A stretch of DNA of 64,000 nucleotides, from positions 5,200,501 through 5,264,500 of the forward strand of contig NZ_CP029043.1 of assembly GCF_003074055.1 (NCBI RefSeq). The letters run 5' to 3'. Below the pieces are notes generated by a model. It worked only from the letters and a program-made list of their open reading frames with translations, made no database searches and was not told where the DNA came from. Both the position numbers and the translations under genes were made by a program. Origin of the DNA: Streptomyces nigra. GTDB taxonomy: Bacteria; Actinomycetota; Actinomycetes; Streptomycetales; Streptomycetaceae. Below, piece after piece: positions 1-64,000 of this stretch; the stretch's first letter is position 1; each line of letters starts with the position of its first letter.

Positions 1-578
1 TCTTCGTCACCGGCCGTGGGTGGACCCTGGTGGCCGACCTGCGCGTCGGCGACCGTCTGCGCACCCCGGACGGAACGGTCCGCGTGGTGACGGCTCTGCG
101 GGACCGGCCCGACCTCGCCCCTCGGTCGGTGTACGACATCACTGTCGCCGACCTGCACACGTTCTATGTGCTGGCAGGAGACGCGCCGGTCCTGGCGCAC
201 AACTGCGACGGCGAGATCCGATGGCTCACGGAAACCTTGTCCGCCAGCTCCGACGCCGCGAAGTACGATGCGGGAGCGATGGGGGCCCGACAGGGATTCG
301 CTCCGGCCCTTCAGTACTACAAGCCCGGTGCAGTCAGACTCGCGGAGATCAAGTTCGACGGCATCGACGTCGCCAACAAGATCATGATCGACCGCAAGTA
401 CAACGTCACCCGGTATCCCAAGTCCTACAGGCAGGCGCAGAACCAGTCCCTGGCCCTGGAACAGAACGGGATGACAGGTGTCTGGGAGGTTCCGAATGCC
501 AAGGTGGCTGCCGAGGCGCGGAAGATCCTCGCGAAGCAGCTCATCACCAACATCCGAGTGAGGATCGTGGCACCGTGA
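1..578 (+). CDS. Polymorphic toxin C-terminus (HINT remnant plus nuclease-like toxin domain), 5' partial
   Basis: The reading frame is open to the left edge (first full codon at base 3), so only the last ~190 residues of a larger secreted or surface protein are visible. The first ~60 residues are the end of a HINT (intein-like) domain: YDITVADLHTFYV followed by the terminal VLAHN|C splice-like junction at about bases 194-207, typical of pretoxin-HINT modules that release the toxin tip. The following ~125 residues contain IKFDGID and IMIDRKYN, then an RQAQNQSLALEQNG helix and VWEVPN. A D...(I)DRK arrangement with later Gln residues suits a restriction-endonuclease-fold (PD-(D/E)xK-like) toxin; that is a judgement by eye. 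The GTGA stop overlaps the start of the next gene, as for toxin-immunity pairs. The exact toxin family and delivery system (upstream domains) cannot be seen. Confidence 0.75.
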   Translation, partial: FVTGRGWTLVADLRVGDRLRTPDGTVRVVTALRDRPDLAPRSVYDITVADLHTFYVLAGDAPVLAHNCDGEIRWLTETLSASSDAAKYDAGAMGARQGFAPALQYYKPGAVRLAEIKFDGIDVANKIMIDRKYNVTRYPKSYRQAQNQSLALEQNGMTGVWEVPNAKVAAEARKILAKQLITNIRVRIVAP

Positions 579-1147
579 CCCAACTCGAACGCCTTCTCAC
601 GAATGTCCTGATGGACGTCGTGGTGACTCTGCGGTCCGCGCGCCCCGGCGGACTCGATCCGGATGACGCCGGGCGGCTCACCGCGGGAGCGGTGGGCATC
701 CTCCGGTCTGGGCTGGCCGACGCCACCGGTGAGGAACAGCGGGCGCTGGCGCTGGTTTTCCGGGAGAACGCCGACCGTGAAGGAGTGCCGGAGCGGAAGG
801 CGGCGGCCGTCGAGTTCGCCGAGTCGCTGCGCCCCGCTCCCGAGCACTCCGCTCGGGTCGGCCGGCCCGAGGCCGTCGTCCGTGTGCTCGCGGAAGCCGT
901 CATGGATCTGCTTCTGGCGGTAGAGCTGGCGGACGACGACGTCATCGACCCGGACGACGCCGTGAAGGTCGGCGAGTGGGCCGCGGCAGGTCTGCAGACG
1001 GGACTGGACCAGGCCTCCGAGGAGGACCGGCACGCCCTGATCGACCACTTCCGCGCCATCGCTGAGGCGGAGGAGGACCCTGAACGCAGGGACATGGCTC
1101 TGGAGTTCCCCGAAGCGATGGGTCTGCTTCTCGAGGACGAGGACTGA
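575..1147 (+). CDS. Candidate immunity protein made of two tandem ~81-residue repeats
   Basis: 190 residues from GTG at 575, which shares GTGA with the toxin stop; translational coupling fixes this start although the frame is open further upstream. Not a family I recognise. The protein is strongly acidic and is an internal duplication: residues 7-87 align without gaps to 104-184, sharing MD (13-14 and 110-111), DPDDA (28-32 and 125-129), then GL, RAL/HAL, FR, PER and a final EF.E. Position directly behind a nuclease-like toxin tip argues for immunity, and acidic helical proteins are common among inhibitors of nucleases. This role is inferred from context. Ends just before a strong hairpin at 1167-1201. 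Confidence 0.7.
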   Translation: MTQLERLLTNVLMDVVVTLRSARPGGLDPDDAGRLTAGAVGILRSGLADATGEEQRALALVFRENADREGVPERKAAAVEFAESLRPAPEHSARVGRPEAVVRVLAEAVMDLLLAVELADDDVIDPDDAVKVGEWAAAGLQTGLDQASEEDRHALIDHFRAIAEAEEDPERRDMALEFPEAMGLLLEDED

Positions 1148-1166
1148 CAAAGAGGCCCGGCACCGG

Positions 1167-1201
1167 AGGGCGCCCCCGGCCGACAGGGGAGGGGGCGCCC
1201 T
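1167..1201 (+). terminator. Hairpin terminator after candidate immunity gene
   Basis: Perfect 10-bp stem GGGCGCCCCC (1168-1177) with GGGGGCGCCC (1191-1200), extended by A1167-T1201, 19 bases after the stop codon. The same stem sequence recurs at 1662-1692. Confidence 0.75.
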
Positions 1202-1243
1202 TCGCACGCGCTGGCCGCATCGCCGCCCAGGAGAGAGGAACAG

Positions 1244-1633
1244 TTGAGAACCCAGCTGAAAGTGACCCGCGACGGCGACGCCTTCGTCGTTCGGCTCACG
1301 CCCCGTCAGGTGTCGGCGATGTACGAGGCCCTGAGCTTTCTCGCCGGGCTGGACTACGGTGACACGCAGCTGACCCTGTTGGTCGGCGCGGGGCGGGAGG
1401 CCGTCGACGGGCTCGTGGGACGGCTGGCCGGGCGGCGCACGGAGTCCTGCGACGTCCGCCTCACCGGCGGGGAACTCCACATGGTGCACAGTGCGCTGAC
1501 CGCCGCGCCCATCAGGTTCGTCGAGCGTGGCGGCCTCTTCGCGCAGGAGCCCTTCCACATCCGTACGGGCTTCTACCGGGAGAACTTCGACGCCCTGGCG
1601 TCCGCGCTCGTCCAGGCGGCCGGTCAGGCGTGA
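1244..1633 (+). CDS. Small unrecognised protein downstream of toxin/immunity pair
   Basis: 129 residues from TTG at 1244, preceded by a clear purine-rich ribosome site (GGAGAGAGGAA, about 1230-1240). I do not recognise the family. The N-terminal half reads as beta strands (QLKVTRDGDAFVVRLTPRQ) followed by a helix (AMYEALSFLAGL); the C-terminal part has FHIRTGFYRENFDALA. No signal peptide, membrane segment or obvious catalytic motif. It is a separate transcription unit, since a hairpin lies before it (1167-1201) and another after it (1662-1692). It could be a second immunity gene or an orphan cargo of a toxin cassette; the context is suggestive only. Confidence 0.65.
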   Translation: MRTQLKVTRDGDAFVVRLTPRQVSAMYEALSFLAGLDYGDTQLTLLVGAGREAVDGLVGRLAGRRTESCDVRLTGGELHMVHSALTAAPIRFVERGGLFAQEPFHIRTGFYRENFDALASALVQAAGQA

Positions 1634-1661
1634 ATCCCGCCGTGAGGCACTGACACACACA

Positions 1662-1692
1662 GAGGGCGCCCCCTTCAACAGGGGGCGCCCTC
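1662..1692. terminator. Perfect bidirectional terminator between 1244-1633 gene and pyk
   Basis: Perfect 12-bp stem GAGGGCGCCCCC (1662-1673) and GGGGGCGCCCTC (1681-1692), 7-base loop, between two convergent genes. It shares its core with the hairpin at 1167-1201. Confidence 0.85.
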
Positions 1693-1721
1693 GATGTCGT
1701 ACAAGAGCCCTACAGGGGCCG

Positions 1722-3152
1722 TCAGTCGCGGCCCTGGCCGCCCAGGTGGTGGACCCGGACCATGTTCGTCGTGCCCGGGACCCCGGGCGGCGAGCCCGCC
1801 GTGATGACCACGATGTCGCCCTCGTGGAACAGGCCCAGCTTGACGATCTCCTGGTCGACCAGGTCGACCATCTCGTCGGTGCTGTTCACGAACGGCACCA
1901 CGTGCGGCTCGACGCCCCAGCTGAGGGTCATCTGGTTGCGCGTGGACTCGTCCGTCGTGAACGCGATGATCTGCTGCGCCGCCCGGTAGCGGCTCAGGCG
2001 GCGGGCGGTGTCGCCGGACTGGGTGAAGGCGACCAGGCCCTTGCCGCCGAGGAAGTCGGCGATCTCGCAGGCCGCGCGGGCGACCGAACCGCCCTGGGTG
2101 CGGGGCTTCTTGCCCGGCACCAGCGGCTGGAGGCCCTTGGAGAGCAGCTCCTGCTCGGCGGCCGTGACGATCTTCGACATCGTCCGGACCGTCTCGATCG
2201 GGTAGGCGCCGACCGAGGACTCCGCCGACAGCATGACCGCGTCCGCGCCGTCCAGGATCGCGTTGGCGACGTCGGAGGCCTCGGCGCGGGTCGGACGGGA
2301 GTTGGTGATCATCGACTCCATCATCTGGGTCGCCACGATCACCGGCTTCGCGTTGCGCCGGCACAGCTCGATGAGGCGCTTCTGCACCATCGGGACCTTC
2401 TCGAGCGGGTACTCGACGGCCAGGTCGCCACGCGCGACCATCACGCCGTCGAACGCCATCACGACGTCCTCCATGTTGGCGACCGCCTGCGGCTTCTCCA
2501 CCTTGGCGATGACCGGGACGCGGCGGCCGACCTCGTCCATGACCTTGTGCACGTCCTGGACGTCGTCGGCGTCCCGCACGAAGGACAGGGCGACCAGGTC
2601 GCAGCCCATGCGCAGCGCGAAGCGCAGGTCCTCGACGTCCTTCTCGGACAGCGCCGGCACGTTCACCGCCGCACCCGGCAGGTTGATGCCCTTGTGGTCG
2701 GAGACCACACCGCCCTCGATGACGATGGTCCGCACCCGCGGGCCCTCGACCTCGGTGACCTTCAGCTCGACGTTGCCGTCGTTGATCAGGATCTGGTCGC
2801 CCTTGGAGACGTCTCCGGGCAGGCCCTTGTAGGTCGTCCCGCAGATGGACTTGTCGCCCGGGACGTCCTCGGTGGTGATGACGAACTCGTCGCCGCGCTC
2901 CAGCTCGACCGGGCCCTCGGCGAAGGTCTCCAGACGGATCTTCGGCCCCTGGAGGTCGGCCAGCACGCCGATGGCGCGGCCGGTCTCCTCGGCGGCGGCC
3001 CGCAGGCGCTCGTACCGCCCCTGGTGGTCCTCGTGGGTGCCGTGGCTGAAGTTGAAGCGGGCAACGTTCATGCCGGCCTGGATCAGCGACACGAGCTGTT
3101 CATGGGAGTCGACCGCGGGGCCGAGAGTACAAACGATTTTCGAACGGCGCAT
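1722..3152 (-). CDS. pyk: Pyruvate kinase
   Basis: 476 residues, normal length. Converts phosphoenolpyruvate and ADP to pyruvate and ATP, the last step of glycolysis, in the cytosol. Visible family signatures: N-terminal MRRSKIVCTLGPA, the ARFNFSHG substrate motif, the IAKVEKPQAV active-site lysine/glutamate region, MVARGDLAVE, and the LSAESSVGAYP loop before the C-terminal allosteric domain. The B-domain lies between about residues 75 and 170. The ATG at 3152 has no Shine-Dalgarno; a TAGGAT hexamer sits six bases upstream (3159-3164), so a leaderless mRNA is plausible. Neighbouring ackA, pta and pfkA make this a central-carbon block. Streptomyces usually carry a second pyk elsewhere. Confidence 0.97.
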   Translation of the reverse strand: MRRSKIVCTLGPAVDSHEQLVSLIQAGMNVARFNFSHGTHEDHQGRYERLRAAAEETGRAIGVLADLQGPKIRLETFAEGPVELERGDEFVITTEDVPGDKSICGTTYKGLPGDVSKGDQILINDGNVELKVTEVEGPRVRTIVIEGGVVSDHKGINLPGAAVNVPALSEKDVEDLRFALRMGCDLVALSFVRDADDVQDVHKVMDEVGRRVPVIAKVEKPQAVANMEDVVMAFDGVMVARGDLAVEYPLEKVPMVQKRLIELCRRNAKPVIVATQMMESMITNSRPTRAEASDVANAILDGADAVMLSAESSVGAYPIETVRTMSKIVTAAEQELLSKGLQPLVPGKKPRTQGGSVARAACEIADFLGGKGLVAFTQSGDTARRLSRYRAAQQIIAFTTDESTRNQMTLSWGVEPHVVPFVNSTDEMVDLVDQEIVKLGLFHEGDIVVITAGSPPGVPGTTNMVRVHHLGGQGRD

Positions 3153-3158
3153 GGGACG

Positions 3159-3191
3159 ATCCTATCGGTTTGTTTCGCCGCGGAATATTCC
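3159..3191 (-). promoter_or_regulatory. Probable pyk promoter with palindrome GGAATATTCC
   Basis: On the minus strand a TAGGAT -10-like box (3159-3164) lies six bases before the pyk ATG, which would place the transcript start at the ATG. A perfect 10-bp dyad, GGAATATTCC, at 3182-3191 overlaps the expected -35 area and could be an operator. No convincing -35 hexamer is visible. Pattern reading only. Confidence 0.4.
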
Positions 3192-3265
3192 GTCTGGTGG
3201 AAAGTACAAATGAGCTGTGCTTTGCTCAGCCGTGTTACCGGGCCGTTTACCTCCGTTGCCGTCGC

Positions 3266-4480
3266 TCAGTCGCCGCCCCCGCCGACCAGAGCGTAGGTCT
3301 GCGTCGCGATCTCCAGTTCCTCGTCCGTCGGCACCACCGCCACCGCGACCCGCGCGCCCGCCGGTGAGATGACCCGCGCCCCGCCGCCGCGCGCCGCGTT
3401 CAGCTGCGGGTCCACGGCGAGACCCAGCTGCTCCAGGCCCGCCACGGCCGCCTCGCGGACCGGGGCCGCGTTTTCCCCGACCCCGGCCGTGAACACGACG
3501 GCGTCCACCCGGCCGAGCACCGCGTAATAGGCGCCTATGTACTTCTTCAACCGGTGAATGTAGATGTCGAACGCCAATTGTGCGCGCTCGTCGCCCTCGT
3601 CGACGCGGCGCCTGATCTCCCGCATGTCGTTGTCACCGCAGAGCCCGATCAATCCGCTCTTCTTGTTGAGCAGGGCGTCGATTTCCTCGATGGACATTTC
3701 GGCGACGCGCGTCAAATGGAAGATGACGGCGGGATCGGTGTCACCCGATCGCGTACCCATCACGAGTCCCTCCAAAGGCGTCAGCCCCATGGAGGTCTCC
3801 ACGCACCTCCCGCCCCGCACCGCCGATGCCGAGGCGCCGTTGCCGAGGTGCAGCACGATGACATTCACCTCTTCGGGTGCCTTGCCGAGCAGTTCGGCCG
3901 TGGCCCGCGAGACGAACGCGTGCGAGGTGCCGTGGAAGCCGTAGCGCCGGATGCGGTGCCGGTCGGCGGTCTCGACGTCGATGGCGTAGCGGGCGGCCGA
4001 CTCCGGCATCGTGGTGTGGAAGGCCGTGTCGAAGACGGCGACCTGCGGCAGGTCCGGGCGCAGCGAGCGCGCCGTGCGGATGCCGGTGAGATTGGCCGGG
4101 TTGTGCAGCGGCGCCACCGGGATGAGCCGCTCGATCTCGGCGAGCACCGCCTCGTCGATGACGGTCGGCTCGGTGAACCGCTTGCCGCCGTGCACGACCC
4201 GGTGCCCGATCGCGGCCAGCTCCGGCGAGTCCAGCCCGAGACCGTCCTGCGCGAGCTCCGCCGCGACGGCCTTCAGGGCGGCGTCGTGGTCGGCGATCGC
4301 GCCGCCGCGCTCGCGGCTCTCGCCGCCGCCGGTCAGCGGGGTGTGCTTCAGCCGTGAGGTCCGCTCGCCGATGCGCTCGACGAGCCCCGTGGCGAGCCGC
4401 GTACGGTCGTGCATGTCGAGCAGCTGGTACTTCAGCGACGACGAGCCGGAGTTGAGGACGAGGACGCGGGTGGCGGTCAC
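3266..4480 (-). CDS. ackA: Acetate kinase
   Basis: 404 residues from GTG at 4480, whose GTGA overlaps the stop of pta. Interconverts acetyl phosphate plus ADP with acetate plus ATP. Family motifs in order: VLVLNSGSSSLKYQLL at the N terminus, VVHGG, VFDTAFH, YGFHGTSH, VIVLHLGNGAS, MGTRSGDTDPA and FTAGVGENA near the C terminus, all intact. The minus-strand frame is open upstream into pta, but the coupled GTG and the N-terminal family motif fix the start. It forms the Pta-AckA acetate pathway with the upstream gene; a separate pyk promoter region follows. Confidence 0.97.
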   Translation of the reverse strand: MTATRVLVLNSGSSSLKYQLLDMHDRTRLATGLVERIGERTSRLKHTPLTGGGESRERGGAIADHDAALKAVAAELAQDGLGLDSPELAAIGHRVVHGGKRFTEPTVIDEAVLAEIERLIPVAPLHNPANLTGIRTARSLRPDLPQVAVFDTAFHTTMPESAARYAIDVETADRHRIRRYGFHGTSHAFVSRATAELLGKAPEEVNVIVLHLGNGASASAVRGGRCVETSMGLTPLEGLVMGTRSGDTDPAVIFHLTRVAEMSIEEIDALLNKKSGLIGLCGDNDMREIRRRVDEGDERAQLAFDIYIHRLKKYIGAYYAVLGRVDAVVFTAGVGENAAPVREAAVAGLEQLGLAVDPQLNAARGGGARVISPAGARVAVAVVPTDEELEIATQTYALVGGGGD

Positions 4481-6579
4481 GGGGCGGCGGCCTTCCGCTC
4501 GGAGGACGGGACGGGGGACTGGGACTGGATCGCCGTGATGGCGACGGTGTTGACGATGTCCGAGACGAGGGCGCCCCGCGACAGGTCGTTGACCGGCTTG
4601 CGCAGACCCTGCAGGACCGGGCCGACGGCGATCGCGCCGGCCGAGCGCTGCACGGCCTTGTAGGTGTTGTTGCCGGTGTTGAGGTCCGGGAAGATCAGCA
4701 CGGACGCCTGGCCGGCCACGTCGGACTCCGGCAGCTTGGTCGCGGCCACGGTCGGCTCCACGGCGGCGTCGTACTGGATGGGACCCTCGATGCGCAGGTC
4801 GGGGCGGCGCGAGCGGACCAGCCCGGTCGCCTCGCGCACCTTGTCGACGTCGGCGCCCGAGCCGGAGGTGCCCGTCGAGTACGACAGCATCGCGATCCGC
4901 GGCTCCACCCCGAACCGCGCGGCCGTGGCCGCCGACTGCACGGCGATGTCCGCGAGCTGCTCGGCGTCCGGGTCCGGGTTCACCGCGCAGTCGCCGTAGA
5001 CGAGCACCTTGTCGGCGAGGCACATGAAGAACACCGAGGAGACGATGTCGGCGTCCGGCTTGGTCTTGATGATCTCGAACGCGGGCCGGATGGTCGCCGC
5101 GGTCGAGTGCACCGACCCCGACACCATGCCGTCGGCGAGCCCCTCCTGGACCATCAGCGTACCGAAGTAGTTGACGTCGCTGACCACGTCGTACGCCAGC
5201 TCGACGGTGACCCCCTTGTGGGCGCGCAGCCCGGCGTACTTCTCGGCGAAGGAGTCGCGCAGCTCGCTGGTCGCCGGGTCGATCAGCTGCGTGTCGCCCA
5301 GGTCGATGCCGAGGTCGGCGGCCGTCTTGCGGATCCGGTCGGCCGGTCCGAGCAGGGTGAGGTCGCAGACGTTCCGCCGCAGCAGCACCTCGGCGGCCTG
5401 CAGGACGCGCGGTTCGGTGCCCTCGGGCAGCACGATGCGCCGGCGGTCCGCGCGCGCCTGCTCCAGCAGCTTGTGCTCGAACATCATCGGCGTGACCCGG
5501 TCGGAGCTCGGCGCCGAGACCCGCCTCAGCAGGTCCCCGGTGTCGACGTACCGCTCGAACAGGCCGAGTGCGGTCTCCGCCTTGCGCGGGGTGGCCGCGC
5601 TCAACTTGCCCTCCAGCGACGACAGTCGCTCGGCGGTCGAGAAGCTGTACCCCGGCACGGACAGCACCGGCGTGCCCGGCGCGAGGCGTGCGGCCAGGGT
5701 GAGGATCTCGTCGCCGGGCCGCTCGTCGAGGGTGAGCAGCACACCGGCGATCGGAGGGGTGCCGGCGCTGTGCGCCGCCAGCGAGCCGACGACCAGGTCG
5801 GCCCGGTCGCCCGGGGTGACCACCAGGCAGCCCGGCGTCAGCGCGCTCAGGAAGTTCGGCAGCATCGCGCCGCCGAACACGAAGTCCAGGGCGTCGCGCG
5901 CGAGCCCCGAGTCGTCGCCGAGCAGCACCTTCGCGTCCAGCGCCTGGACGATCTGCGCGACCGTCGGTGCGGACAGGGCCGGCTCGTCGGGGACGACGTA
6001 GCAGGGAACGGGCAGCCGGGAGGCCAGCCGCCCGGCGATCTCGTCCCGGTCCTCGCGGGCCACCCGGTTGGTCACCATGGCCAGCACGTCGCAGCCCAGG
6101 TTCTCGTACGCCCGGTAGGCGTTGCGGGTCTCGGCGAGCACCGACTCGGTGTTCTGTCCGCGTCCGCCGACGACCGGGAGGACGGAGGCGCCGAACTCGT
6201 TGGCGAGCCGGGCGTTGAGGGACAACTCGTCCGGGAGCTGGGTGTCGGCGAAGTCGGTGCCGAGCACCAGGACGACGTCGTAGTCCCGGGCGACCGCGTG
6301 GAAGCGGTCGACGAGCGTGGACACCAGTTCGTCGGTGCCACGCTCGGCCTGCAGGGCGGACGCCTCGTGGTAGTCCATCCCGTAGACCGTCGCCGGGTCC
6401 TGGGAGAGGCGGTACCGGGCGCGCAGCAGCTCGAACAGGCGGTCGGGGGAGTGGTGGACCAGCGGCCGGAACACCCCGACCCGATCGACCTGGCGGGTCA
6501 GGAGCTCCATCACCCCCAGCTCGACGACCTGGCGGCCGTCGCCGCGGTCGATGCCGGTCACGTACACGCTGCGCGTCAC
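4477..6579 (-). CDS. pta: Phosphate acetyltransferase (long, two-domain type)
   Basis: 700 residues, matching the long (~700 aa) Pta class. Converts acetyl-CoA and phosphate to acetyl phosphate and CoA. N-terminal P-loop-like/BioD-type regulatory region (about 1-210), a DRTGG-type domain (about 215-340), then the catalytic phosphotransacetylase domain (about 375-700) with VLPEGTEPRVLQAAE, SGSVHSTAATIRPA, MLSYSTGTSGSG and IFPDLNTGN. GTG at 6579 is chosen because GGAGA lies seven bases upstream and translation begins MTRSVYVTGIDRG; an in-frame upstream GTG lacks such a site. Stop overlaps the ackA start by four bases, so the two are translationally coupled. Confidence 0.95.
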   Translation of the reverse strand: MTRSVYVTGIDRGDGRQVVELGVMELLTRQVDRVGVFRPLVHHSPDRLFELLRARYRLSQDPATVYGMDYHEASALQAERGTDELVSTLVDRFHAVARDYDVVLVLGTDFADTQLPDELSLNARLANEFGASVLPVVGGRGQNTESVLAETRNAYRAYENLGCDVLAMVTNRVAREDRDEIAGRLASRLPVPCYVVPDEPALSAPTVAQIVQALDAKVLLGDDSGLARDALDFVFGGAMLPNFLSALTPGCLVVTPGDRADLVVGSLAAHSAGTPPIAGVLLTLDERPGDEILTLAARLAPGTPVLSVPGYSFSTAERLSSLEGKLSAATPRKAETALGLFERYVDTGDLLRRVSAPSSDRVTPMMFEHKLLEQARADRRRIVLPEGTEPRVLQAAEVLLRRNVCDLTLLGPADRIRKTAADLGIDLGDTQLIDPATSELRDSFAEKYAGLRAHKGVTVELAYDVVSDVNYFGTLMVQEGLADGMVSGSVHSTAATIRPAFEIIKTKPDADIVSSVFFMCLADKVLVYGDCAVNPDPDAEQLADIAVQSAATAARFGVEPRIAMLSYSTGTSGSGADVDKVREATGLVRSRRPDLRIEGPIQYDAAVEPTVAATKLPESDVAGQASVLIFPDLNTGNNTYKAVQRSAGAIAVGPVLQGLRKPVNDLSRGALVSDIVNTVAITAIQSQSPVPSSERKAAAP

Positions 6580-6878
6580 GCGTGATCTCCGTTTCCTCTG
6601 TCGCCGTCTCGTCCGTCGCGTCCTCGGGTCCCACAACGGGTCGCGACATCACCCGGTGAGAGGAGTGAAACCCTCTTGACACTACCCTTGGCCCTCGTTA
6701 GGGCGCCCGCCAGGATGAGGGGCCCGGCAGGGGGTAGGCGCAGGACGGAGGCGGCACGGGCACGGCCCCAAACTGGGCGAACCGGGGCGGGCCGGACACA
6801 AGCGACAGGGCCCTCGGAGCCGTGAAACAATCGGATCGGCTCACCGGTATCACGACAGCGAGCAGGAGACACAGCACG
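6580..6878. other. Divergent control region between pta and pfkA
   Basis: 299 bases without a gene. It must hold promoters for pta (minus) and pfkA (plus). On the plus strand a clean sigma-70-type pair is present, TTGACA (6676-6681) and TAGGGC (6699-6704) with a 17-base spacer, giving an untranslated leader of roughly 165 bases for pfkA. No obvious pta promoter was found. Confidence 0.5.
6676..6704 (+). promoter_or_regulatory. Candidate HrdB-type promoter for pfkA
   Basis: TTGACA, 17-base spacer, TAGGGC. The -35 is a perfect consensus match and the -10 keeps the T and A of TAnnnT but not the final T. The predicted start near 6711 leaves a leader long enough for extra regulation. Not experimentally shown. 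Confidence 0.45.
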
Positions 6879-7904
6879 ATGCGCATCGGAGTTCTCACCG
6901 CAGGCGGCGACTGCCCCGGCCTGAACGCCGTGATCCGGTCGGTCGTGCACCGCGCCGTCACCCAGTACGGCGACGAGGTGATCGGCTTCGAGGACGGCTT
7001 CGCGGGCCTGCTCGACGGCCACTACCGCACCCTCGACCTGGAGGCGGTCAGCGGCATCCTGGCCCGTGGCGGCACCATACTCGGCTCCTCCCGCCTCGAG
7101 CGCGCCCGGCTGCGCGAGGCCTGTGAGAACGCCCCCGACATCGCCCGTGACTTCGGTATCGACGCGCTCATCCCGATCGGCGGCGAGGGCACCCTGACGG
7201 CCGCCCGGATGCTCTCCGACGCGGGCCTGCCGGTCGTCGGCGTCCCCAAGACGATCGACAACGACATCTCCTCCACGGACCGCACCTTCGGCTTCGACAC
7301 CGCCGTCGGCGTCGCCACCGAGGCCATGGACCGCCTCAAGACGACGGCCGAGTCGCACCAGCGCGTCATGGTCGTCGAGGTCATGGGCCGGCACGCGGGC
7401 TGGATCGCCCTGGAGTCCGGCATGGCCGCCGGTGCGCACGGCATCTGCCTCCCGGAGCGCCCGTTCGACCCCGCCGACCTCGTCAAGATGGTCGAGGAGC
7501 GCTTCGCCCGCGGCAAGAAGTTCGCCGTGATCTGCGTCGCGGAGGGCGCCCACCCCGCCGACGGCAGCATGGACTACGGCAAGGGCGAGATCGACCAGTT
7601 CGGCCACGAGCGCTTCCAGGGCATCGGCACCGCCCTCGCCTTCGAGCTGGAGCGGCGCCTCGGCAAGGAGGCCAAGCCGGTCATCCTCGGCCATGTCCAG
7701 CGCGGCGGCGTGCCCACCGCGTACGACCGCGTCCTCGCGACCCGGTTCGGCTGGCACGCCGTGGAGGCCGCCCACCGCGGCGAGTTCGGCAGGATGACGG
7801 CCCTGCGCGGCACGGACATCGTGATGGTCCCGCTCGCCGAGGCCGTCACCGAGCTGAAGACGGTCCCCAAGGACCGCATGGACGAGGCGGAGTCCGTCTT
7901 CTAG
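6879..7904 (+). CDS. pfkA: ATP-dependent 6-phosphofructokinase
   Basis: 341 residues from ATG at 6879; AGGAG at 6863-6867 supports this start over an in-frame ATG at 6822. Phosphorylates fructose 6-phosphate to fructose 1,6-bisphosphate. Signatures: IGVLTAGGDCPGLNAVIRS at the nucleotide site, PIGGEGTL, PKTIDNDI with the catalytic aspartates, VVEVMGRHAGWIAL and LGHVQRGG. The GGDCPGLN/GGEGT form is the actinobacterial PfkA type, which can use ATP or pyrophosphate depending on a residue in this loop. I call it ATP-dependent by family habit. Convergent with the HTH gene 16 bases downstream. Confidence 0.95.
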   Translation: MRIGVLTAGGDCPGLNAVIRSVVHRAVTQYGDEVIGFEDGFAGLLDGHYRTLDLEAVSGILARGGTILGSSRLERARLREACENAPDIARDFGIDALIPIGGEGTLTAARMLSDAGLPVVGVPKTIDNDISSTDRTFGFDTAVGVATEAMDRLKTTAESHQRVMVVEVMGRHAGWIALESGMAAGAHGICLPERPFDPADLVKMVEERFARGKKFAVICVAEGAHPADGSMDYGKGEIDQFGHERFQGIGTALAFELERRLGKEAKPVILGHVQRGGVPTAYDRVLATRFGWHAVEAAHRGEFGRMTALRGTDIVMVPLAEAVTELKTVPKDRMDEAESVF

Positions 7905-7920
7905 GGGGTGTCGGCCGGTG

Positions 7921-8667
7921 TCAGGGGGTGCCGCCCTGCACCGCCGTCCAGAAGCGCTCGACGATCCCGTCCAGGAACGCCCGGCCCGCCGCGCTGGAGT
8001 CGCCGGAGCCCGCACCCCAGCTGAGGGTGGCGGTCATCTGCCCCTGGTACTCCTGGTGCAGCTCCCGCAGGGCCTCCTGGATCAGCCGCCGGTCCAGCGG
8101 CGCCATCGCGCCCACCGGGCGGACGTACGCCTGCCAGCGCGTCGTCACCGCGCTGCGCAGCAGGTCGGCCAGGCGTCCGTCACGGCCGGTCACGGTGATG
8201 AAGTCGGGCAGCGACAGCCCGAGCACGTCGGCGAGCGCGGCGGACTGGCGGTCGGTGCCCCGCCAGGCGTCGTGCTCCTCCATCCGCAGGTAGGCGTGCA
8301 GATCGTGCCCGACGGCACGGGCCACGTCCTCGGGCGCGAGGCCCCGGGCGACACGGTGCTCGCGCAACGTCCGGGGTTTCCCGAGCAGTTCGCCCGGCGA
8401 GCACCACAGGACGCCCGCGAGGGCGGTGAGTTCGGCGTTGTCCGGCGCGAGGAGTTCGCGCTCCCATGCGAGGACGAGGTCCCCGGTGACATGGGGAAGG
8501 CCGTAGGAGACCCGCATGCCGTAGGCGACGTGCTCGGGCCCCATGCTGAGGCCGGCTCTCAGACGGCGGGCGGTGGGGGCGTTGAACGGCGGGGTGGGCG
8601 GATTGCGATGGCTGGAACGGTGGGGCGGCTGGTTCGGCTGAGCTGGCGGTCGGCGCACGGCCCACAC
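7921..8667 (-). CDS. XRE-type DNA-binding protein with two HTH segments
   Basis: 248 residues from GTG at 8667. Two helix-turn-helix-like regions are visible: about 30-95 (ARRLRAGLSMGPEHVAYGMRV ... ELTALAGVLWCSPGELLG) and 98-160 (LREHRVARGLAPEDVARAVG ... SAALADVLGLSLPDF), followed by a C-terminal helical region (residues 160-248, RPVGAMAPLDRRLIQEALREL). This layout is common in Streptomyces regulators of unknown target. No good Shine-Dalgarno is visible before the GTG, so the start could be internal, for instance around the first HTH. The target genes are unknown; position between pfkA and a sugar importer is only suggestive. Confidence 0.75.
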   Translation of the reverse strand: MWAVRRPPAQPNQPPHRSSHRNPPTPPFNAPTARRLRAGLSMGPEHVAYGMRVSYGLPHVTGDLVLAWERELLAPDNAELTALAGVLWCSPGELLGKPRTLREHRVARGLAPEDVARAVGHDLHAYLRMEEHDAWRGTDRQSAALADVLGLSLPDFITVTGRDGRLADLLRSAVTTRWQAYVRPVGAMAPLDRRLIQEALRELHQEYQGQMTATLSWGAGSGDSSAAGRAFLDGIVERFWTAVQGGTP

Positions 8668-9023
8668 CGTAGGACGGCCCCGATGCGGTGACTACGGTCT
8701 GTTCAGCCAGGATCACGGATCGTACGAAGATACGGCTACCGGCGGGTTCGGTCTCTGGAGAGAGACGGTGTCGCACCCGGTGGGACACCGCCTCGAGGCA
8801 CCCGGCGCGGCCCCTCGGGGGCCCCCGCCCGGGGAACGGCAAGCTCAGGCGGCATATTCGGTCTCGTGTGCGGAGTCATGTCCGGAGCCGGGCCTCCCGT
8901 CGGACCGACCCGCGGCGGCCGACCGAACGGACGGGACTCGAAGACACGTACGGCTCGTGCGCCGCCGGCCACGGCCCGACGCGCCCCGGGAGGCGGCTCG
9001 AATCCGACGGCCGCCCCCGCCCA
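8668..9023. other. 356-base gap between regulator and sugar importer operon
   Basis: No credible gene: open frames here are fragments with poor codon bias. It contains an inverted repeat CGGTGTC (8766-8772) / GACACCG (8784-8790) and a GC-rich hairpin GGCGGC (8992-8997) / GCCGCC (9010-9015) just after the permease stop that may terminate the importer operon. The promoter of the HTH gene should lie near 8670-8760. Confidence 0.4.
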
Positions 9024-9863
9024 TCACCCCTTGACCGCCCCGCCCAGCGCGAACCCGCCGCCCAGCCGCCGCGCCACCAGCACGTACAACAGGATCACCG
9101 GCGTCGAGTACAGGATCGAGAACGCGGCCAGCTGCCCGTAGACCACGGTGCCCCGGTTGCCGAAGAACTCGTTGATGCTCACCGCCGCCGGCATCTGGTC
9201 CGGGGTCAGCAGCAGCATGAACGGGACGAAGAAGTTCCCCCACATCATCACGAACGAGAACACGGTCACGACCGCCACACCCGGCCCCATCAGAGGCAGC
9301 ACGATCCGCACCAGCGACTGGAGCGACGACGCACCGTCCGTCCAGGCCGCCTCCTCCAGCTCCTTCGGCACCCCGTCCATGAAGTTCTTCATCAGCCAGA
9401 TGGCGAACGGCAGTTGGGACGCGGCGAAGAAGAAGATCGTGCCCTCCATCGTGTCGATCAGGTTCACCTGCACGAACAGCGCGTACACCGGCACCATGAT
9501 CGCGGTGATCGGCAGACTCGTCGCGAACAGGACCGTCAGCAGGAACGGCCGGTTGAACCGGGACCGGAACCGCGACAGCGGATAGGCGGCCAGCGCCGCG
9601 CAGGCCACCGTCAGCAGGGTCCCGCCGGCGCACAGCAGCAGGCTGTTCAGCAGCGGGGTGAAGGTGATCTCCGGGGTCATGACCGCGTCGAAGTTGTCCA
9701 GGGTCAGACCGTCGGGCAGCTTCACCCGCAGATCCGCGTGCGGGTCCAGGGCGGACAGCACCACCCAGGCCAGCGGCAGCACGAACGCGGCGGCCACCAC
9801 CAGCAGTCCGGCGTCGGCGGCCAGCCGGTGCGAGGCCCGGCGGGACGTGAGCGTACGCGCCAT
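9024..9863 (-). CDS. Sugar ABC importer permease (MalG/LacG type)
   Basis: 279 residues with six predicted membrane helices, the first at about residues 16-38 (LLVVAAAFVLPLAWVVLSAL). The EAA loop that contacts the ATPase is visible as EEAAWTDGASSLQSLVRIVLP. Carbohydrate-uptake (CUT1) inner-membrane component. GGAGG lies nine bases before the ATG. It follows the partner permease by three bases and is the last gene of the importer operon. No ATPase gene is present; CUT1 importers in Streptomyces commonly share the MsiK ATPase, and this one probably does too. Substrate unknown. Confidence 0.9.
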   Translation of the reverse strand: MARTLTSRRASHRLAADAGLLVVAAAFVLPLAWVVLSALDPHADLRVKLPDGLTLDNFDAVMTPEITFTPLLNSLLLCAGGTLLTVACAALAAYPLSRFRSRFNRPFLLTVLFATSLPITAIMVPVYALFVQVNLIDTMEGTIFFFAASQLPFAIWLMKNFMDGVPKELEEAAWTDGASSLQSLVRIVLPLMGPGVAVVTVFSFVMMWGNFFVPFMLLLTPDQMPAAVSINEFFGNRGTVVYGQLAAFSILYSTPVILLYVLVARRLGGGFALGGAVKG

Positions 9864-9866
9864 GGC

Positions 9867-10802
9867 TCAGACCTCCGTTCGCAGCAGACGCAGATAGACC
9901 ACCGAGAACAGCGAGCCCACCACGAGCAGCAGCAGGGCGACCGCGGTGCCGTAGCCGATCATGCTCTTCTGGAACGCCTCCTCGTACATGAACAGCGGCA
10001 GCGTCTGGCTGCGGCCGCCCGGACCGCCCCGGGTCATCACCCAGATCAGCCCGAACACGGACAGCGTCTGCAGGGTGATCAGCATCAGATTGGTGCCGAT
10101 GGAGCGCCGGATCATCGGCAGCGTGATGTGCCACAGCCGGCGCCAGCCACCGGCCCCGTCGACCTCCGCGGCCTCGGTGATCTCCTTCGGGATCTCGTTG
10201 AGGGCCGCGGAGTACACCAGCATCGAGAAGGCCGTGCCCCGCCAGACGTTCGCGAAGGACACCGCCAGGATCGGCAGGGTGAACAGCCAGTTCTGGGTGG
10301 GCAGATGGAGCCAGTCCAGTACGGCGTTCAGGGTGCCCTCGCGGCGGAAGAAGGCGTACAGCAGAAAGCCGGCGACGACCTCCGGCAGCACCCACGCCGT
10401 GATGACGATGCCGCCGACCAGGGTGCGCACCGGCTTCGAGGCACGCTGCATCAGCGCCGCCAGGGCCAGCCCCAGCGTGTTCTGGCCGACCAGCGCCGAG
10501 ATCACCGTGAAGACGAGGGTGAGCCACACGGCGTTCAGGAACGCGTCGTCGCCGAAGGCGGTGGTGAAGTTCTCGAACCCGACGAAAGAGTCCTCGGCCT
10601 GCCCGGTCAGTTGGAGGTCGGTGAACGCGATGTAGGCGCAGTACGCGATCGGGCCGGCCAGGAACAGCAGCAGCAGGACGACGGCCGGGGTCAGCGGCAG
10701 GACGCGCAGCAGCGGGACGCGACGGGGCCGGGCGGCCCGGCGGGGCGGCGCGGCGGCGGGACCCGGCCTCTTCTCGAGGCCGGGGTCGGTGGCGGTGCTC
10801 AC
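9867..10802 (-). CDS. Sugar ABC importer permease (MalF/LacF type)
   Basis: 311 residues from GTG at 10802. A basic, proline-rich N-terminal tail (residues 1-35) precedes six predicted membrane helices, beginning LTPAVVLLLLFLAGPIAYC. The EAA motif appears as EITEAAEVDGAGGWRRLWHIT. It pairs with the MalG-type permease three bases downstream and follows the lipoprotein gene by ten bases, so the three are one operon. Substrate class (mono- or oligosaccharide) cannot be decided from the permease. Confidence 0.9.
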   Translation of the reverse strand: MSTATDPGLEKRPGPAAAPPRRAARPRRVPLLRVLPLTPAVVLLLLFLAGPIAYCAYIAFTDLQLTGQAEDSFVGFENFTTAFGDDAFLNAVWLTLVFTVISALVGQNTLGLALAALMQRASKPVRTLVGGIVITAWVLPEVVAGFLLYAFFRREGTLNAVLDWLHLPTQNWLFTLPILAVSFANVWRGTAFSMLVYSAALNEIPKEITEAAEVDGAGGWRRLWHITLPMIRRSIGTNLMLITLQTLSVFGLIWVMTRGGPGGRSQTLPLFMYEEAFQKSMIGYGTAVALLLLVVGSLFSVVYLRLLRTEV

Positions 10803-10812
10803 GGGCGGCGGC

Positions 10813-12180
10813 TCACTTCTCGATCACCTGGCCGTCGGTCGCCGATTCCAGCTCCTCGTCGTACGCCTTCGCCGCCTCCTCCACCGACGCGTCACCCGTG
10901 GTGACGCCCTCCATCGCCTCCTGGATCGCGGTGGAGACCTTGGGGTACGCCGGGTAGGCGGGCCGGTAGTGCGTGGAGGCCACCAGATCGGTGAAGAACT
11001 TGATGCCGGGCTGCGCGTCGACGTACGCGGGGTCGGCGGCGACGTCCTCGCGGACCGCGATACCGGAGTTGGCGATGTACCACTTCTTCGCGTTCGCCTT
11101 GGTCTGCATGGTCTTCACGAACTCGAAGGCGAGGTCCGGGTTTCCGGCCTTGGCGGGGATCGCCCAGGTCCAGCCGCCGGACATGCTCACCTTGCCGGGC
11201 GCCTGCCCGTGCTGGGTGGGCATGGCGGCCAGCCCCAGCTTCCGCGACCACTCCGGCCACTCGTGGCCGCTGCCCTCCAGCCAGTCCTGCGGCAGCCAGG
11301 ACCCGTCGAGATCGATGCCGAGCTTGCCCTCGGGCAGCAGCTCACCGCGCACCCGGGTACCGAAGTTGGGGTCCAGGGCGTCCGAGACGTCCGGTCCCAG
11401 CTTCTCCTTGTAGACCGTCTCCACGAACGCCAGGGCGTCCTTGAAGCCCTGGCTTCCGGCGATCCACTTCTTGGACCCCTTGTCGTACAGCGGGTCCGAG
11501 GAGCCGTCGTTCGTGCCGTACAGCAGCATCTCGAAGCCCTGCATGGTGGCGGCCTCGCCGGCGGGCTTGCCGGTGTAGACGTTGAGGGGGGTGACGCCGG
11601 GGACCTTCTTCTTGATCGTGCGGGCCGCGTCGAGGACGTCGTCCCAGGTCTTCGGCTGCCAGTCGGCGGGAAGGCCCGCCTTGGCGAAGATCCCCTTGTC
11701 GAACCACAGCCCCCGGGTGTCGGTGCCGTCCGGGACGCCGTACGTCTTGCCGTCCTCGCCCTTGGCCGCGGCCTTGGCCGTGTCGATGAACTGGTCCCAG
11801 TCCGGCCATTTCGCGAGGTACGGGTCGAGCGGCTTCAAGTACCCGCTGGTGATGTCCGAGTTGATGAGGAAGGTGTCCTCGTAGACCAGGTCGGGAGCGG
11901 TCTTGGGGGAGCGGAGCATCTGCTGCAGCTTGGTGTAGTACTCCGAGTCCGGGGCCTTGATGGGGACGAACTCCACCTTCTTGCCGGGGTTCGCCTTCTC
12001 GAACTGCTTCTTGATGTCCGCGAGATAGGTGTCCATCACCTTCACGGAGTTGTCCGTGGACTGCTTGAAGGAGACCTTCAGCGTGTCCGGGTCGCTGCCG
12101 GAACCGCCACCGCACGCGGTGAGCGTGGCGGCGGCGAGGGCGACGGCGAGGAGCGGGGGCAGGGCGGCGGTGGGGCGCAC
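10813..12180 (-). CDS. Extracellular sugar-binding lipoprotein
   Basis: 455 residues from GTG at 12180: AGGAGG at 12189-12194 is eight bases upstream, whereas in-frame starts at 12186 and 12204 are badly spaced. A lipoprotein signal runs from residue 1 to the lipobox LTAC (Cys23), then a GGGSGSD linker and a family-1 extracellular solute-binding domain (DTLKVSFKQST ... YDEELESATDGQVIEK). Tryptophans near residues 295-340 (WPEWSRKL, GGWTWAIP) fit a sugar-binding cleft. Delivers sugar to the two permeases downstream. A dre-like site upstream hints at GlcNAc-responsive DasR control, so an aminosugar substrate is possible but unproven. Confidence 0.9.
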   Translation of the reverse strand: MRPTAALPPLLAVALAAATLTACGGGSGSDPDTLKVSFKQSTDNSVKVMDTYLADIKKQFEKANPGKKVEFVPIKAPDSEYYTKLQQMLRSPKTAPDLVYEDTFLINSDITSGYLKPLDPYLAKWPDWDQFIDTAKAAAKGEDGKTYGVPDGTDTRGLWFDKGIFAKAGLPADWQPKTWDDVLDAARTIKKKVPGVTPLNVYTGKPAGEAATMQGFEMLLYGTNDGSSDPLYDKGSKKWIAGSQGFKDALAFVETVYKEKLGPDVSDALDPNFGTRVRGELLPEGKLGIDLDGSWLPQDWLEGSGHEWPEWSRKLGLAAMPTQHGQAPGKVSMSGGWTWAIPAKAGNPDLAFEFVKTMQTKANAKKWYIANSGIAVREDVAADPAYVDAQPGIKFFTDLVASTHYRPAYPAYPKVSTAIQEAMEGVTTGDASVEEAAKAYDEELESATDGQVIEK

Positions 12181-12245
12181 GGGCATGACCTCCTGCGGGC
12201 GCACGACGTTGTGGCGCTGGACGGCTGCCCGGTGAACCTAAGAGG

Positions 12246-12261
12246 AGTGGTCTAGTCAGGT
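12246..12261. promoter_or_regulatory. dre-like operator (GntR/DasR type) upstream of sugar importer
   Basis: AGTGGTCTAGTCAGGT matches 12 of 16 positions of the DasR-responsive element consensus ACTGGTCTAGACCAGT as I remember it; the left half is nearly perfect, the right half degenerate. It lies 66 bases upstream of the lipoprotein start. Confidence 0.4.
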
Positions 12262-12278
12262 CAATGGATGTGCGGGGG

Positions 12279-12287
12279 AAAGCGCTT
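12279..12287. promoter_or_regulatory. Palindrome AAGCGCTT, possible LacI-family half of an operator
   Basis: A perfect 8-bp dyad AAGCGCTT (12280-12287) within GGAAAGCGCTTGAGG, about 95 bases upstream of the importer start. LacI-family sugar repressors in actinobacteria bind GC-centred dyads of this sort, but no LacI gene is in the window. Confidence 0.3.
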
Positions 12288-12310
12288 GAGGAGGTCGTGA
12301 CGGCCGGCGT

Positions 12311-13018
12311 CTATCGGCCCGTCCCCGGCCCCGGTACCCACCGGTACACCAGTTCCGGTCGCCCCACCTGCCCGTACACCGGCCTGCGTTCGGCCCGCCC
12401 GGCATCGACCAGATGCTCCAGATAGCGGCGGGCCGTGATCCGGGAGATCCCCACGGCCTCGGCGACCCCGGCCGCCGTCAGCCCGCCGTCCGTGTCCCGC
12501 ACCGCACCGGTCACCCGCTCCAGCGTCGGACCGCTCAGGCCCTTCGGAAGCGCCGCCGGACCCGGCGCCCGCAGCGCCGCGAGCGCCCGGTCCACCTCGT
12601 CCTGGCCGCTCGCCTCGCCGACGGCCGCGTGGAACTCCGCGTACCGCACCAGCCGGTCCCGCAGCGTGGCGAAGGTGAACGGTTTCAGCACGTACTGCAC
12701 GACGCCCAGCGACACCCCCTCGCGCACCACCGCGAGATCCCGGGCCGACGTCACCGCGATCACGTCCGCGTGATGCCCGGCGGCCCGCAGCGACCGGGCC
12801 AGCTGCAGCCCGTGCACATCCGGCAGATGCAGATCCAGCAGCAGCAGATCCACCGGCGTCCGCTCCAGCGCCCGGCGCGCCTCCGCGCCCGTGTGCGCCG
12901 TACCGACCGCGACGAAGCCCGGCACCCGGCCGACGTACATCACATGCGCGTCCGCGGCGACCGGGTCGTCCTCGACCACCAGCACCCGGATCGGCTGCGC
13001 GGCGCCGCCCCCTGTCAT
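12311..13018 (-). CDS. Response regulator, CitB/DcuR family
   Basis: 235 residues. Receiver domain at about 11-125 with acidic pocket EDD (16-18), phospho-acceptor Asp62 (LLLLDLHLPDVHG) and Lys112 (YVLKPF). The C-terminal HTH at about 170-225 reads LTAAGVAEAVGISRITARRY, the non-LuxR helix-turn-helix of CitB/DcuR/MalR regulators. It overlaps its kinase by ATGA, so the pair is coupled. The family senses citrate or C4-dicarboxylates, and divergent dctA is the obvious target. Confidence 0.92.
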   Translation of the reverse strand: MTGGGAAQPIRVLVVEDDPVAADAHVMYVGRVPGFVAVGTAHTGAEARRALERTPVDLLLLDLHLPDVHGLQLARSLRAAGHHADVIAVTSARDLAVVREGVSLGVVQYVLKPFTFATLRDRLVRYAEFHAAVGEASGQDEVDRALAALRAPGPAALPKGLSGPTLERVTGAVRDTDGGLTAAGVAEAVGISRITARRYLEHLVDAGRAERRPVYGQVGRPELVYRWVPGPGTGR

Positions 13019-14700
13019 ACGTCACCTCTCACGGCCACGGCGTCCTCGGCGGACCCGCCCTGCGCGGGCACGGTACCCGCACCCGGGTCACCGGAGCCGC
13101 CGTCCGCCAGGCGCAAACGCACCTCGAACACCGCCCCGCCGCCCTCGGCCCGGGTCACCGCCAGCTCCCCCCGGTGCCGGGTCACGACCTGCCGGACCAG
13201 CGCCAGCCCCAGGCCCCGGCCGCCCGGCCCGGCCGGCTTCGTGGAGAACCCGCGCCGGAACACCGCCTCGGCGTGCGCGGGGTCCACCCCGGTGCCGGTG
13301 TCCGTCACCCGCAGCACCAGCTCGCCGTCCCGCGCGTACGCCGTCACCGTCACCCGTGCCCCCACGCTTCCCTGTGCCGCGTCCACGGCGTTGTCGATCA
13401 GATTGCCCAGGACCGTCACCAGGTCCCGGGCGGGCAGCGCCTCGCTCAGCAGCCCGTCGTCGAGCCGGCTGTCCTCGGAGACGACGAGTTCCACGCCCCG
13501 CTCGTTGGCCTGTGCGGTCTTGCCGAGCAGCAGCGCCGCCAGCACCGGCTCGCTGACCGCCGCGACGACCTGGTCGGTGAGCGCCTGCGCCAGCTCCAGC
13601 TCGGCGGTGGCGAACTCCACCGCCTCCTCGGCCCGCCCCAGCTCGATCAGCGACACCACCGTGTGCAGCCGGTTCGCCGCCTCGTGCGCCTGTGAGCGCA
13701 GCGCCTGCGTGAAGCCCCGTTCCGAGTCCAGCTCGCCCATCACCGACTGCAGCTCGGTCACGTCGCGCAGCGTCACCACCGTGCCCCGCCGCTCACCGCC
13801 CGAGACCGGTGAGGTGTTCACCACCAGCACCCGCTCCGCGGTCAGATGCACCTCGTCCACCCGGGGCTCGGAGGCGAGCAGCGCCCCCGTCAGCGGCGCC
13901 GGCAGCCCCAGCTCCGCCACGGACCGGCCCACCACGTCGCCGACGCCCAGCAGCTCCCGGCCCCCGTCGTTGATGAGCGCCACCCGGAACTGCCCGTCCA
14001 GCATCAGCAGACCCTCGCGCACCGCGTGCAGGGCGGCCTGGTGGTAGTCGTGCATCCGGCTCAGCTCGGCCGCGTTCATCCCGTGGGTGTGCCGGCGCAG
14101 CCGCGCGTTGATCACATACGTGCCGACCGCGCCCAGCGTCAGCGCGCCCGCCGCGCCGCCGATCAGCGCGGTCAACTGCTCCTGCACCCGCTTGCTGATC
14201 TCCTCCACCCGGATGCCCGCGCTGACCAGGCCCACGATGTCGTTCCGGCCGGTGCCGCCGTCGTAGATCGGCACCACCGCCCGCACCGAGGGGCCCAGGG
14301 TGCCGGTGTAGGTCTCCGTGAACGGCTCCCCGTGCAGCGCGCGCTCGGTGTGCCCGCGGAAGGGCCGCCCTATCTGCCGGTCGTCCGGGTGGGTCCAGCG
14401 GATCCCGCGCGGATCCATGATCGTGACGAAGTCGACCTCGGCGTCCCGCTGGACCCGCAGCGCGTACGGCTGGAGGTCGGCCGTCGGGTCGTCGGTGCGG
14501 ATGGCCTCGCGGGTCGACGGGGCGTCGGCGATCGCCTGAGCCACCGCCGCGGCCTGCCGGCCCGCCGCGTCCTCGGCCTGATCGCGGTCGCTGAGGTAGG
14601 TGAACACGGCGTACCCGGAGAACAGCACCGCGATCAGCACGGCCTGCATGGCGAACAGCTGCCCGGCCAGGCTGCGGGGTCTCGGGACGGGGATACGCAT
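13015..14700 (-). CDS. Sensor histidine kinase, CitA/DcuS family
   Basis: 561 residues. Membrane helices at about 14-34 and 176-197 enclose an extracytoplasmic single-Cache/PAS-like sensor (36-172) with the family motif RWTHPDDRQIGRPF. A cytoplasmic PAS domain follows (215-315), then an H-box SQAHEAANRLHTV with phospho-acceptor His339, an N-box DNAVDAAQ (Asn437 region) and GGRGLGLALV. The ATG at 14700 is chosen because it starts the basic end of the first membrane helix; the frame is open upstream but into divergent control DNA. Likely senses an external dicarboxylate and drives dctA expression through the overlapping regulator gene. Confidence 0.92.
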   Translation of the reverse strand: MRIPVPRPRSLAGQLFAMQAVLIAVLFSGYAVFTYLSDRDQAEDAAGRQAAAVAQAIADAPSTREAIRTDDPTADLQPYALRVQRDAEVDFVTIMDPRGIRWTHPDDRQIGRPFRGHTERALHGEPFTETYTGTLGPSVRAVVPIYDGGTGRNDIVGLVSAGIRVEEISKRVQEQLTALIGGAAGALTLGAVGTYVINARLRRHTHGMNAAELSRMHDYHQAALHAVREGLLMLDGQFRVALINDGGRELLGVGDVVGRSVAELGLPAPLTGALLASEPRVDEVHLTAERVLVVNTSPVSGGERRGTVVTLRDVTELQSVMGELDSERGFTQALRSQAHEAANRLHTVVSLIELGRAEEAVEFATAELELAQALTDQVVAAVSEPVLAALLLGKTAQANERGVELVVSEDSRLDDGLLSEALPARDLVTVLGNLIDNAVDAAQGSVGARVTVTAYARDGELVLRVTDTGTGVDPAHAEAVFRRGFSTKPAGPGGRGLGLALVRQVVTRHRGELAVTRAEGGGAVFEVRLRLADGGSGDPGAGTVPAQGGSAEDAVAVRGDV

Positions 14701-14921
14701 GCCGCCAGTCTGCCCGCACGGTTCCCGGTGAACTAAATGAACGGAAGGGTGACCGCCCTCACACGCCGGGAGATAGTCACCGCATCGCTGCATACGACCC
14801 CCGTCCCCAGGGGCGCGCTGGGGCGTGTTCTTGGAAACACGCCCTGGTCCCCAGCGAACCCCCACCCCGGACGTGAGCCGCACGCCGGTGACAACCGACG
14901 AAGACGTCAAGGAGGGCAGCC

Positions 14922-16331
14922 GTGGCCGCCGCCAGTTCCCCCGATACGGCACCTGCCGCACCCGTCGCCAAGCGGGACCGCACGCACTACCTCTACATCG
15001 CGGTGATCATCGCGGTGGCCCTCGGTATCACCGTGGGCCTGGTCGCGCCCGACTTCGCCGTGGAGCTGAAGCCCATCGGCACGGGCTTCGTCGCACTGAT
15101 CAAGATGATGATCTCGCCGATCATCTTCTGCACGATCGTGCTGGGCATCGGCTCCGTGCGGAAGGCCGCCAAGGTCGGCGCCGTCGGCGGTATCGCGCTG
15201 GTCTACTTCCTGGCGATGTCGCTGGTCGCCCTCGCCATCGGCCTCGTCGTCGGCAACATCCTGGAGCCCGGTTCCGGCCTCGCCGTCACCGACGCCGTCA
15301 AGGACGTCGGCCAGGCGCAGGTGGACGCGGAGGCCAAGGACACCACCGAGTTCCTGCTCGGCATCATCCCGACCACGATCGTCTCCGCCTTCACCTCCGA
15401 GTCGGTCCTGCAGACCCTCCTGATCGCCCTGCTCGCCGGTTTCGCGCTGCAGGCCATGGGCTCCGCCGGCGAGCCGATCCTGCGCGGGGTGCAGCACATC
15501 CAGCGGCTCGTCTTCCGCATCCTCGCCATGGTGATGTGGGCCGCGCCGATCGGTGCCTTCGGCGCCATCGCCGCCGTCACCGGCTCGGCCGGCGTGGACG
15601 CGCTCAAGAGCCTCGCCGTGCTGATGCTGGGCTTCTACGTCACCTGCTTCCTGTTCGTCTTCCTGGTGCTGGGCGCGCTGCTGCGGATCGTCGCCGGCCT
15701 CAACGTCTTCACGCTGTTCAAGTACCTGGGCCGTGAGTTCCTGCTGATCCTGTCGACGTCGTCCTCCGAGTCGGCCCTGCCGCGCCTCATCGCGAAGATG
15801 GAGCACCTCGGCGTCAGCAAGCCCGTCGTCGGCATCACCGTCCCGACCGGCTACTCCTTCAACCTCGACGGCACCATGATCTACATGACCATGGCGTCCC
15901 TGTTCATCGCCGACGCCATGGGCACCCCGATGTCGATCGGCGAGCAGATCCCGCTGCTGCTCTTCCTGCTGGTCGCCTCCAAGGGCGCCGCCGGCGTCAC
16001 CGGCGCCGGGCTCGCGACCCTGGCCGGAGGTCTGCAGTCGCACAAGCCGGCCCTGGTGGACGGCATCGGCCTGATCGTCGGCATCGACCGCTTCATGAGC
16101 GAGGCCCGCGCCCTGACGAACTTCGCGGGCAACGCCGTCGCCACCGTGCTCATCGGCACCTGGACGAAGGAGATCGACCGGGAGCGCGTCGACGAGGTGC
16201 TCGCGGGCCGTATCCCCGTCGACGAGAAGACTCTGCTCGACGACCACGACCACGACCACGGCCACGACACCGAGCCCGCCCCGGCCGAGGCCCCCGGCCA
16301 GGACGGCGAGAAGGAGCTCGCGAAGGCGTGA
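14922..16331 (+). CDS. dctA: C4-dicarboxylate:cation symporter (DctA/GltP family)
   Basis: 469 residues from GTG at 14922 with AAGGAGGG about seven bases upstream. A member of the dicarboxylate/amino acid:cation symporter family with eight membrane helices and two re-entrant loops: the serine-rich loop LSTSSSESALPR, the GYSFNLDGTMIYMTMA helix and the ASKGAAGVTGAG loop are all intact. The last ~45 residues form a hydrophilic tail containing DDHDHDHGHD, unusual for DctA and possibly metal binding. Imports succinate, fumarate or malate. Divergent from a DcuS/DcuR-like pair; ends in a 16-bp-stem terminator. Confidence 0.92.
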   Translation: MAAASSPDTAPAAPVAKRDRTHYLYIAVIIAVALGITVGLVAPDFAVELKPIGTGFVALIKMMISPIIFCTIVLGIGSVRKAAKVGAVGGIALVYFLAMSLVALAIGLVVGNILEPGSGLAVTDAVKDVGQAQVDAEAKDTTEFLLGIIPTTIVSAFTSESVLQTLLIALLAGFALQAMGSAGEPILRGVQHIQRLVFRILAMVMWAAPIGAFGAIAAVTGSAGVDALKSLAVLMLGFYVTCFLFVFLVLGALLRIVAGLNVFTLFKYLGREFLLILSTSSSESALPRLIAKMEHLGVSKPVVGITVPTGYSFNLDGTMIYMTMASLFIADAMGTPMSIGEQIPLLLFLLVASKGAAGVTGAGLATLAGGLQSHKPALVDGIGLIVGIDRFMSEARALTNFAGNAVATVLIGTWTKEIDRERVDEVLAGRIPVDEKTLLDDHDHDHGHDTEPAPAEAPGQDGEKELAKA

Positions 16332-16354
16332 CCGCCCTGACCGGCCCCTTCGCA

Positions 16355-16395
16355 CCGGACGCCCGGCCCCGCCTGAACCGGGGCCGGGCGTCCGG
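16355..16395 (+). terminator. Strong terminator after dctA
   Basis: Perfect 16-bp stem: CCGGACGCCCGGCCCC (16355-16370) and GGGGCCGGGCGTCCGG (16380-16395), nine-base loop. Confidence 0.9.
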
Positions 16396-16408
16396 CCGTG
16401 TGCGGCCC

Positions 16409-16439
16409 TTGCCCTGACGTCGGCGTCAAGGACTACGTT
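16409..16439 (+). promoter_or_regulatory. MerR-type promoter/operator with 19-base spacer, probably leaderless
   Basis: TTGCCC (16409-16414) and TACGTT (16434-16439) are separated by exactly 19 bases, the long spacer typical of MerR-activated promoters. The spacer carries dyads TGACG (16415-16419) / CGTCA (16424-16428) and CCTTG (16407-16411) / CAAGG (16427-16431). The merR ATG at 16447 falls where transcription should start, and no Shine-Dalgarno precedes it. Confidence 0.6.
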
Positions 16440-16446
16440 CGACCGC

Positions 16447-16833
16447 ATGCGAATCGGCGAGCTGGCCGCACGGGCCGGGACCACGACGCGCACCCTGCGC
16501 TACTACGAGTCACGCGGGCTGCTGCCCGCGCGGCGCGGCCCCAACGGGCACCGGGTGTACGACGAGGGCGACCTGCGGTTGCTGCGGCAGATCAGGACGC
16601 TGCAGGACGTCGGGTTCGACCTGGAGGAGACCCGGCCGTTCGTGGAGTGCCTGCGGGCCGGCCATGCGGAGGGCGACACCTGTCCGGCCTCGCTCGCGGT
16701 GTACCGGCGCAAGCTGGACGAGCTCGACGCGCTGATCGGCGAGCTGCGGGCCGTCCGCGAGCAGATCGGGCTGCGGCTGGCGCTGGCCGGGAGCGAACCA
16801 CCGTTGTGCGAACTGGGAGGGCGGGAGCTGTGA
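16447..16833 (+). CDS. MerR-family transcriptional regulator
   Basis: 128 residues. Winged helix-turn-helix at 1-70 (MRIGELAARAGTTTRTLRYYESRGLLP), then a dimerisation helix (about 80-120). One central cysteine (CLRAGHAEGDTC) plus Cys near residue 122 could form a sensing pair: Cys76, Cys86 and a C-terminal Cys. That would fit thiol or metal sensing, but I cannot assign the inducer. Translationally coupled (GTGA overlap) to a thioredoxin, so its job is likely redox-linked control of its own operon through the 19-base-spacer promoter. Confidence 0.9.
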   Translation: MRIGELAARAGTTTRTLRYYESRGLLPARRGPNGHRVYDEGDLRLLRQIRTLQDVGFDLEETRPFVECLRAGHAEGDTCPASLAVYRRKLDELDALIGELRAVREQIGLRLALAGSEPPLCELGGREL

Positions 16834-17162
16834 TCAAGGCGGCGGGCGTGACCGAGGTGACGGACGCGGACTTCGCGGCGGAGGTGATCGGGGCGGAACT
16901 GCCGGTGCTGGTGGAGTTCACCGCCGACTGGTGCCCGCCGTGCCGGCAGATGGGGCCGGTGCTGGGCGCGCTGGCCGCGGAGGAGGGGGAGCGGCTGAAG
17001 GTCGTCCAGCTCGACGTGGACACCAATCCGCTGACGGCCAACGCCTACAAGGTGCTGTCCATGCCGACCTTCCTCGTCTTCCGTGACGGCGAGCCGGTGA
17101 AGGCGATGGTCGGGGCGCGGGCCAAGCGTCGGCTGCTGGAGGAGCTGGCAGACGTGCTCTGA
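16830..17162 (+). CDS. trxA: Thioredoxin with WCPPC active site
   Basis: 110 residues from GTG at 16830, overlapping the merR stop. Standard thioredoxin fold with FTADWCPPCRQMGPVL (Cys35, Cys38), DVDTNP, and the cis-proline motif SMPTFLVFRDG. The active site is CPPC in place of the usual CGPC; a proline there normally shifts redox potential and partner choice. Cytosolic, no signal peptide. The operon with MerR suggests an inducible, stress-responsive thioredoxin rather than the housekeeping one. Confidence 0.92.
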   Translation: MIKAAGVTEVTDADFAAEVIGAELPVLVEFTADWCPPCRQMGPVLGALAAEEGERLKVVQLDVDTNPLTANAYKVLSMPTFLVFRDGEPVKAMVGARAKRRLLEELADVL

Positions 17163-17183
17163 GCACCGCGCCACACGCAACGA

Positions 17184-17217
17184 GAAATCCCCCGGGCAAT
17201 TGCGCCCGGGGGATTTC
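17184..17217 (+). terminator. Terminator after trxA
   Basis: Perfect 14-bp stem GAAATCCCCCGGGC (17184-17197) and GCCCGGGGGATTTC (17204-17217) followed by TTT. Confidence 0.9.
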
Positions 17218-17303
17218 TTTGCGTATATTCAATGGTTCGCGACTTCGAATAGGGAAGGCGCGGAGAAGTTCAGTGAGCACAGTATATCCGGGCGGGAGCG
17301 GAA

Positions 17304-19550
17304 TTGTCAAACACCGAATTCCAAGACGGTGAATTGCGACGCGAGCAGGAATTCATCGACGGCCTGTACGCACGCGTCGACGCCCTGCGCGGCGACACCG
17401 AGGCCGGAGTCACGGACGCGCTCGCCCAGGGCGACAAGCCCATGCAGGCCCGTCTGGAGCGGGACATCCTCGTCGCCGAACGCTCGGGGCTGCTCGCCGC
17501 GCTGAACGCGGTCGACGGCTCCCTGTGCTTCGGCCGGATCGACCTCTCCTCGGGCGGCGCCCACCACATCGGCCGGATCGGTCTGCGCGCCGACGACACC
17601 GAACGCACCCCGATCCTCATCGACTGGCGGGCCGACGTCGCCCGCCCCTTCTACCTGGCCACCGGCCACACCCCGATGGGGCTGCGCCGCCGGCGGCACA
17701 TCACCACCGAGGGGCGGACGGTCACCGCCCTGCACGACGAGATCCTGGACCTCGGCGACCGGGAGCGCACCGGCCACGAGGACCCCAGCGGCGACGCCGT
17801 GCTCCTCGCGGCGCTCGACGCCGCCCGCACCGGCCGGATGCACGACATCGTGCAGACCATCCAGGCCGAGCAGGACGAGATCATCCGGGCACCGCACCGC
17901 GGCGTCCTCGTCGTCGAGGGCGGCCCCGGCACCGGCAAGACCGCCGTCGCCCTGCACCGCGCCGCCTACCTCCTCTACGAGCACCGCGAGCTGCTCGCCA
18001 AGCGGGCCGTCCTCATCGTCGGCCCCAACCCCGCCTTCCTCGGCTACATCGGCGAGGTGCTGCCCTCCCTCGGCGAGACCGGCGTCCTGCTGGCCACGGT
18101 CGGCGAACTCTTCCCCGGCGTGAAGGCCACCGCGACCGACACCCGCGAGGCGGCCGCCGTGAAGGGCCGCGCCGACATGGCCGACGTCCTCGCCGAGGTC
18201 GTCCGGGACTGGCAGGCGCTGCCCGACCCGGTCATCGCCATCGAGCACGACCGCGAGGTCCTCATGCTCGACGACGGACTGGTCAAGGTCGCCCGCGAGA
18301 AGACCCGCGCCGCCCGGCTGCCGCACAACGCGGCCCGGGAGCACTTCGAGGGGCACATCCTCAACACCCTCACCGAGCTGTACGCCGAGCGGGTCGGCAC
18401 CGACCCCTTCGACGGCACCAGCCTCCTCGACCCCAGCGACATCACCCAGATCCGCGACGAGATCGCCGAGAACCCCGAGGTGTGGGCGGCCATCGACCAG
18501 CTGTGGCCCCGGCTCACCCCGCAGCGCCTGGTCGCCGACTTCCTCGCCGACCCCGTCGGCTACCTCCCCGACGAGGACGCCGCCGCGATCCGGCGGCCCG
18601 TCACCCGGGCGTGGACGGTTGCGGACGTACCGCTGCTCGACGAGGCCGCCGAACTGCTCGGCGAGGACGACCGGCTCGCCCGGGTCCGCGCCGAGCGTGA
18701 GCGCGAGACGCAGATCGCCTACGCGCAGGGCGTGCTGGACGTGTCGTACGCGTCCCGGACCTACGAGTTCGACGACAAGGACGAGGAGGACAGCGAGGTC
18801 CTCTCCGCCCACGACATCATCGACGCCGAGCGGTTCGCCGAGCGGCAGGAGGAGGACGACCACCGCAGCGCCGCCGAGCGCGCGGCGGCCGACCGGACCT
18901 GGGCGTTCGGGCACATCATCGTCGACGAGGCGCAGGAGCTGTCGCCGATGGCCTGGCGCCTGCTCATGCGGCGCGTCCCCACCCGGTCGATGACCCTCGT
19001 CGGCGACCCGGCGCAGACCGCCGAGGCGGCCGGCGTCGGCTCCTGGGAGAAGATCCTCCAGCCGTATGTCGAGGACCGCTGGGAGCACACCCGGCTCGGC
19101 GTCAACTACCGCACGCCCGCCGAGATCATGGAGCTGGCGGCGGCCGTCGTCCGGGCGGAGGACCCGGACTTCGAACCGCCGAGTTCCGTACGGTCGACGG
19201 GAGAGCGGCCCTGGGTGCGGGCCACCGACGATCTGCCTGAGGCCGTGGCCTCGGCGGTGAAGGAGCTGACCCCTGCGGAGGGGCGGCTCGCGGTCATCGC
19301 GCCGCGGCATCTGCACCGGCGGCTGGCCGCCCGGCTGGACGGGGTGACGGCGGGGGAGCAGCCCGATCTCACGCGTACGGTCGTGCTCCTCGACCCCCGT
19401 CAGGCCAAGGGCCTGGAGTTCGACTCGGTGCTGGTGGTCGAGCCGGGGCTGTACGGCACGAGCGACTTGTACGTGGCCCTGACGCGTGCGACGCAACGCC
19501 TGGGTGTCCTCCACACGGGCCGCCTCCCCAAGGCCCTGGCCGAGAACTGA
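17304..19550 (+). CDS. helR: HelD/HelR-like UvrD-family helicase (RNA polymerase-associated)
   Basis: 748 residues from TTG at 17304, GGGAGCGGAA upstream. Superfamily-1A motor: Walker A EGGPGTGKTAVAL (about residue 210), Walker B DEAQELSPMAWRLL (about 540), GDPAQTAEA, GVNYRTPAEI, and a C-terminal VALTRATQRLGVLH. The N-terminal ~150 residues start with a helical hairpin (residues 8-75, REQEFIDGLYARVDAL ...) instead of a UvrD start, and there is a large insertion between motifs; both are hallmarks of actinobacterial HelD, which removes stalled RNA polymerase from DNA. In S. venezuelae the homologue HelR displaces rifamycin. I assign HelR by architecture; DNA-repair helicase is the alternative. 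Monocistronic, ending in a dispersed palindrome. Leader and start are AT-rich compared with neighbours. Confidence 0.82.
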   Translation: MSNTEFQDGELRREQEFIDGLYARVDALRGDTEAGVTDALAQGDKPMQARLERDILVAERSGLLAALNAVDGSLCFGRIDLSSGGAHHIGRIGLRADDTERTPILIDWRADVARPFYLATGHTPMGLRRRRHITTEGRTVTALHDEILDLGDRERTGHEDPSGDAVLLAALDAARTGRMHDIVQTIQAEQDEIIRAPHRGVLVVEGGPGTGKTAVALHRAAYLLYEHRELLAKRAVLIVGPNPAFLGYIGEVLPSLGETGVLLATVGELFPGVKATATDTREAAAVKGRADMADVLAEVVRDWQALPDPVIAIEHDREVLMLDDGLVKVAREKTRAARLPHNAAREHFEGHILNTLTELYAERVGTDPFDGTSLLDPSDITQIRDEIAENPEVWAAIDQLWPRLTPQRLVADFLADPVGYLPDEDAAAIRRPVTRAWTVADVPLLDEAAELLGEDDRLARVRAERERETQIAYAQGVLDVSYASRTYEFDDKDEEDSEVLSAHDIIDAERFAERQEEDDHRSAAERAAADRTWAFGHIIVDEAQELSPMAWRLLMRRVPTRSMTLVGDPAQTAEAAGVGSWEKILQPYVEDRWEHTRLGVNYRTPAEIMELAAAVVRAEDPDFEPPSSVRSTGERPWVRATDDLPEAVASAVKELTPAEGRLAVIAPRHLHRRLAARLDGVTAGEQPDLTRTVVLLDPRQAKGLEFDSVLVVEPGLYGTSDLYVALTRATQRLGVLHTGRLPKALAEN

Positions 19551-19612
19551 CCTCCTTCGCCCCCGCCGCCCCTACCCGTCCCATCCTTCTGGGGCTCCAC
19601 CCCAGACCCCGC

Positions 19613-19660
19613 TCCTCAAACGCCGGAGGGGCTGAATTCAGCCCCTCCGGCGTTCGAGGA
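19613..19660. repeat. 36-bp perfect palindrome within a Streptomyces dispersed intergenic element
   Basis: AACGCCGGAGGGGCTGAA (19619-19636) is followed directly by its exact reverse complement (19637-19654); the stem continues after one mismatch with TCCTC (19613-19617) / GAGGA (19656-19660). The preceding CTCCACCCCAGACCCCGCTC and this hairpin match an intergenic sequence I have seen many times in Streptomyces genomes, so it is probably a dispersed repeat that also serves as a terminator between helR and glgB (convergent). Confidence 0.75.
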
Positions 19661-19688
19661 CGAGGCCCGTCCAGGGCCGAAGCGGGGG

Positions 19689-19710
19689 CCCGGGGGCGGC
19701 AGCCCCCGGG
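19689..19710. terminator. Second hairpin between helR and glgB
   Basis: CCCGGGGGC (19689-19697) and GCCCCCGGG (19702-19710) with a GGCA loop. Part of the same intergenic element; may terminate glgB on the minus strand. Confidence 0.6.
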
Positions 19711-19740
19711 GACGGGAAGGGGCGGCGGGGGCGAGGAGAC

Positions 19741-22605
19741 CTAGGCCGGGCGGAGCCAGACCGTGGCCAGGGGCGGCAGCGTCAGGCGGATGCTGGCCGG
19801 GTGGGCGTGCCAGGTCTGCGGCTCGGGCTTCACCGGGTCGGGATTGACCACGTCACCGCCCCCGTACCGCGCCGCATCCGTGTTCACCACCTCATGCCAC
19901 GCCGGCACCTCCTCCGGCACCCCCAGCCGATACTCCTCCCGCACGACCGGCGACATGTTCGACACCGCCAGCAACGGCACCCCCTCCGCGTCGTACCGCA
20001 GAAACGCGAACACGTTGTCATCGGCGGCGTCCCCGACCACCCACCGGAACCCGGACGGATCGGTGTCGCGCTGCCACAGCGCCGGCGTATGCCGGTACAC
20101 CGTGTTCAGGTCCCGCACCAGATCCCGCACCCCCCGATGGTCCGCCTCCGCCCCGTACGCCGGATCCAGCAGCCACCAGTCCGGCCCGTGCGCCTCCGAC
20201 CACTCGGCGCCCTGCGCGAACTCCTGGCCCATGAAGAGGAGTTGCTTCCCCGGGTGCGCCCACATGAAGCCCAGGTAGGCCCGCAGATTGGCCCGCTGCT
20301 GCCACCAGTCACCCGGCATCTTCGACACCAGCGACCGCTTGCCGTGCACCACCTCGTCGTGCGAGATCGGCAGGACGTAGTTCTCGCTGTACGCGTACAC
20401 CATCGAGAACGTCATCTCGTCGTGGTGGTACCTGCGGTGCACCGGCTCCTTCGTCATGTACTGCAGCGAGTCGTGCATCCAGCCCATGTTCCACTTCAGC
20501 CCGAACCCCAGCCCGCCGAAGCCGCCGGGACCGGTCACATGCGTCGGCCGGGTCACCCCGTCCCACGCCGTCGACTCCTCCGCGATCGTCACGATCCCCG
20601 GGTTGCGCCGGTAGACGGTCGCGTTCATCTCCTGCAGGAACGCCACCGCGTCCAGGTTCTCCCGGCCCCCGTGCTCGTTCGGCACCCACTGGCCCGGCTC
20701 ACGTGAATAGTCCAGGTAGAGCATCGAGGCGACGGCGTCCACCCGCAGCCCGTCGATGTGGAACTCCTCGCACCAGTACACCGCGTTGGCGACCAGGAAG
20801 TTGCGCACCTCGCGCCGTCCGAAGTCGAACTCCAGCGTGCCCCAGTCGGGGTGCGCGGAGCGCAGCGGGTCCTCGTGCTCGTACAGCGGACGTCCGTCGA
20901 ACTCGGCCAGAGCCCAGTCGTCGCGCGGGAAGTGCGCCGGCACCCAGTCCATCAGCACCCCGATCCCGGCCTGGTGCAGCCGGTCCACGAGGTACTTGAA
21001 GTCGTCGGGGGTGCCGAGCCGGGCCGTCGGCGCGTAGAACCCGGTGACCTGGTAGCCCCACGAGCCCCCGAAGGGATGCTCGGCGACCGGCATCAGCTCC
21101 ACATGGGTGAAGCCCAGGTCCTTGACGTAGGCGGGCAGCTGCTCGGCGAGCCGGCGGTACGTCAGCCCCGGGCGCCATGACGCCAGATGTACCTCGTACA
21201 CCGAGAACGGCGCCTCGTGCGGGGCCGGAGTCCCGCGCCGCTCCAGCCAGGCCGCGTCGCCCCACTCGTACTGCGAGGCGTACACGATGGACGACGTGTT
21301 CGGCGGGGCCTCCGTGCGCCGGGCCATCGGGTCCGCGCGCAGCGTCTTCGAACCGTCGGGCCGGGTGATCTCGAACTTGTAGAGCTCGCCCTCCCCGATG
21401 CCGGGCACGAACAGCTCCCACACGCCCGTGCCGCCGAGCGAGCGCAGCGGGTAGCCGGTGCCGTCCCAGTAGTTGAAGGTGCCGGCGAGCGAGACGCCGC
21501 GCGCGTTCGGCGCCCACACGGTGAAGCGGGTGCCGGTCACGCCCTGGTGCGTCATCGGCTGGGCGCCGAGGGCCCGCCACAGCTCCTCGTGCCGGCCCTC
21601 ACCGATCAGATGCAGGTCCAGGTCGCCCAGCGCCGGGAGGAAGCGGTACGCGTCCTCGGTCTCCTGCACCGTCCCCTCGTACGCCACGAGAAGCCGGTAG
21701 TCCTGCGGTACGTCCCGCAGCGGGAGCAGCCCGGTGAAGAACCCGTCGCCGTCGTCGTGCAGCTCCCCCCGTACGGCACCGGCGACGACCGTCACCGACA
21801 GGGCGAACGGCCGGAAGGCGCGGAAGGCGACCCCGCCGGGGACCGGGTGCGCGCCGAGCACGGAGTGCGGCTCGTGGTGGGTGCCGGACAGCAGCCGGTC
21901 GCGGTCGGCGGCGTCCAGGGCGGCGGAGTCCGCGACCGTCACGGGCGCCGCAGGCTGCTGCTCGCCGCCGCCCTTGCCCTCGTTCGCCTGCTGGGCGGGG
22001 ATCTTCTTCTGAGCGGCCTGCTGGGCGGGGATGCGCCGGGCCCCGGCCTTCTTCGCGCCCGTGCCCGCGCCCGCGGACGGCGGCACGGAGCCCTCGCCCG
22101 TGGAACCCTTCGCGGCGGCGGCCTTGGCGGGCGTCCGCGCGGTGGCCTGCTTGGCGACGGTCTTCCTCGCGGGGGACTGCTTGACGGCGGCCTTCTTCGC
22201 CACCGCCTTCTTGGCGGTGGCGGTCGTGGTCGCGGCCTTCTTGGCGGTCGTCTTCTTCGCCACGGCCTTCTTCGTCGTCGCGGCCTTCTTGGCAGCCGTC
22301 TTCTCGGTCGGTGCCGCCTTCTTCGCAGCCGCCTTCTTCGCGACCACCGTCTTCTCGACGGCCTTCTTCGCAGCCGCCGCGGCCGGGGCCTTCTTCGCCG
22401 TCCCCTTCTTCGCGGCCCCCTTCCGCATGGACGCCACGGCCTTCTCCACGGCCTGCGCGGACCTGGCCGTCCCGGCCTGCGCGGCCTTCTTCGACGGCGC
22501 CTTCTTGGCCGCCGCCTTCTTCGCCGGCGTCTTCGTCTCGGCCGTCGTGGACTCGACCGGCGTCTGCGGGGCCGGCTCGCTGGGGGGAGTGGTGCGGGGG
22601 GTCAC
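19741..22605 (-). CDS. glgB: 1,4-alpha-glucan branching enzyme with long Lys/Ala-rich N-terminal extension
   Basis: 954 residues. Residues ~228-954 are a full-length GlgB: CBM48-like domains ([20 protein letters not shown]), then a GH13 barrel with [23 protein letters not shown], the nucleophile region [15 protein letters not shown], acid/base [11 protein letters not shown] and [12 protein letters not shown]. It introduces alpha-1,6 branches into glucan made by GlgE. Residues 1-225 are a low-complexity extension of KKA/AKKA repeats ending in two RIPAQQ/KIPAQQ units, resembling histone H1 tails. GTG at 22605 overlaps the pep2 stop (GTGA) and has GAGGAGG upstream. Last gene of glgE-treS-pep2-glgB. 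Confidence 0.93.
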
Positions 22606-23737
22606 GGGCGGGGCCTCCTCGGCGAAGGGGGGAACACGGGGGTGGAGGGGGGTGCGGGCGGGGCGTCGGTGGCGAGCCGGCGTATCGCCGTCATCGGCAC
22701 CGGCAGCCAGTCCGGCCGGTGCCGGGCCTCGTACACGACCTCGTAGATCGCCTTGTCCGTCTCGTACGCCCGCAGCAGCACCGGATCGGTCCGCGGGTCC
22801 GCGCCGCCGGCCTCGGCGTAGCCGGTGCAGTAGGCGGCCCGGCAGGCCTCGGCCCAGCCGGGGGCCGGATGCTCGGCGGAGTGGGCGGCGTAGTCGAAGC
22901 TGCGCAGCATGCCGGCCACGTCCCGCACCGGCGGTTGCGGCATCCGCCGTTCCGCGAGCGGCTTCGACGGCTCGCCCTCGAAGTCGATCAGCCACCACTG
23001 CCCGGAGGGCGAGCGCAGGCACTGCCCGAGGTGCAGATCGCCGTGGACGCGCTGGGCCGTCCAGGTGGAGCCCTCGGCGGCGAGTTCGGCCAGCGCGTCG
23101 AAGGCCGAGCGCAGGGCGGGCGCGTACGGCCGTAACGCGGGCACCGCCTGGGCGGCCGCGTCGAGCCGTTCGAGCATGCCCTCGACCTGTTGCCGCACCT
23201 GCGTGTGCCCGAGCGTGACGGTCGGCAGGGCGCGGGCCAGCGCCGTGTGCACCTCGGCGGTCGCGCGCCCCAGCGCCCGCGCCGCCGCCGCGAAGTCCTC
23301 GCCCTTGGCGAGCCCGCGCAGCGCCAGGTCCCAGCCGTCCGCCGCGCCCTGCACGAACGGCTGGAGCACGCCCAGCACATACGGCTCACCCGACAGCTCC
23401 GCCCGCATCCACGCCGTCGGCGCGGGCACCCGGTCGCAGCCCTCGCGGGCCAGCGCCAGAGGCAGCTCCAGGTCGGGGTTGACGCCGGGCACGACCCGGC
23501 GCAGCAGCTTCAGGATGAACGTATCGCCGTATACGACAGAGGAGTTGGACTGCTCCGAGGTGATCAGGCGGGGCACCAGGCCCGACCGGATCTCGCCGCC
23601 GGTGTCCCGTTCGAAGCGCAGGGCGCCGATACGGGCCCCGGTGCGCAGGGCCTCCAGGAGCAGTTCGCAGGGGCGGGGGTCGTACAGCGCGTCGTACACG
23701 GTGCGTCCCGCGAGCGGGCCCTCGGTGACATGCCCGA

Positions 23738-25830
<2,093 letters not shown>

Positions 25831-25834
<4 letters not shown>

Positions 25835-28005
25835 GTGGCGGGTGACCCTCCGATCTGCGGGGTGGACGGTCGCAGAGCCTCGCCGCGCGCATCCCGGGGA
25901 CGCCCCCCGAGCTCCTGTCCGACGACGAGCACATGCGCGCCGCCGGGCAGCAGACGCACATAGTTCGCTCTGCCCCAGTGATAGGTCTCGCCGGTGAGCT
26001 CGTCGCGCACCGGCACCGACTCGTGCCAGTTCAGGCCGAGTTGCGGCATGTCCAACGAGACCGTCGCCTCCTGGGTGTGGTGGGGGTCGAGGTTGGCGAC
26101 CACCAGAACAGTGTTCGAGCCGCTGCGCTTCGAGTAGACGAGCACCTCCTCCTTGTCCGCGTGGTGGAAGTGCAGGTCGCGGAGCTGTCGCAGCGCCGGG
26201 TTCTCCCGCCGGATCATGTTGAGCCGGGTGATGAGGGGGGTGATGGTGCGGCCCTCGCGTTCGGCGGTCTCCCAGTCGCGTTGGCGCAGCTGGTACTTCT
26301 CGCTGTTCAGGTACTCCTCGCTGCCTTCGCGCAGGGGGGTGTTCTCGCACAGTTCATAGCCGCTGTAGACGCCCCAGGTGGGGGAGAGGGTGGCGGCCAG
26401 GACGGCGCGGACCTCGAAGGCGGGGCGGTGCCCGTGCTGGAGGTAGGCGTGGAGGATGTCGGGGGTGTTGACGAAGAAGTTGGGCCGCATGTAGGCGGCG
26501 GCCTCCCCGGACAGCTCGGTCAGATACTCCGTCAGCTCCTGCTTGCCGGTCCGCCAGGTGAAGTACGTGTACGACTGCTGGAAGCCGATCTGCGCCAGGG
26601 TGTGCATCATCGCCGGACGGGTGAACGCCTCCGCCAGGAAGATGACATCGGGGTCGGTGCGGTTGATGTCGGCGATGACCCGCTGCCAGAACACGACCGG
26701 CTTGGTGTGCGGATTGTCCACGCGGAAGATCCGCACCCCGTGGCCCATCCAGTGCCGCAGGATCCGCAGGGTCTCCGCGACCAGCCCGTCCATGTCCGCG
26801 TCGAACGCGATCGGGTAGATGTCCTGGTACTTCTTCGGCGGATTCTCCGCATACGCGATCGTGCCGTCGGGGCGGTGGTGGAACCACTCCGGATGCTTCG
26901 ACACCCACGGATGATCGGGCGAGCACTGCAGCGCGAAGTCCAGCGCGATCTCCAGCCCCAACTCCTGCGCGCGGGCCACGAACCGGTCGAAGTCCTCGAT
27001 CGTCCCCAGATCCGGGTGGACGGCGTCGTGCCCGCCCTCGGGCGAGCCGATCGCCCACGGCACCCCCACATCGTCCGGACCGGCGGACAGCGTGTTGTCG
27101 GGGCCCTTGCGGAACGTCGTCCCGATCGGATGGATCGGCGGCAGATACACGACGTCGAAGCCCATCGCGGCGATCGCCGGGAGCCGGCGCGCCGCCGTCT
27201 CGAACGTCCCGTGCGGCCGCTCCGGGGTGCCCTCGGAGCGCGGGAAGAACTCGTACCACGACCCGAACAGCGCCCGCTCCCGCTCCACCAGCAACGGCAA
27301 CGCCTCCGACGCCGTCACCAGATCCCGCACCGGATACCGGCCGAGGACGTCGTCGATCTCGGGCGTCAGCGCGGCCGACAACCGCCATGCCGCCGGGCGG
27401 GTCTCGTCCCGCAGCGCCTCGGCGGCCCGCAGGATCACCGTCCGCCCCGCGCCCTCGGGCACGCCGTCGGCGGCGCGTTCGTGCAGGCGCGCGCCCTCCT
27501 CCAGCACCAGCTCGGTGTCGATACCGGCCGGGATCTTGATCTGGGCGTGGTGCCGCCAGGTGGCGACGGGATCGCTCCACGCCTCGACCCGGAAGCTCCA
27601 GTCACCGGGCGCGTCCGGCGTCACGAGCGCGCCCCAGCGGTCGGTGCCCGGGGCGAGTTCGCGCATCGGGGTCCAGGGACCCGGGCGGCCCTTCGGATCG
27701 GTCAGCACGACGTTGGCGGCCACCGCGTCATGGCCCTCCCGGAACACGGTCGCCGTGACCATGAAGGACTCGCCGGTCACCGCCTTGGCGGGCCTGCGCC
27801 CGTGCTGCACGACCGGGCGGACGTCGAGGACCGGTATGCGCCCGATCCCGTCCGCCGCCCCGGCGGCCGGGGCGGGCCGCCGCGGCGCCGGCGGTCCCGG
27901 GTCGGCGGTCACGGTGTCACGGGCGGGCGGTGAATCGGCGCGGGCGGGCCGGGCCTGGGTGCGGGGCGTCGGGGGTGAGGACGACTGGTGGTGCTTGGCG
28001 GGCAT
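25831..28005 (-). CDS. glgE: Alpha-1,4-glucan:maltose-1-phosphate maltosyltransferase
   Basis: 724 residues from ATG at 28005 (AGGAG six bases upstream); an in-frame GTG-type start further up lacks a ribosome site. Extends alpha-glucan with maltose 1-phosphate. After a variable proline/alanine-rich head (1-70), the family core begins [20 protein letters not shown]; catalytic elements are [13 protein letters not shown] with the nucleophilic Asp, [13 protein letters not shown] with the acid/base Glu, and [20 protein letters not shown]13_3. First gene of the operon; the essential mycobacterial homologue is a drug target, while in Streptomyces the enzyme makes storage glucan tied to development. 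Confidence 0.95.
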
Positions 28006-28209
28006 GACCGCTCCTGTCCGCGTCAACGTTGGTGGGCGGATGACTATGGGGAGGTGGGTCCTGCGGTGTGACGGTGTCGCTGTCGGATGCACCCCGTGGG
28101 GGTGTGCGCCCGGGAGCGCACGGTGGGGTGTACCGGAGGAGCCTTCCCACCCTATTCGGGTGGGCAATCCGGCACTTTGTTAACTACTCACGCGTACGTC
28201 TACGTACAA
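28006..28209. other. Upstream region of the glgE operon
   Basis: About 200 bases without a gene between glgE and the protease. It contains a perfect hairpin CCCACCC (28146-28152) / GGGTGGG (28158-28164) and a GTACGT...ACGTAC dyad near 28194-28207. The promoter of glgE-treS-pep2-glgB must lie here, with a leader of up to ~150 bases; I could not find a clean -35/-10 pair. Confidence 0.35.
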
Positions 28210-28242
28210 GACCGGTCCCGTTCCGGACGAACGGGACCGGTC
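28210..28242 (-). terminator. Terminator after serine protease gene
   Basis: Perfect 13-bp stem GACCGGTCCCGTT (28210-28222) and AACGGGACCGGTC (28230-28242), 25 bases after the protease stop. Confidence 0.85.
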
Positions 28243-28267
28243 CCCGTGAGGGGCCGTCACCCGTGCG

Positions 28268-29470
28268 TCACGGCTTCGCAACCCGCAGGAGTTCGTCCGG
28301 TGAGCCGGCTCCGCGGCCGGAGATCCTTCCGGAGACGGCCCGCGCCACCAGAGCCTTGGACACCTGTGCGGGCGTCGCCCGCCGATGGTCCGCCAGATAG
28401 AGCGCGGCGGCGCCCGCGACGTGCGGCGACGCCATCGACGTACCCGAGTAGGCAGCCTTCGCGGTGTCGCTCGCGTTCGACGCCGAGGTGATCGACACAC
28501 CGGGGGCGAACAGGTCCAGGGCGGGGCCGTGGTTGGAGAAGCCGGCCCGCCGGTCGGTGCGGTCGGTCGCGCCCACGGTGACGGCCTGGGAGACCCCGGC
28601 GGGGGAGTACAGCGCGGCGGGCTGTCCGGCGTTGCCCGCCGCGACCGTGTAGGTGACGCCGGACGCCACGGAGTTGCGTACGGCGGCGTCCAGTTGGCGG
28701 TTGCGGGAGCCGCCCAGACTGACGTTGGCGACGGCCGGCTTCTTCGCGTTCCGGGTCACCCAGTCGATGCCCGCGATGACGTCGGCGGTGCTGCCGCCGC
28801 CCGTGTCGTCCAGCACCCGGACCGCCACGACCTGCGCCTTCTTGGCGATGCCGTATGTGGTGCCCGCGACGGTGCCGGCGACGTGGGTGCCGTGGCCGTT
28901 GCCGTCGGCCGCCGTGCGGTCGTCGTCCACGAAGTCCCAGCCGTAGCGGGCGCGGCCGCCGAAGTCCCGGTGCGAGACGCGGACGCCGGTGTCGATGACG
29001 TACACGGTCACACCGGCCCCTGCCGAGCGCGGCCAGCTGTAGCTCCTGCTCAGTGGAAGATTGGCCTGATCGACGCGGTCGAGTCCCCAGGACGGTGGAT
29101 TCTTCTGCGTGTCCTCCAGTGTCACCCGGGTGTCCTGCGCGACCGAGGCGACCCGGGGGTCGGCCGCGAGCCGCCTGGCCTGTCTCGCGTCGGCGCGGAT
29201 GGCCCAGCCGTTGAGGACCGTGCCGTACGTATGGCTGATTTCGACCCCGTAGCGCGCGGCGAGGCTCCTTCCGGTCGGCGACAGGGCCGCCGTCCCCTGT
29301 CCGAGCGTCACCACGTAACTGCCGCCGACGGCGCCGGGCAGCCCGGCGCCCTGTATCCGCCCCTCCGGTGCGGCGTGCGCGGGCGCGGTGACGACCGAGA
29401 GCGCGGCGACACAGGTCACCGCGGTCAGGCCGGCCGCCCAGCGCAGACGCCGTGTGCGCGTCCGTGCCAT
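28268..29470 (-). CDS. Secreted subtilisin-family serine protease (S8, proteinase K-like)
   Basis: 400 residues from ATG at 29470 (GGAGGGG upstream). Signal peptide 1-34 ending in APAHA|AP, an I9-type propeptide (about 50-117, starting GGSYVVTLG), then a mature S8 domain with catalytic Asp160 (VIDTGV), His193 (NGHGTHVAGT) and Ser345 (GTSMASPHVAG). VSLGGSRN and AAGN (oxyanion Asn280) are present. The aqualysin/proteinase K layout predicts an extracellular endopeptidase. It lies between the glucan genes but is transcribed alone and ends in a strong hairpin. Confidence 0.94.
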   Translation of the reverse strand: MARTRTRRLRWAAGLTAVTCVAALSVVTAPAHAAPEGRIQGAGLPGAVGGSYVVTLGQGTAALSPTGRSLAARYGVEISHTYGTVLNGWAIRADARQARRLAADPRVASVAQDTRVTLEDTQKNPPSWGLDRVDQANLPLSRSYSWPRSAGAGVTVYVIDTGVRVSHRDFGGRARYGWDFVDDDRTAADGNGHGTHVAGTVAGTTYGIAKKAQVVAVRVLDDTGGGSTADVIAGIDWVTRNAKKPAVANVSLGGSRNRQLDAAVRNSVASGVTYTVAAGNAGQPAALYSPAGVSQAVTVGATDRTDRRAGFSNHGPALDLFAPGVSITSASNASDTAKAAYSGTSMASPHVAGAAALYLADHRRATPAQVSKALVARAVSGRISGRGAGSPDELLRVAKP

Positions 29471-29792
29471 GGTGTGGCTTCCCCTCCTCGACTCGGCGCA
29501 CGGCGGCCCTGAAGCACCCGGTGCACCCGGCGTGGGCCGGCGCGCCATCCGTCACCCTCTCCTGATGCGAGAAGCCGCCACAAGGACGCCTACGGGGGTG
29601 GAATCGGCCATATCCGCCATGACCGGATGCGTAAAGGTTGCGTCCACTTTCGGACGGACATCAGCCGTACGACGCGCCCCGGGTACGCAAAACGCACGCT
29701 GGTGACGAAGCCCCGCATACCGATACCGTCGGGGGCGTTGACGGGACCCACACCGCCGTGTGTCCCCTGCCACGTGCTGCCCGAGGTGGAAA
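29471..29792. other. Divergent region between protease and glgP
   Basis: 322 bases without a gene. For the protease (minus strand), TTTACG (complement 29630-29635), a 17-base spacer and TATGGC (complement 29607-29612) form a reasonable promoter. For glgP, TTGACG near 29740 is a possible -35 but no good -10 follows. No ORF here has coding character. Confidence 0.4.
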
Positions 29793-32411
29793 GTGAAGGC
29801 GATCCGTCGGTTCACCGTCCGTCCTGTCCTCCCCGAACCCCTGCGGCCCCTCAGCGATCTGGCGCGCAATCTGCGCTGGTCCTGGCACGCGCAGACCCGC
29901 GAACTCTTCCGCTCCGTCGACCCCGGGCGCTGGGCCGCCTCGGGCGACGACCCCGTACGCCTCCTGGGCAGCGTCCCGCCCGCGCGGCTCGCCGAGCTGG
30001 CCCAGGACGCGTCCTTCCTGGAGCGGCTGACCGCCGCCGCCCGCGACCTCGACGACTACGTCACCGGGGACCGCTGGTACCAGGTGCAGCCCGCCGGACT
30101 GCCCGCGGCGATCGCCTACTTCTCGCCCGAGTTCGGCATCACGGCCGCCCTGCCCCAGTACTCCGGCGGTCTCGGCATCCTCGCCGGCGACCATTTGAAG
30201 GCCGCGAGTGACCTCGGCGTCCCCCTGATCGGCGTCGGCCTGCTCTACCGGCACGGCTACTTCCGCCAGACCCTGTCCCGGGACGGCTGGCAGCAGGAGC
30301 ACTACCCGGTCCTGGACCCCAACGAGCTGCCGCTCGCCCTGCTCGAGGAGGCCGACGGCACCCCCGCCCGGCTCCGCCTGGCCCTGCCCGGCGGACGGTC
30401 GCTGCACGCCCGGATCTGGCTGGCCCAGGTCGGCCGGGTCCCGCTGCTGCTGCTCGACTCCGACGTCGAGGAGAACGACCTCGGCGAACGCGGCGTCACC
30501 GACCGGCTCTACGGCGGCGGCAGCGAGCACCGGCTGCTCCAGGAGATGCTCCTCGGCATAGGAGGGGTGCGGGCCGTGCGGACGTACTGCCGGCTCACCG
30601 GCCACCCGGCGCCCGAGGTCTTCCACACCAACGAGGGCCACGCCGGCTTCCTCGGCCTGGAGCGCATCGCCGAACTGTGCGAGCGGGACCTCGACTTCGA
30701 CGCCGCGCTGGAGGCCGTCCGGGCCGGCACGGTGTTCACCACGCACACCCCCGTCCCGGCCGGCATCGACCGGTTCGACCGCGAACTGGTCGCCCGGCAC
30801 TTCGGGCCCGACGCCGAACTGCCCGGCATCGAGGTGGGGCGCGTCCTCCAGCTCGGCATGGAGACCTACCCCGGCGGCGAACCCAACCTGTTCAACATGG
30901 CCGTGATGGGCCTGCGCCTCGGTCAGCGCGCCAACGGCGTGTCCCTGCTGCACGGCAACGTCAGCCGCGAGATGTTCTCCGGGCTGTGGCCGGGCTTCGA
31001 CGCCGACGAGGTGCCGATCACCTCCGTCACCAACGGTGTGCACGCCCCGACCTGGGTCGCGCCCGAGGTGTTCCGCCTCGGCGCGGACCGGATCGGCGCC
31101 CGGCGCATGGAGGACGCGCTGACCGTCGGCGGCTCCGACCGCTGGGACGCCGTCGCCGACATCCCCGACCAGGAGGTCTGGGAGCTGCGCCGGGTGCTGC
31201 GCGAACAGCTCGTCCAGGAGGTGCGCGAGCGGCTGCGGGCCTCCTGGCGGCAGCGGGGCGCCGGGACCGCCGAACTGGGCTGGGTCGACGGCGTCCTCGA
31301 CCCCGACGTCCTCACCATCGGCTTCGCCCGCCGCGTCCCCTCGTACAAGCGGCTGACGCTGATGCTGCGGGACCCCGACCGGCTGATGAGCCTGCTGCTG
31401 CACCCGGAGCGGCCCGTCCAGATCGTGGTCGCCGGCAAGGCGCACCCGGCGGACGACGGCGGCAAACGCCTCGTGCAGGAACTCGTCCGCTTCGCCGACG
31501 ACCCCCGGGTGCGCCACCGCATCGTCTTCCTGCCCGACTACGGCATGGCGATGGCCAAGAAGCTCTACCCCGGCTGCGACATCTGGCTGAACAACCCGCT
31601 GCGGCCCCTGGAGGCGTGCGGCACCTCGGGGATGAAGGCCGCGCTCAACGGCTGCCTCAACCTGTCCGTCCTGGACGGCTGGTGGGACGAGTGGTTCCAG
31701 CCCGACTTCGGCTGGTCGATCCCCACGGCCGACGGCACCGGCACCGATCCCGACCGCCGGGACGACATAGAGGCCGCGGCGCTGTACGACCTGCTGGAGC
31801 AGCGGATCACCCCCCGCTTCTACGAGCGCGGGCGGGACGGTCTGCCGGACCGCTGGATCGAGATGGTCCGCCGGACCCTGACCCTGCTCGGCCCGAAGGT
31901 GCTGGCGGGCCGCATGGTCCGCGAGTACGTCGACCGCCTCTACACCCCGGCCGCGCACGCCCACCGCGCGATGGCCCCGGACGCGGCGCGTGAACTGGCC
32001 GGCTGGAAGGCCCGGGTGCGCTCGGCGTGGCACGCCGTCACCGTCGACCACGTCGAGACGTCGGCCGCGGCACCCACCGCGGAACTCGGCTCGACGCTGA
32101 GCCTGCGCGTACGCGTCGGCCTCGGCGAGCTGGGCCCGGAGGACGTCGAGGTGCAGGCCGTCTCGGGCCGGGTCGACGGCGAGGACCGGATCGCGGACGC
32201 CGCCACGGTGCCGCTGAAACCGGTGGGCAGCCCCGACACGGACGGCCGCTGGGTCTACGAGGGCCCGCTCTCCCTGGACCGCACCGGCCCCTACGGCTAC
32301 ACGGTCCGCATCCTCCCGTCCCACCGCCTCCTCGCCTCCAGCGCCGAACTCGGCCTCCTGGCGGTGCCCTCCGAGGAGACGGGAGAGGGCGGCGGGGTGC
32401 TGCTGCGCTGA
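29793..32411 (+). CDS. glgP: Glycogen/alpha-glucan phosphorylase (GT35)
   Basis: 872 residues from GTG at 29793, GAGGTGGAA just upstream, giving MKAIRRFTVRP, the family N terminus. Releases glucose 1-phosphate from alpha-glucan. Features: DUF3417-type N-terminal region (LSDLARNLRWSW), catalytic domain with YFSPEFGI, QYSGGLGILAGDHLK, HTNEGHAGFL, FARRVPSYKR, and the PLP-lysine region EACGTSGMKAALNG. This is the long actinobacterial GlgP type with an extra C-terminal beta domain (about 760-860). It lies beside the glgE operon but is on the opposite strand, so synthesis and breakdown are separately controlled. May act on maltodextrin produced by GlgE. Confidence 0.95.
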   Translation: MKAIRRFTVRPVLPEPLRPLSDLARNLRWSWHAQTRELFRSVDPGRWAASGDDPVRLLGSVPPARLAELAQDASFLERLTAAARDLDDYVTGDRWYQVQPAGLPAAIAYFSPEFGITAALPQYSGGLGILAGDHLKAASDLGVPLIGVGLLYRHGYFRQTLSRDGWQQEHYPVLDPNELPLALLEEADGTPARLRLALPGGRSLHARIWLAQVGRVPLLLLDSDVEENDLGERGVTDRLYGGGSEHRLLQEMLLGIGGVRAVRTYCRLTGHPAPEVFHTNEGHAGFLGLERIAELCERDLDFDAALEAVRAGTVFTTHTPVPAGIDRFDRELVARHFGPDAELPGIEVGRVLQLGMETYPGGEPNLFNMAVMGLRLGQRANGVSLLHGNVSREMFSGLWPGFDADEVPITSVTNGVHAPTWVAPEVFRLGADRIGARRMEDALTVGGSDRWDAVADIPDQEVWELRRVLREQLVQEVRERLRASWRQRGAGTAELGWVDGVLDPDVLTIGFARRVPSYKRLTLMLRDPDRLMSLLLHPERPVQIVVAGKAHPADDGGKRLVQELVRFADDPRVRHRIVFLPDYGMAMAKKLYPGCDIWLNNPLRPLEACGTSGMKAALNGCLNLSVLDGWWDEWFQPDFGWSIPTADGTGTDPDRRDDIEAAALYDLLEQRITPRFYERGRDGLPDRWIEMVRRTLTLLGPKVLAGRMVREYVDRLYTPAAHAHRAMAPDAARELAGWKARVRSAWHAVTVDHVETSAAAPTAELGSTLSLRVRVGLGELGPEDVEVQAVSGRVDGEDRIADAATVPLKPVGSPDTDGRWVYEGPLSLDRTGPYGYTVRILPSHRLLASSAELGLLAVPSEETGEGGGVLLR

Positions 32412-32417
32412 GCGTGC

Positions 32418-32441
32418 GCCCGGCCGGTCCTCCGGCCGGGC
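32418..32441. terminator. Bidirectional terminator between glgP and DUF1990 gene
   Basis: GCCCGGCCGG (32418-32427), TCCT loop, CCGGCCGGGC (32432-32441), between convergent genes. Confidence 0.85.
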
Positions 32442-32442
32442 G

Positions 32443-32952
32443 TCAGTACTCGGACTCCGGCGCGCTCAGCTTGCGCAGGACTGTGCCGCAGCGGCGGGCG
32501 TAGGCGTGTTGGAGGCCTCGGGTGGCCGGGCCGGCCGCGCGGGAGTACCACTTGGCGGGGCGGCTGAAGGCGTTCACGGAGAGCCAGACCGTGCCGTCGC
32601 CGGTGCGTTCCACGACGAAGGCCTCCTCGCCGCACTCGGGGTGGCCGGCGAGGGTGCCGTAGGCCCAGCCGGTCCTGCGGTACTCCTCGACGGTCCACAC
32701 GACCCGGCATGGGGCCTTGATCATGCCGGCGAGGGTGACCGTGACGTCGACGTCGGTGGCCGCGCGGTCGGCCGAGGCGTCGATGCCGACGCCCATCGCG
32801 CGGTGCATCTCCCAGGTCATCACCGCCTCGGCGGCTCTGCGGAAGACGTCCTCGCCCTCGCCGATGCGGGTGCGCACATGGAGGGGGTGGAAGCCGGGCG
32901 GGCAGAAGCCGGTCTCCCGGGTCGCGCCGACGTCGTCGTACGTGAAGGACAT
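32443..32952 (-). CDS. DUF1990-family protein
   Basis: 169 residues from ATG at 32952 (MSFTYDDVGATRE); a TTG three codons upstream is the alternative. The FTYDDVGATR start, FPPGFHPLHV-like segment and the C-terminal TVWLSVNAFSRPAKWYSRAAGPATRGLQ ending in YARRC are those of DUF1990 proteins, small START-like/lipocalin-like soluble proteins of unknown role found mainly in actinobacteria and plants. No signal peptide or metal motif. Its stop lies two bases from the glgP terminator hairpin. Function cannot be assigned. Confidence 0.85.
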   Translation of the reverse strand: MSFTYDDVGATRETGFCPPGFHPLHVRTRIGEGEDVFRRAAEAVMTWEMHRAMGVGIDASADRAATDVDVTVTLAGMIKAPCRVVWTVEEYRRTGWAYGTLAGHPECGEEAFVVERTGDGTVWLSVNAFSRPAKWYSRAAGPATRGLQHAYARRCGTVLRKLSAPESEY

Positions 32953-32966
32953 GGGTCCCAAGAGTA

Positions 32967-33005
32967 GGGCGGCACCCGGGGACGCGGTCGTCCCGGGTGC
33001 CGCCC
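32967..33005 (-). terminator. Terminator after first M4 metalloprotease
   Basis: GGGCGGCACCCGGG (32967-32980) and CCCGGGTGCCGCCC (32992-33005), 14 perfect pairs, between the metalloprotease stop and the start of the DUF1990 gene. Confidence 0.85.
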
Positions 33006-33022
33006 GCCGGTTCGGGACCGGG

Positions 33023-34681
33023 TCAGCTCACGTTGACCGCGGCCCAGGCGGCGGCCACCGCCTTGTACTCGGTGCTGGTGGAGCCGTACAGGGCCGACGC
33101 GGCGTTCAGGGTCGCCGTGCGGGCACCCGCGTAGTTCGTCGTCGACGTCATGTACGACGTCAGCGCCTTGTACCAGATCTGGACGGCCTTGGCCCGGCCG
33201 ATGCCGGTGAGCGTCGAGCCGTCGGAGGTCGGGGAGTTGTAGCTCACCCCGTTGATCGTCCGGGCGCCGCTGCCCTCCGCGAGGAGGAAGAAGAAGTGGT
33301 TCGCGGGGCCCGACGAGTAGTGGACGTCGAGGTTCTTCAGGCTCGACGACCAGTTGTCGGCGGAGGCGCCGTCCTTGCTGGGCTTGTCCATGTACCGCAG
33401 CGGCGTGCCGTCGCCGTTGATGTCGATCTTCTCGCCGATGAGGTAGTCGCCGGCGTCGGAGGAGTTCGCCGCGTAGAACTCGACAGCCGTGCCGAGGATG
33501 TCCGAGGTGGCCTCGTTCAGGCCGCCGGACTCGCCCGAGTAGTTCAGGCCCGCGGTGTTGGAGGTGACGCCGTGGGTCATCTCGTGGCCGGCCACGTCCA
33601 GCGAGGTCAGCGGGTGGGTGTTGCCCGTGCCGTCGCCGTACGTCATGCAGAAGCAGCTGTCCGACCAGAACGCGTTGACGTAGGCGTTCCCGTAGTGGAC
33701 GCGGGAGTAGGCGGCCTTGCCGTCGTTCTTGATGCCGTTGCGGCCGAAGGTGTTCTTGTAGAAGTCCCAGGTGACCTGGGCGCCGTACGCGGCGTCCACG
33801 GCGGCCGTCTGGTCGCTGGTGGAGCTGGAGGCGCTGCCGGTGCCCCAGGCGTCGTCGGCGTCGGTGAACAGGGTGCCCGCGGAGGAGCTGGTGCTGCGCG
33901 CCTTGTTGTACGTCTTGTGACCGCCGCGCCCGGTGTCGTACAGCTGGTACGTCGAACCGGACTTGGTGGTGCCGAGGGTGACGCTGCCCGAGTACAGGCT
34001 CTTGCCGCTGCCGGTCTCGATGCCCTGGAACTCGTAGAGCTTCGCGCCGGTCGCGGCGTCGGTGATGACGTGCAGCTCGTTCGGGGTGCCGTCGTCCTGG
34101 AGGCCGCCGACGACGGTCTCGTAGGCGAGGGTCGGCCTGCCGCTCGCGGCCCAGATCACCTTGCGCGGCGCGCGGTCGGCCTCGGTCTTCTCGGCGCCGG
34201 CCGCCTCGGCCCGCTTCAGGGCCTGGCTCTCGGCCTTCGCGGCGCTGATCGCCGGCTTGAGGGAGGAGACCTCGATGGCGGCCTTCGTCGCCTTGGTGAC
34301 GCCCTTGCGCGCGCCGGACGCCGACTCGTGGACGACCAGGTCGCCGCCGAGGACGGGGAGCCCGGCGTAGGTGCGCTCGTAGCGGGTGTGCACGGAGCCG
34401 TCGGCGTCCTTGACGACGTCTCTGACGACCAGCTTCTCCTGGGCGCCGAGGCCGAGGTCCTCGGCGGTGCCGGCGGCCTCGGCCTGCTGGTCCTGGATCA
34501 GGGCGGTGCGCGTGGCGGGCGCCAGGGAGACCGGGGCGGCGAGCGGGGCGGCCTCGGCGCCGGGGGCGGGGGCCGCGGACGACGTCCCGGTGGTCAGGGC
34601 GGTGGTGAGGAGTGCCCCGGCCGCGACGGCGGTCGATATGGCCAGGGTGGTGCGCTTGCGACGCGCGTAGAGGGGGGTCAC
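33023..34681 (-). CDS. Secreted thermolysin-like neutral zinc metalloprotease (M4)
   Basis: 552 residues from GTG at 34681, AAGGAG five bases upstream. Signal peptide about 1-37 (TTGTSSAA|AP), FTP/PepSY propeptide (about 60-200), mature M4 domain from about 215. Zinc site HEMTH (His366, Glu367, His370) and third ligand Glu390 in GGLNEATSD; catalytic His in VHYSSGPANHFFFLLAEG. SDSCFCMTYGDG forms a likely disulfide. Extracellular protein degradation during development or nutrient release. Paralogue of the next gene upstream, about 70 % alike by eye across the catalytic domain, but lacking the C-terminal P domain. Confidence 0.95.
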   Translation of the reverse strand: MTPLYARRKRTTLAISTAVAAGALLTTALTTGTSSAAPAPGAEAAPLAAPVSLAPATRTALIQDQQAEAAGTAEDLGLGAQEKLVVRDVVKDADGSVHTRYERTYAGLPVLGGDLVVHESASGARKGVTKATKAAIEVSSLKPAISAAKAESQALKRAEAAGAEKTEADRAPRKVIWAASGRPTLAYETVVGGLQDDGTPNELHVITDAATGAKLYEFQGIETGSGKSLYSGSVTLGTTKSGSTYQLYDTGRGGHKTYNKARSTSSSAGTLFTDADDAWGTGSASSSTSDQTAAVDAAYGAQVTWDFYKNTFGRNGIKNDGKAAYSRVHYGNAYVNAFWSDSCFCMTYGDGTGNTHPLTSLDVAGHEMTHGVTSNTAGLNYSGESGGLNEATSDILGTAVEFYAANSSDAGDYLIGEKIDINGDGTPLRYMDKPSKDGASADNWSSSLKNLDVHYSSGPANHFFFLLAEGSGARTINGVSYNSPTSDGSTLTGIGRAKAVQIWYKALTSYMTSTTNYAGARTATLNAASALYGSTSTEYKAVAAAWAAVNVS

Positions 34682-34795
34682 ACGGGCTCCTTCGTGGGGG
34701 AGAACGGGAGTTCGGTGCGGCGGGTGGTGGAAGCGTGGCACCTAAGTCGCGTACATGTCAGGACCCCGCGATGATGTTGACCTGATCTTGACTGT

Positions 34796-34812
34796 CCGGA
34801 AAATGTTTCCGG
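34796..34812. promoter_or_regulatory. Inverted repeat upstream of first M4 protease
   Basis: CCGGAAA (34796-34802) ATG TTTCCGG (34806-34812), a 17-bp operator-like dyad about 115 bases upstream of the protease start. Direct repeats TTGACctgatcTTGAC lie next to it near 34777-34793. Regulator unknown. Confidence 0.35.
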
Positions 34813-34818
34813 TATGTG

Positions 34819-34867
34819 AACGGGCGCCGTCCCGGCGGGAGTCGAACCCACCGGGACGGCGCCCCGC
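34819..34867 (-). terminator. Long-stem terminator after second M4 protease; loop mimics a tRNA T-arm
   Basis: GGGCGCCGTCCCGG (34822-34835) pairs with CCGGGACGGCGCCC (34851-34864); inside, the minus strand reads GGTGGGTTCGACTCCCGCC, continuing the stem to ~18 pairs with a TTCGACT loop. Confidence 0.8.
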
Positions 34868-34893
34868 ACTCGGAAGCGCCGCGTGCGTGCGGC

Positions 34894-36942
34894 CTACGGG
34901 AAGGTCAGCTTCCAGCTGTTGATGTAGCCGGTGTCGAGCGACGCGTTGTCCTGGACCCGCAGTTGCCAGACACCGTTGGCGGCCTCGGAGGACGCGTTCA
35001 CGGTGTACGTGGTGTCGATGTTGTCCGCGCTGCCGCCGGTGCCGTAGCCCTTGAGGACGTAGACACTCCCGTCGGGGGCGAGCAGGTCGACCTTCAGGTC
35101 ACCGATGTAGGTGTGGACGATGTTCACGCCGACCTGGAGGTTGGACGGCGCGTTGCCGGTGCGCCCCGACACGGTGATCGACGAGGTGACGGCCGAGCCA
35201 CGGTCCGGGATGGAGACGTCGGCCGTGTTCTCGAAGACGGTGCCGCCGCCGCCCCCGCCGTCGGAGCGCGTGCCCACGTTGACACCCGCCCAGGCGTCCT
35301 GGACGGCCTTGTACTCGGCGCTGGTGGTGCCGTAGAGCTCACCGGTCGCGGCCAGGGTGCCGGTGCGGGCGGCCGCGTAGTTGGTGTTCGAGGTGAACTT
35401 CGTGGTCAGCGCGCGGAACCAGATCTTCTCCGCCTTGGCGCGGCCGATGCCGGTGACCGGAAGACCGTCCGAGGTGGGCGAGTTGTAGGTGACACCGTTG
35501 ATCGTCTTGGTGCCGCTGCCCTCGCTCAGCAGGTAGAAGAAGTGGTTCGCCGGACCGGACGAGTAGTGCACGTCGATCGAGCCGATGCCCGAGTACCAGG
35601 CGTCCTTGGACGCGCCGTCCTTGCTCGGCTTGTCCATGTAGCGCAGCGGCGAGCCGTCGCCGTTGATGTCGATCTCCTCGCCGATGAGGTAGTCGCCCAC
35701 GTCGGAGGAGTTGTTCGCGTAGAACTCCACGGTCGAGCCGAAGATGTCGGACGTCGCCTCGTTGAGGCCGCCGGACTCGCCGCTGTAGACGAGGCCCGCG
35801 GTGTTGGAGGTGACGCCGTGGGTCATCTCGTGGCCGGCCACGTCGATCGACGTCAGCGGGTGGGTGTTCCCCGAGCCGTCGCCGTACGTCATGCAGAAGC
35901 AGCTGTCGGACCAGAACGCGTTCACGTAGTTGTTGCCGTAGTGGACGCGGGAGTAGGCGCCGACGCCGTCGCCCCGGATGCCGCTGCGGCCGTGCACGTT
36001 CTTGTAGTAGTCCCACGTCAGCGCGGCGCCGTAGTGCGCGTCGGCGCCCGCGGTCTCCGCGTTGGACGGCGAGCCGTTGCCCCACACGTCGTCGGCGCCG
36101 GAGAAGAGCGTCCCGGTGCCCGAGGTGCCGCGGTTGAGGTTGTACGTCTTGTGGTTGCCGCGCGCGCCGTCGGTCAGGTTGTACGTCGACCCCGACTGCG
36201 TGGTGCCGAGCGTCACCGTGCCGCTGTACATCGTGTTGCCGGTGCCGGTCTCGATGCCCTGGTACTCGTAGAGCTTCGCGCCGGTCGCCGCGTCGGTGAT
36301 GACGTGCAGCTCGTTGGGCGTGCCGTCGTCCTGGAGGCCGCCGACGACGGTCTCGTAGGCGAGGGTGGGCTTGCCCTGCGCGGCCCAGATCACCTTGCGG
36401 GGCGCCTTGTCGACGTCCGCGCTCCGGGCGTCGTCGGCCTTCGCCGCGGCCAGCGCCTGCTTCTCCGCCTTCGCGGCGGGGACGGCGGCGGCCGTCGTCG
36501 CCGGCTCGATGGCGGCCTTCGTCGCCTTCACGACGTCCTTGGTGGCGCCGGACTTCGCGGTCTCCACCACCAGGTCGCCGCCGAGGACGGGCAGGCCGTC
36601 GTAGGTGCGCTCGTAGCGGGTGTGGACCGTGCCGTCGCCGTCCTTGACGACGTCACGGACGACCAGCTTCTCCTTGGCGCCGAGGCCCAGGTCCTTCGCG
36701 GTGTCCGCCTTGGTGGCGTTGGCCTCGCGTATCAGCTCGGCGCGCTGGGCGGGGGTGAGCTTGACCGACTCGGCGCCCGGGAGCACCTGGCCGGCGGTCT
36801 GCGGGGCCCGGGGCGGGGCCGCGGTCGCGGCGCCCGTCTGGACGGCTGCCGCGACGAGCGCGGCGACGCCGACGAGGGCCACGGCGGCGGCCCGGCGGCG
36901 GGGGGTGTGGGGGGTGCGTCTGTGGGAGGACCTGTCTCTCAA
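34894..36942 (-). CDS. Secreted M4 zinc metalloprotease with C-terminal P/homoB domain
   Basis: 682 residues. AAGGAG (36949-36954) is six bases from TTG at 36942, preferred over GTG at 36945 (spacing three). Signal peptide about 1-42, propeptide to about 215, M4 domain with HEMTH (His371, Glu372, His375), third ligand Glu395 and VHYSSGPANHFFYLLSEG. A GGGGGG linker (about 560) leads to a P-domain (ADVSIPDRGSAVTSSI ... YINSWKLTF), a beta-sandwich found on secreted proteases. Tandem paralogue of the downstream protease, whose catalytic region it closely matches; both end in their own terminators. Duplication followed by loss or gain of the P domain is likely. Confidence 0.95.
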   Translation of the reverse strand: MRDRSSHRRTPHTPRRRAAAVALVGVAALVAAAVQTGAATAAPPRAPQTAGQVLPGAESVKLTPAQRAELIREANATKADTAKDLGLGAKEKLVVRDVVKDGDGTVHTRYERTYDGLPVLGGDLVVETAKSGATKDVVKATKAAIEPATTAAAVPAAKAEKQALAAAKADDARSADVDKAPRKVIWAAQGKPTLAYETVVGGLQDDGTPNELHVITDAATGAKLYEYQGIETGTGNTMYSGTVTLGTTQSGSTYNLTDGARGNHKTYNLNRGTSGTGTLFSGADDVWGNGSPSNAETAGADAHYGAALTWDYYKNVHGRSGIRGDGVGAYSRVHYGNNYVNAFWSDSCFCMTYGDGSGNTHPLTSIDVAGHEMTHGVTSNTAGLVYSGESGGLNEATSDIFGSTVEFYANNSSDVGDYLIGEEIDINGDGSPLRYMDKPSKDGASKDAWYSGIGSIDVHYSSGPANHFFYLLSEGSGTKTINGVTYNSPTSDGLPVTGIGRAKAEKIWFRALTTKFTSNTNYAAARTGTLAATGELYGTTSAEYKAVQDAWAGVNVGTRSDGGGGGGTVFENTADVSIPDRGSAVTSSITVSGRTGNAPSNLQVGVNIVHTYIGDLKVDLLAPDGSVYVLKGYGTGGSADNIDTTYTVNASSEAANGVWQLRVQDNASLDTGYINSWKLTFP

Positions 36943-37251
36943 CACTGACTCCTTCTGCGCGGCCGCGGATCACACGGCCAGGGGAGACCGGCCGGCGGGT
37001 GGGCCGTCCGGGCAGATCGGGGTGGTACGCAGAACGACGTGCGCGTGCGGAGTGCGGCCGCGGCCACCGCCGTGCGGCGGTGCTGTGGGGTTGCTGTGTC
37101 GCGGCCGTGGGAAGAGTGGCAGGTGATTGCGGTTTCTGTCAGGGGCGCGTCAGGAACTTGGCCGGAAATCGTTCGTTGTCCGGGAGTTCACGTTCGATAA
37201 ACGGACCGGACGCCTCGGGCGCCCCGGAGGTTTCGGGACGCCCTGACCGCC
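36943..37251. other. Control region of second M4 protease and 3' end of nadE
   Basis: About 309 bases without a gene. A hairpin GGGCGCCCCG (37217-37226) / CGGGACGCCC (37234-37243), one mismatch, probably terminates... the upstream-strand nadE does not end here, so it lies downstream of nadE on the minus strand and serves as its terminator. Promoter elements for the protease should lie at 36960-37180; none is convincing. Confidence 0.35.
37217..37243 (-). terminator. Probable nadE terminator
   Basis: GGGCGCCCCG (37217-37226) and CGGGACGCCC (37234-37243), nine of ten pairs, starting nine bases after the nadE stop. Confidence 0.65.
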
Positions 37252-39282
37252 TCAGACGTCGATGCGCTCCAGATCGCGCAGCCACGCCGCCGCGTTGCCG
37301 TCCGAGGGTGCCCGCCAGTCCCCGCGCGGGGAGAGCGAGCCGCCCGCCGAGACCTTCGGGCCGTTCGGCATCGCGGAGCGCTTGAACTGTGCGAATGCGA
37401 AGAAGCGACGGCAGAAGACCTCCAGCCAGCGCCTGATCTCCGCCAGGTCGTACGCCACCCGCTTGGCCTCGGGGAAGCCGGGCGGCCAGGCGCCCGCCTC
37501 GGCGTCGTGCCAGGCGTGCCAGGCCAGGAAGGCGATCTTCGACGGCCGGAAGCCGTACCGCAGCACGTGGAACAGCGTGAAGTCGTGCAGCGCGTACGGC
37601 CCGATCTTCGACTCCGTCGACTGCATCTCCTCGCCCGGCACCAGCTCCGGGCTGATCTCGGTGTCCAGGATCGCGGTCAGCGTGCGGCCGGTCTCCTCGT
37701 CGAACTGCCCGGAGGTGACGACCCAGCGGATCAGGTGCTGGATCAGCGTCTTCGGCACCCCGCCGTTGACGTTGTAGTGACTCATCTGGTCGCCGACGCC
37801 GTACGTCGACCAGCCCAGCGCCAGCTCCGACAGATCGCCCGTGCCCAGCACGATCCCGCCGCGCTGGTTCGCCAGCCGGAACAGGTAGTCGGTGCGCAGG
37901 CCGGCCTGCACGTTCTCGAAGGTGACGTCGTACACCGGCTCACCGGACGCGAACGGGTGGCCCATCTCCTCGAGCATCAGCCGCGCGGTCGGCGTGATGT
38001 CCAGCTCGGCCGCCGTGACGCCCAGCGAGTTCATCAGCTTGTGGGCGTTGTCCTTGGTGTGGTCGCTGGTCGCGAAGCCCGGCAGCGTGAACGCCAGGAT
38101 GTCGCTGCGCGGCCGGCCCGCCCGGTCCATCGCGCGGGCCGCGACGATCAGCGCGTGCGTGGAGTCCAGACCCCCGGACACGCCGATGACGACCTTCGGG
38201 TTCCCGATCGCGGCCAGCCGCTGCTGGAGCCCCGCGACCTGGATGTTGTACGCCTCGTAGCAGTCCAGGGCGAGCCGGTCGGCGTCCGCCGGCACGAACG
38301 GGAAGCGCTCCACCCGGCGCCTGAGGCCCAGGTCGCCGGCCGGCGGGTCGAGCAGGAACGCGATCCGCCGGAAGTCACCGGTGCGCCCGGCGTGGGTGCG
38401 CCGGTTGTCGTCGAACGTGCCCATCCGCAGCCGCTCCTGGCGCAGCAGGTCCAGGTCGACGTCGGCCACCGCGAACTGGTCGTCGGCGGAGAAACGGTCC
38501 GTCTCCGCGAGGAGCACACCGTTCTCGTAGATCATCGTCTGCCCGTCCCAGGACAGGTCCGTGGTCGACTCGCCCAGACCGGCCGCCGAGTAGACGTACG
38601 CGGCAAGGCAGCGCGAGGACGCCGAACGGCACAGCAGCCGGCGGTCCTCCGCCCGGCCCACGGTGATCGGGCTGCCCGACAGGTTCGCCAGCACCGTCGC
38701 GCCCGCGAGCGCCGCCTCCGCGCTCGGCGGCACCGGCACCCACATGTCCTCGCAGATCTCCGCGTGCAGCACCAGGCCCGGCACGTCCCGCGCCTCGAAG
38801 AGCAGGTCCGTCCCGAACGGGACCTCCTCGCCGCCGATCCGGATGGTGCCGCCGCGCTCGTCGTCACCGGCCGCGATCTGCCGCTTCTCGTAGAACTCGC
38901 GGTAGTTCGGCGGGTACGACTTCGGCGCCACGCCGAGGATCCGGCCGCGGTGCACGACGACCGCGCAGTTGTAGACCCGGTTCCGGTGGCGCAGCGGGGC
39001 GCCCACCACGAGCACCGTCAGCAGATCGGCGGACCCCGCGACCACCGTGTCCAGCGCCCGCTCCACGTCGTCCAGCACCACGTCCTGGAGCAGCAGGTCC
39101 TCGATGGAGTAGCCGGTCAGCCCCAGCTCGGGGAAGACGGCGACCGCCACGCCCTCCTCGGCGCACCGCCGGGCCTGCCGCAGGGCGGCCTCCGCGTTGG
39201 CCTGCGGGTCGGCGACGACGGTGTGGCCCGTGCACGCGGCCACCCGCGCGAAGCCGTGCTGGTAGATCGACCAGAAGTTCAA
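37252..39282 (-). CDS. nadE: Glutamine-dependent NAD(+) synthetase
   Basis: 676 residues from TTG at 39282, giving MNFWSIYQHGFARVAACT, which matches the start of the ~679-residue mycobacterial NadE as I recall it. Upstream ATGs in frame (39345, 39360) would add 21-26 residues; the Shine-Dalgarno evidence is weak for all. N-terminal nitrilase-like glutaminase with Glu-Lys-Cys triad in FPELGLTGYS, PKSYPPNYREFYEKRQ and HAEICEDMW; C-terminal synthetase with P-loop VIGVSGGLDSTHAL and LGTGDLSELALGWSTYGVGDQ. Adenylates nicotinate adenine dinucleotide and amidates it to NAD. It lies 124 bases downstream of the ABC exporter operon on the same strand. Confidence 0.95.
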   Translation of the reverse strand: MNFWSIYQHGFARVAACTGHTVVADPQANAEAALRQARRCAEEGVAVAVFPELGLTGYSIEDLLLQDVVLDDVERALDTVVAGSADLLTVLVVGAPLRHRNRVYNCAVVVHRGRILGVAPKSYPPNYREFYEKRQIAAGDDERGGTIRIGGEEVPFGTDLLFEARDVPGLVLHAEICEDMWVPVPPSAEAALAGATVLANLSGSPITVGRAEDRRLLCRSASSRCLAAYVYSAAGLGESTTDLSWDGQTMIYENGVLLAETDRFSADDQFAVADVDLDLLRQERLRMGTFDDNRRTHAGRTGDFRRIAFLLDPPAGDLGLRRRVERFPFVPADADRLALDCYEAYNIQVAGLQQRLAAIGNPKVVIGVSGGLDSTHALIVAARAMDRAGRPRSDILAFTLPGFATSDHTKDNAHKLMNSLGVTAAELDITPTARLMLEEMGHPFASGEPVYDVTFENVQAGLRTDYLFRLANQRGGIVLGTGDLSELALGWSTYGVGDQMSHYNVNGGVPKTLIQHLIRWVVTSGQFDEETGRTLTAILDTEISPELVPGEEMQSTESKIGPYALHDFTLFHVLRYGFRPSKIAFLAWHAWHDAEAGAWPPGFPEAKRVAYDLAEIRRWLEVFCRRFFAFAQFKRSAMPNGPKVSAGGSLSPRGDWRAPSDGNAAAWLRDLERIDV

Positions 39283-39406
39283 TGGACCGTGGCTTTCTGC
39301 TGGACGTTCTTCGGGCGTGTCAGCCTCTAGTACCCCGCCGAGCATAAATCTTCCGATCATGCGCCCTAGGATTCGGGGCCCGGGGCGCGTTGAAGGGAGC
39401 CCGGCG

Positions 39407-41185
39407 TCAGGCGGGCCGCTCGCCGTGCCAGGACCGCCACAGCGCCGCGTACGCCCCGCCCGCCGCGACCAGCTCCTCGTGCGTGCCCAGCTCGGTGAGC
39501 AGACCACCCTCCATCACGGCCACGCGGTCGGCGTCGTGCGCGGTGTGCAGCCGGTGGGCGACGGCGACGACCGTACGGCCGCGCAGCACCGCCGCGAGGG
39601 CCCGCTCGGTGTGCCGGGCGGTCGTCGGGTCGAGCAGGGCCGTGGCCTCGTCGAGGATCAGGGTGTGCGGGTCGGCCAGCACCACGCGGGCCAGGGCGAG
39701 CTGCTGGGCCTGCGAGCCGTCCGTGGGGGTGCCTCCGTCGCCGAGCGGGGTGTCCAGCCCCGCGGGCAGCTCCCGCACCCAGGGGTCGGCGCCGACCGCG
39801 GTGAGCGCGGCCCACAGAGTCTCGTCGGACGCGGACGGCTCGGCGATCCGGAGGTTGTCGCGGACCGTGCCCAGGAAGACGTGGTGCTCCTGGGTCACCA
39901 GGACGACCTGACGGCGCAGCCGCTCCGGGTCGAGCCCGGCCACGGGCACCCCGCCGACCGTCACCGCGCCGGCGGTGGGCGCGTCCACACCCGCGAGCAG
40001 CCGGCTCAGCGTCGACTTCCCGGCGCCCGACGGGCCGACGATCGCGAGGCGTTCGCCGGGCCGCACGGCCAGATCGACTCCGCCGAGGACCTCGCCGCCC
40101 CGGTCGTAGGCGTAGCGCACGCCGGTCACGTCGATCCGGTCGCCCTCGGGGACCGGGCCGGCCGTGTCCGCCGCCTGCGGGGCGCGGGCCAGCCCCTCCA
40201 CGCGGGCGAACGAGGCGCCGCTGCTCTGCAGTTGCTCCACCCGCATCAGGATCTCGTCCAGCGGGTTGACCATCTGCTGGAGGTACAGCGCCGCCGCGAC
40301 CACCGTGCCCAGGCTGATCGCGCCGCGCGCGTGCAGCGCCCCGCCGACCAGCAGGACCGTCACCACCGGCACCAGATAGGCGATCTCGACCGCCGGGAAG
40401 AACACCGTGCGCAGGAACAGCGTGTACAGCCGGGCGCGGCGCGAGACGTCCAGCGCCTCCCGGCTCGCCGCCACCCGTCGCCCCTCCAGCCGCAGCGCCT
40501 CCACGGTACGGGCGCCGGAGGCGGTGGCCGCGAGGATCTCGGCCACGTCCGAGTTGGCCGCGCCCTCCGCGAGATAGCCCGCCCGGGCCCGGCGCAGATA
40601 CCAGCGCAGCACCGGCCACAGCACGACCAGGCCGAGCAGCCCGCAGGCGCCGAACAGGGGGTCCAGCACGAACACCGCGACCAGCAGGAACAGCACCTGC
40701 ACGCCGTTGATGAGCAGTTCCGGCCCCGCGTCCCGCAGGGTGGTGCCGACGGCGGTCACGTCCGTGGTGCCGCGCGCCGTCAGGTCGCCGGTGCCGGCCC
40801 GCTCCACGACCGACGCGGGCAGCGCGAGCGTACGGCGGACGTACTCCTCGCGGACCCGGGCGAGGGTGCGTTCGCCGAAGCGGTGGCCGACGTAACGGGC
40901 CCAGCGGGCCAGCAGCACCTGCGTCAGCGCCGCCACCAGGATGGCCAGGGCCAGCCGGTCCACGGCCGACACCCCGGAGCCGGCCCGGACCTCGTCGACG
41001 ATCCGGCCGAGCAGCCAGGGCGCCGCCAGACCGGCGAGCGCGGCGGCCGCGTTCAGGGCGAGCACGGCGGTGAAGGCGCGGGCGTCGGAGCGGACCAGGC
41101 GGGCGGTGGCCCGGCGGACGTCCTGGGGCCCGGCCACCGGAAGGGCCCCGCGCCGGGACTTCCGAGCGTGTTGTCCGTCCGTCAC
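39407..41185 (-). CDS. ABC half-exporter, intact ATP site but degenerate signature (pair A, subunit 2)
   Basis: 592 residues from GTG at 41185, which overlaps the stop of its partner (GTGA), GGAGG upstream. Six-helix type-1 exporter membrane domain (about 40-330), then nucleotide-binding domain: Walker A IVGPSGAGKSTLS, Q-loop VTQEHHVF, Walker B HTLILDEATALLD and H-loop VAVAHRLHT are intact, but the LSGGQ signature has become TDGSQAQQ. Its partner shows the opposite pattern. Together they form an asymmetric heterodimer with one working ATP site (this Walker A plus the partner's LSGGQ). Substrate unknown; multidrug or lipid/peptide export is likely. Confidence 0.9.
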   Translation of the reverse strand: MTDGQHARKSRRGALPVAGPQDVRRATARLVRSDARAFTAVLALNAAAALAGLAAPWLLGRIVDEVRAGSGVSAVDRLALAILVAALTQVLLARWARYVGHRFGERTLARVREEYVRRTLALPASVVERAGTGDLTARGTTDVTAVGTTLRDAGPELLINGVQVLFLLVAVFVLDPLFGACGLLGLVVLWPVLRWYLRRARAGYLAEGAANSDVAEILAATASGARTVEALRLEGRRVAASREALDVSRRARLYTLFLRTVFFPAVEIAYLVPVVTVLLVGGALHARGAISLGTVVAAALYLQQMVNPLDEILMRVEQLQSSGASFARVEGLARAPQAADTAGPVPEGDRIDVTGVRYAYDRGGEVLGGVDLAVRPGERLAIVGPSGAGKSTLSRLLAGVDAPTAGAVTVGGVPVAGLDPERLRRQVVLVTQEHHVFLGTVRDNLRIAEPSASDETLWAALTAVGADPWVRELPAGLDTPLGDGGTPTDGSQAQQLALARVVLADPHTLILDEATALLDPTTARHTERALAAVLRGRTVVAVAHRLHTAHDADRVAVMEGGLLTELGTHEELVAAGGAYAALWRSWHGERPA

Positions 41186-42903
41186 CGCACGACCTCCTCG
41201 GCGTCCGCCGCGTCCTCGTCCCGCGCCACCAGGGACCGGTAACCGGGTTCGTACTCCAGCAGGCCCCGGTGCGTCCCGGTGGCCGCCACCTTGCCGTCGA
41301 CCAGGTAGTGCACGACGTCCGCGCGGTCCAGGACGAGAGGGGACGTCGTCGTGACGACGGTGGTGCGGCCGGCGCGGTCGGCGCGCAGCCGCTCGGCGAC
41401 CCGCGCCTCCGTGTGCGCGTCCAGCGCCGACGTCGGCTCGACCGCCAGCAGCACCTCCGGGTCGGCCAGCAGCGCGCGCACCAGACGGACCCGCTGGCGC
41501 TGGCCGCCGGACAGGTTGCGGCTCCGCGCGTCGACCGGGGAGTCCAGGCCGTCCGGCAGTCCCCGCACGACGTCCTCCGCGACCGCCGTGCGCAGAGCCC
41601 GGGCGATCGCCGCCTCGTCCCGGTCGGTGTGCCCGGACACCAGCTCCCGCAGCGGGCCCGCGAACAGGTCCGCCTCGTGGTCGGCCACCAGGACGCGTTC
41701 CCGCACCCGCGCCGCCGGGATCTCGGCCAGCGGGACGCCGCCCCAGGTAGCCGCCGACGGAGCGAACCGGCCGAGGCGGTCGACGACGGCCGCCGCGTCG
41801 GCGGGCCGCGCCCCGGCCAGCGCCGTCAGCCGGCCCGGCAGGACCCGCACCCCCGACTCCGGGTCGTACAGCGGCGCCGGCTCGGCGGGCGCGTCCCGGG
41901 TGCCGGTGTCCTCCATCGGCTCCAGGCGCAGGAACCGCACGACGCGCCGCGCCGCCACCACGCCCCGGCTGACCTGGTAGCCGCACTCGATGAAGAACGC
42001 CACCGGACCCACCAGCACCGCGACATAGCCGTAGACCGACACCAGTTCGCCGACCGTGATCGACCCCTGGGCGGCGAGCCGGGCCGCCAGCCAGGTCACC
42101 ACGGCCAGGAACAGCGTCGGCAGGCCGACGCCGAGCGCCTGCACCCAGCTGGTCACCGCGCCCACCCGGTAGCCCTGCGCCCGCAGCCGCCGCGAGTCGT
42201 TCTGGAAGGCGTCCGCGACCAGGCCCTTGCCGCCCAGGCCGTTGAGGACGCGCAGCCCGCCCGCCAGGTCGGTGATCCGGGCGGTCAGCACCCCCTGGAG
42301 CTCCCGGTACTCCGTCTCGGCGCCCTGGAGCCGTCCGAGCAGCGGTCCGACCAGCACGCCGATGAGCGGCATCCCGAGCAGCACCACGACCGCGATGGGC
42401 ACCGACACCGACACCAGCAGCCCGGCGACCACCAGATAGGCGACGACCGCGCCCACCCCGGGCCCGACGACGGTCAGGGAGCCGCTGATGGTCTGCACGT
42501 CGCCCACCCCGATGGTGACGACCTCCCCGGCGCCGACCCGGCGCGGCAGCGCGGCGCCGAGGCGCACCGCGTGGTCGACCAGCACCTTGACCGTGCGGAA
42601 GTTGGCGTCCATCCGCACCCGGGTCATCGTGCGGTGCCGCATGATGCTCAGCCAGGCGTTGAACGCGCCCACCCCGAACAGCGCCGCCGTCCACCCCAGC
42701 AGCGCGCCCCGGTCGCCGTCCGCGAGCCCGTCGTCCACGGCGCGCGACAGCAGGTAGGGGGTGGCCGCCAGCAGCACCATCCACACACTGGAGATCAGCG
42801 CCCCGACGACGGACCGCGTCAGCTGCTTCCCGACCAGCCACCCCAGGTAGCGCCAGCCGCCCCGGCGGTCCGGCTCGCCCGGGTCCCCGTACGCGTCGAT
42901 CAT
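41182..42903 (-). CDS. ABC half-exporter with degenerate ATP-binding motifs (pair A, subunit 1)
   Basis: 573 residues. Six-helix exporter domain (about 25-315). In the nucleotide-binding domain the Walker A position reads ALAGARPADAAAV (362-374) with no GKS/T, the Q-loop is VADHEADLF, Walker B is VLLAVEPTSALD (the Asp lost) and the H-loop is VVTTTSP. The signature NLSGGQRQR (463-471) and D-loop SALD are preserved. It cannot be expected to hydrolyse ATP at its own site but can complete the partner's. Overlaps that partner gene by four bases and follows the pair B genes by 40 bases; all four are probably one transcript. Confidence 0.9.
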   Translation of the reverse strand: MIDAYGDPGEPDRRGGWRYLGWLVGKQLTRSVVGALISSVWMVLLAATPYLLSRAVDDGLADGDRGALLGWTAALFGVGAFNAWLSIMRHRTMTRVRMDANFRTVKVLVDHAVRLGAALPRRVGAGEVVTIGVGDVQTISGSLTVVGPGVGAVVAYLVVAGLLVSVSVPIAVVVLLGMPLIGVLVGPLLGRLQGAETEYRELQGVLTARITDLAGGLRVLNGLGGKGLVADAFQNDSRRLRAQGYRVGAVTSWVQALGVGLPTLFLAVVTWLAARLAAQGSITVGELVSVYGYVAVLVGPVAFFIECGYQVSRGVVAARRVVRFLRLEPMEDTGTRDAPAEPAPLYDPESGVRVLPGRLTALAGARPADAAAVVDRLGRFAPSAATWGGVPLAEIPAARVRERVLVADHEADLFAGPLRELVSGHTDRDEAAIARALRTAVAEDVVRGLPDGLDSPVDARSRNLSGGQRQRVRLVRALLADPEVLLAVEPTSALDAHTEARVAERLRADRAGRTTVVTTTSPLVLDRADVVHYLVDGKVAATGTHRGLLEYEPGYRSLVARDEDAADAEEVVR

Positions 42904-42943
42904 CGTCCCCCGTGTCCCGTCCGCCGTCCCGATGGCCCGTCCG

Positions 42944-44794
42944 TCACGCCAGGCTGTCCCGCCACGCCCGGTGCAGATCCGCGAACCGTCCCGTCCCGCC
43001 GATGAGTTCGGCCGGTGTGCCGTCCTCGACGATTCTGCCGTGCTCCATCACCAGCACCCGGTCGGCGATCTCCACCGTGGACAGCCGGTGCGCGATGACG
43101 ACGGCCGTACGGCCCCGCAGGACCGTCGACATCGCGCGCTGCACGGCACGCTCCCCGGGGATGTCCAGCGAACTGGTCGCCTCGTCCAGGATCAGCACCG
43201 CCGGATCGGCCAGCAACGCGCGTGCGAACGCCACGAGTTGCCGCTGACCCGCCGAGATACGGCCGCCCCGCTTGCGTACGTCGGTGTCGTAGCCCTCGGG
43301 GAGCGCGGCGATGAAGTCGTGCGCCCCGATGGCCTTCGCCGCCCGTTCGATCTCCGAACGGGTCGCGTCCGGCCGCCCGATCGCGATGTTCTCGGCGACC
43401 GTGCCGGAGAACAGGAACGCCTCCTGCGTCACCATCACGACCCCGCGCCGCAGCTCCGGCCCGGCCAGGTCGCGCAGGTCCACGCCGTCCAGCAGGACCC
43501 GCCCGCCGGACGGGTCGTAGAACCGGGCGAGCAGCTTGGCCAGCGTGGACTTGCCGGCGCCCGTGGAGCCCACGACGGCGACGGTCTGCCCGGCCGGCAG
43601 GGTCAGGTCGAAGCGGGGCAGCACCTCGCCGCCGGTGCGGTAGGCGAACCGGACCCCGTCGAAGACGACCTCGCGGCCGGGCTGTCCGCCCGCCTTCGCC
43701 GGGAGCTCCTTCGGCGCGGACGGCTCCGGCACGGACGGCGTCTGGGCCAGCAGCCCGGCGATCTTCTCCAGGGAGGCGCCCGCCGACTGGTACGAGTTGA
43801 GGAACATGCCGAGCCGGTCGATCGGGTCGTACAGCCGCCGCAGATACAGCACGGCCGCCGCCAGCACACCGAGGGCCAGGGTGCCGCCCGCGACCCGGTA
43901 GGCGCCCCACAGCACGATCCCCGCGACCGCCGTGTTGGCGACCAGACGGGATCCGACGACGTACCGGGCCATCTCCAGCAGGGCGTCACCGTTGGTGCGC
44001 TCGTGCCGGTGGTTGAGGACCCGGAAGTCCGCGTCGTTGGCCCGCTCGCGGCGGAACGCGCGCACCGGGCGGATGCCGTTCATCGTCTCCACGAACTTCA
44101 CGATGACGGCCGCGATCGCTGTGGACCGCTGCGTGTACACGCGCGCGGCCCGACGCCGGTAGGACCGCACCAGCAGGTACAGCGGCACGAAGGAGGCCAC
44201 GGCCACCGCGCCGAGCCCGAGGTCCAGCCACAGCAGCATCGCCGAGATGTAGACGAACGACAGGACCACGGTGACGAGTTCCTGCAGGCCCTCGTCGAGC
44301 AGTTCGCGCAGCGACTCGACGTCCGTGGTGGAGCGGGAGATCAGCCGGCCCGAGGTGTAGCGCTCGTGGAAGTCGAGGCTCAGTGCCTGCGCGTGACGGA
44401 AGATACGGCCCCGCAGATCGAGCAGCACGTCCTGGTTGACGCGGGCGGACACCCGGAAGAACGCGTACTGCAGTCCGCCGGAGGCCACCGAGCACAGCAG
44501 ATAGCCGGCGGCGACCGCGATCAGCGGCCCCAGGTCGTCGCGCCGGAACGCGGGCACCGCCGAGTCGATGGCGTACGCCACCAGCAGCGGCCCCGCCTGC
44601 ACGGCCGCCTGCTGGAGCAGCAGCAACAGCGTGGTCAGCACCACCCGGGCCTTCATGGGGGCCAGCAGGGACCGCAGCAGCGCGGCCGTGGCGCCCGGCG
44701 GCGAGGGCAGGGCGTCCTGGTCGAACTGCTCGTCCCGGGTCCCGGGCCGCTCGTCGGGCCGGCCGGTGCCCGGCTTCGCGGTCGTCGCCGTCAT
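42944..44794 (-). CDS. ABC half-exporter, catalytic Walker site, weak signature (pair B, subunit 2)
   Basis: 616 residues. A hydrophilic head (1-35), type-1 exporter membrane domain (about 45-345) and a nucleotide-binding domain with VVGSTGAGKSTLA, VTQEAFLFSGT, LILDEATSSLD and VVIAHRLST. The signature reads RISAGQRQL, ISAGQ in place of LSGGQ. The ATG overlaps the stop of the upstream partner (ATGA). The partner has LSGGQ but an Asp at the catalytic glutamate, so this pair too is an asymmetric heterodimer of the TM287/288 or BmrCD kind. Substrate unknown. Confidence 0.92.
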   Translation of the reverse strand: MTATTAKPGTGRPDERPGTRDEQFDQDALPSPPGATAALLRSLLAPMKARVVLTTLLLLLQQAAVQAGPLLVAYAIDSAVPAFRRDDLGPLIAVAAGYLLCSVASGGLQYAFFRVSARVNQDVLLDLRGRIFRHAQALSLDFHERYTSGRLISRSTTDVESLRELLDEGLQELVTVVLSFVYISAMLLWLDLGLGAVAVASFVPLYLLVRSYRRRAARVYTQRSTAIAAVIVKFVETMNGIRPVRAFRRERANDADFRVLNHRHERTNGDALLEMARYVVGSRLVANTAVAGIVLWGAYRVAGGTLALGVLAAAVLYLRRLYDPIDRLGMFLNSYQSAGASLEKIAGLLAQTPSVPEPSAPKELPAKAGGQPGREVVFDGVRFAYRTGGEVLPRFDLTLPAGQTVAVVGSTGAGKSTLAKLLARFYDPSGGRVLLDGVDLRDLAGPELRRGVVMVTQEAFLFSGTVAENIAIGRPDATRSEIERAAKAIGAHDFIAALPEGYDTDVRKRGGRISAGQRQLVAFARALLADPAVLILDEATSSLDIPGERAVQRAMSTVLRGRTAVVIAHRLSTVEIADRVLVMEHGRIVEDGTPAELIGGTGRFADLHRAWRDSLA

Positions 44795-46575
44795 CGGGCG
44801 GCCTCCTCTGCTCCGGCCATGAGATACGCGTACTCGGCGTTGTCCCGCAGCAGTTCGTGATGGGTGCCGACGGCCGCGATCCGGCCCTCGGACAGCAGGG
44901 CCACCCGGTCCGCGAGCAGGACCGTCGACGGGCGGTGCGCGACGATCAGGGCGGTGGTGTCCGCGAGGACGTCCCGCAGGGCCGCCTCGACCAGCGACTC
45001 GGTGTGCACGTCCAGGGCGGACAGCGGGTCGTCCAGCACGAGGAAGCGGGGGCGGCCCACCACCGCCCGGGCCAGCGCGAGCCGCTGGCGCTGGCCGCCG
45101 GACAGGCTCAGCCCCTGCTCGCCGACCTGGGTCGCGGTGCCGTGCGGCAGGTCGTGCGCGAAGCCGGCCTGCGCGACCGCGAGGGCCCGCTCCAGCTCCG
45201 GCTCACCGGCGTCCGCGGCGGTCCCCATGAGAACGTTGTCCGCGACGCTCGCGGAGAACAGCGTGGGCTCCTCGAAGGCGACCGCCACCAGCGCGCGCAG
45301 CTCCTCGCGGGGCATGGCCGCGACGTCCTTGCCGTCCAGGGTGATCCGCCCGGCCGTCAGCTCGTACAGCCGGGGCACCAGGGCCGTCAGCGTCGTCTTG
45401 CCGCTGCCCGTCGCGCCGACCAGCGCCAGGGACTCGCCGGGCCGGATGTGCAGATCGATACGGTCCAGGACGGGCGGGGAGTCCTCGGGGGCGTCCGGGT
45501 AGCGGAACCGCACCCCCTCGAAGCGCAGCCCGCGGTCGGCGCGGTCCGCCCCGGCCTCGGCCACCGCCCGGCTCTCGGGGGCCGCGTCCATGACCTCGAA
45601 GTACCGCTCGGTTGCCGTCGCCGCCTCCTGGCTCATCGCGAGCAGGAAGCCGATCGAGTCCACGGGCCAGCGCAGCGCGAGCGCCGTCGACAGGAACGCC
45701 ACCAGGGTGCCCGCCGACAGCTCGCCGTCGGCGACCCGCACCGTGCCCAGCACCAGGGCCGCGCCGATCGCCAGCTCGGGGAGCGTGATGATGACGGCCC
45801 AGATCGTCGCCAGCAGCCTGGCCTTGTGCAGCTCGGTGCCGCGCAGCGTCCGCGCCATCCCCCGGAACGCCCGGGCCTGGCTGCGGTGCCGCCCGAACCC
45901 CTTGATGATCCGGATGCCGAGCACGCTCTCCTCGACGAGCGTCGTCAGATCGCCCACCTGGTCCTGCGCCCGCCGCGCCACCAGCGCGTACCGCTTCTCG
46001 AAGACCACGCACATGACCATGACCGGCACCGCCGGCACCAGGATCACCAGCCCGAGCGTGACGTCCTGGACCAGCATGATGACCACGCCGGCCAGAATCG
46101 TCACGCTGTTGACCAGCAGGAACGTCAGCGGGAACGCCAGGAACATCCGCACCAGCATCAGATCGGTGGTGCCGCGCGACAGCAACTGCCCCGACGCCCA
46201 CCGGTCGTGGAACGCCACCGGCAGCCGCTGCAGATGCCGGTACAGCTCCGCCCGCATCGACGCCTCGACCCCGGCCAGCGGCCGCGCCACCAGCCACCGC
46301 CGCAGCCCGAACAGCAGGGCCTCTCCTATGCCGAGCAGCAGCAGGAACAGCGCGCCGAGCCACACCCCGGCCGGGTCCCGTTCGGTGATGGGGCCGTCCA
46401 CCATCCACTTCAGGACGAGGGGGATGACCAGCGCCAGACAGGACGCGACGACGGCCACGGCGGCGGCGGTGAACCACCGCACCCGCACCGGCCGCACATA
46501 CGGCCACAGCCGCAGCAGCGTGCGCACGGCGGATCGGTCGGACCTGCTCCCTGGGGTTTCCTGTGTAGTGGCCAT
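44791..46575 (-). CDS. ABC half-exporter, non-catalytic Walker B (pair B, subunit 1)
   Basis: 594 residues from ATG at 46575 (MATTQETPG). Six-helix exporter domain (about 25-325); nucleotide-binding domain with LVGATGSGKTTLT, Q-loop position VAFEEPTLFSAS (Gln replaced by Glu), signature SLSGGQRQRL and Walker B RFLVLDDPLSALD, where the catalytic Glu is Asp. That is the degenerate-site half of a heterodimer whose other half follows with a 4-bp overlap. First gene of the four-exporter cluster; the weak ribosome site leaves a small doubt on the start. Confidence 0.92.
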   Translation of the reverse strand: MATTQETPGSRSDRSAVRTLLRLWPYVRPVRVRWFTAAAVAVVASCLALVIPLVLKWMVDGPITERDPAGVWLGALFLLLLGIGEALLFGLRRWLVARPLAGVEASMRAELYRHLQRLPVAFHDRWASGQLLSRGTTDLMLVRMFLAFPLTFLLVNSVTILAGVVIMLVQDVTLGLVILVPAVPVMVMCVVFEKRYALVARRAQDQVGDLTTLVEESVLGIRIIKGFGRHRSQARAFRGMARTLRGTELHKARLLATIWAVIITLPELAIGAALVLGTVRVADGELSAGTLVAFLSTALALRWPVDSIGFLLAMSQEAATATERYFEVMDAAPESRAVAEAGADRADRGLRFEGVRFRYPDAPEDSPPVLDRIDLHIRPGESLALVGATGSGKTTLTALVPRLYELTAGRITLDGKDVAAMPREELRALVAVAFEEPTLFSASVADNVLMGTAADAGEPELERALAVAQAGFAHDLPHGTATQVGEQGLSLSGGQRQRLALARAVVGRPRFLVLDDPLSALDVHTESLVEAALRDVLADTTALIVAHRPSTVLLADRVALLSEGRIAAVGTHHELLRDNAEYAYLMAGAEEAAR

Positions 46576-46782
46576 CAGCAGCGAGCCTACGGATCGCCAC
46601 TGACACTGCCCACCGAGTTTTGGCCGGACCCGCATCCGTCCCCGGTCCTACGACCTGCGCGTTCGACCGGCCGCACACACCGGCGCGGCGAGGTCGTACC
46701 CCGCGCATCATCCGATCGGGGGATGCGATTCCGAGCGCGACGGCCGATACCGGGGACCGGCCGGCGCGGCCACGCTGAGGGC
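46576..46782. promoter_or_regulatory. Divergent promoter region with two dyads
   Basis: 207 bases between the exporter operon and the ABC-2 operon. A 24-bp imperfect dyad, CGCATC at 46704-46709, CCGATCGG at 46712-46719 and GATGCG at 46722-46727, pairs at 10 of 12 positions. A second inverted repeat, TACGACCT (46649-46656) / AGGTCGTA (46691-46698), spans 50 bases. These are good operator candidates for a shared regulator, possibly the NarL-type regulator at 49688. Confidence 0.45.
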
Positions 46783-47685
46783 ATGCCCGTCATCGAAGTC
46801 ACCGATCTGCGCAAGTCCTACGGCGGCCGGCCCGTCGTCGACGGCGTCTCCTTCACCGTCGAGGAGGGCGAGATCTTCGGCATCCTCGGCCCGAACGGCG
46901 CCGGGAAGACCACCACCGTCGAGTGCGTCGAGGGACTGCGCGTCCCCGACGCCGGCCGGGTGCGGGTCACCGGCCTCGACCCCGTCGCCGACCACGACCG
47001 GGTCACCCACGTCCTCGGCGCCCAGCTCCAGGAGGGCCGCCTGCAGGAGAAGCTCACCGTGGGCGAGGCCCTGCGCCTGTACGCGGCCCTGCACCCGGCA
47101 CCCGCCGACTGGCGTCCGCTCGCCGGCCGTCTGGGCCTCGCCGACCGGCTCGACACCCGGTTCGGCAAGCTCTCCGGCGGGCAGAAGCAGCGCCTGTTCA
47201 TCGCGCTCGCCCTCGTCGGGAACCCGCGTGTCGTCGTCCTCGACGAACTGACCACCGGCCTCGACCCCCGGGCCCGCCGTGACACCTGGCGGCTCATCGA
47301 GGAGATCCGGGACAGCGGGGTGACCGTCCTGCTCGTCACCCACTTCATGGAGGAGGCGCAGCGGCTCTGCGACCGCGTCGCCGTGATCGACCAGGGCCGG
47401 ATCGCCGCCCTCGGCACACCCGCCGACCTCATCCGCCGCTCCGCCGGCGCCACGGTCATCGCCTTCACCCCGTCCGCGCCGCTGGACGAACGCGAGCTGA
47501 ACGCGCTGCCCCGACTGGCGTCCATCAGCCACAAGGACGGCCGGATCACCCTCACCGGCGGCGACGAGACGGTGAACGCCGTCATCAGCCTGCTCGCCCG
47601 GCACCGCGTCACCGCCCACCAACTGCGCGTCGGCGACGCCACCCTGGACGACGCCTACCTGGACCTCACGGAGACCCCCTCATGA
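46783..47685 (+). CDS. ABC-2 type exporter ATPase (DrrA-like)
   Basis: 300 residues. Single nucleotide-binding domain: GILGPNGAGKTTTVE, QLQEGRLQEKLTV at the Q-loop, signature KLSGGQKQRLF, Walker B VVVLDELTTGLDP and VTHFMEEAQ. A C-terminal ~80-residue domain ends LDDAYLDLTETPS, typical of DrrA/CcmA-type drug or antibiotic exporters. The ATG follows GAGG by only two bases, so translation may start from a very short leader. Stop overlaps the permease start (ATGA). With the permease and the two-component system behind it, it resembles envelope-stress or antibiotic-sensing export modules. Confidence 0.92.
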   Translation: MPVIEVTDLRKSYGGRPVVDGVSFTVEEGEIFGILGPNGAGKTTTVECVEGLRVPDAGRVRVTGLDPVADHDRVTHVLGAQLQEGRLQEKLTVGEALRLYAALHPAPADWRPLAGRLGLADRLDTRFGKLSGGQKQRLFIALALVGNPRVVVLDELTTGLDPRARRDTWRLIEEIRDSGVTVLLVTHFMEEAQRLCDRVAVIDQGRIAALGTPADLIRRSAGATVIAFTPSAPLDERELNALPRLASISHKDGRITLTGGDETVNAVISLLARHRVTAHQLRVGDATLDDAYLDLTETPS

Positions 47686-48416
47686 ACACCGCCGTCCTGC
47701 GCACCGAGGCCCGGCTGCTCGCCCGCGAACCGGGCAGCCTCTTCTGGATCCTCGCGTTCCCGCCGCTGCTGCTGGTGATCCTGGGCGCCGTCCCCGCGTT
47801 CCGCGAACCCCAGGACGGGCTCGGCGGGCTGCGCGTCGTCGACACCTATGTCCCGGTCACCGTGCTCGTCGGCATGATCGTCGCCGGGGTGCAGGCCATG
47901 CCGGCCGGCCTCACCGGCTACCGGGAGCACGGCGTCCTGCGCCGTATGGCCACCACCCCGGTCCGGCCTTCGGCGCTGCTGTCCGCGCAGATGCTGGTGC
48001 ACGCGCTCGCCGCGGTGCTCTCCGCCCTGGTGACGCTCACCGTCGGACGGCTCGTGTGCGACGTTCACCTGCCCCGCCAGCCGTTCGGCTATCTCATGGC
48101 GCTGCTCCTCGCCGTCCTCGCCGCGCTCGCGCTCGGCTCGGTGATCGCGGCGGTCTCCCGCACGGTGAAGATCGCGGGCGCGATCGGCACGGCGGTGTTC
48201 TTCCCGACGCTGTTCTGCGCGGGCGTCTGGCTGCCGGTGCCGTCCATGCCGGACCTGCTGGCGGACATCGTGGTCCTCACGCCGTTCGGGGCCGCCGCCC
48301 AGGCCCTCGGCGACGCCACGGCCGGCGACTGGCCCGCCTGGTCCCACCTCGGTGTCATGGCCGGCTGGGCGGTGCTGCTGTCGGCGGCGGCCGCGCGCTG
48401 GTTCCGCTGGGAGTAG
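47682..48416 (+). CDS. ABC-2 type exporter permease
   Basis: 244 residues with about six membrane helices: FWILAFPPLLLVILGAV, VTVLVGMIVAGVQAM, a central pair, then AIGTAVFFPTLFCAGVWLP and the final WAVLLSAAAARWF. ABC-2 membrane family (DrrB-like), with YREHGVLRRMATTPVRPSAL as the ATPase-coupling segment. Overlaps the ATPase gene by four bases and is followed after ten bases by a sensor kinase, so all four genes are probably one transcript. Substrate unknown. Confidence 0.92.
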   Translation: MNTAVLRTEARLLAREPGSLFWILAFPPLLLVILGAVPAFREPQDGLGGLRVVDTYVPVTVLVGMIVAGVQAMPAGLTGYREHGVLRRMATTPVRPSALLSAQMLVHALAAVLSALVTLTVGRLVCDVHLPRQPFGYLMALLLAVLAALALGSVIAAVSRTVKIAGAIGTAVFFPTLFCAGVWLPVPSMPDLLADIVVLTPFGAAAQALGDATAGDWPAWSHLGVMAGWAVLLSAAAARWFRWE

Positions 48417-48426
48417 GAGACCCGCC

Positions 48427-49698
48427 GTGCAGACTGGTGCCATGACCCTGTCGGACCGGGACATCGAGCGGCGCTGGCAGGCGATCCGCGCCAGGGGCCC
48501 GTACGTCCTCCTCGCCGTCGCCACACTGCTGGCGCTGGCCACCGCCGAACTGACGCCCGCCGCGGGGGAGCGGGTGGCGACCGGAGCCCTGGTCGCCGCC
48601 GGCTTCGCGCTCCAGCTGTGGTGGGGCCGCGCGAGCCGCACCAGGGCAGGCCCGTCCACCGCAGGGACCGTGTACTACGCGGTGCGCTGGGCCCTCGGCT
48701 TCGCGCTGACCTGGCTCAACCCGTTCTTCGCGTTCTACGCGGCCGCCGGCTACTTCGACGCCGAGGAGCTGATGCGGGGGCGGCGGCTGCGCTGGGCCGG
48801 GCCGTTCGCCTGCGCGGTCACCGTCTCCGGCTCCCAGGCGGGCGGGCTGCCGTTCCACCGGCCCGTGCAGTGGCTGGTGTTCGCCGGGCTCGTCATGGTC
48901 AACAGCGTCCTCCTCATCGTCGTCGGGCATCTCACCACCCAGCAGGAGGAGCGTTCCCGCGCCCGCGCCGATACCATCGCGGAACTGGAGCGCACCAACA
49001 CGGCGTTGCACCAGGCCCTCGCGGAGAACGCCGCGCTGCACAGCCAGTTGCTCGTTCAGGCGCGGGAGGCGGGCGTCGCCGACGAGCGCCGCCGTCTCGC
49101 CGCCGAGATCCACGACACCATCGCGCAGGGCCTGACCGGCATCATCGCCCAGCTCCAGGTCGTCGCGAGCGCCTCCGACCTGGCCACCGCCCGAACCCAC
49201 CTGGACCGCGCCTCCGCGCTCGCCCGGCACAGCCTCGGCGAGGCCCGCCGCTCGGTGCACAACCTCGCCCCCGTCGCCCTGGAGCACGACGGCCTGCCGC
49301 AGGCCCTCAAGGGCACGGTCGCCGAGTGGTCCGAACGCACCGGCACGCGCGCCGACTTCACCGTCACCGGCACCACCGAGCACCTCCACGACGAGCTGTC
49401 CGCGACCCTGCTGCGGATCGCCCAGGAGGCCCTGTCCAACACCGCCCGGCACGCGGCCGCCACCCGGGTCGGCGTCACCCTCACCTTCCTCGGCGACGAG
49501 GTCATCCTCGACATCCGCGACGACGGCCGCGGCTTCGACCCCGGTGCCCTGCCGGAGCGCAGCCGCACCGGTGGGTTCGGCCTCCCCGGGATGCGCGCCC
49601 GCGCCGAGCGCATCGCCGGCTGTCTGGCCGTGGAGTCCGAACCGGGGCGCGGCACGGCCCTGTCGGCTCGCGTACCGTTGGTCCGCCATGAGCCGTGA
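48427..49698 (+). CDS. NarL-partner sensor histidine kinase (HisKA_3 type)
   Basis: 423 residues from GTG at 48427: AGGAGA (48415-48420) is six bases upstream, whereas the in-frame ATG at 48442 is 21 bases away. Five or six N-terminal membrane helices (about 25-170) with almost no extracytoplasmic loop, a coiled coil (175-215), H-box DERRRLAAEIHDTIAQGL with phospho-acceptor His229, and HATPase motifs EALSNTARHA, DDGRGFDP and GGFGLPGMRARA. Membrane-embedded sensing (LiaS/DesK style) with an adjacent ABC exporter suggests detection of membrane-active compounds. Confidence 0.92.
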   Translation: MQTGAMTLSDRDIERRWQAIRARGPYVLLAVATLLALATAELTPAAGERVATGALVAAGFALQLWWGRASRTRAGPSTAGTVYYAVRWALGFALTWLNPFFAFYAAAGYFDAEELMRGRRLRWAGPFACAVTVSGSQAGGLPFHRPVQWLVFAGLVMVNSVLLIVVGHLTTQQEERSRARADTIAELERTNTALHQALAENAALHSQLLVQAREAGVADERRRLAAEIHDTIAQGLTGIIAQLQVVASASDLATARTHLDRASALARHSLGEARRSVHNLAPVALEHDGLPQALKGTVAEWSERTGTRADFTVTGTTEHLHDELSATLLRIAQEALSNTARHAAATRVGVTLTFLGDEVILDIRDDGRGFDPGALPERSRTGGFGLPGMRARAERIAGCLAVESEPGRGTALSARVPLVRHEP

Positions 49699-50344
49699 GA
49701 CCGGGACGTCGTCCCCCATCACCCTGCTGATCGTCGACGACCACCCCGTCGTCCGGGACGGTCTGCGCGGCATGTTCGCGTCCGAGCCCGGCTTCACCGT
49801 GCTCGGTGAGGCGGCGAGCGGCGAGGAGGCCGTGGAGCGGGCCACCGCCCTCGACCCCGACGTGATCCTGATGGACCTGCGCATGCCGGGCGGCGGCGGG
49901 GTCAAGGCCATCGCCCACCTCACCCGCACCGGCGCCCGCGCCCGCATCCTCGTCCTGACCACCTACGACACCGACACCGACACCATCCCCGCGATCGAGG
50001 CGGGCGCCACCGGCTATCTGCTCAAGGACGCCCCGCGCGACGAGCTGTTCACCGCGGTCCGGGCCGCAGCCGAGGGCCGTACGGTCCTCTCGCCCGCCGT
50101 CGCCTCCCGGCTGGTCTCCGCCGTGCGCGCCCCGAGGAGGGAGCGCGACGAGCCGCTCTCGGCCCGCGAGCGCGAGGTCCTCGCGCTGGTCGCCCGGGGC
50201 ACCTCCAACCGGGAGATCGCCCGCGAGCTGTTCATCAGCGAGGCGACCGTGAAGACGCACCTCACCCATCTGTACGCCAAGCTCGGCGTCAACGACCGCG
50301 CGGCGGCGGTCGCGACGGCCTACGAGCGCGGCATCCTGGGCTGA
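49688..50344 (+). CDS. NarL/LuxR-family response regulator
   Basis: 218 residues; ATG at 49688 overlaps the kinase stop by 11 bases. Receiver 12-130 with DDH acidic pocket, phospho-acceptor Asp63 (VILMDLRMP) and Lys113 (LLKDAP). LuxR HTH at about 150-214: LSAREREVLALVARGTSNREI and LFISEATVKTHLTHLYAKLG. Probably activates the ABC-2 operon of which it is the last gene, perhaps at the dyads in 46649-46727. Convergent with glgX, whose stop begins at the next base. Confidence 0.94.
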   Translation: MSRETGTSSPITLLIVDDHPVVRDGLRGMFASEPGFTVLGEAASGEEAVERATALDPDVILMDLRMPGGGGVKAIAHLTRTGARARILVLTTYDTDTDTIPAIEAGATGYLLKDAPRDELFTAVRAAAEGRTVLSPAVASRLVSAVRAPRRERDEPLSAREREVLALVARGTSNREIARELFISEATVKTHLTHLYAKLGVNDRAAAVATAYERGILG

Positions 50345-52597
<2,253 letters not shown>

Positions 52598-52754
52598 CTG
52601 ACGGCCTCCCACGGCTCAGGGACCACACGCGTAGGGAAAGGGGCCGCGGCCGTCCCGTGCCGCGGCTCCCCGTCGCGTCGTCTCCCCACTGTTCTGCCCA
52701 GCGCGTAGCTCGCACTCACGTTTCCCCAGGGCCGCCCCCGTCGTTGGGGTCTTC

Positions 52755-54002
52755 GTGAGGCACGTACAAGGGCGCGCGCGGCGCGCGGTGGCCGTCGTGG
52801 CCGCCGTACTGACATGGGCGGGGCTGCTGGCCGGTGTGGCCGGCTGCACCGAGGACGGCGACCGGGCCGGGCTCGGCCGGATGCTGGACAAGGCACCGGC
52901 GCCCGAGGACGTCATCCGGGTGACGCCCGAGGACAAGGCCGAGGGCGCGTCCCCCGACGACCGGCTGCTGGTCCGGGTGCGCAGCGGGCGCCTGGAGTCC
53001 GTGCGGGTGGTGCGGTCGCAGGACGCCGAGGAGACCCCGGTGCCCGGCCGCATCTCCAAGGACGGCCTGCGCTGGGAGCCGGACGAACCCAGGCTCGCCC
53101 TGGCCGCCCGGTACACGGTCGACGCGGTGGCCCTCGACGGCCACGGGCGCCGCAGCGCACGGCACACGACGTTCACCACGTACGTCCCCGACAAGCGGTT
53201 CATCGGCTACGTCACCCCCGAGGACCGCTCGACCGTCGGCACCGGGATGATCGTGTCCCTGAAGTTCAACCGCGCGATCGCCCGCAGGGCCGCCGTGGAG
53301 CGCGCGGTCCGGGTCACCGCCGAACCGGCCGTGGAGATCCGCCCGCACTGGTTCGGCGCGACCCGCCTGGACTTCCGCCCCGAGCACTACTGGAAACCCG
53401 GCACGCAGGTCACCGTCGCCCTGGACCTGCGGGACGTCGAGGGGGCGCCCGGCGTGTACGGCCTGCAGCGCAAGACGTTCTCCTTCACCGTCGGCCGGCA
53501 CCAGGTCTCCGTCGTCGACGCGGCCCGGCACACCATGGAGGTGCGGCGCGACGGCGCCCTGCTGACGACCGTGCCCATCACCGCGGGCGCGCCGAAGACC
53601 ACCACCTACAACGGCAAGATGGTCGTCACCGAGATGCTCGAGCTGACCCGGATGAACGGCGCCACCGTCGGTTTCAAGAAGGCCGACGGCAAGGGCGAGT
53701 ACGACATCCCCGACGTCCCGCACGCCATGCGCCTGACCGACTCGGGCACGTTCCTGCACGGCAACTACTGGGCGGACCCCTCCGTCTTCGGGAGCGCCAA
53801 CGTCAGCCATGGATGCGTGGGCCTGCGGGACGTCAAGGGCGGCGGCTCCGACACCCCCGCGGGCTGGTTCTTCGACCGCAGCCTCATCGGGGACGTCGTC
53901 GAGGTCGTGCACAGCAACGACAAGCGGGTGGCCCCGGACAACGGCCTCGGCGGCTGGAACATGGGCTGGACGGACTGGAAGGCGGGGACCGCCGTCAAGT
54001 AG
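52755..54002 (+). CDS. L,D-transpeptidase lipoprotein (first paralogue)
   Basis: 415 residues from GTG at 52755. Lipoprotein signal with lipobox LAGVAGC (Cys31), then two Ig-like domains (about 60-255), and a YkuD catalytic domain (about 260-395) with HGNYW and SHGCVGLRD (His352, Cys354). Such enzymes make 3-3 cross-links in peptidoglycan and are anchored outside the membrane. The Ig-Ig-YkuD layout matches mycobacterial LdtMt2-type proteins. Second copy follows 179 bases downstream. Confidence 0.95.
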   Translation: MRHVQGRARRAVAVVAAVLTWAGLLAGVAGCTEDGDRAGLGRMLDKAPAPEDVIRVTPEDKAEGASPDDRLLVRVRSGRLESVRVVRSQDAEETPVPGRISKDGLRWEPDEPRLALAARYTVDAVALDGHGRRSARHTTFTTYVPDKRFIGYVTPEDRSTVGTGMIVSLKFNRAIARRAAVERAVRVTAEPAVEIRPHWFGATRLDFRPEHYWKPGTQVTVALDLRDVEGAPGVYGLQRKTFSFTVGRHQVSVVDAARHTMEVRRDGALLTTVPITAGAPKTTTYNGKMVVTEMLELTRMNGATVGFKKADGKGEYDIPDVPHAMRLTDSGTFLHGNYWADPSVFGSANVSHGCVGLRDVKGGGSDTPAGWFFDRSLIGDVVEVVHSNDKRVAPDNGLGGWNMGWTDWKAGTAVK

Positions 54003-54181
54003 CCGCACGACGCCGCCGGGTGGAGCGACGGGGGGCCGTGCCGCCCGCCCGGCGATGTTGGAACGAAACGGTGACAGAAGCACCGACGTCCACGACCTGA
54101 CCTTGTGGTTAATATGCGCCGGTGAGCGCGGTGGACGCGCGGGGGAATGGGGCCGGAAAGGCCCGGGGGAGGGACACGGAA

Positions 54182-55423
54182 TTGAACGTGCGGCCGATAT
54201 CGGGGGCGTCGGTTGACGCACGCGCGCGGCGCGGACGCAAGGGCATGGCGGCACTCGCCGGAGTGCTGCTGCTGGCCGTCACCGCGTGCGGGGGCGGCGG
54301 CGGATCGGACTCGGGCGGTGACACCGCCAAGGGCGGGGACTCCTCGCAGGCCGAGGTCCGCAAGTCCCGCGCGCAGGTGACCATAGCCCCGAAGGACGGG
54401 GCCAAGGCCGTCGACACCAGCGGCGAGCTGAAGGTCACCGCGGCCAAGGGCAAGCTGACCGCCGTCGAGGTGAAGGACGGCAAGGGCAACAAGATCGACG
54501 GCGAGATATCCGGCGACGGCGCCACCTGGACGCCGTCCGCGCATCTCGCCGCCTCGACCAAGTACACGGTGCACGCGGTCGCCAAGGACACCGAGGGCGT
54601 CGAGACCACACAGGACTCCGACTTCACCACGCTCACCCCGAAGGCCACCTTCCTCGGCCGGTTCACCCCCGAGGACGGCTCCGAGGTCGGGGTCGGCATG
54701 CCGTTCTCCCTCCGCTTCGACCGGGGCATCACCAACCCCGACGACGTCGAGAAGGCCGTGAGGATCACGACCGAGCCGGCCGTCGAGGTCGCCGGTCACT
54801 GGTTCGGCAACGACCGCCTGGACTTCCGGCCCGAGAAGTACTGGAAGGCCGGCACCAAGGTCACCGTCGACCTGAACCTCGACGGTGTCGAGGGCCGCGA
54901 CGGCGTCTACGGCAAGCAGGACAAGAAGATCACCTTCACCATCGGCCGCAACCAGGTCTCCTACGTCGACGTGAAGACGAAGAAGATGAAGGTCACGCGC
55001 GAGGGCAAGGTCATCAGGACCATCCCGGTCACCACCGGCGCGCCCGGCTACGAGACCTGGAACGGCCAGATGGTCATGACCGAGAAGTTCGTCCAGACCC
55101 GGATGAACGGCGACACGGTCGGCTACGAGGGCGAATACGACATCAAGGACGTGCCGCACGCCATCCGCCTCACCGACTCCGGCACCTTCATCCACGGCAA
55201 CTACTGGGCGAGCGGCGCCTTCGGCAACACCAACGCCAGCCACGGCTGTGTCGGACTGCGCGACGTCAAGGGCGCCTGGGACAAGAACGCCCCGGCCGCC
55301 TGGTTCTACAACCGCTCGATGATCGGTGACGTCGTGGTCGTGAAGAACTCCGCCGACGCCACGGTCGCCCCGGACAACGGCCTCAACGGCTGGAACATGT
55401 CCTGGGAGAAGTGGAAGGCGTAA
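54182..55423 (+). CDS. L,D-transpeptidase lipoprotein (second paralogue)
   Basis: 413 residues from TTG at 54182, eight bases after GGGGGAGGG; an in-frame GTG at 54122, with TAATAT six bases ahead of it, would be a leaderless alternative adding 20 residues. Lipobox VTAC (Cys36), Gly-rich linker, Ig-like domains (about 70-270), YkuD domain with IHGNYWASGAFGN and SHGCVGLRD (His354, Cys356). Close paralogue of the preceding gene, differing by a charged Lys-rich first Ig domain. Same role in cell-wall 3-3 cross-linking. Confidence 0.94.
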   Translation: MNVRPISGASVDARARRGRKGMAALAGVLLLAVTACGGGGGSDSGGDTAKGGDSSQAEVRKSRAQVTIAPKDGAKAVDTSGELKVTAAKGKLTAVEVKDGKGNKIDGEISGDGATWTPSAHLAASTKYTVHAVAKDTEGVETTQDSDFTTLTPKATFLGRFTPEDGSEVGVGMPFSLRFDRGITNPDDVEKAVRITTEPAVEVAGHWFGNDRLDFRPEKYWKAGTKVTVDLNLDGVEGRDGVYGKQDKKITFTIGRNQVSYVDVKTKKMKVTREGKVIRTIPVTTGAPGYETWNGQMVMTEKFVQTRMNGDTVGYEGEYDIKDVPHAIRLTDSGTFIHGNYWASGAFGNTNASHGCVGLRDVKGAWDKNAPAAWFYNRSMIGDVVVVKNSADATVAPDNGLNGWNMSWEKWKA

Positions 55424-55444
55424 CGCCCGCCTGGTGACGGCCTG

Positions 55445-55476
55445 ACGGCCCCGGTGCGCACCCGCACCGGGGCCGT
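55445..55476 (+). terminator. Terminator after second L,D-transpeptidase
   Basis: ACGGCCCCGGTGCG (55445-55458) and CGCACCGGGGCCGT (55463-55476), 14 perfect pairs, four-base loop. Confidence 0.9.
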
Positions 55477-55548
55477 TCGCGTTCTCCGCCCGGAGATGTG
55501 ACCGACCGCACCCCTCCGCCCCGGGTTAGCCCCCGTTAACCTGCTCGC

Positions 55549-56316
55549 ATGACCGTGAATCTCGAAGTCGCCGAAGGCGTCGGTACCCTCCGTCTCGACC
55601 GGCCGCCGATGAACGCGCTGGACGTCGCCACCCAGGACCGGCTCAAGGAGCTCGCCGAGGAGGCCGGCCGCCGTGACGACGTGCGGGCCGTGGTGATCTA
55701 CGGCGGGGAGAAGGTGTTCGCGGCCGGCGCGGACATCAAGGAGATGCAGGCCATGGACCACACGGCGATGGTCCTGCGCGCCCGCGCCCTGCAGGAGTCG
55801 TTCACGGCGGTGGCCCGGATCCCCAAGCCCGTGGTGGCCGCGGTGACCGGGTACGCGCTCGGCGGCGGCTGCGAGCTGGCCCTGTGCGCGGACTTCCGCA
55901 TCGCCGCGGACAACGCGAAGCTGGGCCAGCCCGAGATCCTGCTCGGCCTGATCCCGGGCGCGGGCGGCACCCAGCGGCTGGCCCGTCTGGTCGGCCCGTC
56001 GAAGGCCAAGGACCTGATCTTCACCGGCCGGATGGTCAAGGCCGACGAGGCCCGTGAACTCGGCCTGGTGGACCGGGTGGTGGCGGCGGACCAGGTCTAC
56101 GCCGAGGCGCACGCCTGGGCGGCGAAGCTGGCGCAGGGCCCGGCGATCGCGCTGCGCGCGGCCAAGGAGTCCATCGACGCCGGCCTGGAGACGGACATCG
56201 AGACGGGCCTCGCCATCGAGCGGAACTGGTTCGCGGGCCTGTTCGCGACCGAGGATCGCGAACGCGGCATGCGTAGCTTCGTCGAGGAGGGCCCGGGCAA
56301 GGCCAAGTTCCTCTGA
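55549..56316 (+). CDS. Enoyl-CoA hydratase/isomerase (crotonase family)
   Basis: 255 residues. Crotonase fold with CoA-binding FAAGADIKEM, oxyanion-hole ALGGGCELALCADFRIA and catalytic Glu region GQPEILLGLIPGAGGTQRLARLVG; both acidic residues of true hydratases appear present. Hydrates 2-enoyl-CoA in fatty-acid or related degradation. The ATG has no Shine-Dalgarno; a TAACCT box seven bases upstream makes a leaderless mRNA plausible. Monocistronic. Exact substrate unknown, as usual for this family. Confidence 0.93.
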   Translation: MTVNLEVAEGVGTLRLDRPPMNALDVATQDRLKELAEEAGRRDDVRAVVIYGGEKVFAAGADIKEMQAMDHTAMVLRARALQESFTAVARIPKPVVAAVTGYALGGGCELALCADFRIAADNAKLGQPEILLGLIPGAGGTQRLARLVGPSKAKDLIFTGRMVKADEARELGLVDRVVAADQVYAEAHAWAAKLAQGPAIALRAAKESIDAGLETDIETGLAIERNWFAGLFATEDRERGMRSFVEEGPGKAKFL

Positions 56317-56610
56317 CGGCTCGCGGCGGTCCGGTGAAAGTCCGCCGTACCCCTTGCAATTGACACCGTGTCTGACCCGGATCCCCCGATGGGGCGGATT
56401 ATGGGAGCCTTAAGCCAGCCTTAAGCCTGCCTTGTCGAGGGAGCCCGGCGAAGGCCGCCGGAGGGGGCTCCGCCGCAGCTCAGCGGGGCTGTGGACGGTT
56501 CCGAACTGCCGGTGGCATATGCCGATCGAGTGCAGCGGAATGACCGCTTCCGGGGGGTGTATTCCTCCGGAACGGCCCCGGAGAGCCCCGCGGGCCGCCA
56601 TGATGGGGGC
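56317..56610. other. Intergenic region before anti-sigma-type ATPase gene
   Basis: 294 bases without a clear gene. Contains TTGACA at 56360-56365 without a good -10, a direct repeat GCCTTAAGCC twice near 56407-56427, and a hairpin GGAGCCC (56440-56446) / GGGCTCC (56465-56471). The hairpin may terminate the hydratase transcript. A GTG at 56491 in frame with the next gene could extend that protein by 40 residues. Confidence 0.4.
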
Positions 56611-57114
56611 ATGGCGGGGCTGGAGGGTATCGAACAGCCGCGGGGACACAGCCGTGCGACCGCGGCGCGCTGGTCGCCGGCGGTCGAGGACGAAACTGCC
56701 GCGAAGGCGCTGGAGTTGTTCGGCAATCCCACGGAGGCCGAAGTTCCGCTGCCGTCCCGCCCCGAGTCCGCCGCCACCGCGCGCCGGCTGACCCAGGTGA
56801 TCGTCCTGCGGCACTGGGCGCTGAGCCCCAAGATGGCCGAGGACGCCGTGCTCCTCGTCTCCGAACTCGTCGGCAACGCCGTCCGCCACACCGGCGCCCG
56901 CGTCTTCGGCTTACGGATGCGCCGCCGCCGCGGCTGGATCCGGATCGAGGTCCGCGACCCCTCGCGCGGGCTGCCCTGTCTGATGCCCGTTCAGGAGATG
57001 GACGTCAGCGGCCGGGGCCTGTTCCTCGTCGACAAGCTCGCCGACCGCTGGGGCGTGGATCTCCTGCCCCGCGGCAAGACCACCTGGTTCGAGATGAGGG
57101 TCACCGAACGCTGA
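56611..57114 (+). CDS. Anti-sigma-type ATP-binding protein (RsbW-like HATPase)
   Basis: 167 residues from ATG at 56611; a GTG at 56491 is an alternative start. HATPase_c_2 domain (about 65-165): SRPESAATARRLTQVIV, N-box LLVSELVGNAVRHTGA and G-box VSGRGLFLVDKLADRWGV. Streptomyces has dozens of these serine-kinase-like proteins, acting as anti-sigma factors or signalling partners of anti-anti-sigma proteins. No partner gene sits beside it, so its target is unknown. Confidence 0.85.
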   Translation: MAGLEGIEQPRGHSRATAARWSPAVEDETAAKALELFGNPTEAEVPLPSRPESAATARRLTQVIVLRHWALSPKMAEDAVLLVSELVGNAVRHTGARVFGLRMRRRRGWIRIEVRDPSRGLPCLMPVQEMDVSGRGLFLVDKLADRWGVDLLPRGKTTWFEMRVTER

Positions 57115-57211
57115 GGGCCGCCCCCCTCCCGCGAACGGATAATCTGACCTGCGGCAAAAAGCCAGCACGACACGACTTGACGCGAGTACACGCGAGTAGA
57201 GGGGCGGACCG

Positions 57212-57430
57212 GTGGCGCACATCGACATCGAGGAAGCACGCAAGCAGTTCGAGCGCATCGATGCGGACGGCGACGGCACCATCACCGCCGCCGAGTTCAA
57301 GACCGCCCTCGCCCAGGGCGGGGACTGGAACGTCACCGAGGCCGTCGCCGAGGCCATCATCAAGAGCCGCGACCTCAACGGCGACAAGGTGCTGTCGTTC
57401 GACGAGTTCTGGGCCTTCCTGAGCAAGTAG
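57212..57430 (+). CDS. Small EF-hand calcium-binding protein
   Basis: 72 residues from GTG at 57212 with GAGGGGCGG upstream. Two canonical EF-hand loops: DADGDGTITAAE (about 18-29) and DLNGDKVLSFDE (about 54-65), each followed by a helix. No signal peptide, so a cytosolic calmodulin-like or calcium-buffer protein. Small EF-hand proteins of this kind are known in Streptomyces and some affect aerial growth; the role of this one is not visible. Confidence 0.93.
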   Translation: MAHIDIEEARKQFERIDADGDGTITAAEFKTALAQGGDWNVTEAVAEAIIKSRDLNGDKVLSFDEFWAFLSK

Positions 57431-57439
57431 GACCCCGCC

Positions 57440-57473
57440 GAAGGGGCGCCCTCCTCCGGGAAGGCGCCCCTTC
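57440..57473. terminator. Bidirectional terminator between EF-hand and lysozyme genes
   Basis: GAAGGGGCGCC (57440-57450) and GGCGCCCCTTC (57463-57473), 11 perfect pairs between convergent genes; the lysozyme stop overlaps its last bases. Confidence 0.8.
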
Positions 57474-58029
57474 AGGCGTCCTCGGCCCAGTCCCGCAGCG
57501 CCGCCTTGCTGGAGAAGTTCGCGACGTTCTTGTCCAGCGGGTCGTCCGTGTACTGGTGGAACCGCCACTTCGCCTGGATGCGGGGCTTGCCCGCCGTCAC
57601 ATAGTCGGCGATCCAGAGGCCGTCACCGGCGTACGACGTGGTGTCGACGTTCAGCCAGTAATGGCGGTTGCAGTAGAGCACGACCCGGTTGTCCGGCCGC
57701 TTCTCGCGCAGGATGCGGATGAACCGGTCCTTCTCCGCGTTGCTCGCGTGCGTGCCGTCGCCGGTGGTCTCCCAGTCGACGGCGAGGACGTCACCCGCCT
57801 TCTCCGGCGCCTTCTTCAGGAAGTAGTCGGCCTGGGCGGTCAGGTTGCCCGGCCACAGGAAGTGGTAGAAGCCGACGACCAGACCCGCGTCACGGGCCCG
57901 CTTCGTCTGGGCGGAGAGCTTGGGGTTGACGTACGAGCGGCCCTCCGTCGCCTTGACGAAGACGAAGGAGAGACCGTCGGTGTCGTAGGACGAGGACTGG
58001 TACGCGCTCACGTCGATGCCGCGCAGCAT
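57472..58029 (-). CDS. GH25 lysozyme-like muramidase, no signal peptide
   Basis: 185 residues. GH25 barrel: RGIDVSAYQ (Asp6), FVFVKATEG, VVGFYHFLWPG, catalytic VLAVDWETTGD (Asp85, Glu87), YCNRHYW and WIADY. GGGAG precedes the ATG. No export signal, so the protein is either cytosolic, exported by a non-classical route (phage-tail-like or Streptomyces contractile systems) or taken with another start; no upstream in-frame signal is seen. Cleaves peptidoglycan glycan strands by family. Single gene. Confidence 0.9.
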   Translation of the reverse strand: MLRGIDVSAYQSSSYDTDGLSFVFVKATEGRSYVNPKLSAQTKRARDAGLVVGFYHFLWPGNLTAQADYFLKKAPEKAGDVLAVDWETTGDGTHASNAEKDRFIRILREKRPDNRVVLYCNRHYWLNVDTTSYAGDGLWIADYVTAGKPRIQAKWRFHQYTDDPLDKNVANFSSKAALRDWAEDA

Positions 58030-58120
58030 GGGGGGACTCCCTGAGTGCCGTGGGGGGACAGGAGTTGACCTGGCTTATGCCCCACCGTGGCACGGCTGAC
58101 GCGTCATGGACGTGGAATCG

Positions 58121-59488
58121 TCAACATTCGATGATGTTCACGGCGAGCCCGCCCCGCGCCGTCTCCTTGTACTTGACGGACATGTCGGCGCCCGTGTCCT
58201 TCATCGTCTTGATGACCTTGTCCAGGGACACCTTGTGCGAGCCGTCGCCGCGCATCGCCATCCGGGCGGCCGTGACCGCCTTCACGGCCGCCATGCCGTT
58301 GCGCTCGATGCAGGGGATCTGCACGAGGCCCCCGACCGGGTCGCAGGTGAGGCCCAGGTTGTGCTCCATGCCGATCTCGGCGGCGTTCTCCACCTGCTCC
58401 GGGGAGCCGCCCAGCACCTCCGCGAGCGCGCCCGCCGCCATCGAGCAGGCCGAGCCGACCTCGCCCTGGCAGCCGACCTCGGCGCCGGAGATCGAGGCGT
58501 TCTCCTTGAAGAGCATGCCGATCGCGCCCGCGGCCAGCAGGAAGCGGACCACGCCCTCCTCGTCGGCGCCCGGCACGAAGTTGATGTAGTAGTGCAGGAC
58601 GGCCGGGATGATGCCCGCCGCGCCGTTCGTCGGGGCGGTGACCACCCGTCCGCCGGCGGCGTTCTCCTCGTTCACGGCCATCGCGTAGAGCGTGATCCAC
58701 TCCATGGCCAGGGCCTTCGCGTCGCCCTCGGAGCGCAGCTTGCGCGCGGTGTTCGCGGCCCGCCGGCGGACCTTCAGACCGCCCGGCAGGATGCCCTCCC
58801 GGGACATGCCCCGCGACACGCACTCCCGCATCACCCGCCAGATCTCCAGCAGGCCCTCGCGGATCTCCTCCTCGGTGCGCCAGGCCCGCTCGTTCTCCAG
58901 CATCAGCGCCGAGATCGACAGGCCCGTCTCCCGGGTCAGGCGCAGCAGCTCGTCGCCCGTGCGGAAGGGGTACTTCAGGACGGTGTCGTCGAGCTTGATC
59001 CGGTCCTCGCCGACCGCGTCCTCGTCGACGACGAAACCGCCGCCCACCGAGTAGTACGTCTTCGTCAGCAGCTCCCCGCCCTGGGCGTCGAACGCCCACA
59101 GGGTCATGCCGTTCGCGTGGTAGGGGAGGGCCTTGCGGCGGTGCAGGACCAGGTCGTCGTCGAAGGAGAAGGCGATCTCGTGCTCGCCGAGCAACCGCAG
59201 CCGGCCGGACTGCTTGATCGACTCCACCCGTCCGTCGGCGGACTCGACGTCCACGGTGCGCGGGGAGTCGCCCTCCAGGCCGAGCAGCACCGCCTTCGGG
59301 GTGCCGTGGCCGTGCCCGGTCGCGCCGAGCGAGCCGTACAGCTCGGCCCGTACGGCGGTGACGGACTCCAGGACGCCCTCGTTGCGCAGCCGGCGCGCGA
59401 ACATACGGGCCGCCCGCATCGGACCCACCGTGTGGGAGCTGGACGGGCCGATGCCGATCGAGAACAGGTCGAAGACCGATATGGCCAC
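58121..59488 (-). CDS. sdaA: L-serine ammonia-lyase (iron-sulfur, single chain)
   Basis: 455 residues from GTG at 59488 with GAGGAG upstream. Deaminates L-serine to pyruvate and ammonia. N-terminal beta domain with [16 protein letters not shown]-terminal alpha domain with the [4Fe-4S] cysteines in [11 protein letters not shown] and [12 protein letters not shown] and with [11 protein letters not shown]. Full-length fused type. It follows glyA by 93 bases including a hairpin, so it may be partly transcribed with the glycine operon. Physiologically it removes serine produced by GlyA from glycine. Confidence 0.95.
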
Positions 59489-59524
59489 GGAAACTCCTCG
59501 GTGCGGGGTGGTGCGGGGGGCTTT

Positions 59525-59566
59525 CCCGGGGTGCCCCGCACCTTCGAGTGTGCGGGACGCCCCGGG
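59525..59566 (-). terminator. Hairpin between glyA and sdaA
   Basis: 17-base arms CCCGGGGTGCCCCGCAC (59525-59541) and GTGCGGGACGCCCCGGG (59550-59566) with one wobble and one mismatch. It probably lowers or ends transcription from glyA into sdaA. Confidence 0.8.
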
Positions 59567-59581
59567 AGAGTGACGACGGTC

Positions 59582-60859
59582 CTACTTGTTCAGACCGGCG
59601 TAGAGCGGGTGCTTGTCGGCCAGCGCCTTCACCCGGGCCTTGAGCGCCGCGGCGTCGTACGACGGCTTCAGCGTCTCGGCGATCACGTCCGCGACCTCGG
59701 TGAAGTCCTCGGCGGTGAAACCGCGCGTGGCCAGCGCCGGGGTGCCGATGCGCAGCCCGGAGGTCACCATCGGCGGCCGCGGGTCGTCCGGCACCGCGTT
59801 GCGGTTGACCGTGATCCCCACCTCGTGGAGGCGGTCCTCGGCCTGCTGCCCGTCCAGCTCGGACTCCCGCAGGTCGACCAGGATGAGGTGCACGTCCGTG
59901 CCGCCGGACAGCACGTTCACCCCGGCCGCGCGGGCGTCCTCGGCGGTCAGCCGGTCCGCGAGGATGCGGGCGCCCTCGACCGTGCGGCGCTGGCGCTCCT
60001 TGAACTCCTCGGAGGCGGCGACCTTGAACGAGACCGCCTTGGCGGCGATCACGTGCTCCAGCGGACCGCCCTGGAAGCCCGGGAAGACGGAGGAGTTCAG
60101 CTTCTTCGCGAACTCCTTGCTGCGCGCCAGGATGATCCCGCCGCGCGGCCCGCCGAGCGTCTTGTGGGTGGTGGAGGTGACCACGTCGGCGTGCGGCACC
60201 GGGTTGGGGTGCAGCCCCGCCGCGACCAGGCCCGCGAAGTGGGCCATGTCCACCCACAGGTAGGCGCCGGTCTCGTCGGCGATCCGGCGGAAGGCCGCGA
60301 AGTCCAGCTGGCGCGGGTACGCCGACCAGCCCGCGATGATCACCTTCGGGCGGTGCTCCTTGGCGAGGCGCTCCACCTCGTCCATGTCGACCAGACCGCT
60401 CTCCGGGTCCACGTGGTACGCGACCACCTGGAACTGCTTGCCGGAGAAGTTCAGCCGCATCCCGTGGGTGAGGTGGCCGCCGTGCGCCAGGTCCAGGCCC
60501 AGGATGGTGTCGCCGGGCTGGGCCAGCGCGAACAGCGCCGCCTGGTTGGCCGAGGCGCCCGAGTGCGGCTGGACATTGGCGTACTCGGCGCCGAACAGCT
60601 CCTTCACCCGGTCGATGGCGATCTGCTCGGCGACGTCGACGTGCTCGCAGCCGCCGTAGTAGCGCCGGCCGGGGTAGCCCTCGGCGTACTTGTTCGTCAG
60701 GACCGAGCCCTGCGCCTCCATGACGGCGACCGGGGCGAAGTTCTCCGACGCGATCATCTCGAGGGTGGACTGCTGACGCTCCAGCTCGGCGTCGAGCGCC
60801 GCGGCGACCGCCGGGTCCAGCTCGTGCAGGGGCGTGTTCAGAAGGGAGTTCTCAGACAT
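59582..60859 (-). CDS. glyA: Serine hydroxymethyltransferase
   Basis: 425 residues. Converts glycine and 5,10-methylene-tetrahydrofolate to serine and tetrahydrofolate (reversible). PLP lysine Lys233 in [37 protein letters not shown] and [13 protein letters not shown] are present. Starts 16 bases after gcvH, so the pair is cotranscribed. Streptomyces usually also has a housekeeping glyA; this copy, behind the glycine riboswitch, is likely the catabolic one that turns glycine-derived one-carbon units into serine. Confidence 0.96.
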
Positions 60860-60875
60860 GGGGGGTACGGGCTCC

Positions 60876-61253
60876 TCAGCCGGCGGTGTGGGCGTCGTAC
60901 TCGTCTGCGGAGAGCAGGTCGGCCGGCTCCTCCGTGACGCGCACCTTGAACAGCCAGCCGCCCTCGAAGGGGGCCGAGTTCACCAGGGCCGGGTCGTTCA
61001 CCACGTCCTCGTTGATCTCGGTGACCTCGCCGGTGACCGGGGAGTACAGGTCGGAGACGGACTTCGTCGACTCCAGTTCGCCGCAGGTGTCACCCGCGGT
61101 CACGGTCGAGCCGACCTCGGGGAGCTGGGCGTAGACGACGTCGCCGAGCGCGTTGGCCGCGAACTCGGTGATGCCGACCGTGGCGACGCCGTCCTCGGCG
61201 GTCGCGAGCCACTCGTGCTCCTTGCTGTAACGCAGCTGCTGGGGGTTGCTCAT
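60876..61253 (-). CDS. gcvH: Glycine cleavage system H protein
   Basis: 125 residues from ATG at 61253 (GGAG upstream); an upstream TTG-type extension of seven residues is not supported. Lipoyl domain with the modified Lys64 in [15 protein letters not shown], preceded by [20 protein letters not shown]. Shuttles the aminomethyl group between GcvP and GcvT. 143 bases downstream of gcvT with hairpin-forming DNA between, and 16 bases before glyA. Confidence 0.96.
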
Positions 61254-61365
61254 GGCCTGAATTCTCCTGTACACGCGTCAGTGCTGATGAAGGGGGACTG
61301 AGACGACTGGGACGGCGGACATGGCGGCGGACGTGCGCGGTCGCACGCCGCCCTGCCAGTCTGTA

Positions 61366-61390
61366 CGCGCGGCGCGGCTCGTGCCGCGCG
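61366..61390 (-). terminator. Hairpin in the gcvT-gcvH gap
   Basis: CGCGCGGC (61366-61373) and GCCGCGCG (61383-61390) just after the gcvT stop. May attenuate transcription into gcvH-glyA or stabilise the gcvT mRNA. Confidence 0.45.
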
Positions 61391-61396
61391 CGGTTC

Positions 61397-62515
61397 CTAC
61401 TTCTGCCGCTTGTAGAACGGCAGCGCCACGACCTCGTAGGGCTCGTGGCTGCCGCGGATGTCCACGCCGACCCCGGGGGTGCCCGGCGCCGCGTGCGCGG
61501 CGTCGACGTAGGCCATGGCGATCGGCTTGCCCAGGGTGGGGGAGGGGGCGCCGGAGGTCACCTCGCCGATGACCTCGCCGCCGGCGACGACCGGGTACCC
61601 GGAGCGCGGCACGCGGCGGCCCTCGGCGACCAGGCCGACCAGGACGCGCGGCGGGTTCGTCTCGGCCTTGGCGGCGGCCGCCTGGAGCGCCTCGCGCCCG
61701 ACGAAGTCGCCCTCCTTCTCGAACTTCACCACCCGGCCGAGGCCGGCGTCGAAGGGGGTGAGCGAGGTCGACAGCTCGTTGCCGTACAGCGGCATGCCCG
61801 CCTCCAGGCGGAGCGTGTCACGGCAGGACAGGCCGCAGGGGACCAGGCCGACGCCCTGACCGGCCTCGGTGAGCGCCTGCCACAGCTCCACGGCGTGCTC
61901 CGGCTTCACGAACAGCTCGAAGCCGTCCTCGCCGGTGTAGCCCGTGCGGGCGATCAGGGCGGGCACGCCGGCGACGGTGCCGGGCAGGCCGGCGTAGTAC
62001 TTCAGGCCGTCCAGATCGGCGTCGGTGAGCGACTTCAGGATGCCGGGGGACTCGGGGCCCTGGACGGCGATCAGCGCGTACGCGTCACGGTCGTCGCGGA
62101 CCTCGGCGTCGAAGCCGGCCACCCGCTCGGTCAGCGCGTCGAGCACGACCTGGGCGTTGGAGGCGTTGGCGACGACCATGTACTCGGTCTCGTCGAGCCG
62201 GTAGACGATCAGGTCGTCCAGGATGCCGCCGTCGGCCCGGCAGATCATGGTGTAGCGGGCGCGGCCCACCCCGACGGAGGCGATGTTGCCCACCAGGGCG
62301 TGGTTCAGGAAGGCGGCCGCCTGGGCGCCGGTGACCGTGATCTCGCCCATGTGCGAGAGGTCGAACAGGCCGGCGCGGGTGCGCACCGCGTTGTGCTCGT
62401 CGCGCTCGGAGCCGTAGCGCAGGGGCATGTCCCAGCCGGCGAAGTCGGTCATGGTGGCGCCCAGCGAGCGGTGCAGGGCGTCCAGGGCGGTACGGCGCGG
62501 TTCGGAACTGCTCAT
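61397..62515 (-). CDS. gcvT: Glycine cleavage system T protein (aminomethyltransferase)
   Basis: 372 residues from ATG at 62515; GGGAG lies eleven bases upstream. An in-frame start at 62590 would lie inside the riboswitch and is rejected. Transfers the methylene group to tetrahydrofolate with ammonia release. Motifs: FAGWDMPLRYGSERDEHNAVR, GLFDLSHMGEI, ARTGYTGEDGFELF and CRDTLRLEAGMPLYGNEL. First gene of the operon gcvT-gcvH-glyA(-sdaA). gcvP and lpd are not in the window, so the complex is assembled from dispersed genes. Confidence 0.96.
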   Translation of the reverse strand: MSSSEPRRTALDALHRSLGATMTDFAGWDMPLRYGSERDEHNAVRTRAGLFDLSHMGEITVTGAQAAAFLNHALVGNIASVGVGRARYTMICRADGGILDDLIVYRLDETEYMVVANASNAQVVLDALTERVAGFDAEVRDDRDAYALIAVQGPESPGILKSLTDADLDGLKYYAGLPGTVAGVPALIARTGYTGEDGFELFVKPEHAVELWQALTEAGQGVGLVPCGLSCRDTLRLEAGMPLYGNELSTSLTPFDAGLGRVVKFEKEGDFVGREALQAAAAKAETNPPRVLVGLVAEGRRVPRSGYPVVAGGEVIGEVTSGAPSPTLGKPIAMAYVDAAHAAPGTPGVGVDIRGSHEPYEVVALPFYKRQK

Positions 62516-62550
62516 CGGTCGGTCGTCTCCCAAGGCATGACGGGCGGTCG

Positions 62551-62750
62551 TTCCTCCCCATCTGTCATCGGAACCTGAGAGGTTCGTCATGACCGCGCGT
62601 GGGCATGACTTGCACCTTGGGTGGGACCACCGGCGACGGCGGCCCGCTTTTCAGATGTGCCTCGCCCGCGCGGTAACGGGGCCTGAGAGATTCAAGGGAG
62701 GGACTTGCTCCTTCGGCGCCCCGGCGGCGTACAGCCGGGGACTCTCCCGC
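62551..62750 (-). ncRNA. Tandem glycine riboswitch upstream of gcvT
   Basis: On the minus strand two aptamers are readable. Aptamer 1: GGGAGAGT (62741-62748), GCGCCGAAGGAGCAAG (near 62704-62719), GAATCTCTCAGGC (62681-62693). Aptamer 2: CCAAGGTGCAAGTCATG (near 62604-62620), GAACCTCTCAGGTTC (62571-62585) followed by GATGACAGATGGGGAGG (62553-62569). These are the conserved segments of glycine riboswitches, which switch on glycine cleavage genes when glycine is high. The second aptamer ends 35 bases before the gcvT ATG, and no intrinsic terminator is obvious there, so control may act on translation. Confidence 0.95.
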
Positions 62751-62929
62751 GCGGATTCAAACGGCCGGTATGCAGTTGGCGCCGCCATCATCGCATGCCC
62801 GGCCCCGTCTGCCCCAGGCCACATCTGTAACCGGCCTGTGGCAGTAAGCGAACGAAAACAGAGAGGATCCTCCATTACCTTCTCTTTACGCTCGGTGGGG
62901 ATGGGGAAGCCTGTATGCGGAGGAGGACG
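62751..62929. other. Divergent promoter region of riboswitch operon and P-loop gene
   Basis: About 180 bases between riboswitch and the P-loop protein gene. The gcv promoter must lie just upstream of 62750 on the minus strand and the P-loop gene promoter near 62860-62910, where the DNA is AT-richer than the surroundings. I see no consensus pair strong enough to place them. Confidence 0.35.
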
Positions 62930-63601
62930 ATGACGGTGAAGCGCACCACGGCGTACGCCACCACGTCGGGCATCGCCCTGCCCGGGCAGCCGGGGGCCTC
63001 GGCCGTCGAGGCCCGGACGCGTCCCGCGCCGGTGGTGCGGGACCTGCGCGAGCGGTCGGGCCGCGGCCCGACCGCCCTGCTCTTCGGCCCCCGCGACCTC
63101 GTCGTGATCACCGGCCTGCCCGGCAGCGGCAAGTCCACCCTGATGCGGCGGACCGTCCGCGGCCCGCGCGTCGACTCCCAGGACACCCGGGACCGCTGGG
63201 ACGCCCGGATGCCCGGTTTCCTGCCCTACGCCCTCTACCGTCCCCTGGTCCGTCTCTCCCACTACGCCGGGCTGCGCCGCGCCGTCCGCCGCGGCGGCGG
63301 GGTCGTCGTGCACGACTGCGGCACCCAGGCGTGGGTGCGCGGCTGGCTGGCCCGGGCCGCCCGGCGCCGCGGCGGCGTCCTGCACCTGCTGGTGCTCGAC
63401 GTCGACCCGGACACCGCTCTGGAGGGGCAGCGCGAGCGCGGCCGGGGCGTCTCCCGGTACGCCTTCCTGCGTCACCGGCGCGCCGCCGCCCGGCTGCTGC
63501 GCGCCGTCGACAGCGGTGAGCTGCCCCGGGGCTGCGGCTCCGCGGTGCTGCTCGACCGGGACGCGGCCGGCACCCTGCGCCGGATCGGGTTCACGGGCTG
63601 A
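62930..63601 (+). CDS. P-loop AAA/zeta-toxin-like kinase
   Basis: 223 residues from ATG at 62930, just after GGAGGAGG; ATG 62915 and GTG 62936 are alternatives. A Walker A motif VVITGLPGSGKSTLM lies at about residues 62-76, then VDSQDTRDRW and a Walker B-like VVVHDCGTQAWVRG. The C-terminal half (LLVLDVDPDTALEGQRERGRG, an Arg-rich lid) fits a small-molecule or nucleoside kinase fold of the AAA_33/zeta type. Arg-rich throughout. Substrate unknown, and toxin activity is not implied. Separate unit ending in a hairpin. Confidence 0.8.
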   Translation: MTVKRTTAYATTSGIALPGQPGASAVEARTRPAPVVRDLRERSGRGPTALLFGPRDLVVITGLPGSGKSTLMRRTVRGPRVDSQDTRDRWDARMPGFLPYALYRPLVRLSHYAGLRRAVRRGGGVVVHDCGTQAWVRGWLARAARRRGGVLHLLVLDVDPDTALEGQRERGRGVSRYAFLRHRRAAARLLRAVDSGELPRGCGSAVLLDRDAAGTLRRIGFTG

Positions 63602-63604
63602 CCC

Positions 63605-63630
63605 GGGCCCGGCCGGGCGGGGCCGGGTCC
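63605..63630 (+). terminator. Terminator after P-loop kinase gene
   Basis: GGGCCCGGCC (63605-63614) and GGCCGGGTCC (63621-63630), ten pairs with one wobble, six-base loop. Confidence 0.7.
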
Positions 63631-63681
63631 CGGTAGCCTTTCGACCCTCAGACGTGATTCACAGCAGGCGGTCACAGACAG

Positions 63682-64000
63682 ATGGACTTCGCAGCGGATC
63701 TCCCCGCGGACTTCCCGGCAGGCTCTCCCCTCCACCCGCACGGCGGCTGGCCCGGCAACGAACTGGAGGAGGTGCTCTCGGCCTCCCTCGGCCAGCCGTC
63801 GGCCGGCGGCCGGATCGTGGAGGTGCTGGGCCGCAGCTTCGTCTGGGTGCCGCTGCCCAACGGCGGCGGCCCGGACAGCGGTCCGCTCGACCTGCCCGGC
63901 ATGGAGATCGACGGCCAGGGCTATGTCCCGGTGTTCTCCTCAGAGGAGCAGTTCCGGCAGGTCGTCGGCTCCCACATGGCGTACACCGTCGCCCCGGCCG
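63682..64000 (+). CDS. sseB: SseB-family protein, 3' partial
   Basis: First 106 residues from ATG at 63682; cut by the window end. NELEEVLSASLG, RSFVWVPLPNGG and GYVPVFSSEEQFRQVVG are the N-terminal SseB fold (enhanced serine sensitivity). SseB raises sensitivity to serine in E. coli when overproduced. In type VII systems the same fold can act as a regulator. Lying next to the glycine-serine operon, a serine-related role is attractive but unproven. No clear Shine-Dalgarno precedes the ATG. Confidence 0.8.
   Translation, partial: MDFAADLPADFPAGSPLHPHGGWPGNELEEVLSASLGQPSAGGRIVEVLGRSFVWVPLPNGGGPDSGPLDLPGMEIDGQGYVPVFSSEEQFRQVVGSHMAYTVAPA

Follow-up and report, generated by a model that had tools for sequence, protein, structure and literature searches.

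In the operators of CueR, ZntR, CadR and MerR, a dyad lies in a promoter spacer of 19-20 bp, and MerR proteins pass their signal through the elbow between their helices. NmlR and AdhR are thiol-responsive MerR regulators with one cysteine near the DNA-binding part, SoxR has a four-cysteine iron-sulfur motif and TipAL carries a large ligand-binding domain. Thioredoxin in Streptomyces is thought to be controlled through sigma-R. In the sigma-R/RsrA-trxBA loop, thioredoxin is induced under thiol stress and in turn shuts down the sensor. AdpA has also been credited with thioredoxin control in Streptomyces, according to the excerpted text of PMC9952706.

Here we describe a merR-trxA locus of Streptomyces nigra, found in a 64-kb window (the whole stretch of DNA that was analysed) of its 7.64-Mb, one-contig genome. 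The locus very probably forms one merR-trxA unit served by a MerR-type, leaderless promoter of its own. Like CueR, ZntR, CadR and MerR, its regulator has a winged helix-turn-helix and a long dimer helix, and its Cys79 aligns with a ZntR cysteine, which we take to be ZntR Cys79. It differs from these metal sensors in scoring under their cut-offs, in lacking the C-terminal two-cysteine metal loop, in having an extra invariant Cys68 and in its partner gene, which is trxA and not a gene for a metal pump or metal enzyme. The regulator is short like NmlR and AdhR, presumably shares their thiol chemistry and has HiNmlR among its nearest folds, but it has two elbow cysteines and reaches only 35.4 bits against the NmlR cut-off of 175. 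SoxR has the MerR fold and the redox theme in common with it; however, the regulator scores 44.4 bits with the SoxR model (cut-off 116.9), and no four-cysteine iron-sulfur motif is seen in the alignment. TipAL is also a MerR-family protein of Streptomyces, and excerpts of PMC3917276 describe covalent capture of thiopeptides by TipAS, but the regulator studied here has no large ligand-binding domain. Whereas sigma-R/RsrA is a pair of a sigma factor and an anti-sigma factor, the window has one DNA-binding protein, predicted to share an mRNA with its thioredoxin. By build and promoter this protein is a MerR switch, and we did not find its elbow cysteine pair with a thioredoxin partner described: no title among the matches listed in our literature searches describes a MerR-thioredoxin circuit.

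Loci compared

Two samples underlie the counts given below. The 127-locus set (L001-L030, L039-L055 and L056-L135) contains the best matches from 200 and 296 genomes plus chosen weaker matches; L031-L038, which are pattern matches, were left out. The other sample consists of 80 named loci among the matches listed, and one regulator alignment used 48 of these 80 plus the window. The two sets are not independent, since they partly overlap (L046/L219).

Organization of the merR-trxA locus

The features of the locus, in window coordinates, are the following.

14922-16331, upstream of the operon: dicarboxylate transporter gene (Pfam)
16355-16395, plus strand: perfect 17-bp hairpin in the gap between the transporter gene and the operon, a possible terminator and insulator
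16409-16414, plus strand: -35 element TTGCCC (direct reading, relatives compared)
16412-16431, plus strand: operator dyad CCCTGACG-TCGG-CGTCAAGG (consensus CCTTGACG-N4-CGTCAAGG, from 127 relatives)
16415-16433, plus strand: spacer of 19 bp (direct reading)
16434-16439, plus strand: -10 element TACGTT, 19 bp from the -35 element (dyad distance kept in relatives)
16447-16449, plus strand: ATG, the predicted transcription start (leaderless), 7 nt past the -10 element (by comparison)
16447-16833, plus strand: merR, MerR-family regulator of 128 aa (Pfam, alignment, AlphaFold model)
16648-16650, 16681-16683 and 16807-16809, plus strand: merR codons for Cys68, Cys79 and Cys121 (direct reading)
16830-17162, plus strand: trxA, thioredoxin of 110 aa with a GTG start (Pfam PF00085, WCPPC)
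16932-16934 and 16941-16943, plus strand: cysteine codons of the trxA WCPPC motif (direct reading)
17183-17218, plus strand: perfect hairpin of 15 bp, T-rich on its 3' side (ATTTCTTT), probably the operon terminator
17304-19550, downstream of the trxA hairpin: gene whose product resembles the RNA polymerase recycling motors HelD/HelR

The GTG start codon of trxA overlaps the merR stop codon by 4 bp (GTGA, 16830-16833). This 4-bp overlap is the commonest arrangement in the relatives (24 of 121, with gaps extrapolated from tblastn), and trxA lies downstream of merR in 121 of the 127 relatives and in 78 of the 80 named loci among the matches listed. The overlap and the linkage bear out the first-pass annotation of this DNA, which had read the two genes as one unit. 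Its limits for that unit, 16407 and 17162, need correction: the promoter begins at 16409, and the 3' hairpin at 17183-17218 falls outside. A 254-aa frame from 16398, which shares the trxA end, was considered as the first gene and rejected, the MerR frame being the conserved one.

The trxA product matches PF00085 with 90.6 bits (cut-off 23.5) and has WCPPC as its CxxC motif, while its TIGR01068 score of 91.5 is just under the cut-off of 96.8. The first-pass annotation had listed CPPC among the features of the circuit. The motif is present in the window, but CGPC stands in its place in 33 of the 121 trxA-linked relatives and in 27 of the 78 named ones among the matches listed. Thus, CPPC is not part of the identity of the circuit and is ruled out as its defining mark.

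Both hairpins fold far better than shuffles, though a simple terminator scan flagged neither of them: the region 16340-16400 folds with -44.9 kcal/mol (z -5.0) and the region 17170-17225 with -39.4 kcal/mol (z -7.8). The hairpin at 17183-17218 probably ends the merR-trxA operon as a terminator. A terminator or insulator role for the upstream hairpin at 16355-16395 is put forward only as a possibility, because it has no T-run and was not flagged by the scan.

Beyond the operon, the best curated matches of the 17304-19550 product are HelD/HelR-type models, with scores under their cut-offs. By eye, TTGCGC is seen within the trxA hairpin (loop and 3' arm), 18 bp ahead of TATATT (window 17195-17303), and a promoter of the HelD gene may thus be embedded in the terminator of trxA; a conserved leader precedes the HelD start (also by eye). 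On the minus strand, 17281-17310 contains a near-consensus TTGACA-18-TATACT facing trxA, and a similar match occurs in 32 of 78 named loci among the matches listed. This match may drive a short RNA that ends at the hairpin, or may be a by-product, given its overlap with the HelD ribosome-binding site and start. An Rfam scan gave no match at the merR-trxA locus. Far from it in the window, on the minus strand at 62552-62759, there are tandem glycine riboswitch aptamers (RF00504, 70.4 and 39 bits).

Promoter and operator dyad

The MerR-type promoter with a 19-bp spacer that the first-pass annotation had reported can be read directly as TTGCCC-19-TACGTT. It has the layout of MerR-family promoters, with a dyad operator across a spacer of 19-20 bp, and the dyad fits CCTTGACG/CGTCAAGG at 15 of 16 arm positions. 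Dyads had been noted in the spacer; a near-perfect dyad is indeed located there, but it also overlaps the -35 element by three bases and is not a feature of the spacer alone. A single instance of the pattern TTG-N22-TANNNT-N7-ATG is present in the 64-kb window, and 100 dinucleotide shuffles contain none. Comparison with relatives tests the layout more stringently than this count does.

The dyad-to-(-10) distance of the window, corresponding to the 19-bp spacer, is kept in 122 of the 127 relatives and in 78 of the 80 named loci among the matches listed; since the -35 element was placed by reference to the dyad, '19' is a measure of this distance. Five loci (L054, L077, L091, L092 and L095) had no -10 element by the rule used and were counted as misses; in two of them (L054 and L095) the dyad is poor as well. 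The -35 element of the relatives is mostly TTGCCT, TTGCCC or TGGCGT. Among the 122 loci, the register of the window holds a TTG-type element in 71, TGGC in 38 and TCGCCC in 1; in the remaining 12, TTGACC or TTGACA stands one base farther from the -10 element, giving a 20-bp spacer. The same register contains 50 TTG-type, 13 TGGC, 8 TGAC and 7 other elements in 78 named loci among the matches listed. The dyad arms have at most 2 mismatches in 16 positions in 102 of the 127 relatives and at most 5 in 125. When 3,000 random 160-nt stretches of the window were scored, 8 had no more than 2 mismatches, some of these stretches possibly including the operator, and 588 had no more than 5, so that scores of 4-5 mismatches mean little.

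This arrangement bears on a very unlikely alternative, a plain repressor or constitutive operon in which MerR would only repress itself, the cysteines would be structural and thioredoxin would track growth or AdpA. The fixed operator-promoter distance (122 of 127) and the position of the operator over an over-long spacer are the layout of activation by DNA distortion, and argue against it.

A general promoter scan was blind to the merR promoter because it allowed only spacers of 16-18 bp. Of the genome's 20 further MerR-type genes, L275 has TTGCTT-19-TAGCGT with the start codon 7 nt on, and L265 has a similar layout by eye; the 19-bp leaderless-type layout is not exclusive to merR-trxA within its own genome. 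A simple pattern found no sigma-R-type site upstream of merR, the only nearby match being inside trxA, and such a site at the merR promoter was rejected on this basis.

Probable leaderless start

The ATG is located 6 or 7 nt past the -10 element in 87 of the 127 loci and 13-79 nt past it in 35, with no locus at 8-12 nt. The 80 named loci among the matches listed are divided similarly into 60 with a gap of 6-7 nt, 18 with a leader and 2 without a -10 element. Shine-Dalgarno matches longer than 3 nt are found in 0 of 87 leaderless and 30 of 35 leadered loci of the 127-locus set, and in 0 of 60 and 16 of 18, respectively, of the named loci among the matches listed; their absence from leaderless loci is partly forced, since the tested stretch overlaps the promoter. 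The empty 8-12 nt class is a cleaner sign of the predicted leaderless start. As far as these comparisons of sequence can tell, the merR ATG is probably the 5' end of a leaderless mRNA, which agrees with the earlier placement of the ATG at the expected transcription start.

The promoter thus appears to be kept while translation begins either at the presumed 5' end or after a leader with a ribosome-binding site. In a FastTree phylogeny of 208 rows, 200 of them with an assigned state and with L054, L091 and L095 left out, the leaderless/leadered state switched at least 15 times, a number that may be inflated by the use of FastTree on short proteins, by overlapping rows and by tree noise.

The regulator and its cysteines

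The regulator matches PF13411 (MerR_1, 69.7 bits, cut-off 21.6), PF00376 (MerR, 58.0 bits, cut-off 28.2) and PF09278 (MerR-DNA-bind, 42.6 bits, cut-off 25.4). Pfam, the structure model and fold matches all indicate the helix-turn-helix domain and dimerisation helix of the MerR family. No curated MerR subfamily cut-off is reached: the scores are 63.2 for ZntR (cut-off 143), 54.7 for CueR (147.4), 45.5 for MerR (150.85) and 43.8 for CadR-PbrR (151.45), besides those for SoxR and NmlR given above.

Several cysteines had been noted in the regulator. Two of them, Cys68 and Cys79, do not vary in any of the 127 relatives or of the 80 named loci among the matches listed, and the third, Cys121, occurs in 113 of the 127 and in 68 of the 80 named loci among the matches listed. 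In the AlphaFold model (mean pLDDT 93, pTM 0.76), Cys68 is near the end of a helix spanning residues 59-70, and Cys79 is just ahead of a helix spanning residues 80-115. Given these modelled helix limits, the two cysteines would flank the elbow between helix 4 and helix 5. A pair that is invariant in both sets is hard to see as structural in a cytoplasmic protein, which is a second point against mere autorepression.

The cysteines could also serve a soft-metal sensor, in which a thiophilic metal (Hg, Cd, Cu(I), Zn or As) would be bound via Cys79, Cys68 and sometimes Cys121, and TrxA would be made because such metals deplete thiols. ZntR and CueR are the best curated relatives of the regulator, and the PDB entries nearest to it by sequence and by fold include CueR, CadR, PbrR and MerR (and also NmlR). 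The frequency of Cys121 fits a metal site as well, and a metal ligand keeps some weight because Cys79 matches the ZntR cysteine in the sequence alignment. We nevertheless consider this reading unlikely. The ZntR and CueR scores are far under their cut-offs, the C-terminal metal loop (C-x5-11-C past residue 97) is found in only 1 of 121 trxA-linked proteins, and 13 of these 121 have no cysteine at all past residue 97. The partners identified beside the regulator or fused to it, namely trxA, a luciferase-like monooxygenase gene or a peroxiredoxin domain, also speak against it.

Relatives with other partners

Six of the 127 relatives lack trxA. Two of them (L091 and L095) are fusions, one (L068) has a monooxygenase gene, and no partner gene was identified for L054, L079 and L080. 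In the two fusions, as well as in L136, L137 and L140, MerR is fused in frame to a peroxiredoxin-like domain; Pfam Redoxin and AhpC-TSA were over the cut-off in the two fusions tested. All five fusions keep Cys68, Cys79 and a GC[T/S]xExC motif. A fusion query found a match at 1e-40 in 15 of 246 class genomes; 4 of these span both domains and 11 cover the peroxiredoxin part alone. Six plasmid records, all from Streptomyces, contain the full fusion, and it is annotated as one CDS in each of the two Streptomyces plasmid records examined (L293 and L294). By eye, the fusion genes have their own, different dyad and a spacer of about 20 bp. The L140 fusion gene looks leaderless by eye.

A luciferase-like monooxygenase gene (PF00296, 160-177 bits, cut-off 27.9) follows merR in L068 and in two Nocardia loci (L233 and L244), and a third Nocardia locus (L247) has trxA. 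L138 (62%) has the operator without a trxA match, and beyond residue 80 or so its MerR frame no longer follows the family. L139 (49%) has trxA.

Fifteen sister MerRs (L141-L155; 41-54% in the best segment) gave no trxA match in stretches of roughly 2 kb. They have a cysteine at position 68 in 14 of 15 and at position 79 in 12 of 15. Since the Cys68/Cys79 pair is shared by sisters without trxA in these stretches, it does not by itself specify the trxA circuit, and is older than the trxA link. The six neighbours of sister MerRs that were tested are two SDR genes, two hydrolases, one FMN reductase and one aminotransferase. A wider electrophile-sensing MerR group may exist beyond the trxA-linked loci.

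Electrophile sensing in a narrower sense is a further alternative, and we regard it as quite improbable. Here, Cys68 or Cys79 would be alkylated by quinones or dehydroalanine peptides such as thiostrepton, in a TipA-like manner and with no disulfide. The monooxygenase partner in three relatives is in line with this, as are five of the six sister-MerR neighbours tested (SDR, hydrolase or FMN reductase, the sixth being the aminotransferase). However, alkylation is not reversed by thioredoxin, so that feedback would have to be indirect.

Distribution and targets

The MerR protein has a match at 1e-40 or better in 156 of 200 family genomes. At 1e-15, where paralogues can pass as well, 90 of 296 genomes of the class have one. 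Among 296 phylum genomes, 10 have a match at 1e-30, all from the same class as the window. The closest named MerR relatives among the matches listed are from Streptomyces; the hosts among the matches listed include Streptomyces, Kitasatospora, Actinacidiphila, Umezawaea, Lentzea, Amycolatopsis, Saccharothrix, Actinomadura, Nocardia, Hamadaea, Acrocarpospora, Micromonospora, Nocardiopsis, Microbispora, Nonomuraea, Pseudonocardia and Planotetraspora. Viral contigs contributed 11 loci that are at most 50% identical. The putative circuit is common but not universal across the sampled actinomycetes.

The operator-promoter pattern has one match in its own genome at up to 2 mismatches; 'one target' is valid for close copies of the site only, because weaker sites are missed. 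Of 41 genomes, own included, 21 have a pattern match (one in 20 genomes, two in 1) and 20 have none. The reversed control pattern gave 4 matches in the same genome search.

Published data for Streptomyces coelicolor

Excerpts of PMC8655204 give the S. coelicolor gene order as SCO5437 (MerR), SCO5438 (trxA2) and SCO5439 (HelD). Because this order matches that of the window, we take SCO5437-5438 as the apparent orthologues of merR-trxA, judged on gene order alone.

In strain PS04 grown with thiostrepton at 1 ug/ml, in which TopA was about 22% higher, SCO5437 changed by log2 +2.65 relative to the wild type under control conditions (excerpts of PMC6637917, including its Table 7). In the same excerpts, the authors attribute the rise to supercoiling ('topA-upregulation') and state that this regulator set shares none with the set responding to novobiocin, which relaxes DNA. 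Four of the 11 regulators in the table are MerR-family proteins, and all four are up. The probability of at least 4 MerR proteins among the 8 rising regulators is 0.00005-0.0004 at a MerR share of 3-5%, where the share is an assumption and the test was picked after the table was seen. According to the excerpts of PMC3917276, thiostrepton induces tipA, and the dehydroalanine tail matters for induction. With the covalent capture by TipAS, this makes direct induction of SCO5437 by thiostrepton an alternative reading. The rise at only about 22% more TopA, the MerR share of the table and the lack of overlap with the novobiocin set would all suit alkylation of the regulator. On the other hand, TopA level and strain differ as well, and no RNA-Seq control of the wild type with thiostrepton was found in the excerpts of PMC6637917. 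In the data as excerpted, the effect of thiostrepton is confounded with TopA overproduction, and they fit both explanations.

The plain-repressor alternative draws its support from the excerpts of PMC9952706, where trxA2 rose only weakly with polysulfide in S. coelicolor and AdpA, tested on a 299-bp trxA2 probe, is reported as a direct activator of thioredoxin genes. If the S. coelicolor genes overlap as in the window, this probe would be largely inside merR.

Proposed mechanism and implications

Thiol or electrophile sensing is the best, if unproven, reading of merR-trxA. It is favoured by the link to trxA, by the fusions with a peroxiredoxin domain, by the luciferase-like monooxygenase gene next to merR at three loci and by the lack of the metal loop. 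We lean slightly towards the whole thiol-switch reading, a self-regulated merR-trxA operon with a thiol-reactive signal. A MerR dimer would bind the dyad across the 19-bp spacer of its own promoter and, at rest, would hold the over-long promoter in an inactive geometry. A thiol-reactive signal (an oxidant, an electrophile or reactive sulfur) may alter Cys68 and Cys79, perhaps through a disulfide. The altered dimer would distort the DNA and bring the -35 and -10 elements into line, so that RNA polymerase begins transcription at the first base of the merR ATG. One leaderless mRNA would give MerR and then TrxA, by coupled translation over the GTGA overlap. TrxA would reduce damaged thiols, probably including those of the regulator, and thereby close the loop. 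The layout of the locus, its conservation, the linkage of the two genes and the invariant cysteines with their position in the predicted fold are observed. We infer the DNA binding, autoregulation, signal, disulfide, start site and feedback in this scheme partly by analogy with the MerR mechanism as generally understood.

A broader and more doubtful proposal is that these loci represent a new class of one-component thiol-switch MerRs of actinomycetes, with a Cys68-Cys79 elbow and a redox partner wired to the sensor. In such a class, thioredoxin would reset the sensor, a fused peroxiredoxin would oxidise it as a built-in peroxide relay, and thiopeptides such as thiostrepton might be natural inducers. 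The MerR-peroxiredoxin fusions would allow a direct test of whether a peroxidase can be the sensing part of a transcription factor. The relatives also offer a natural experiment, in which the promoter and operator are kept while the start codon has moved between leaderless and leadered forms. If the thiol-switch reading is true, merR-trxA would be a second, self-contained thiol circuit of Streptomyces, small enough to be rebuilt in a test tube.
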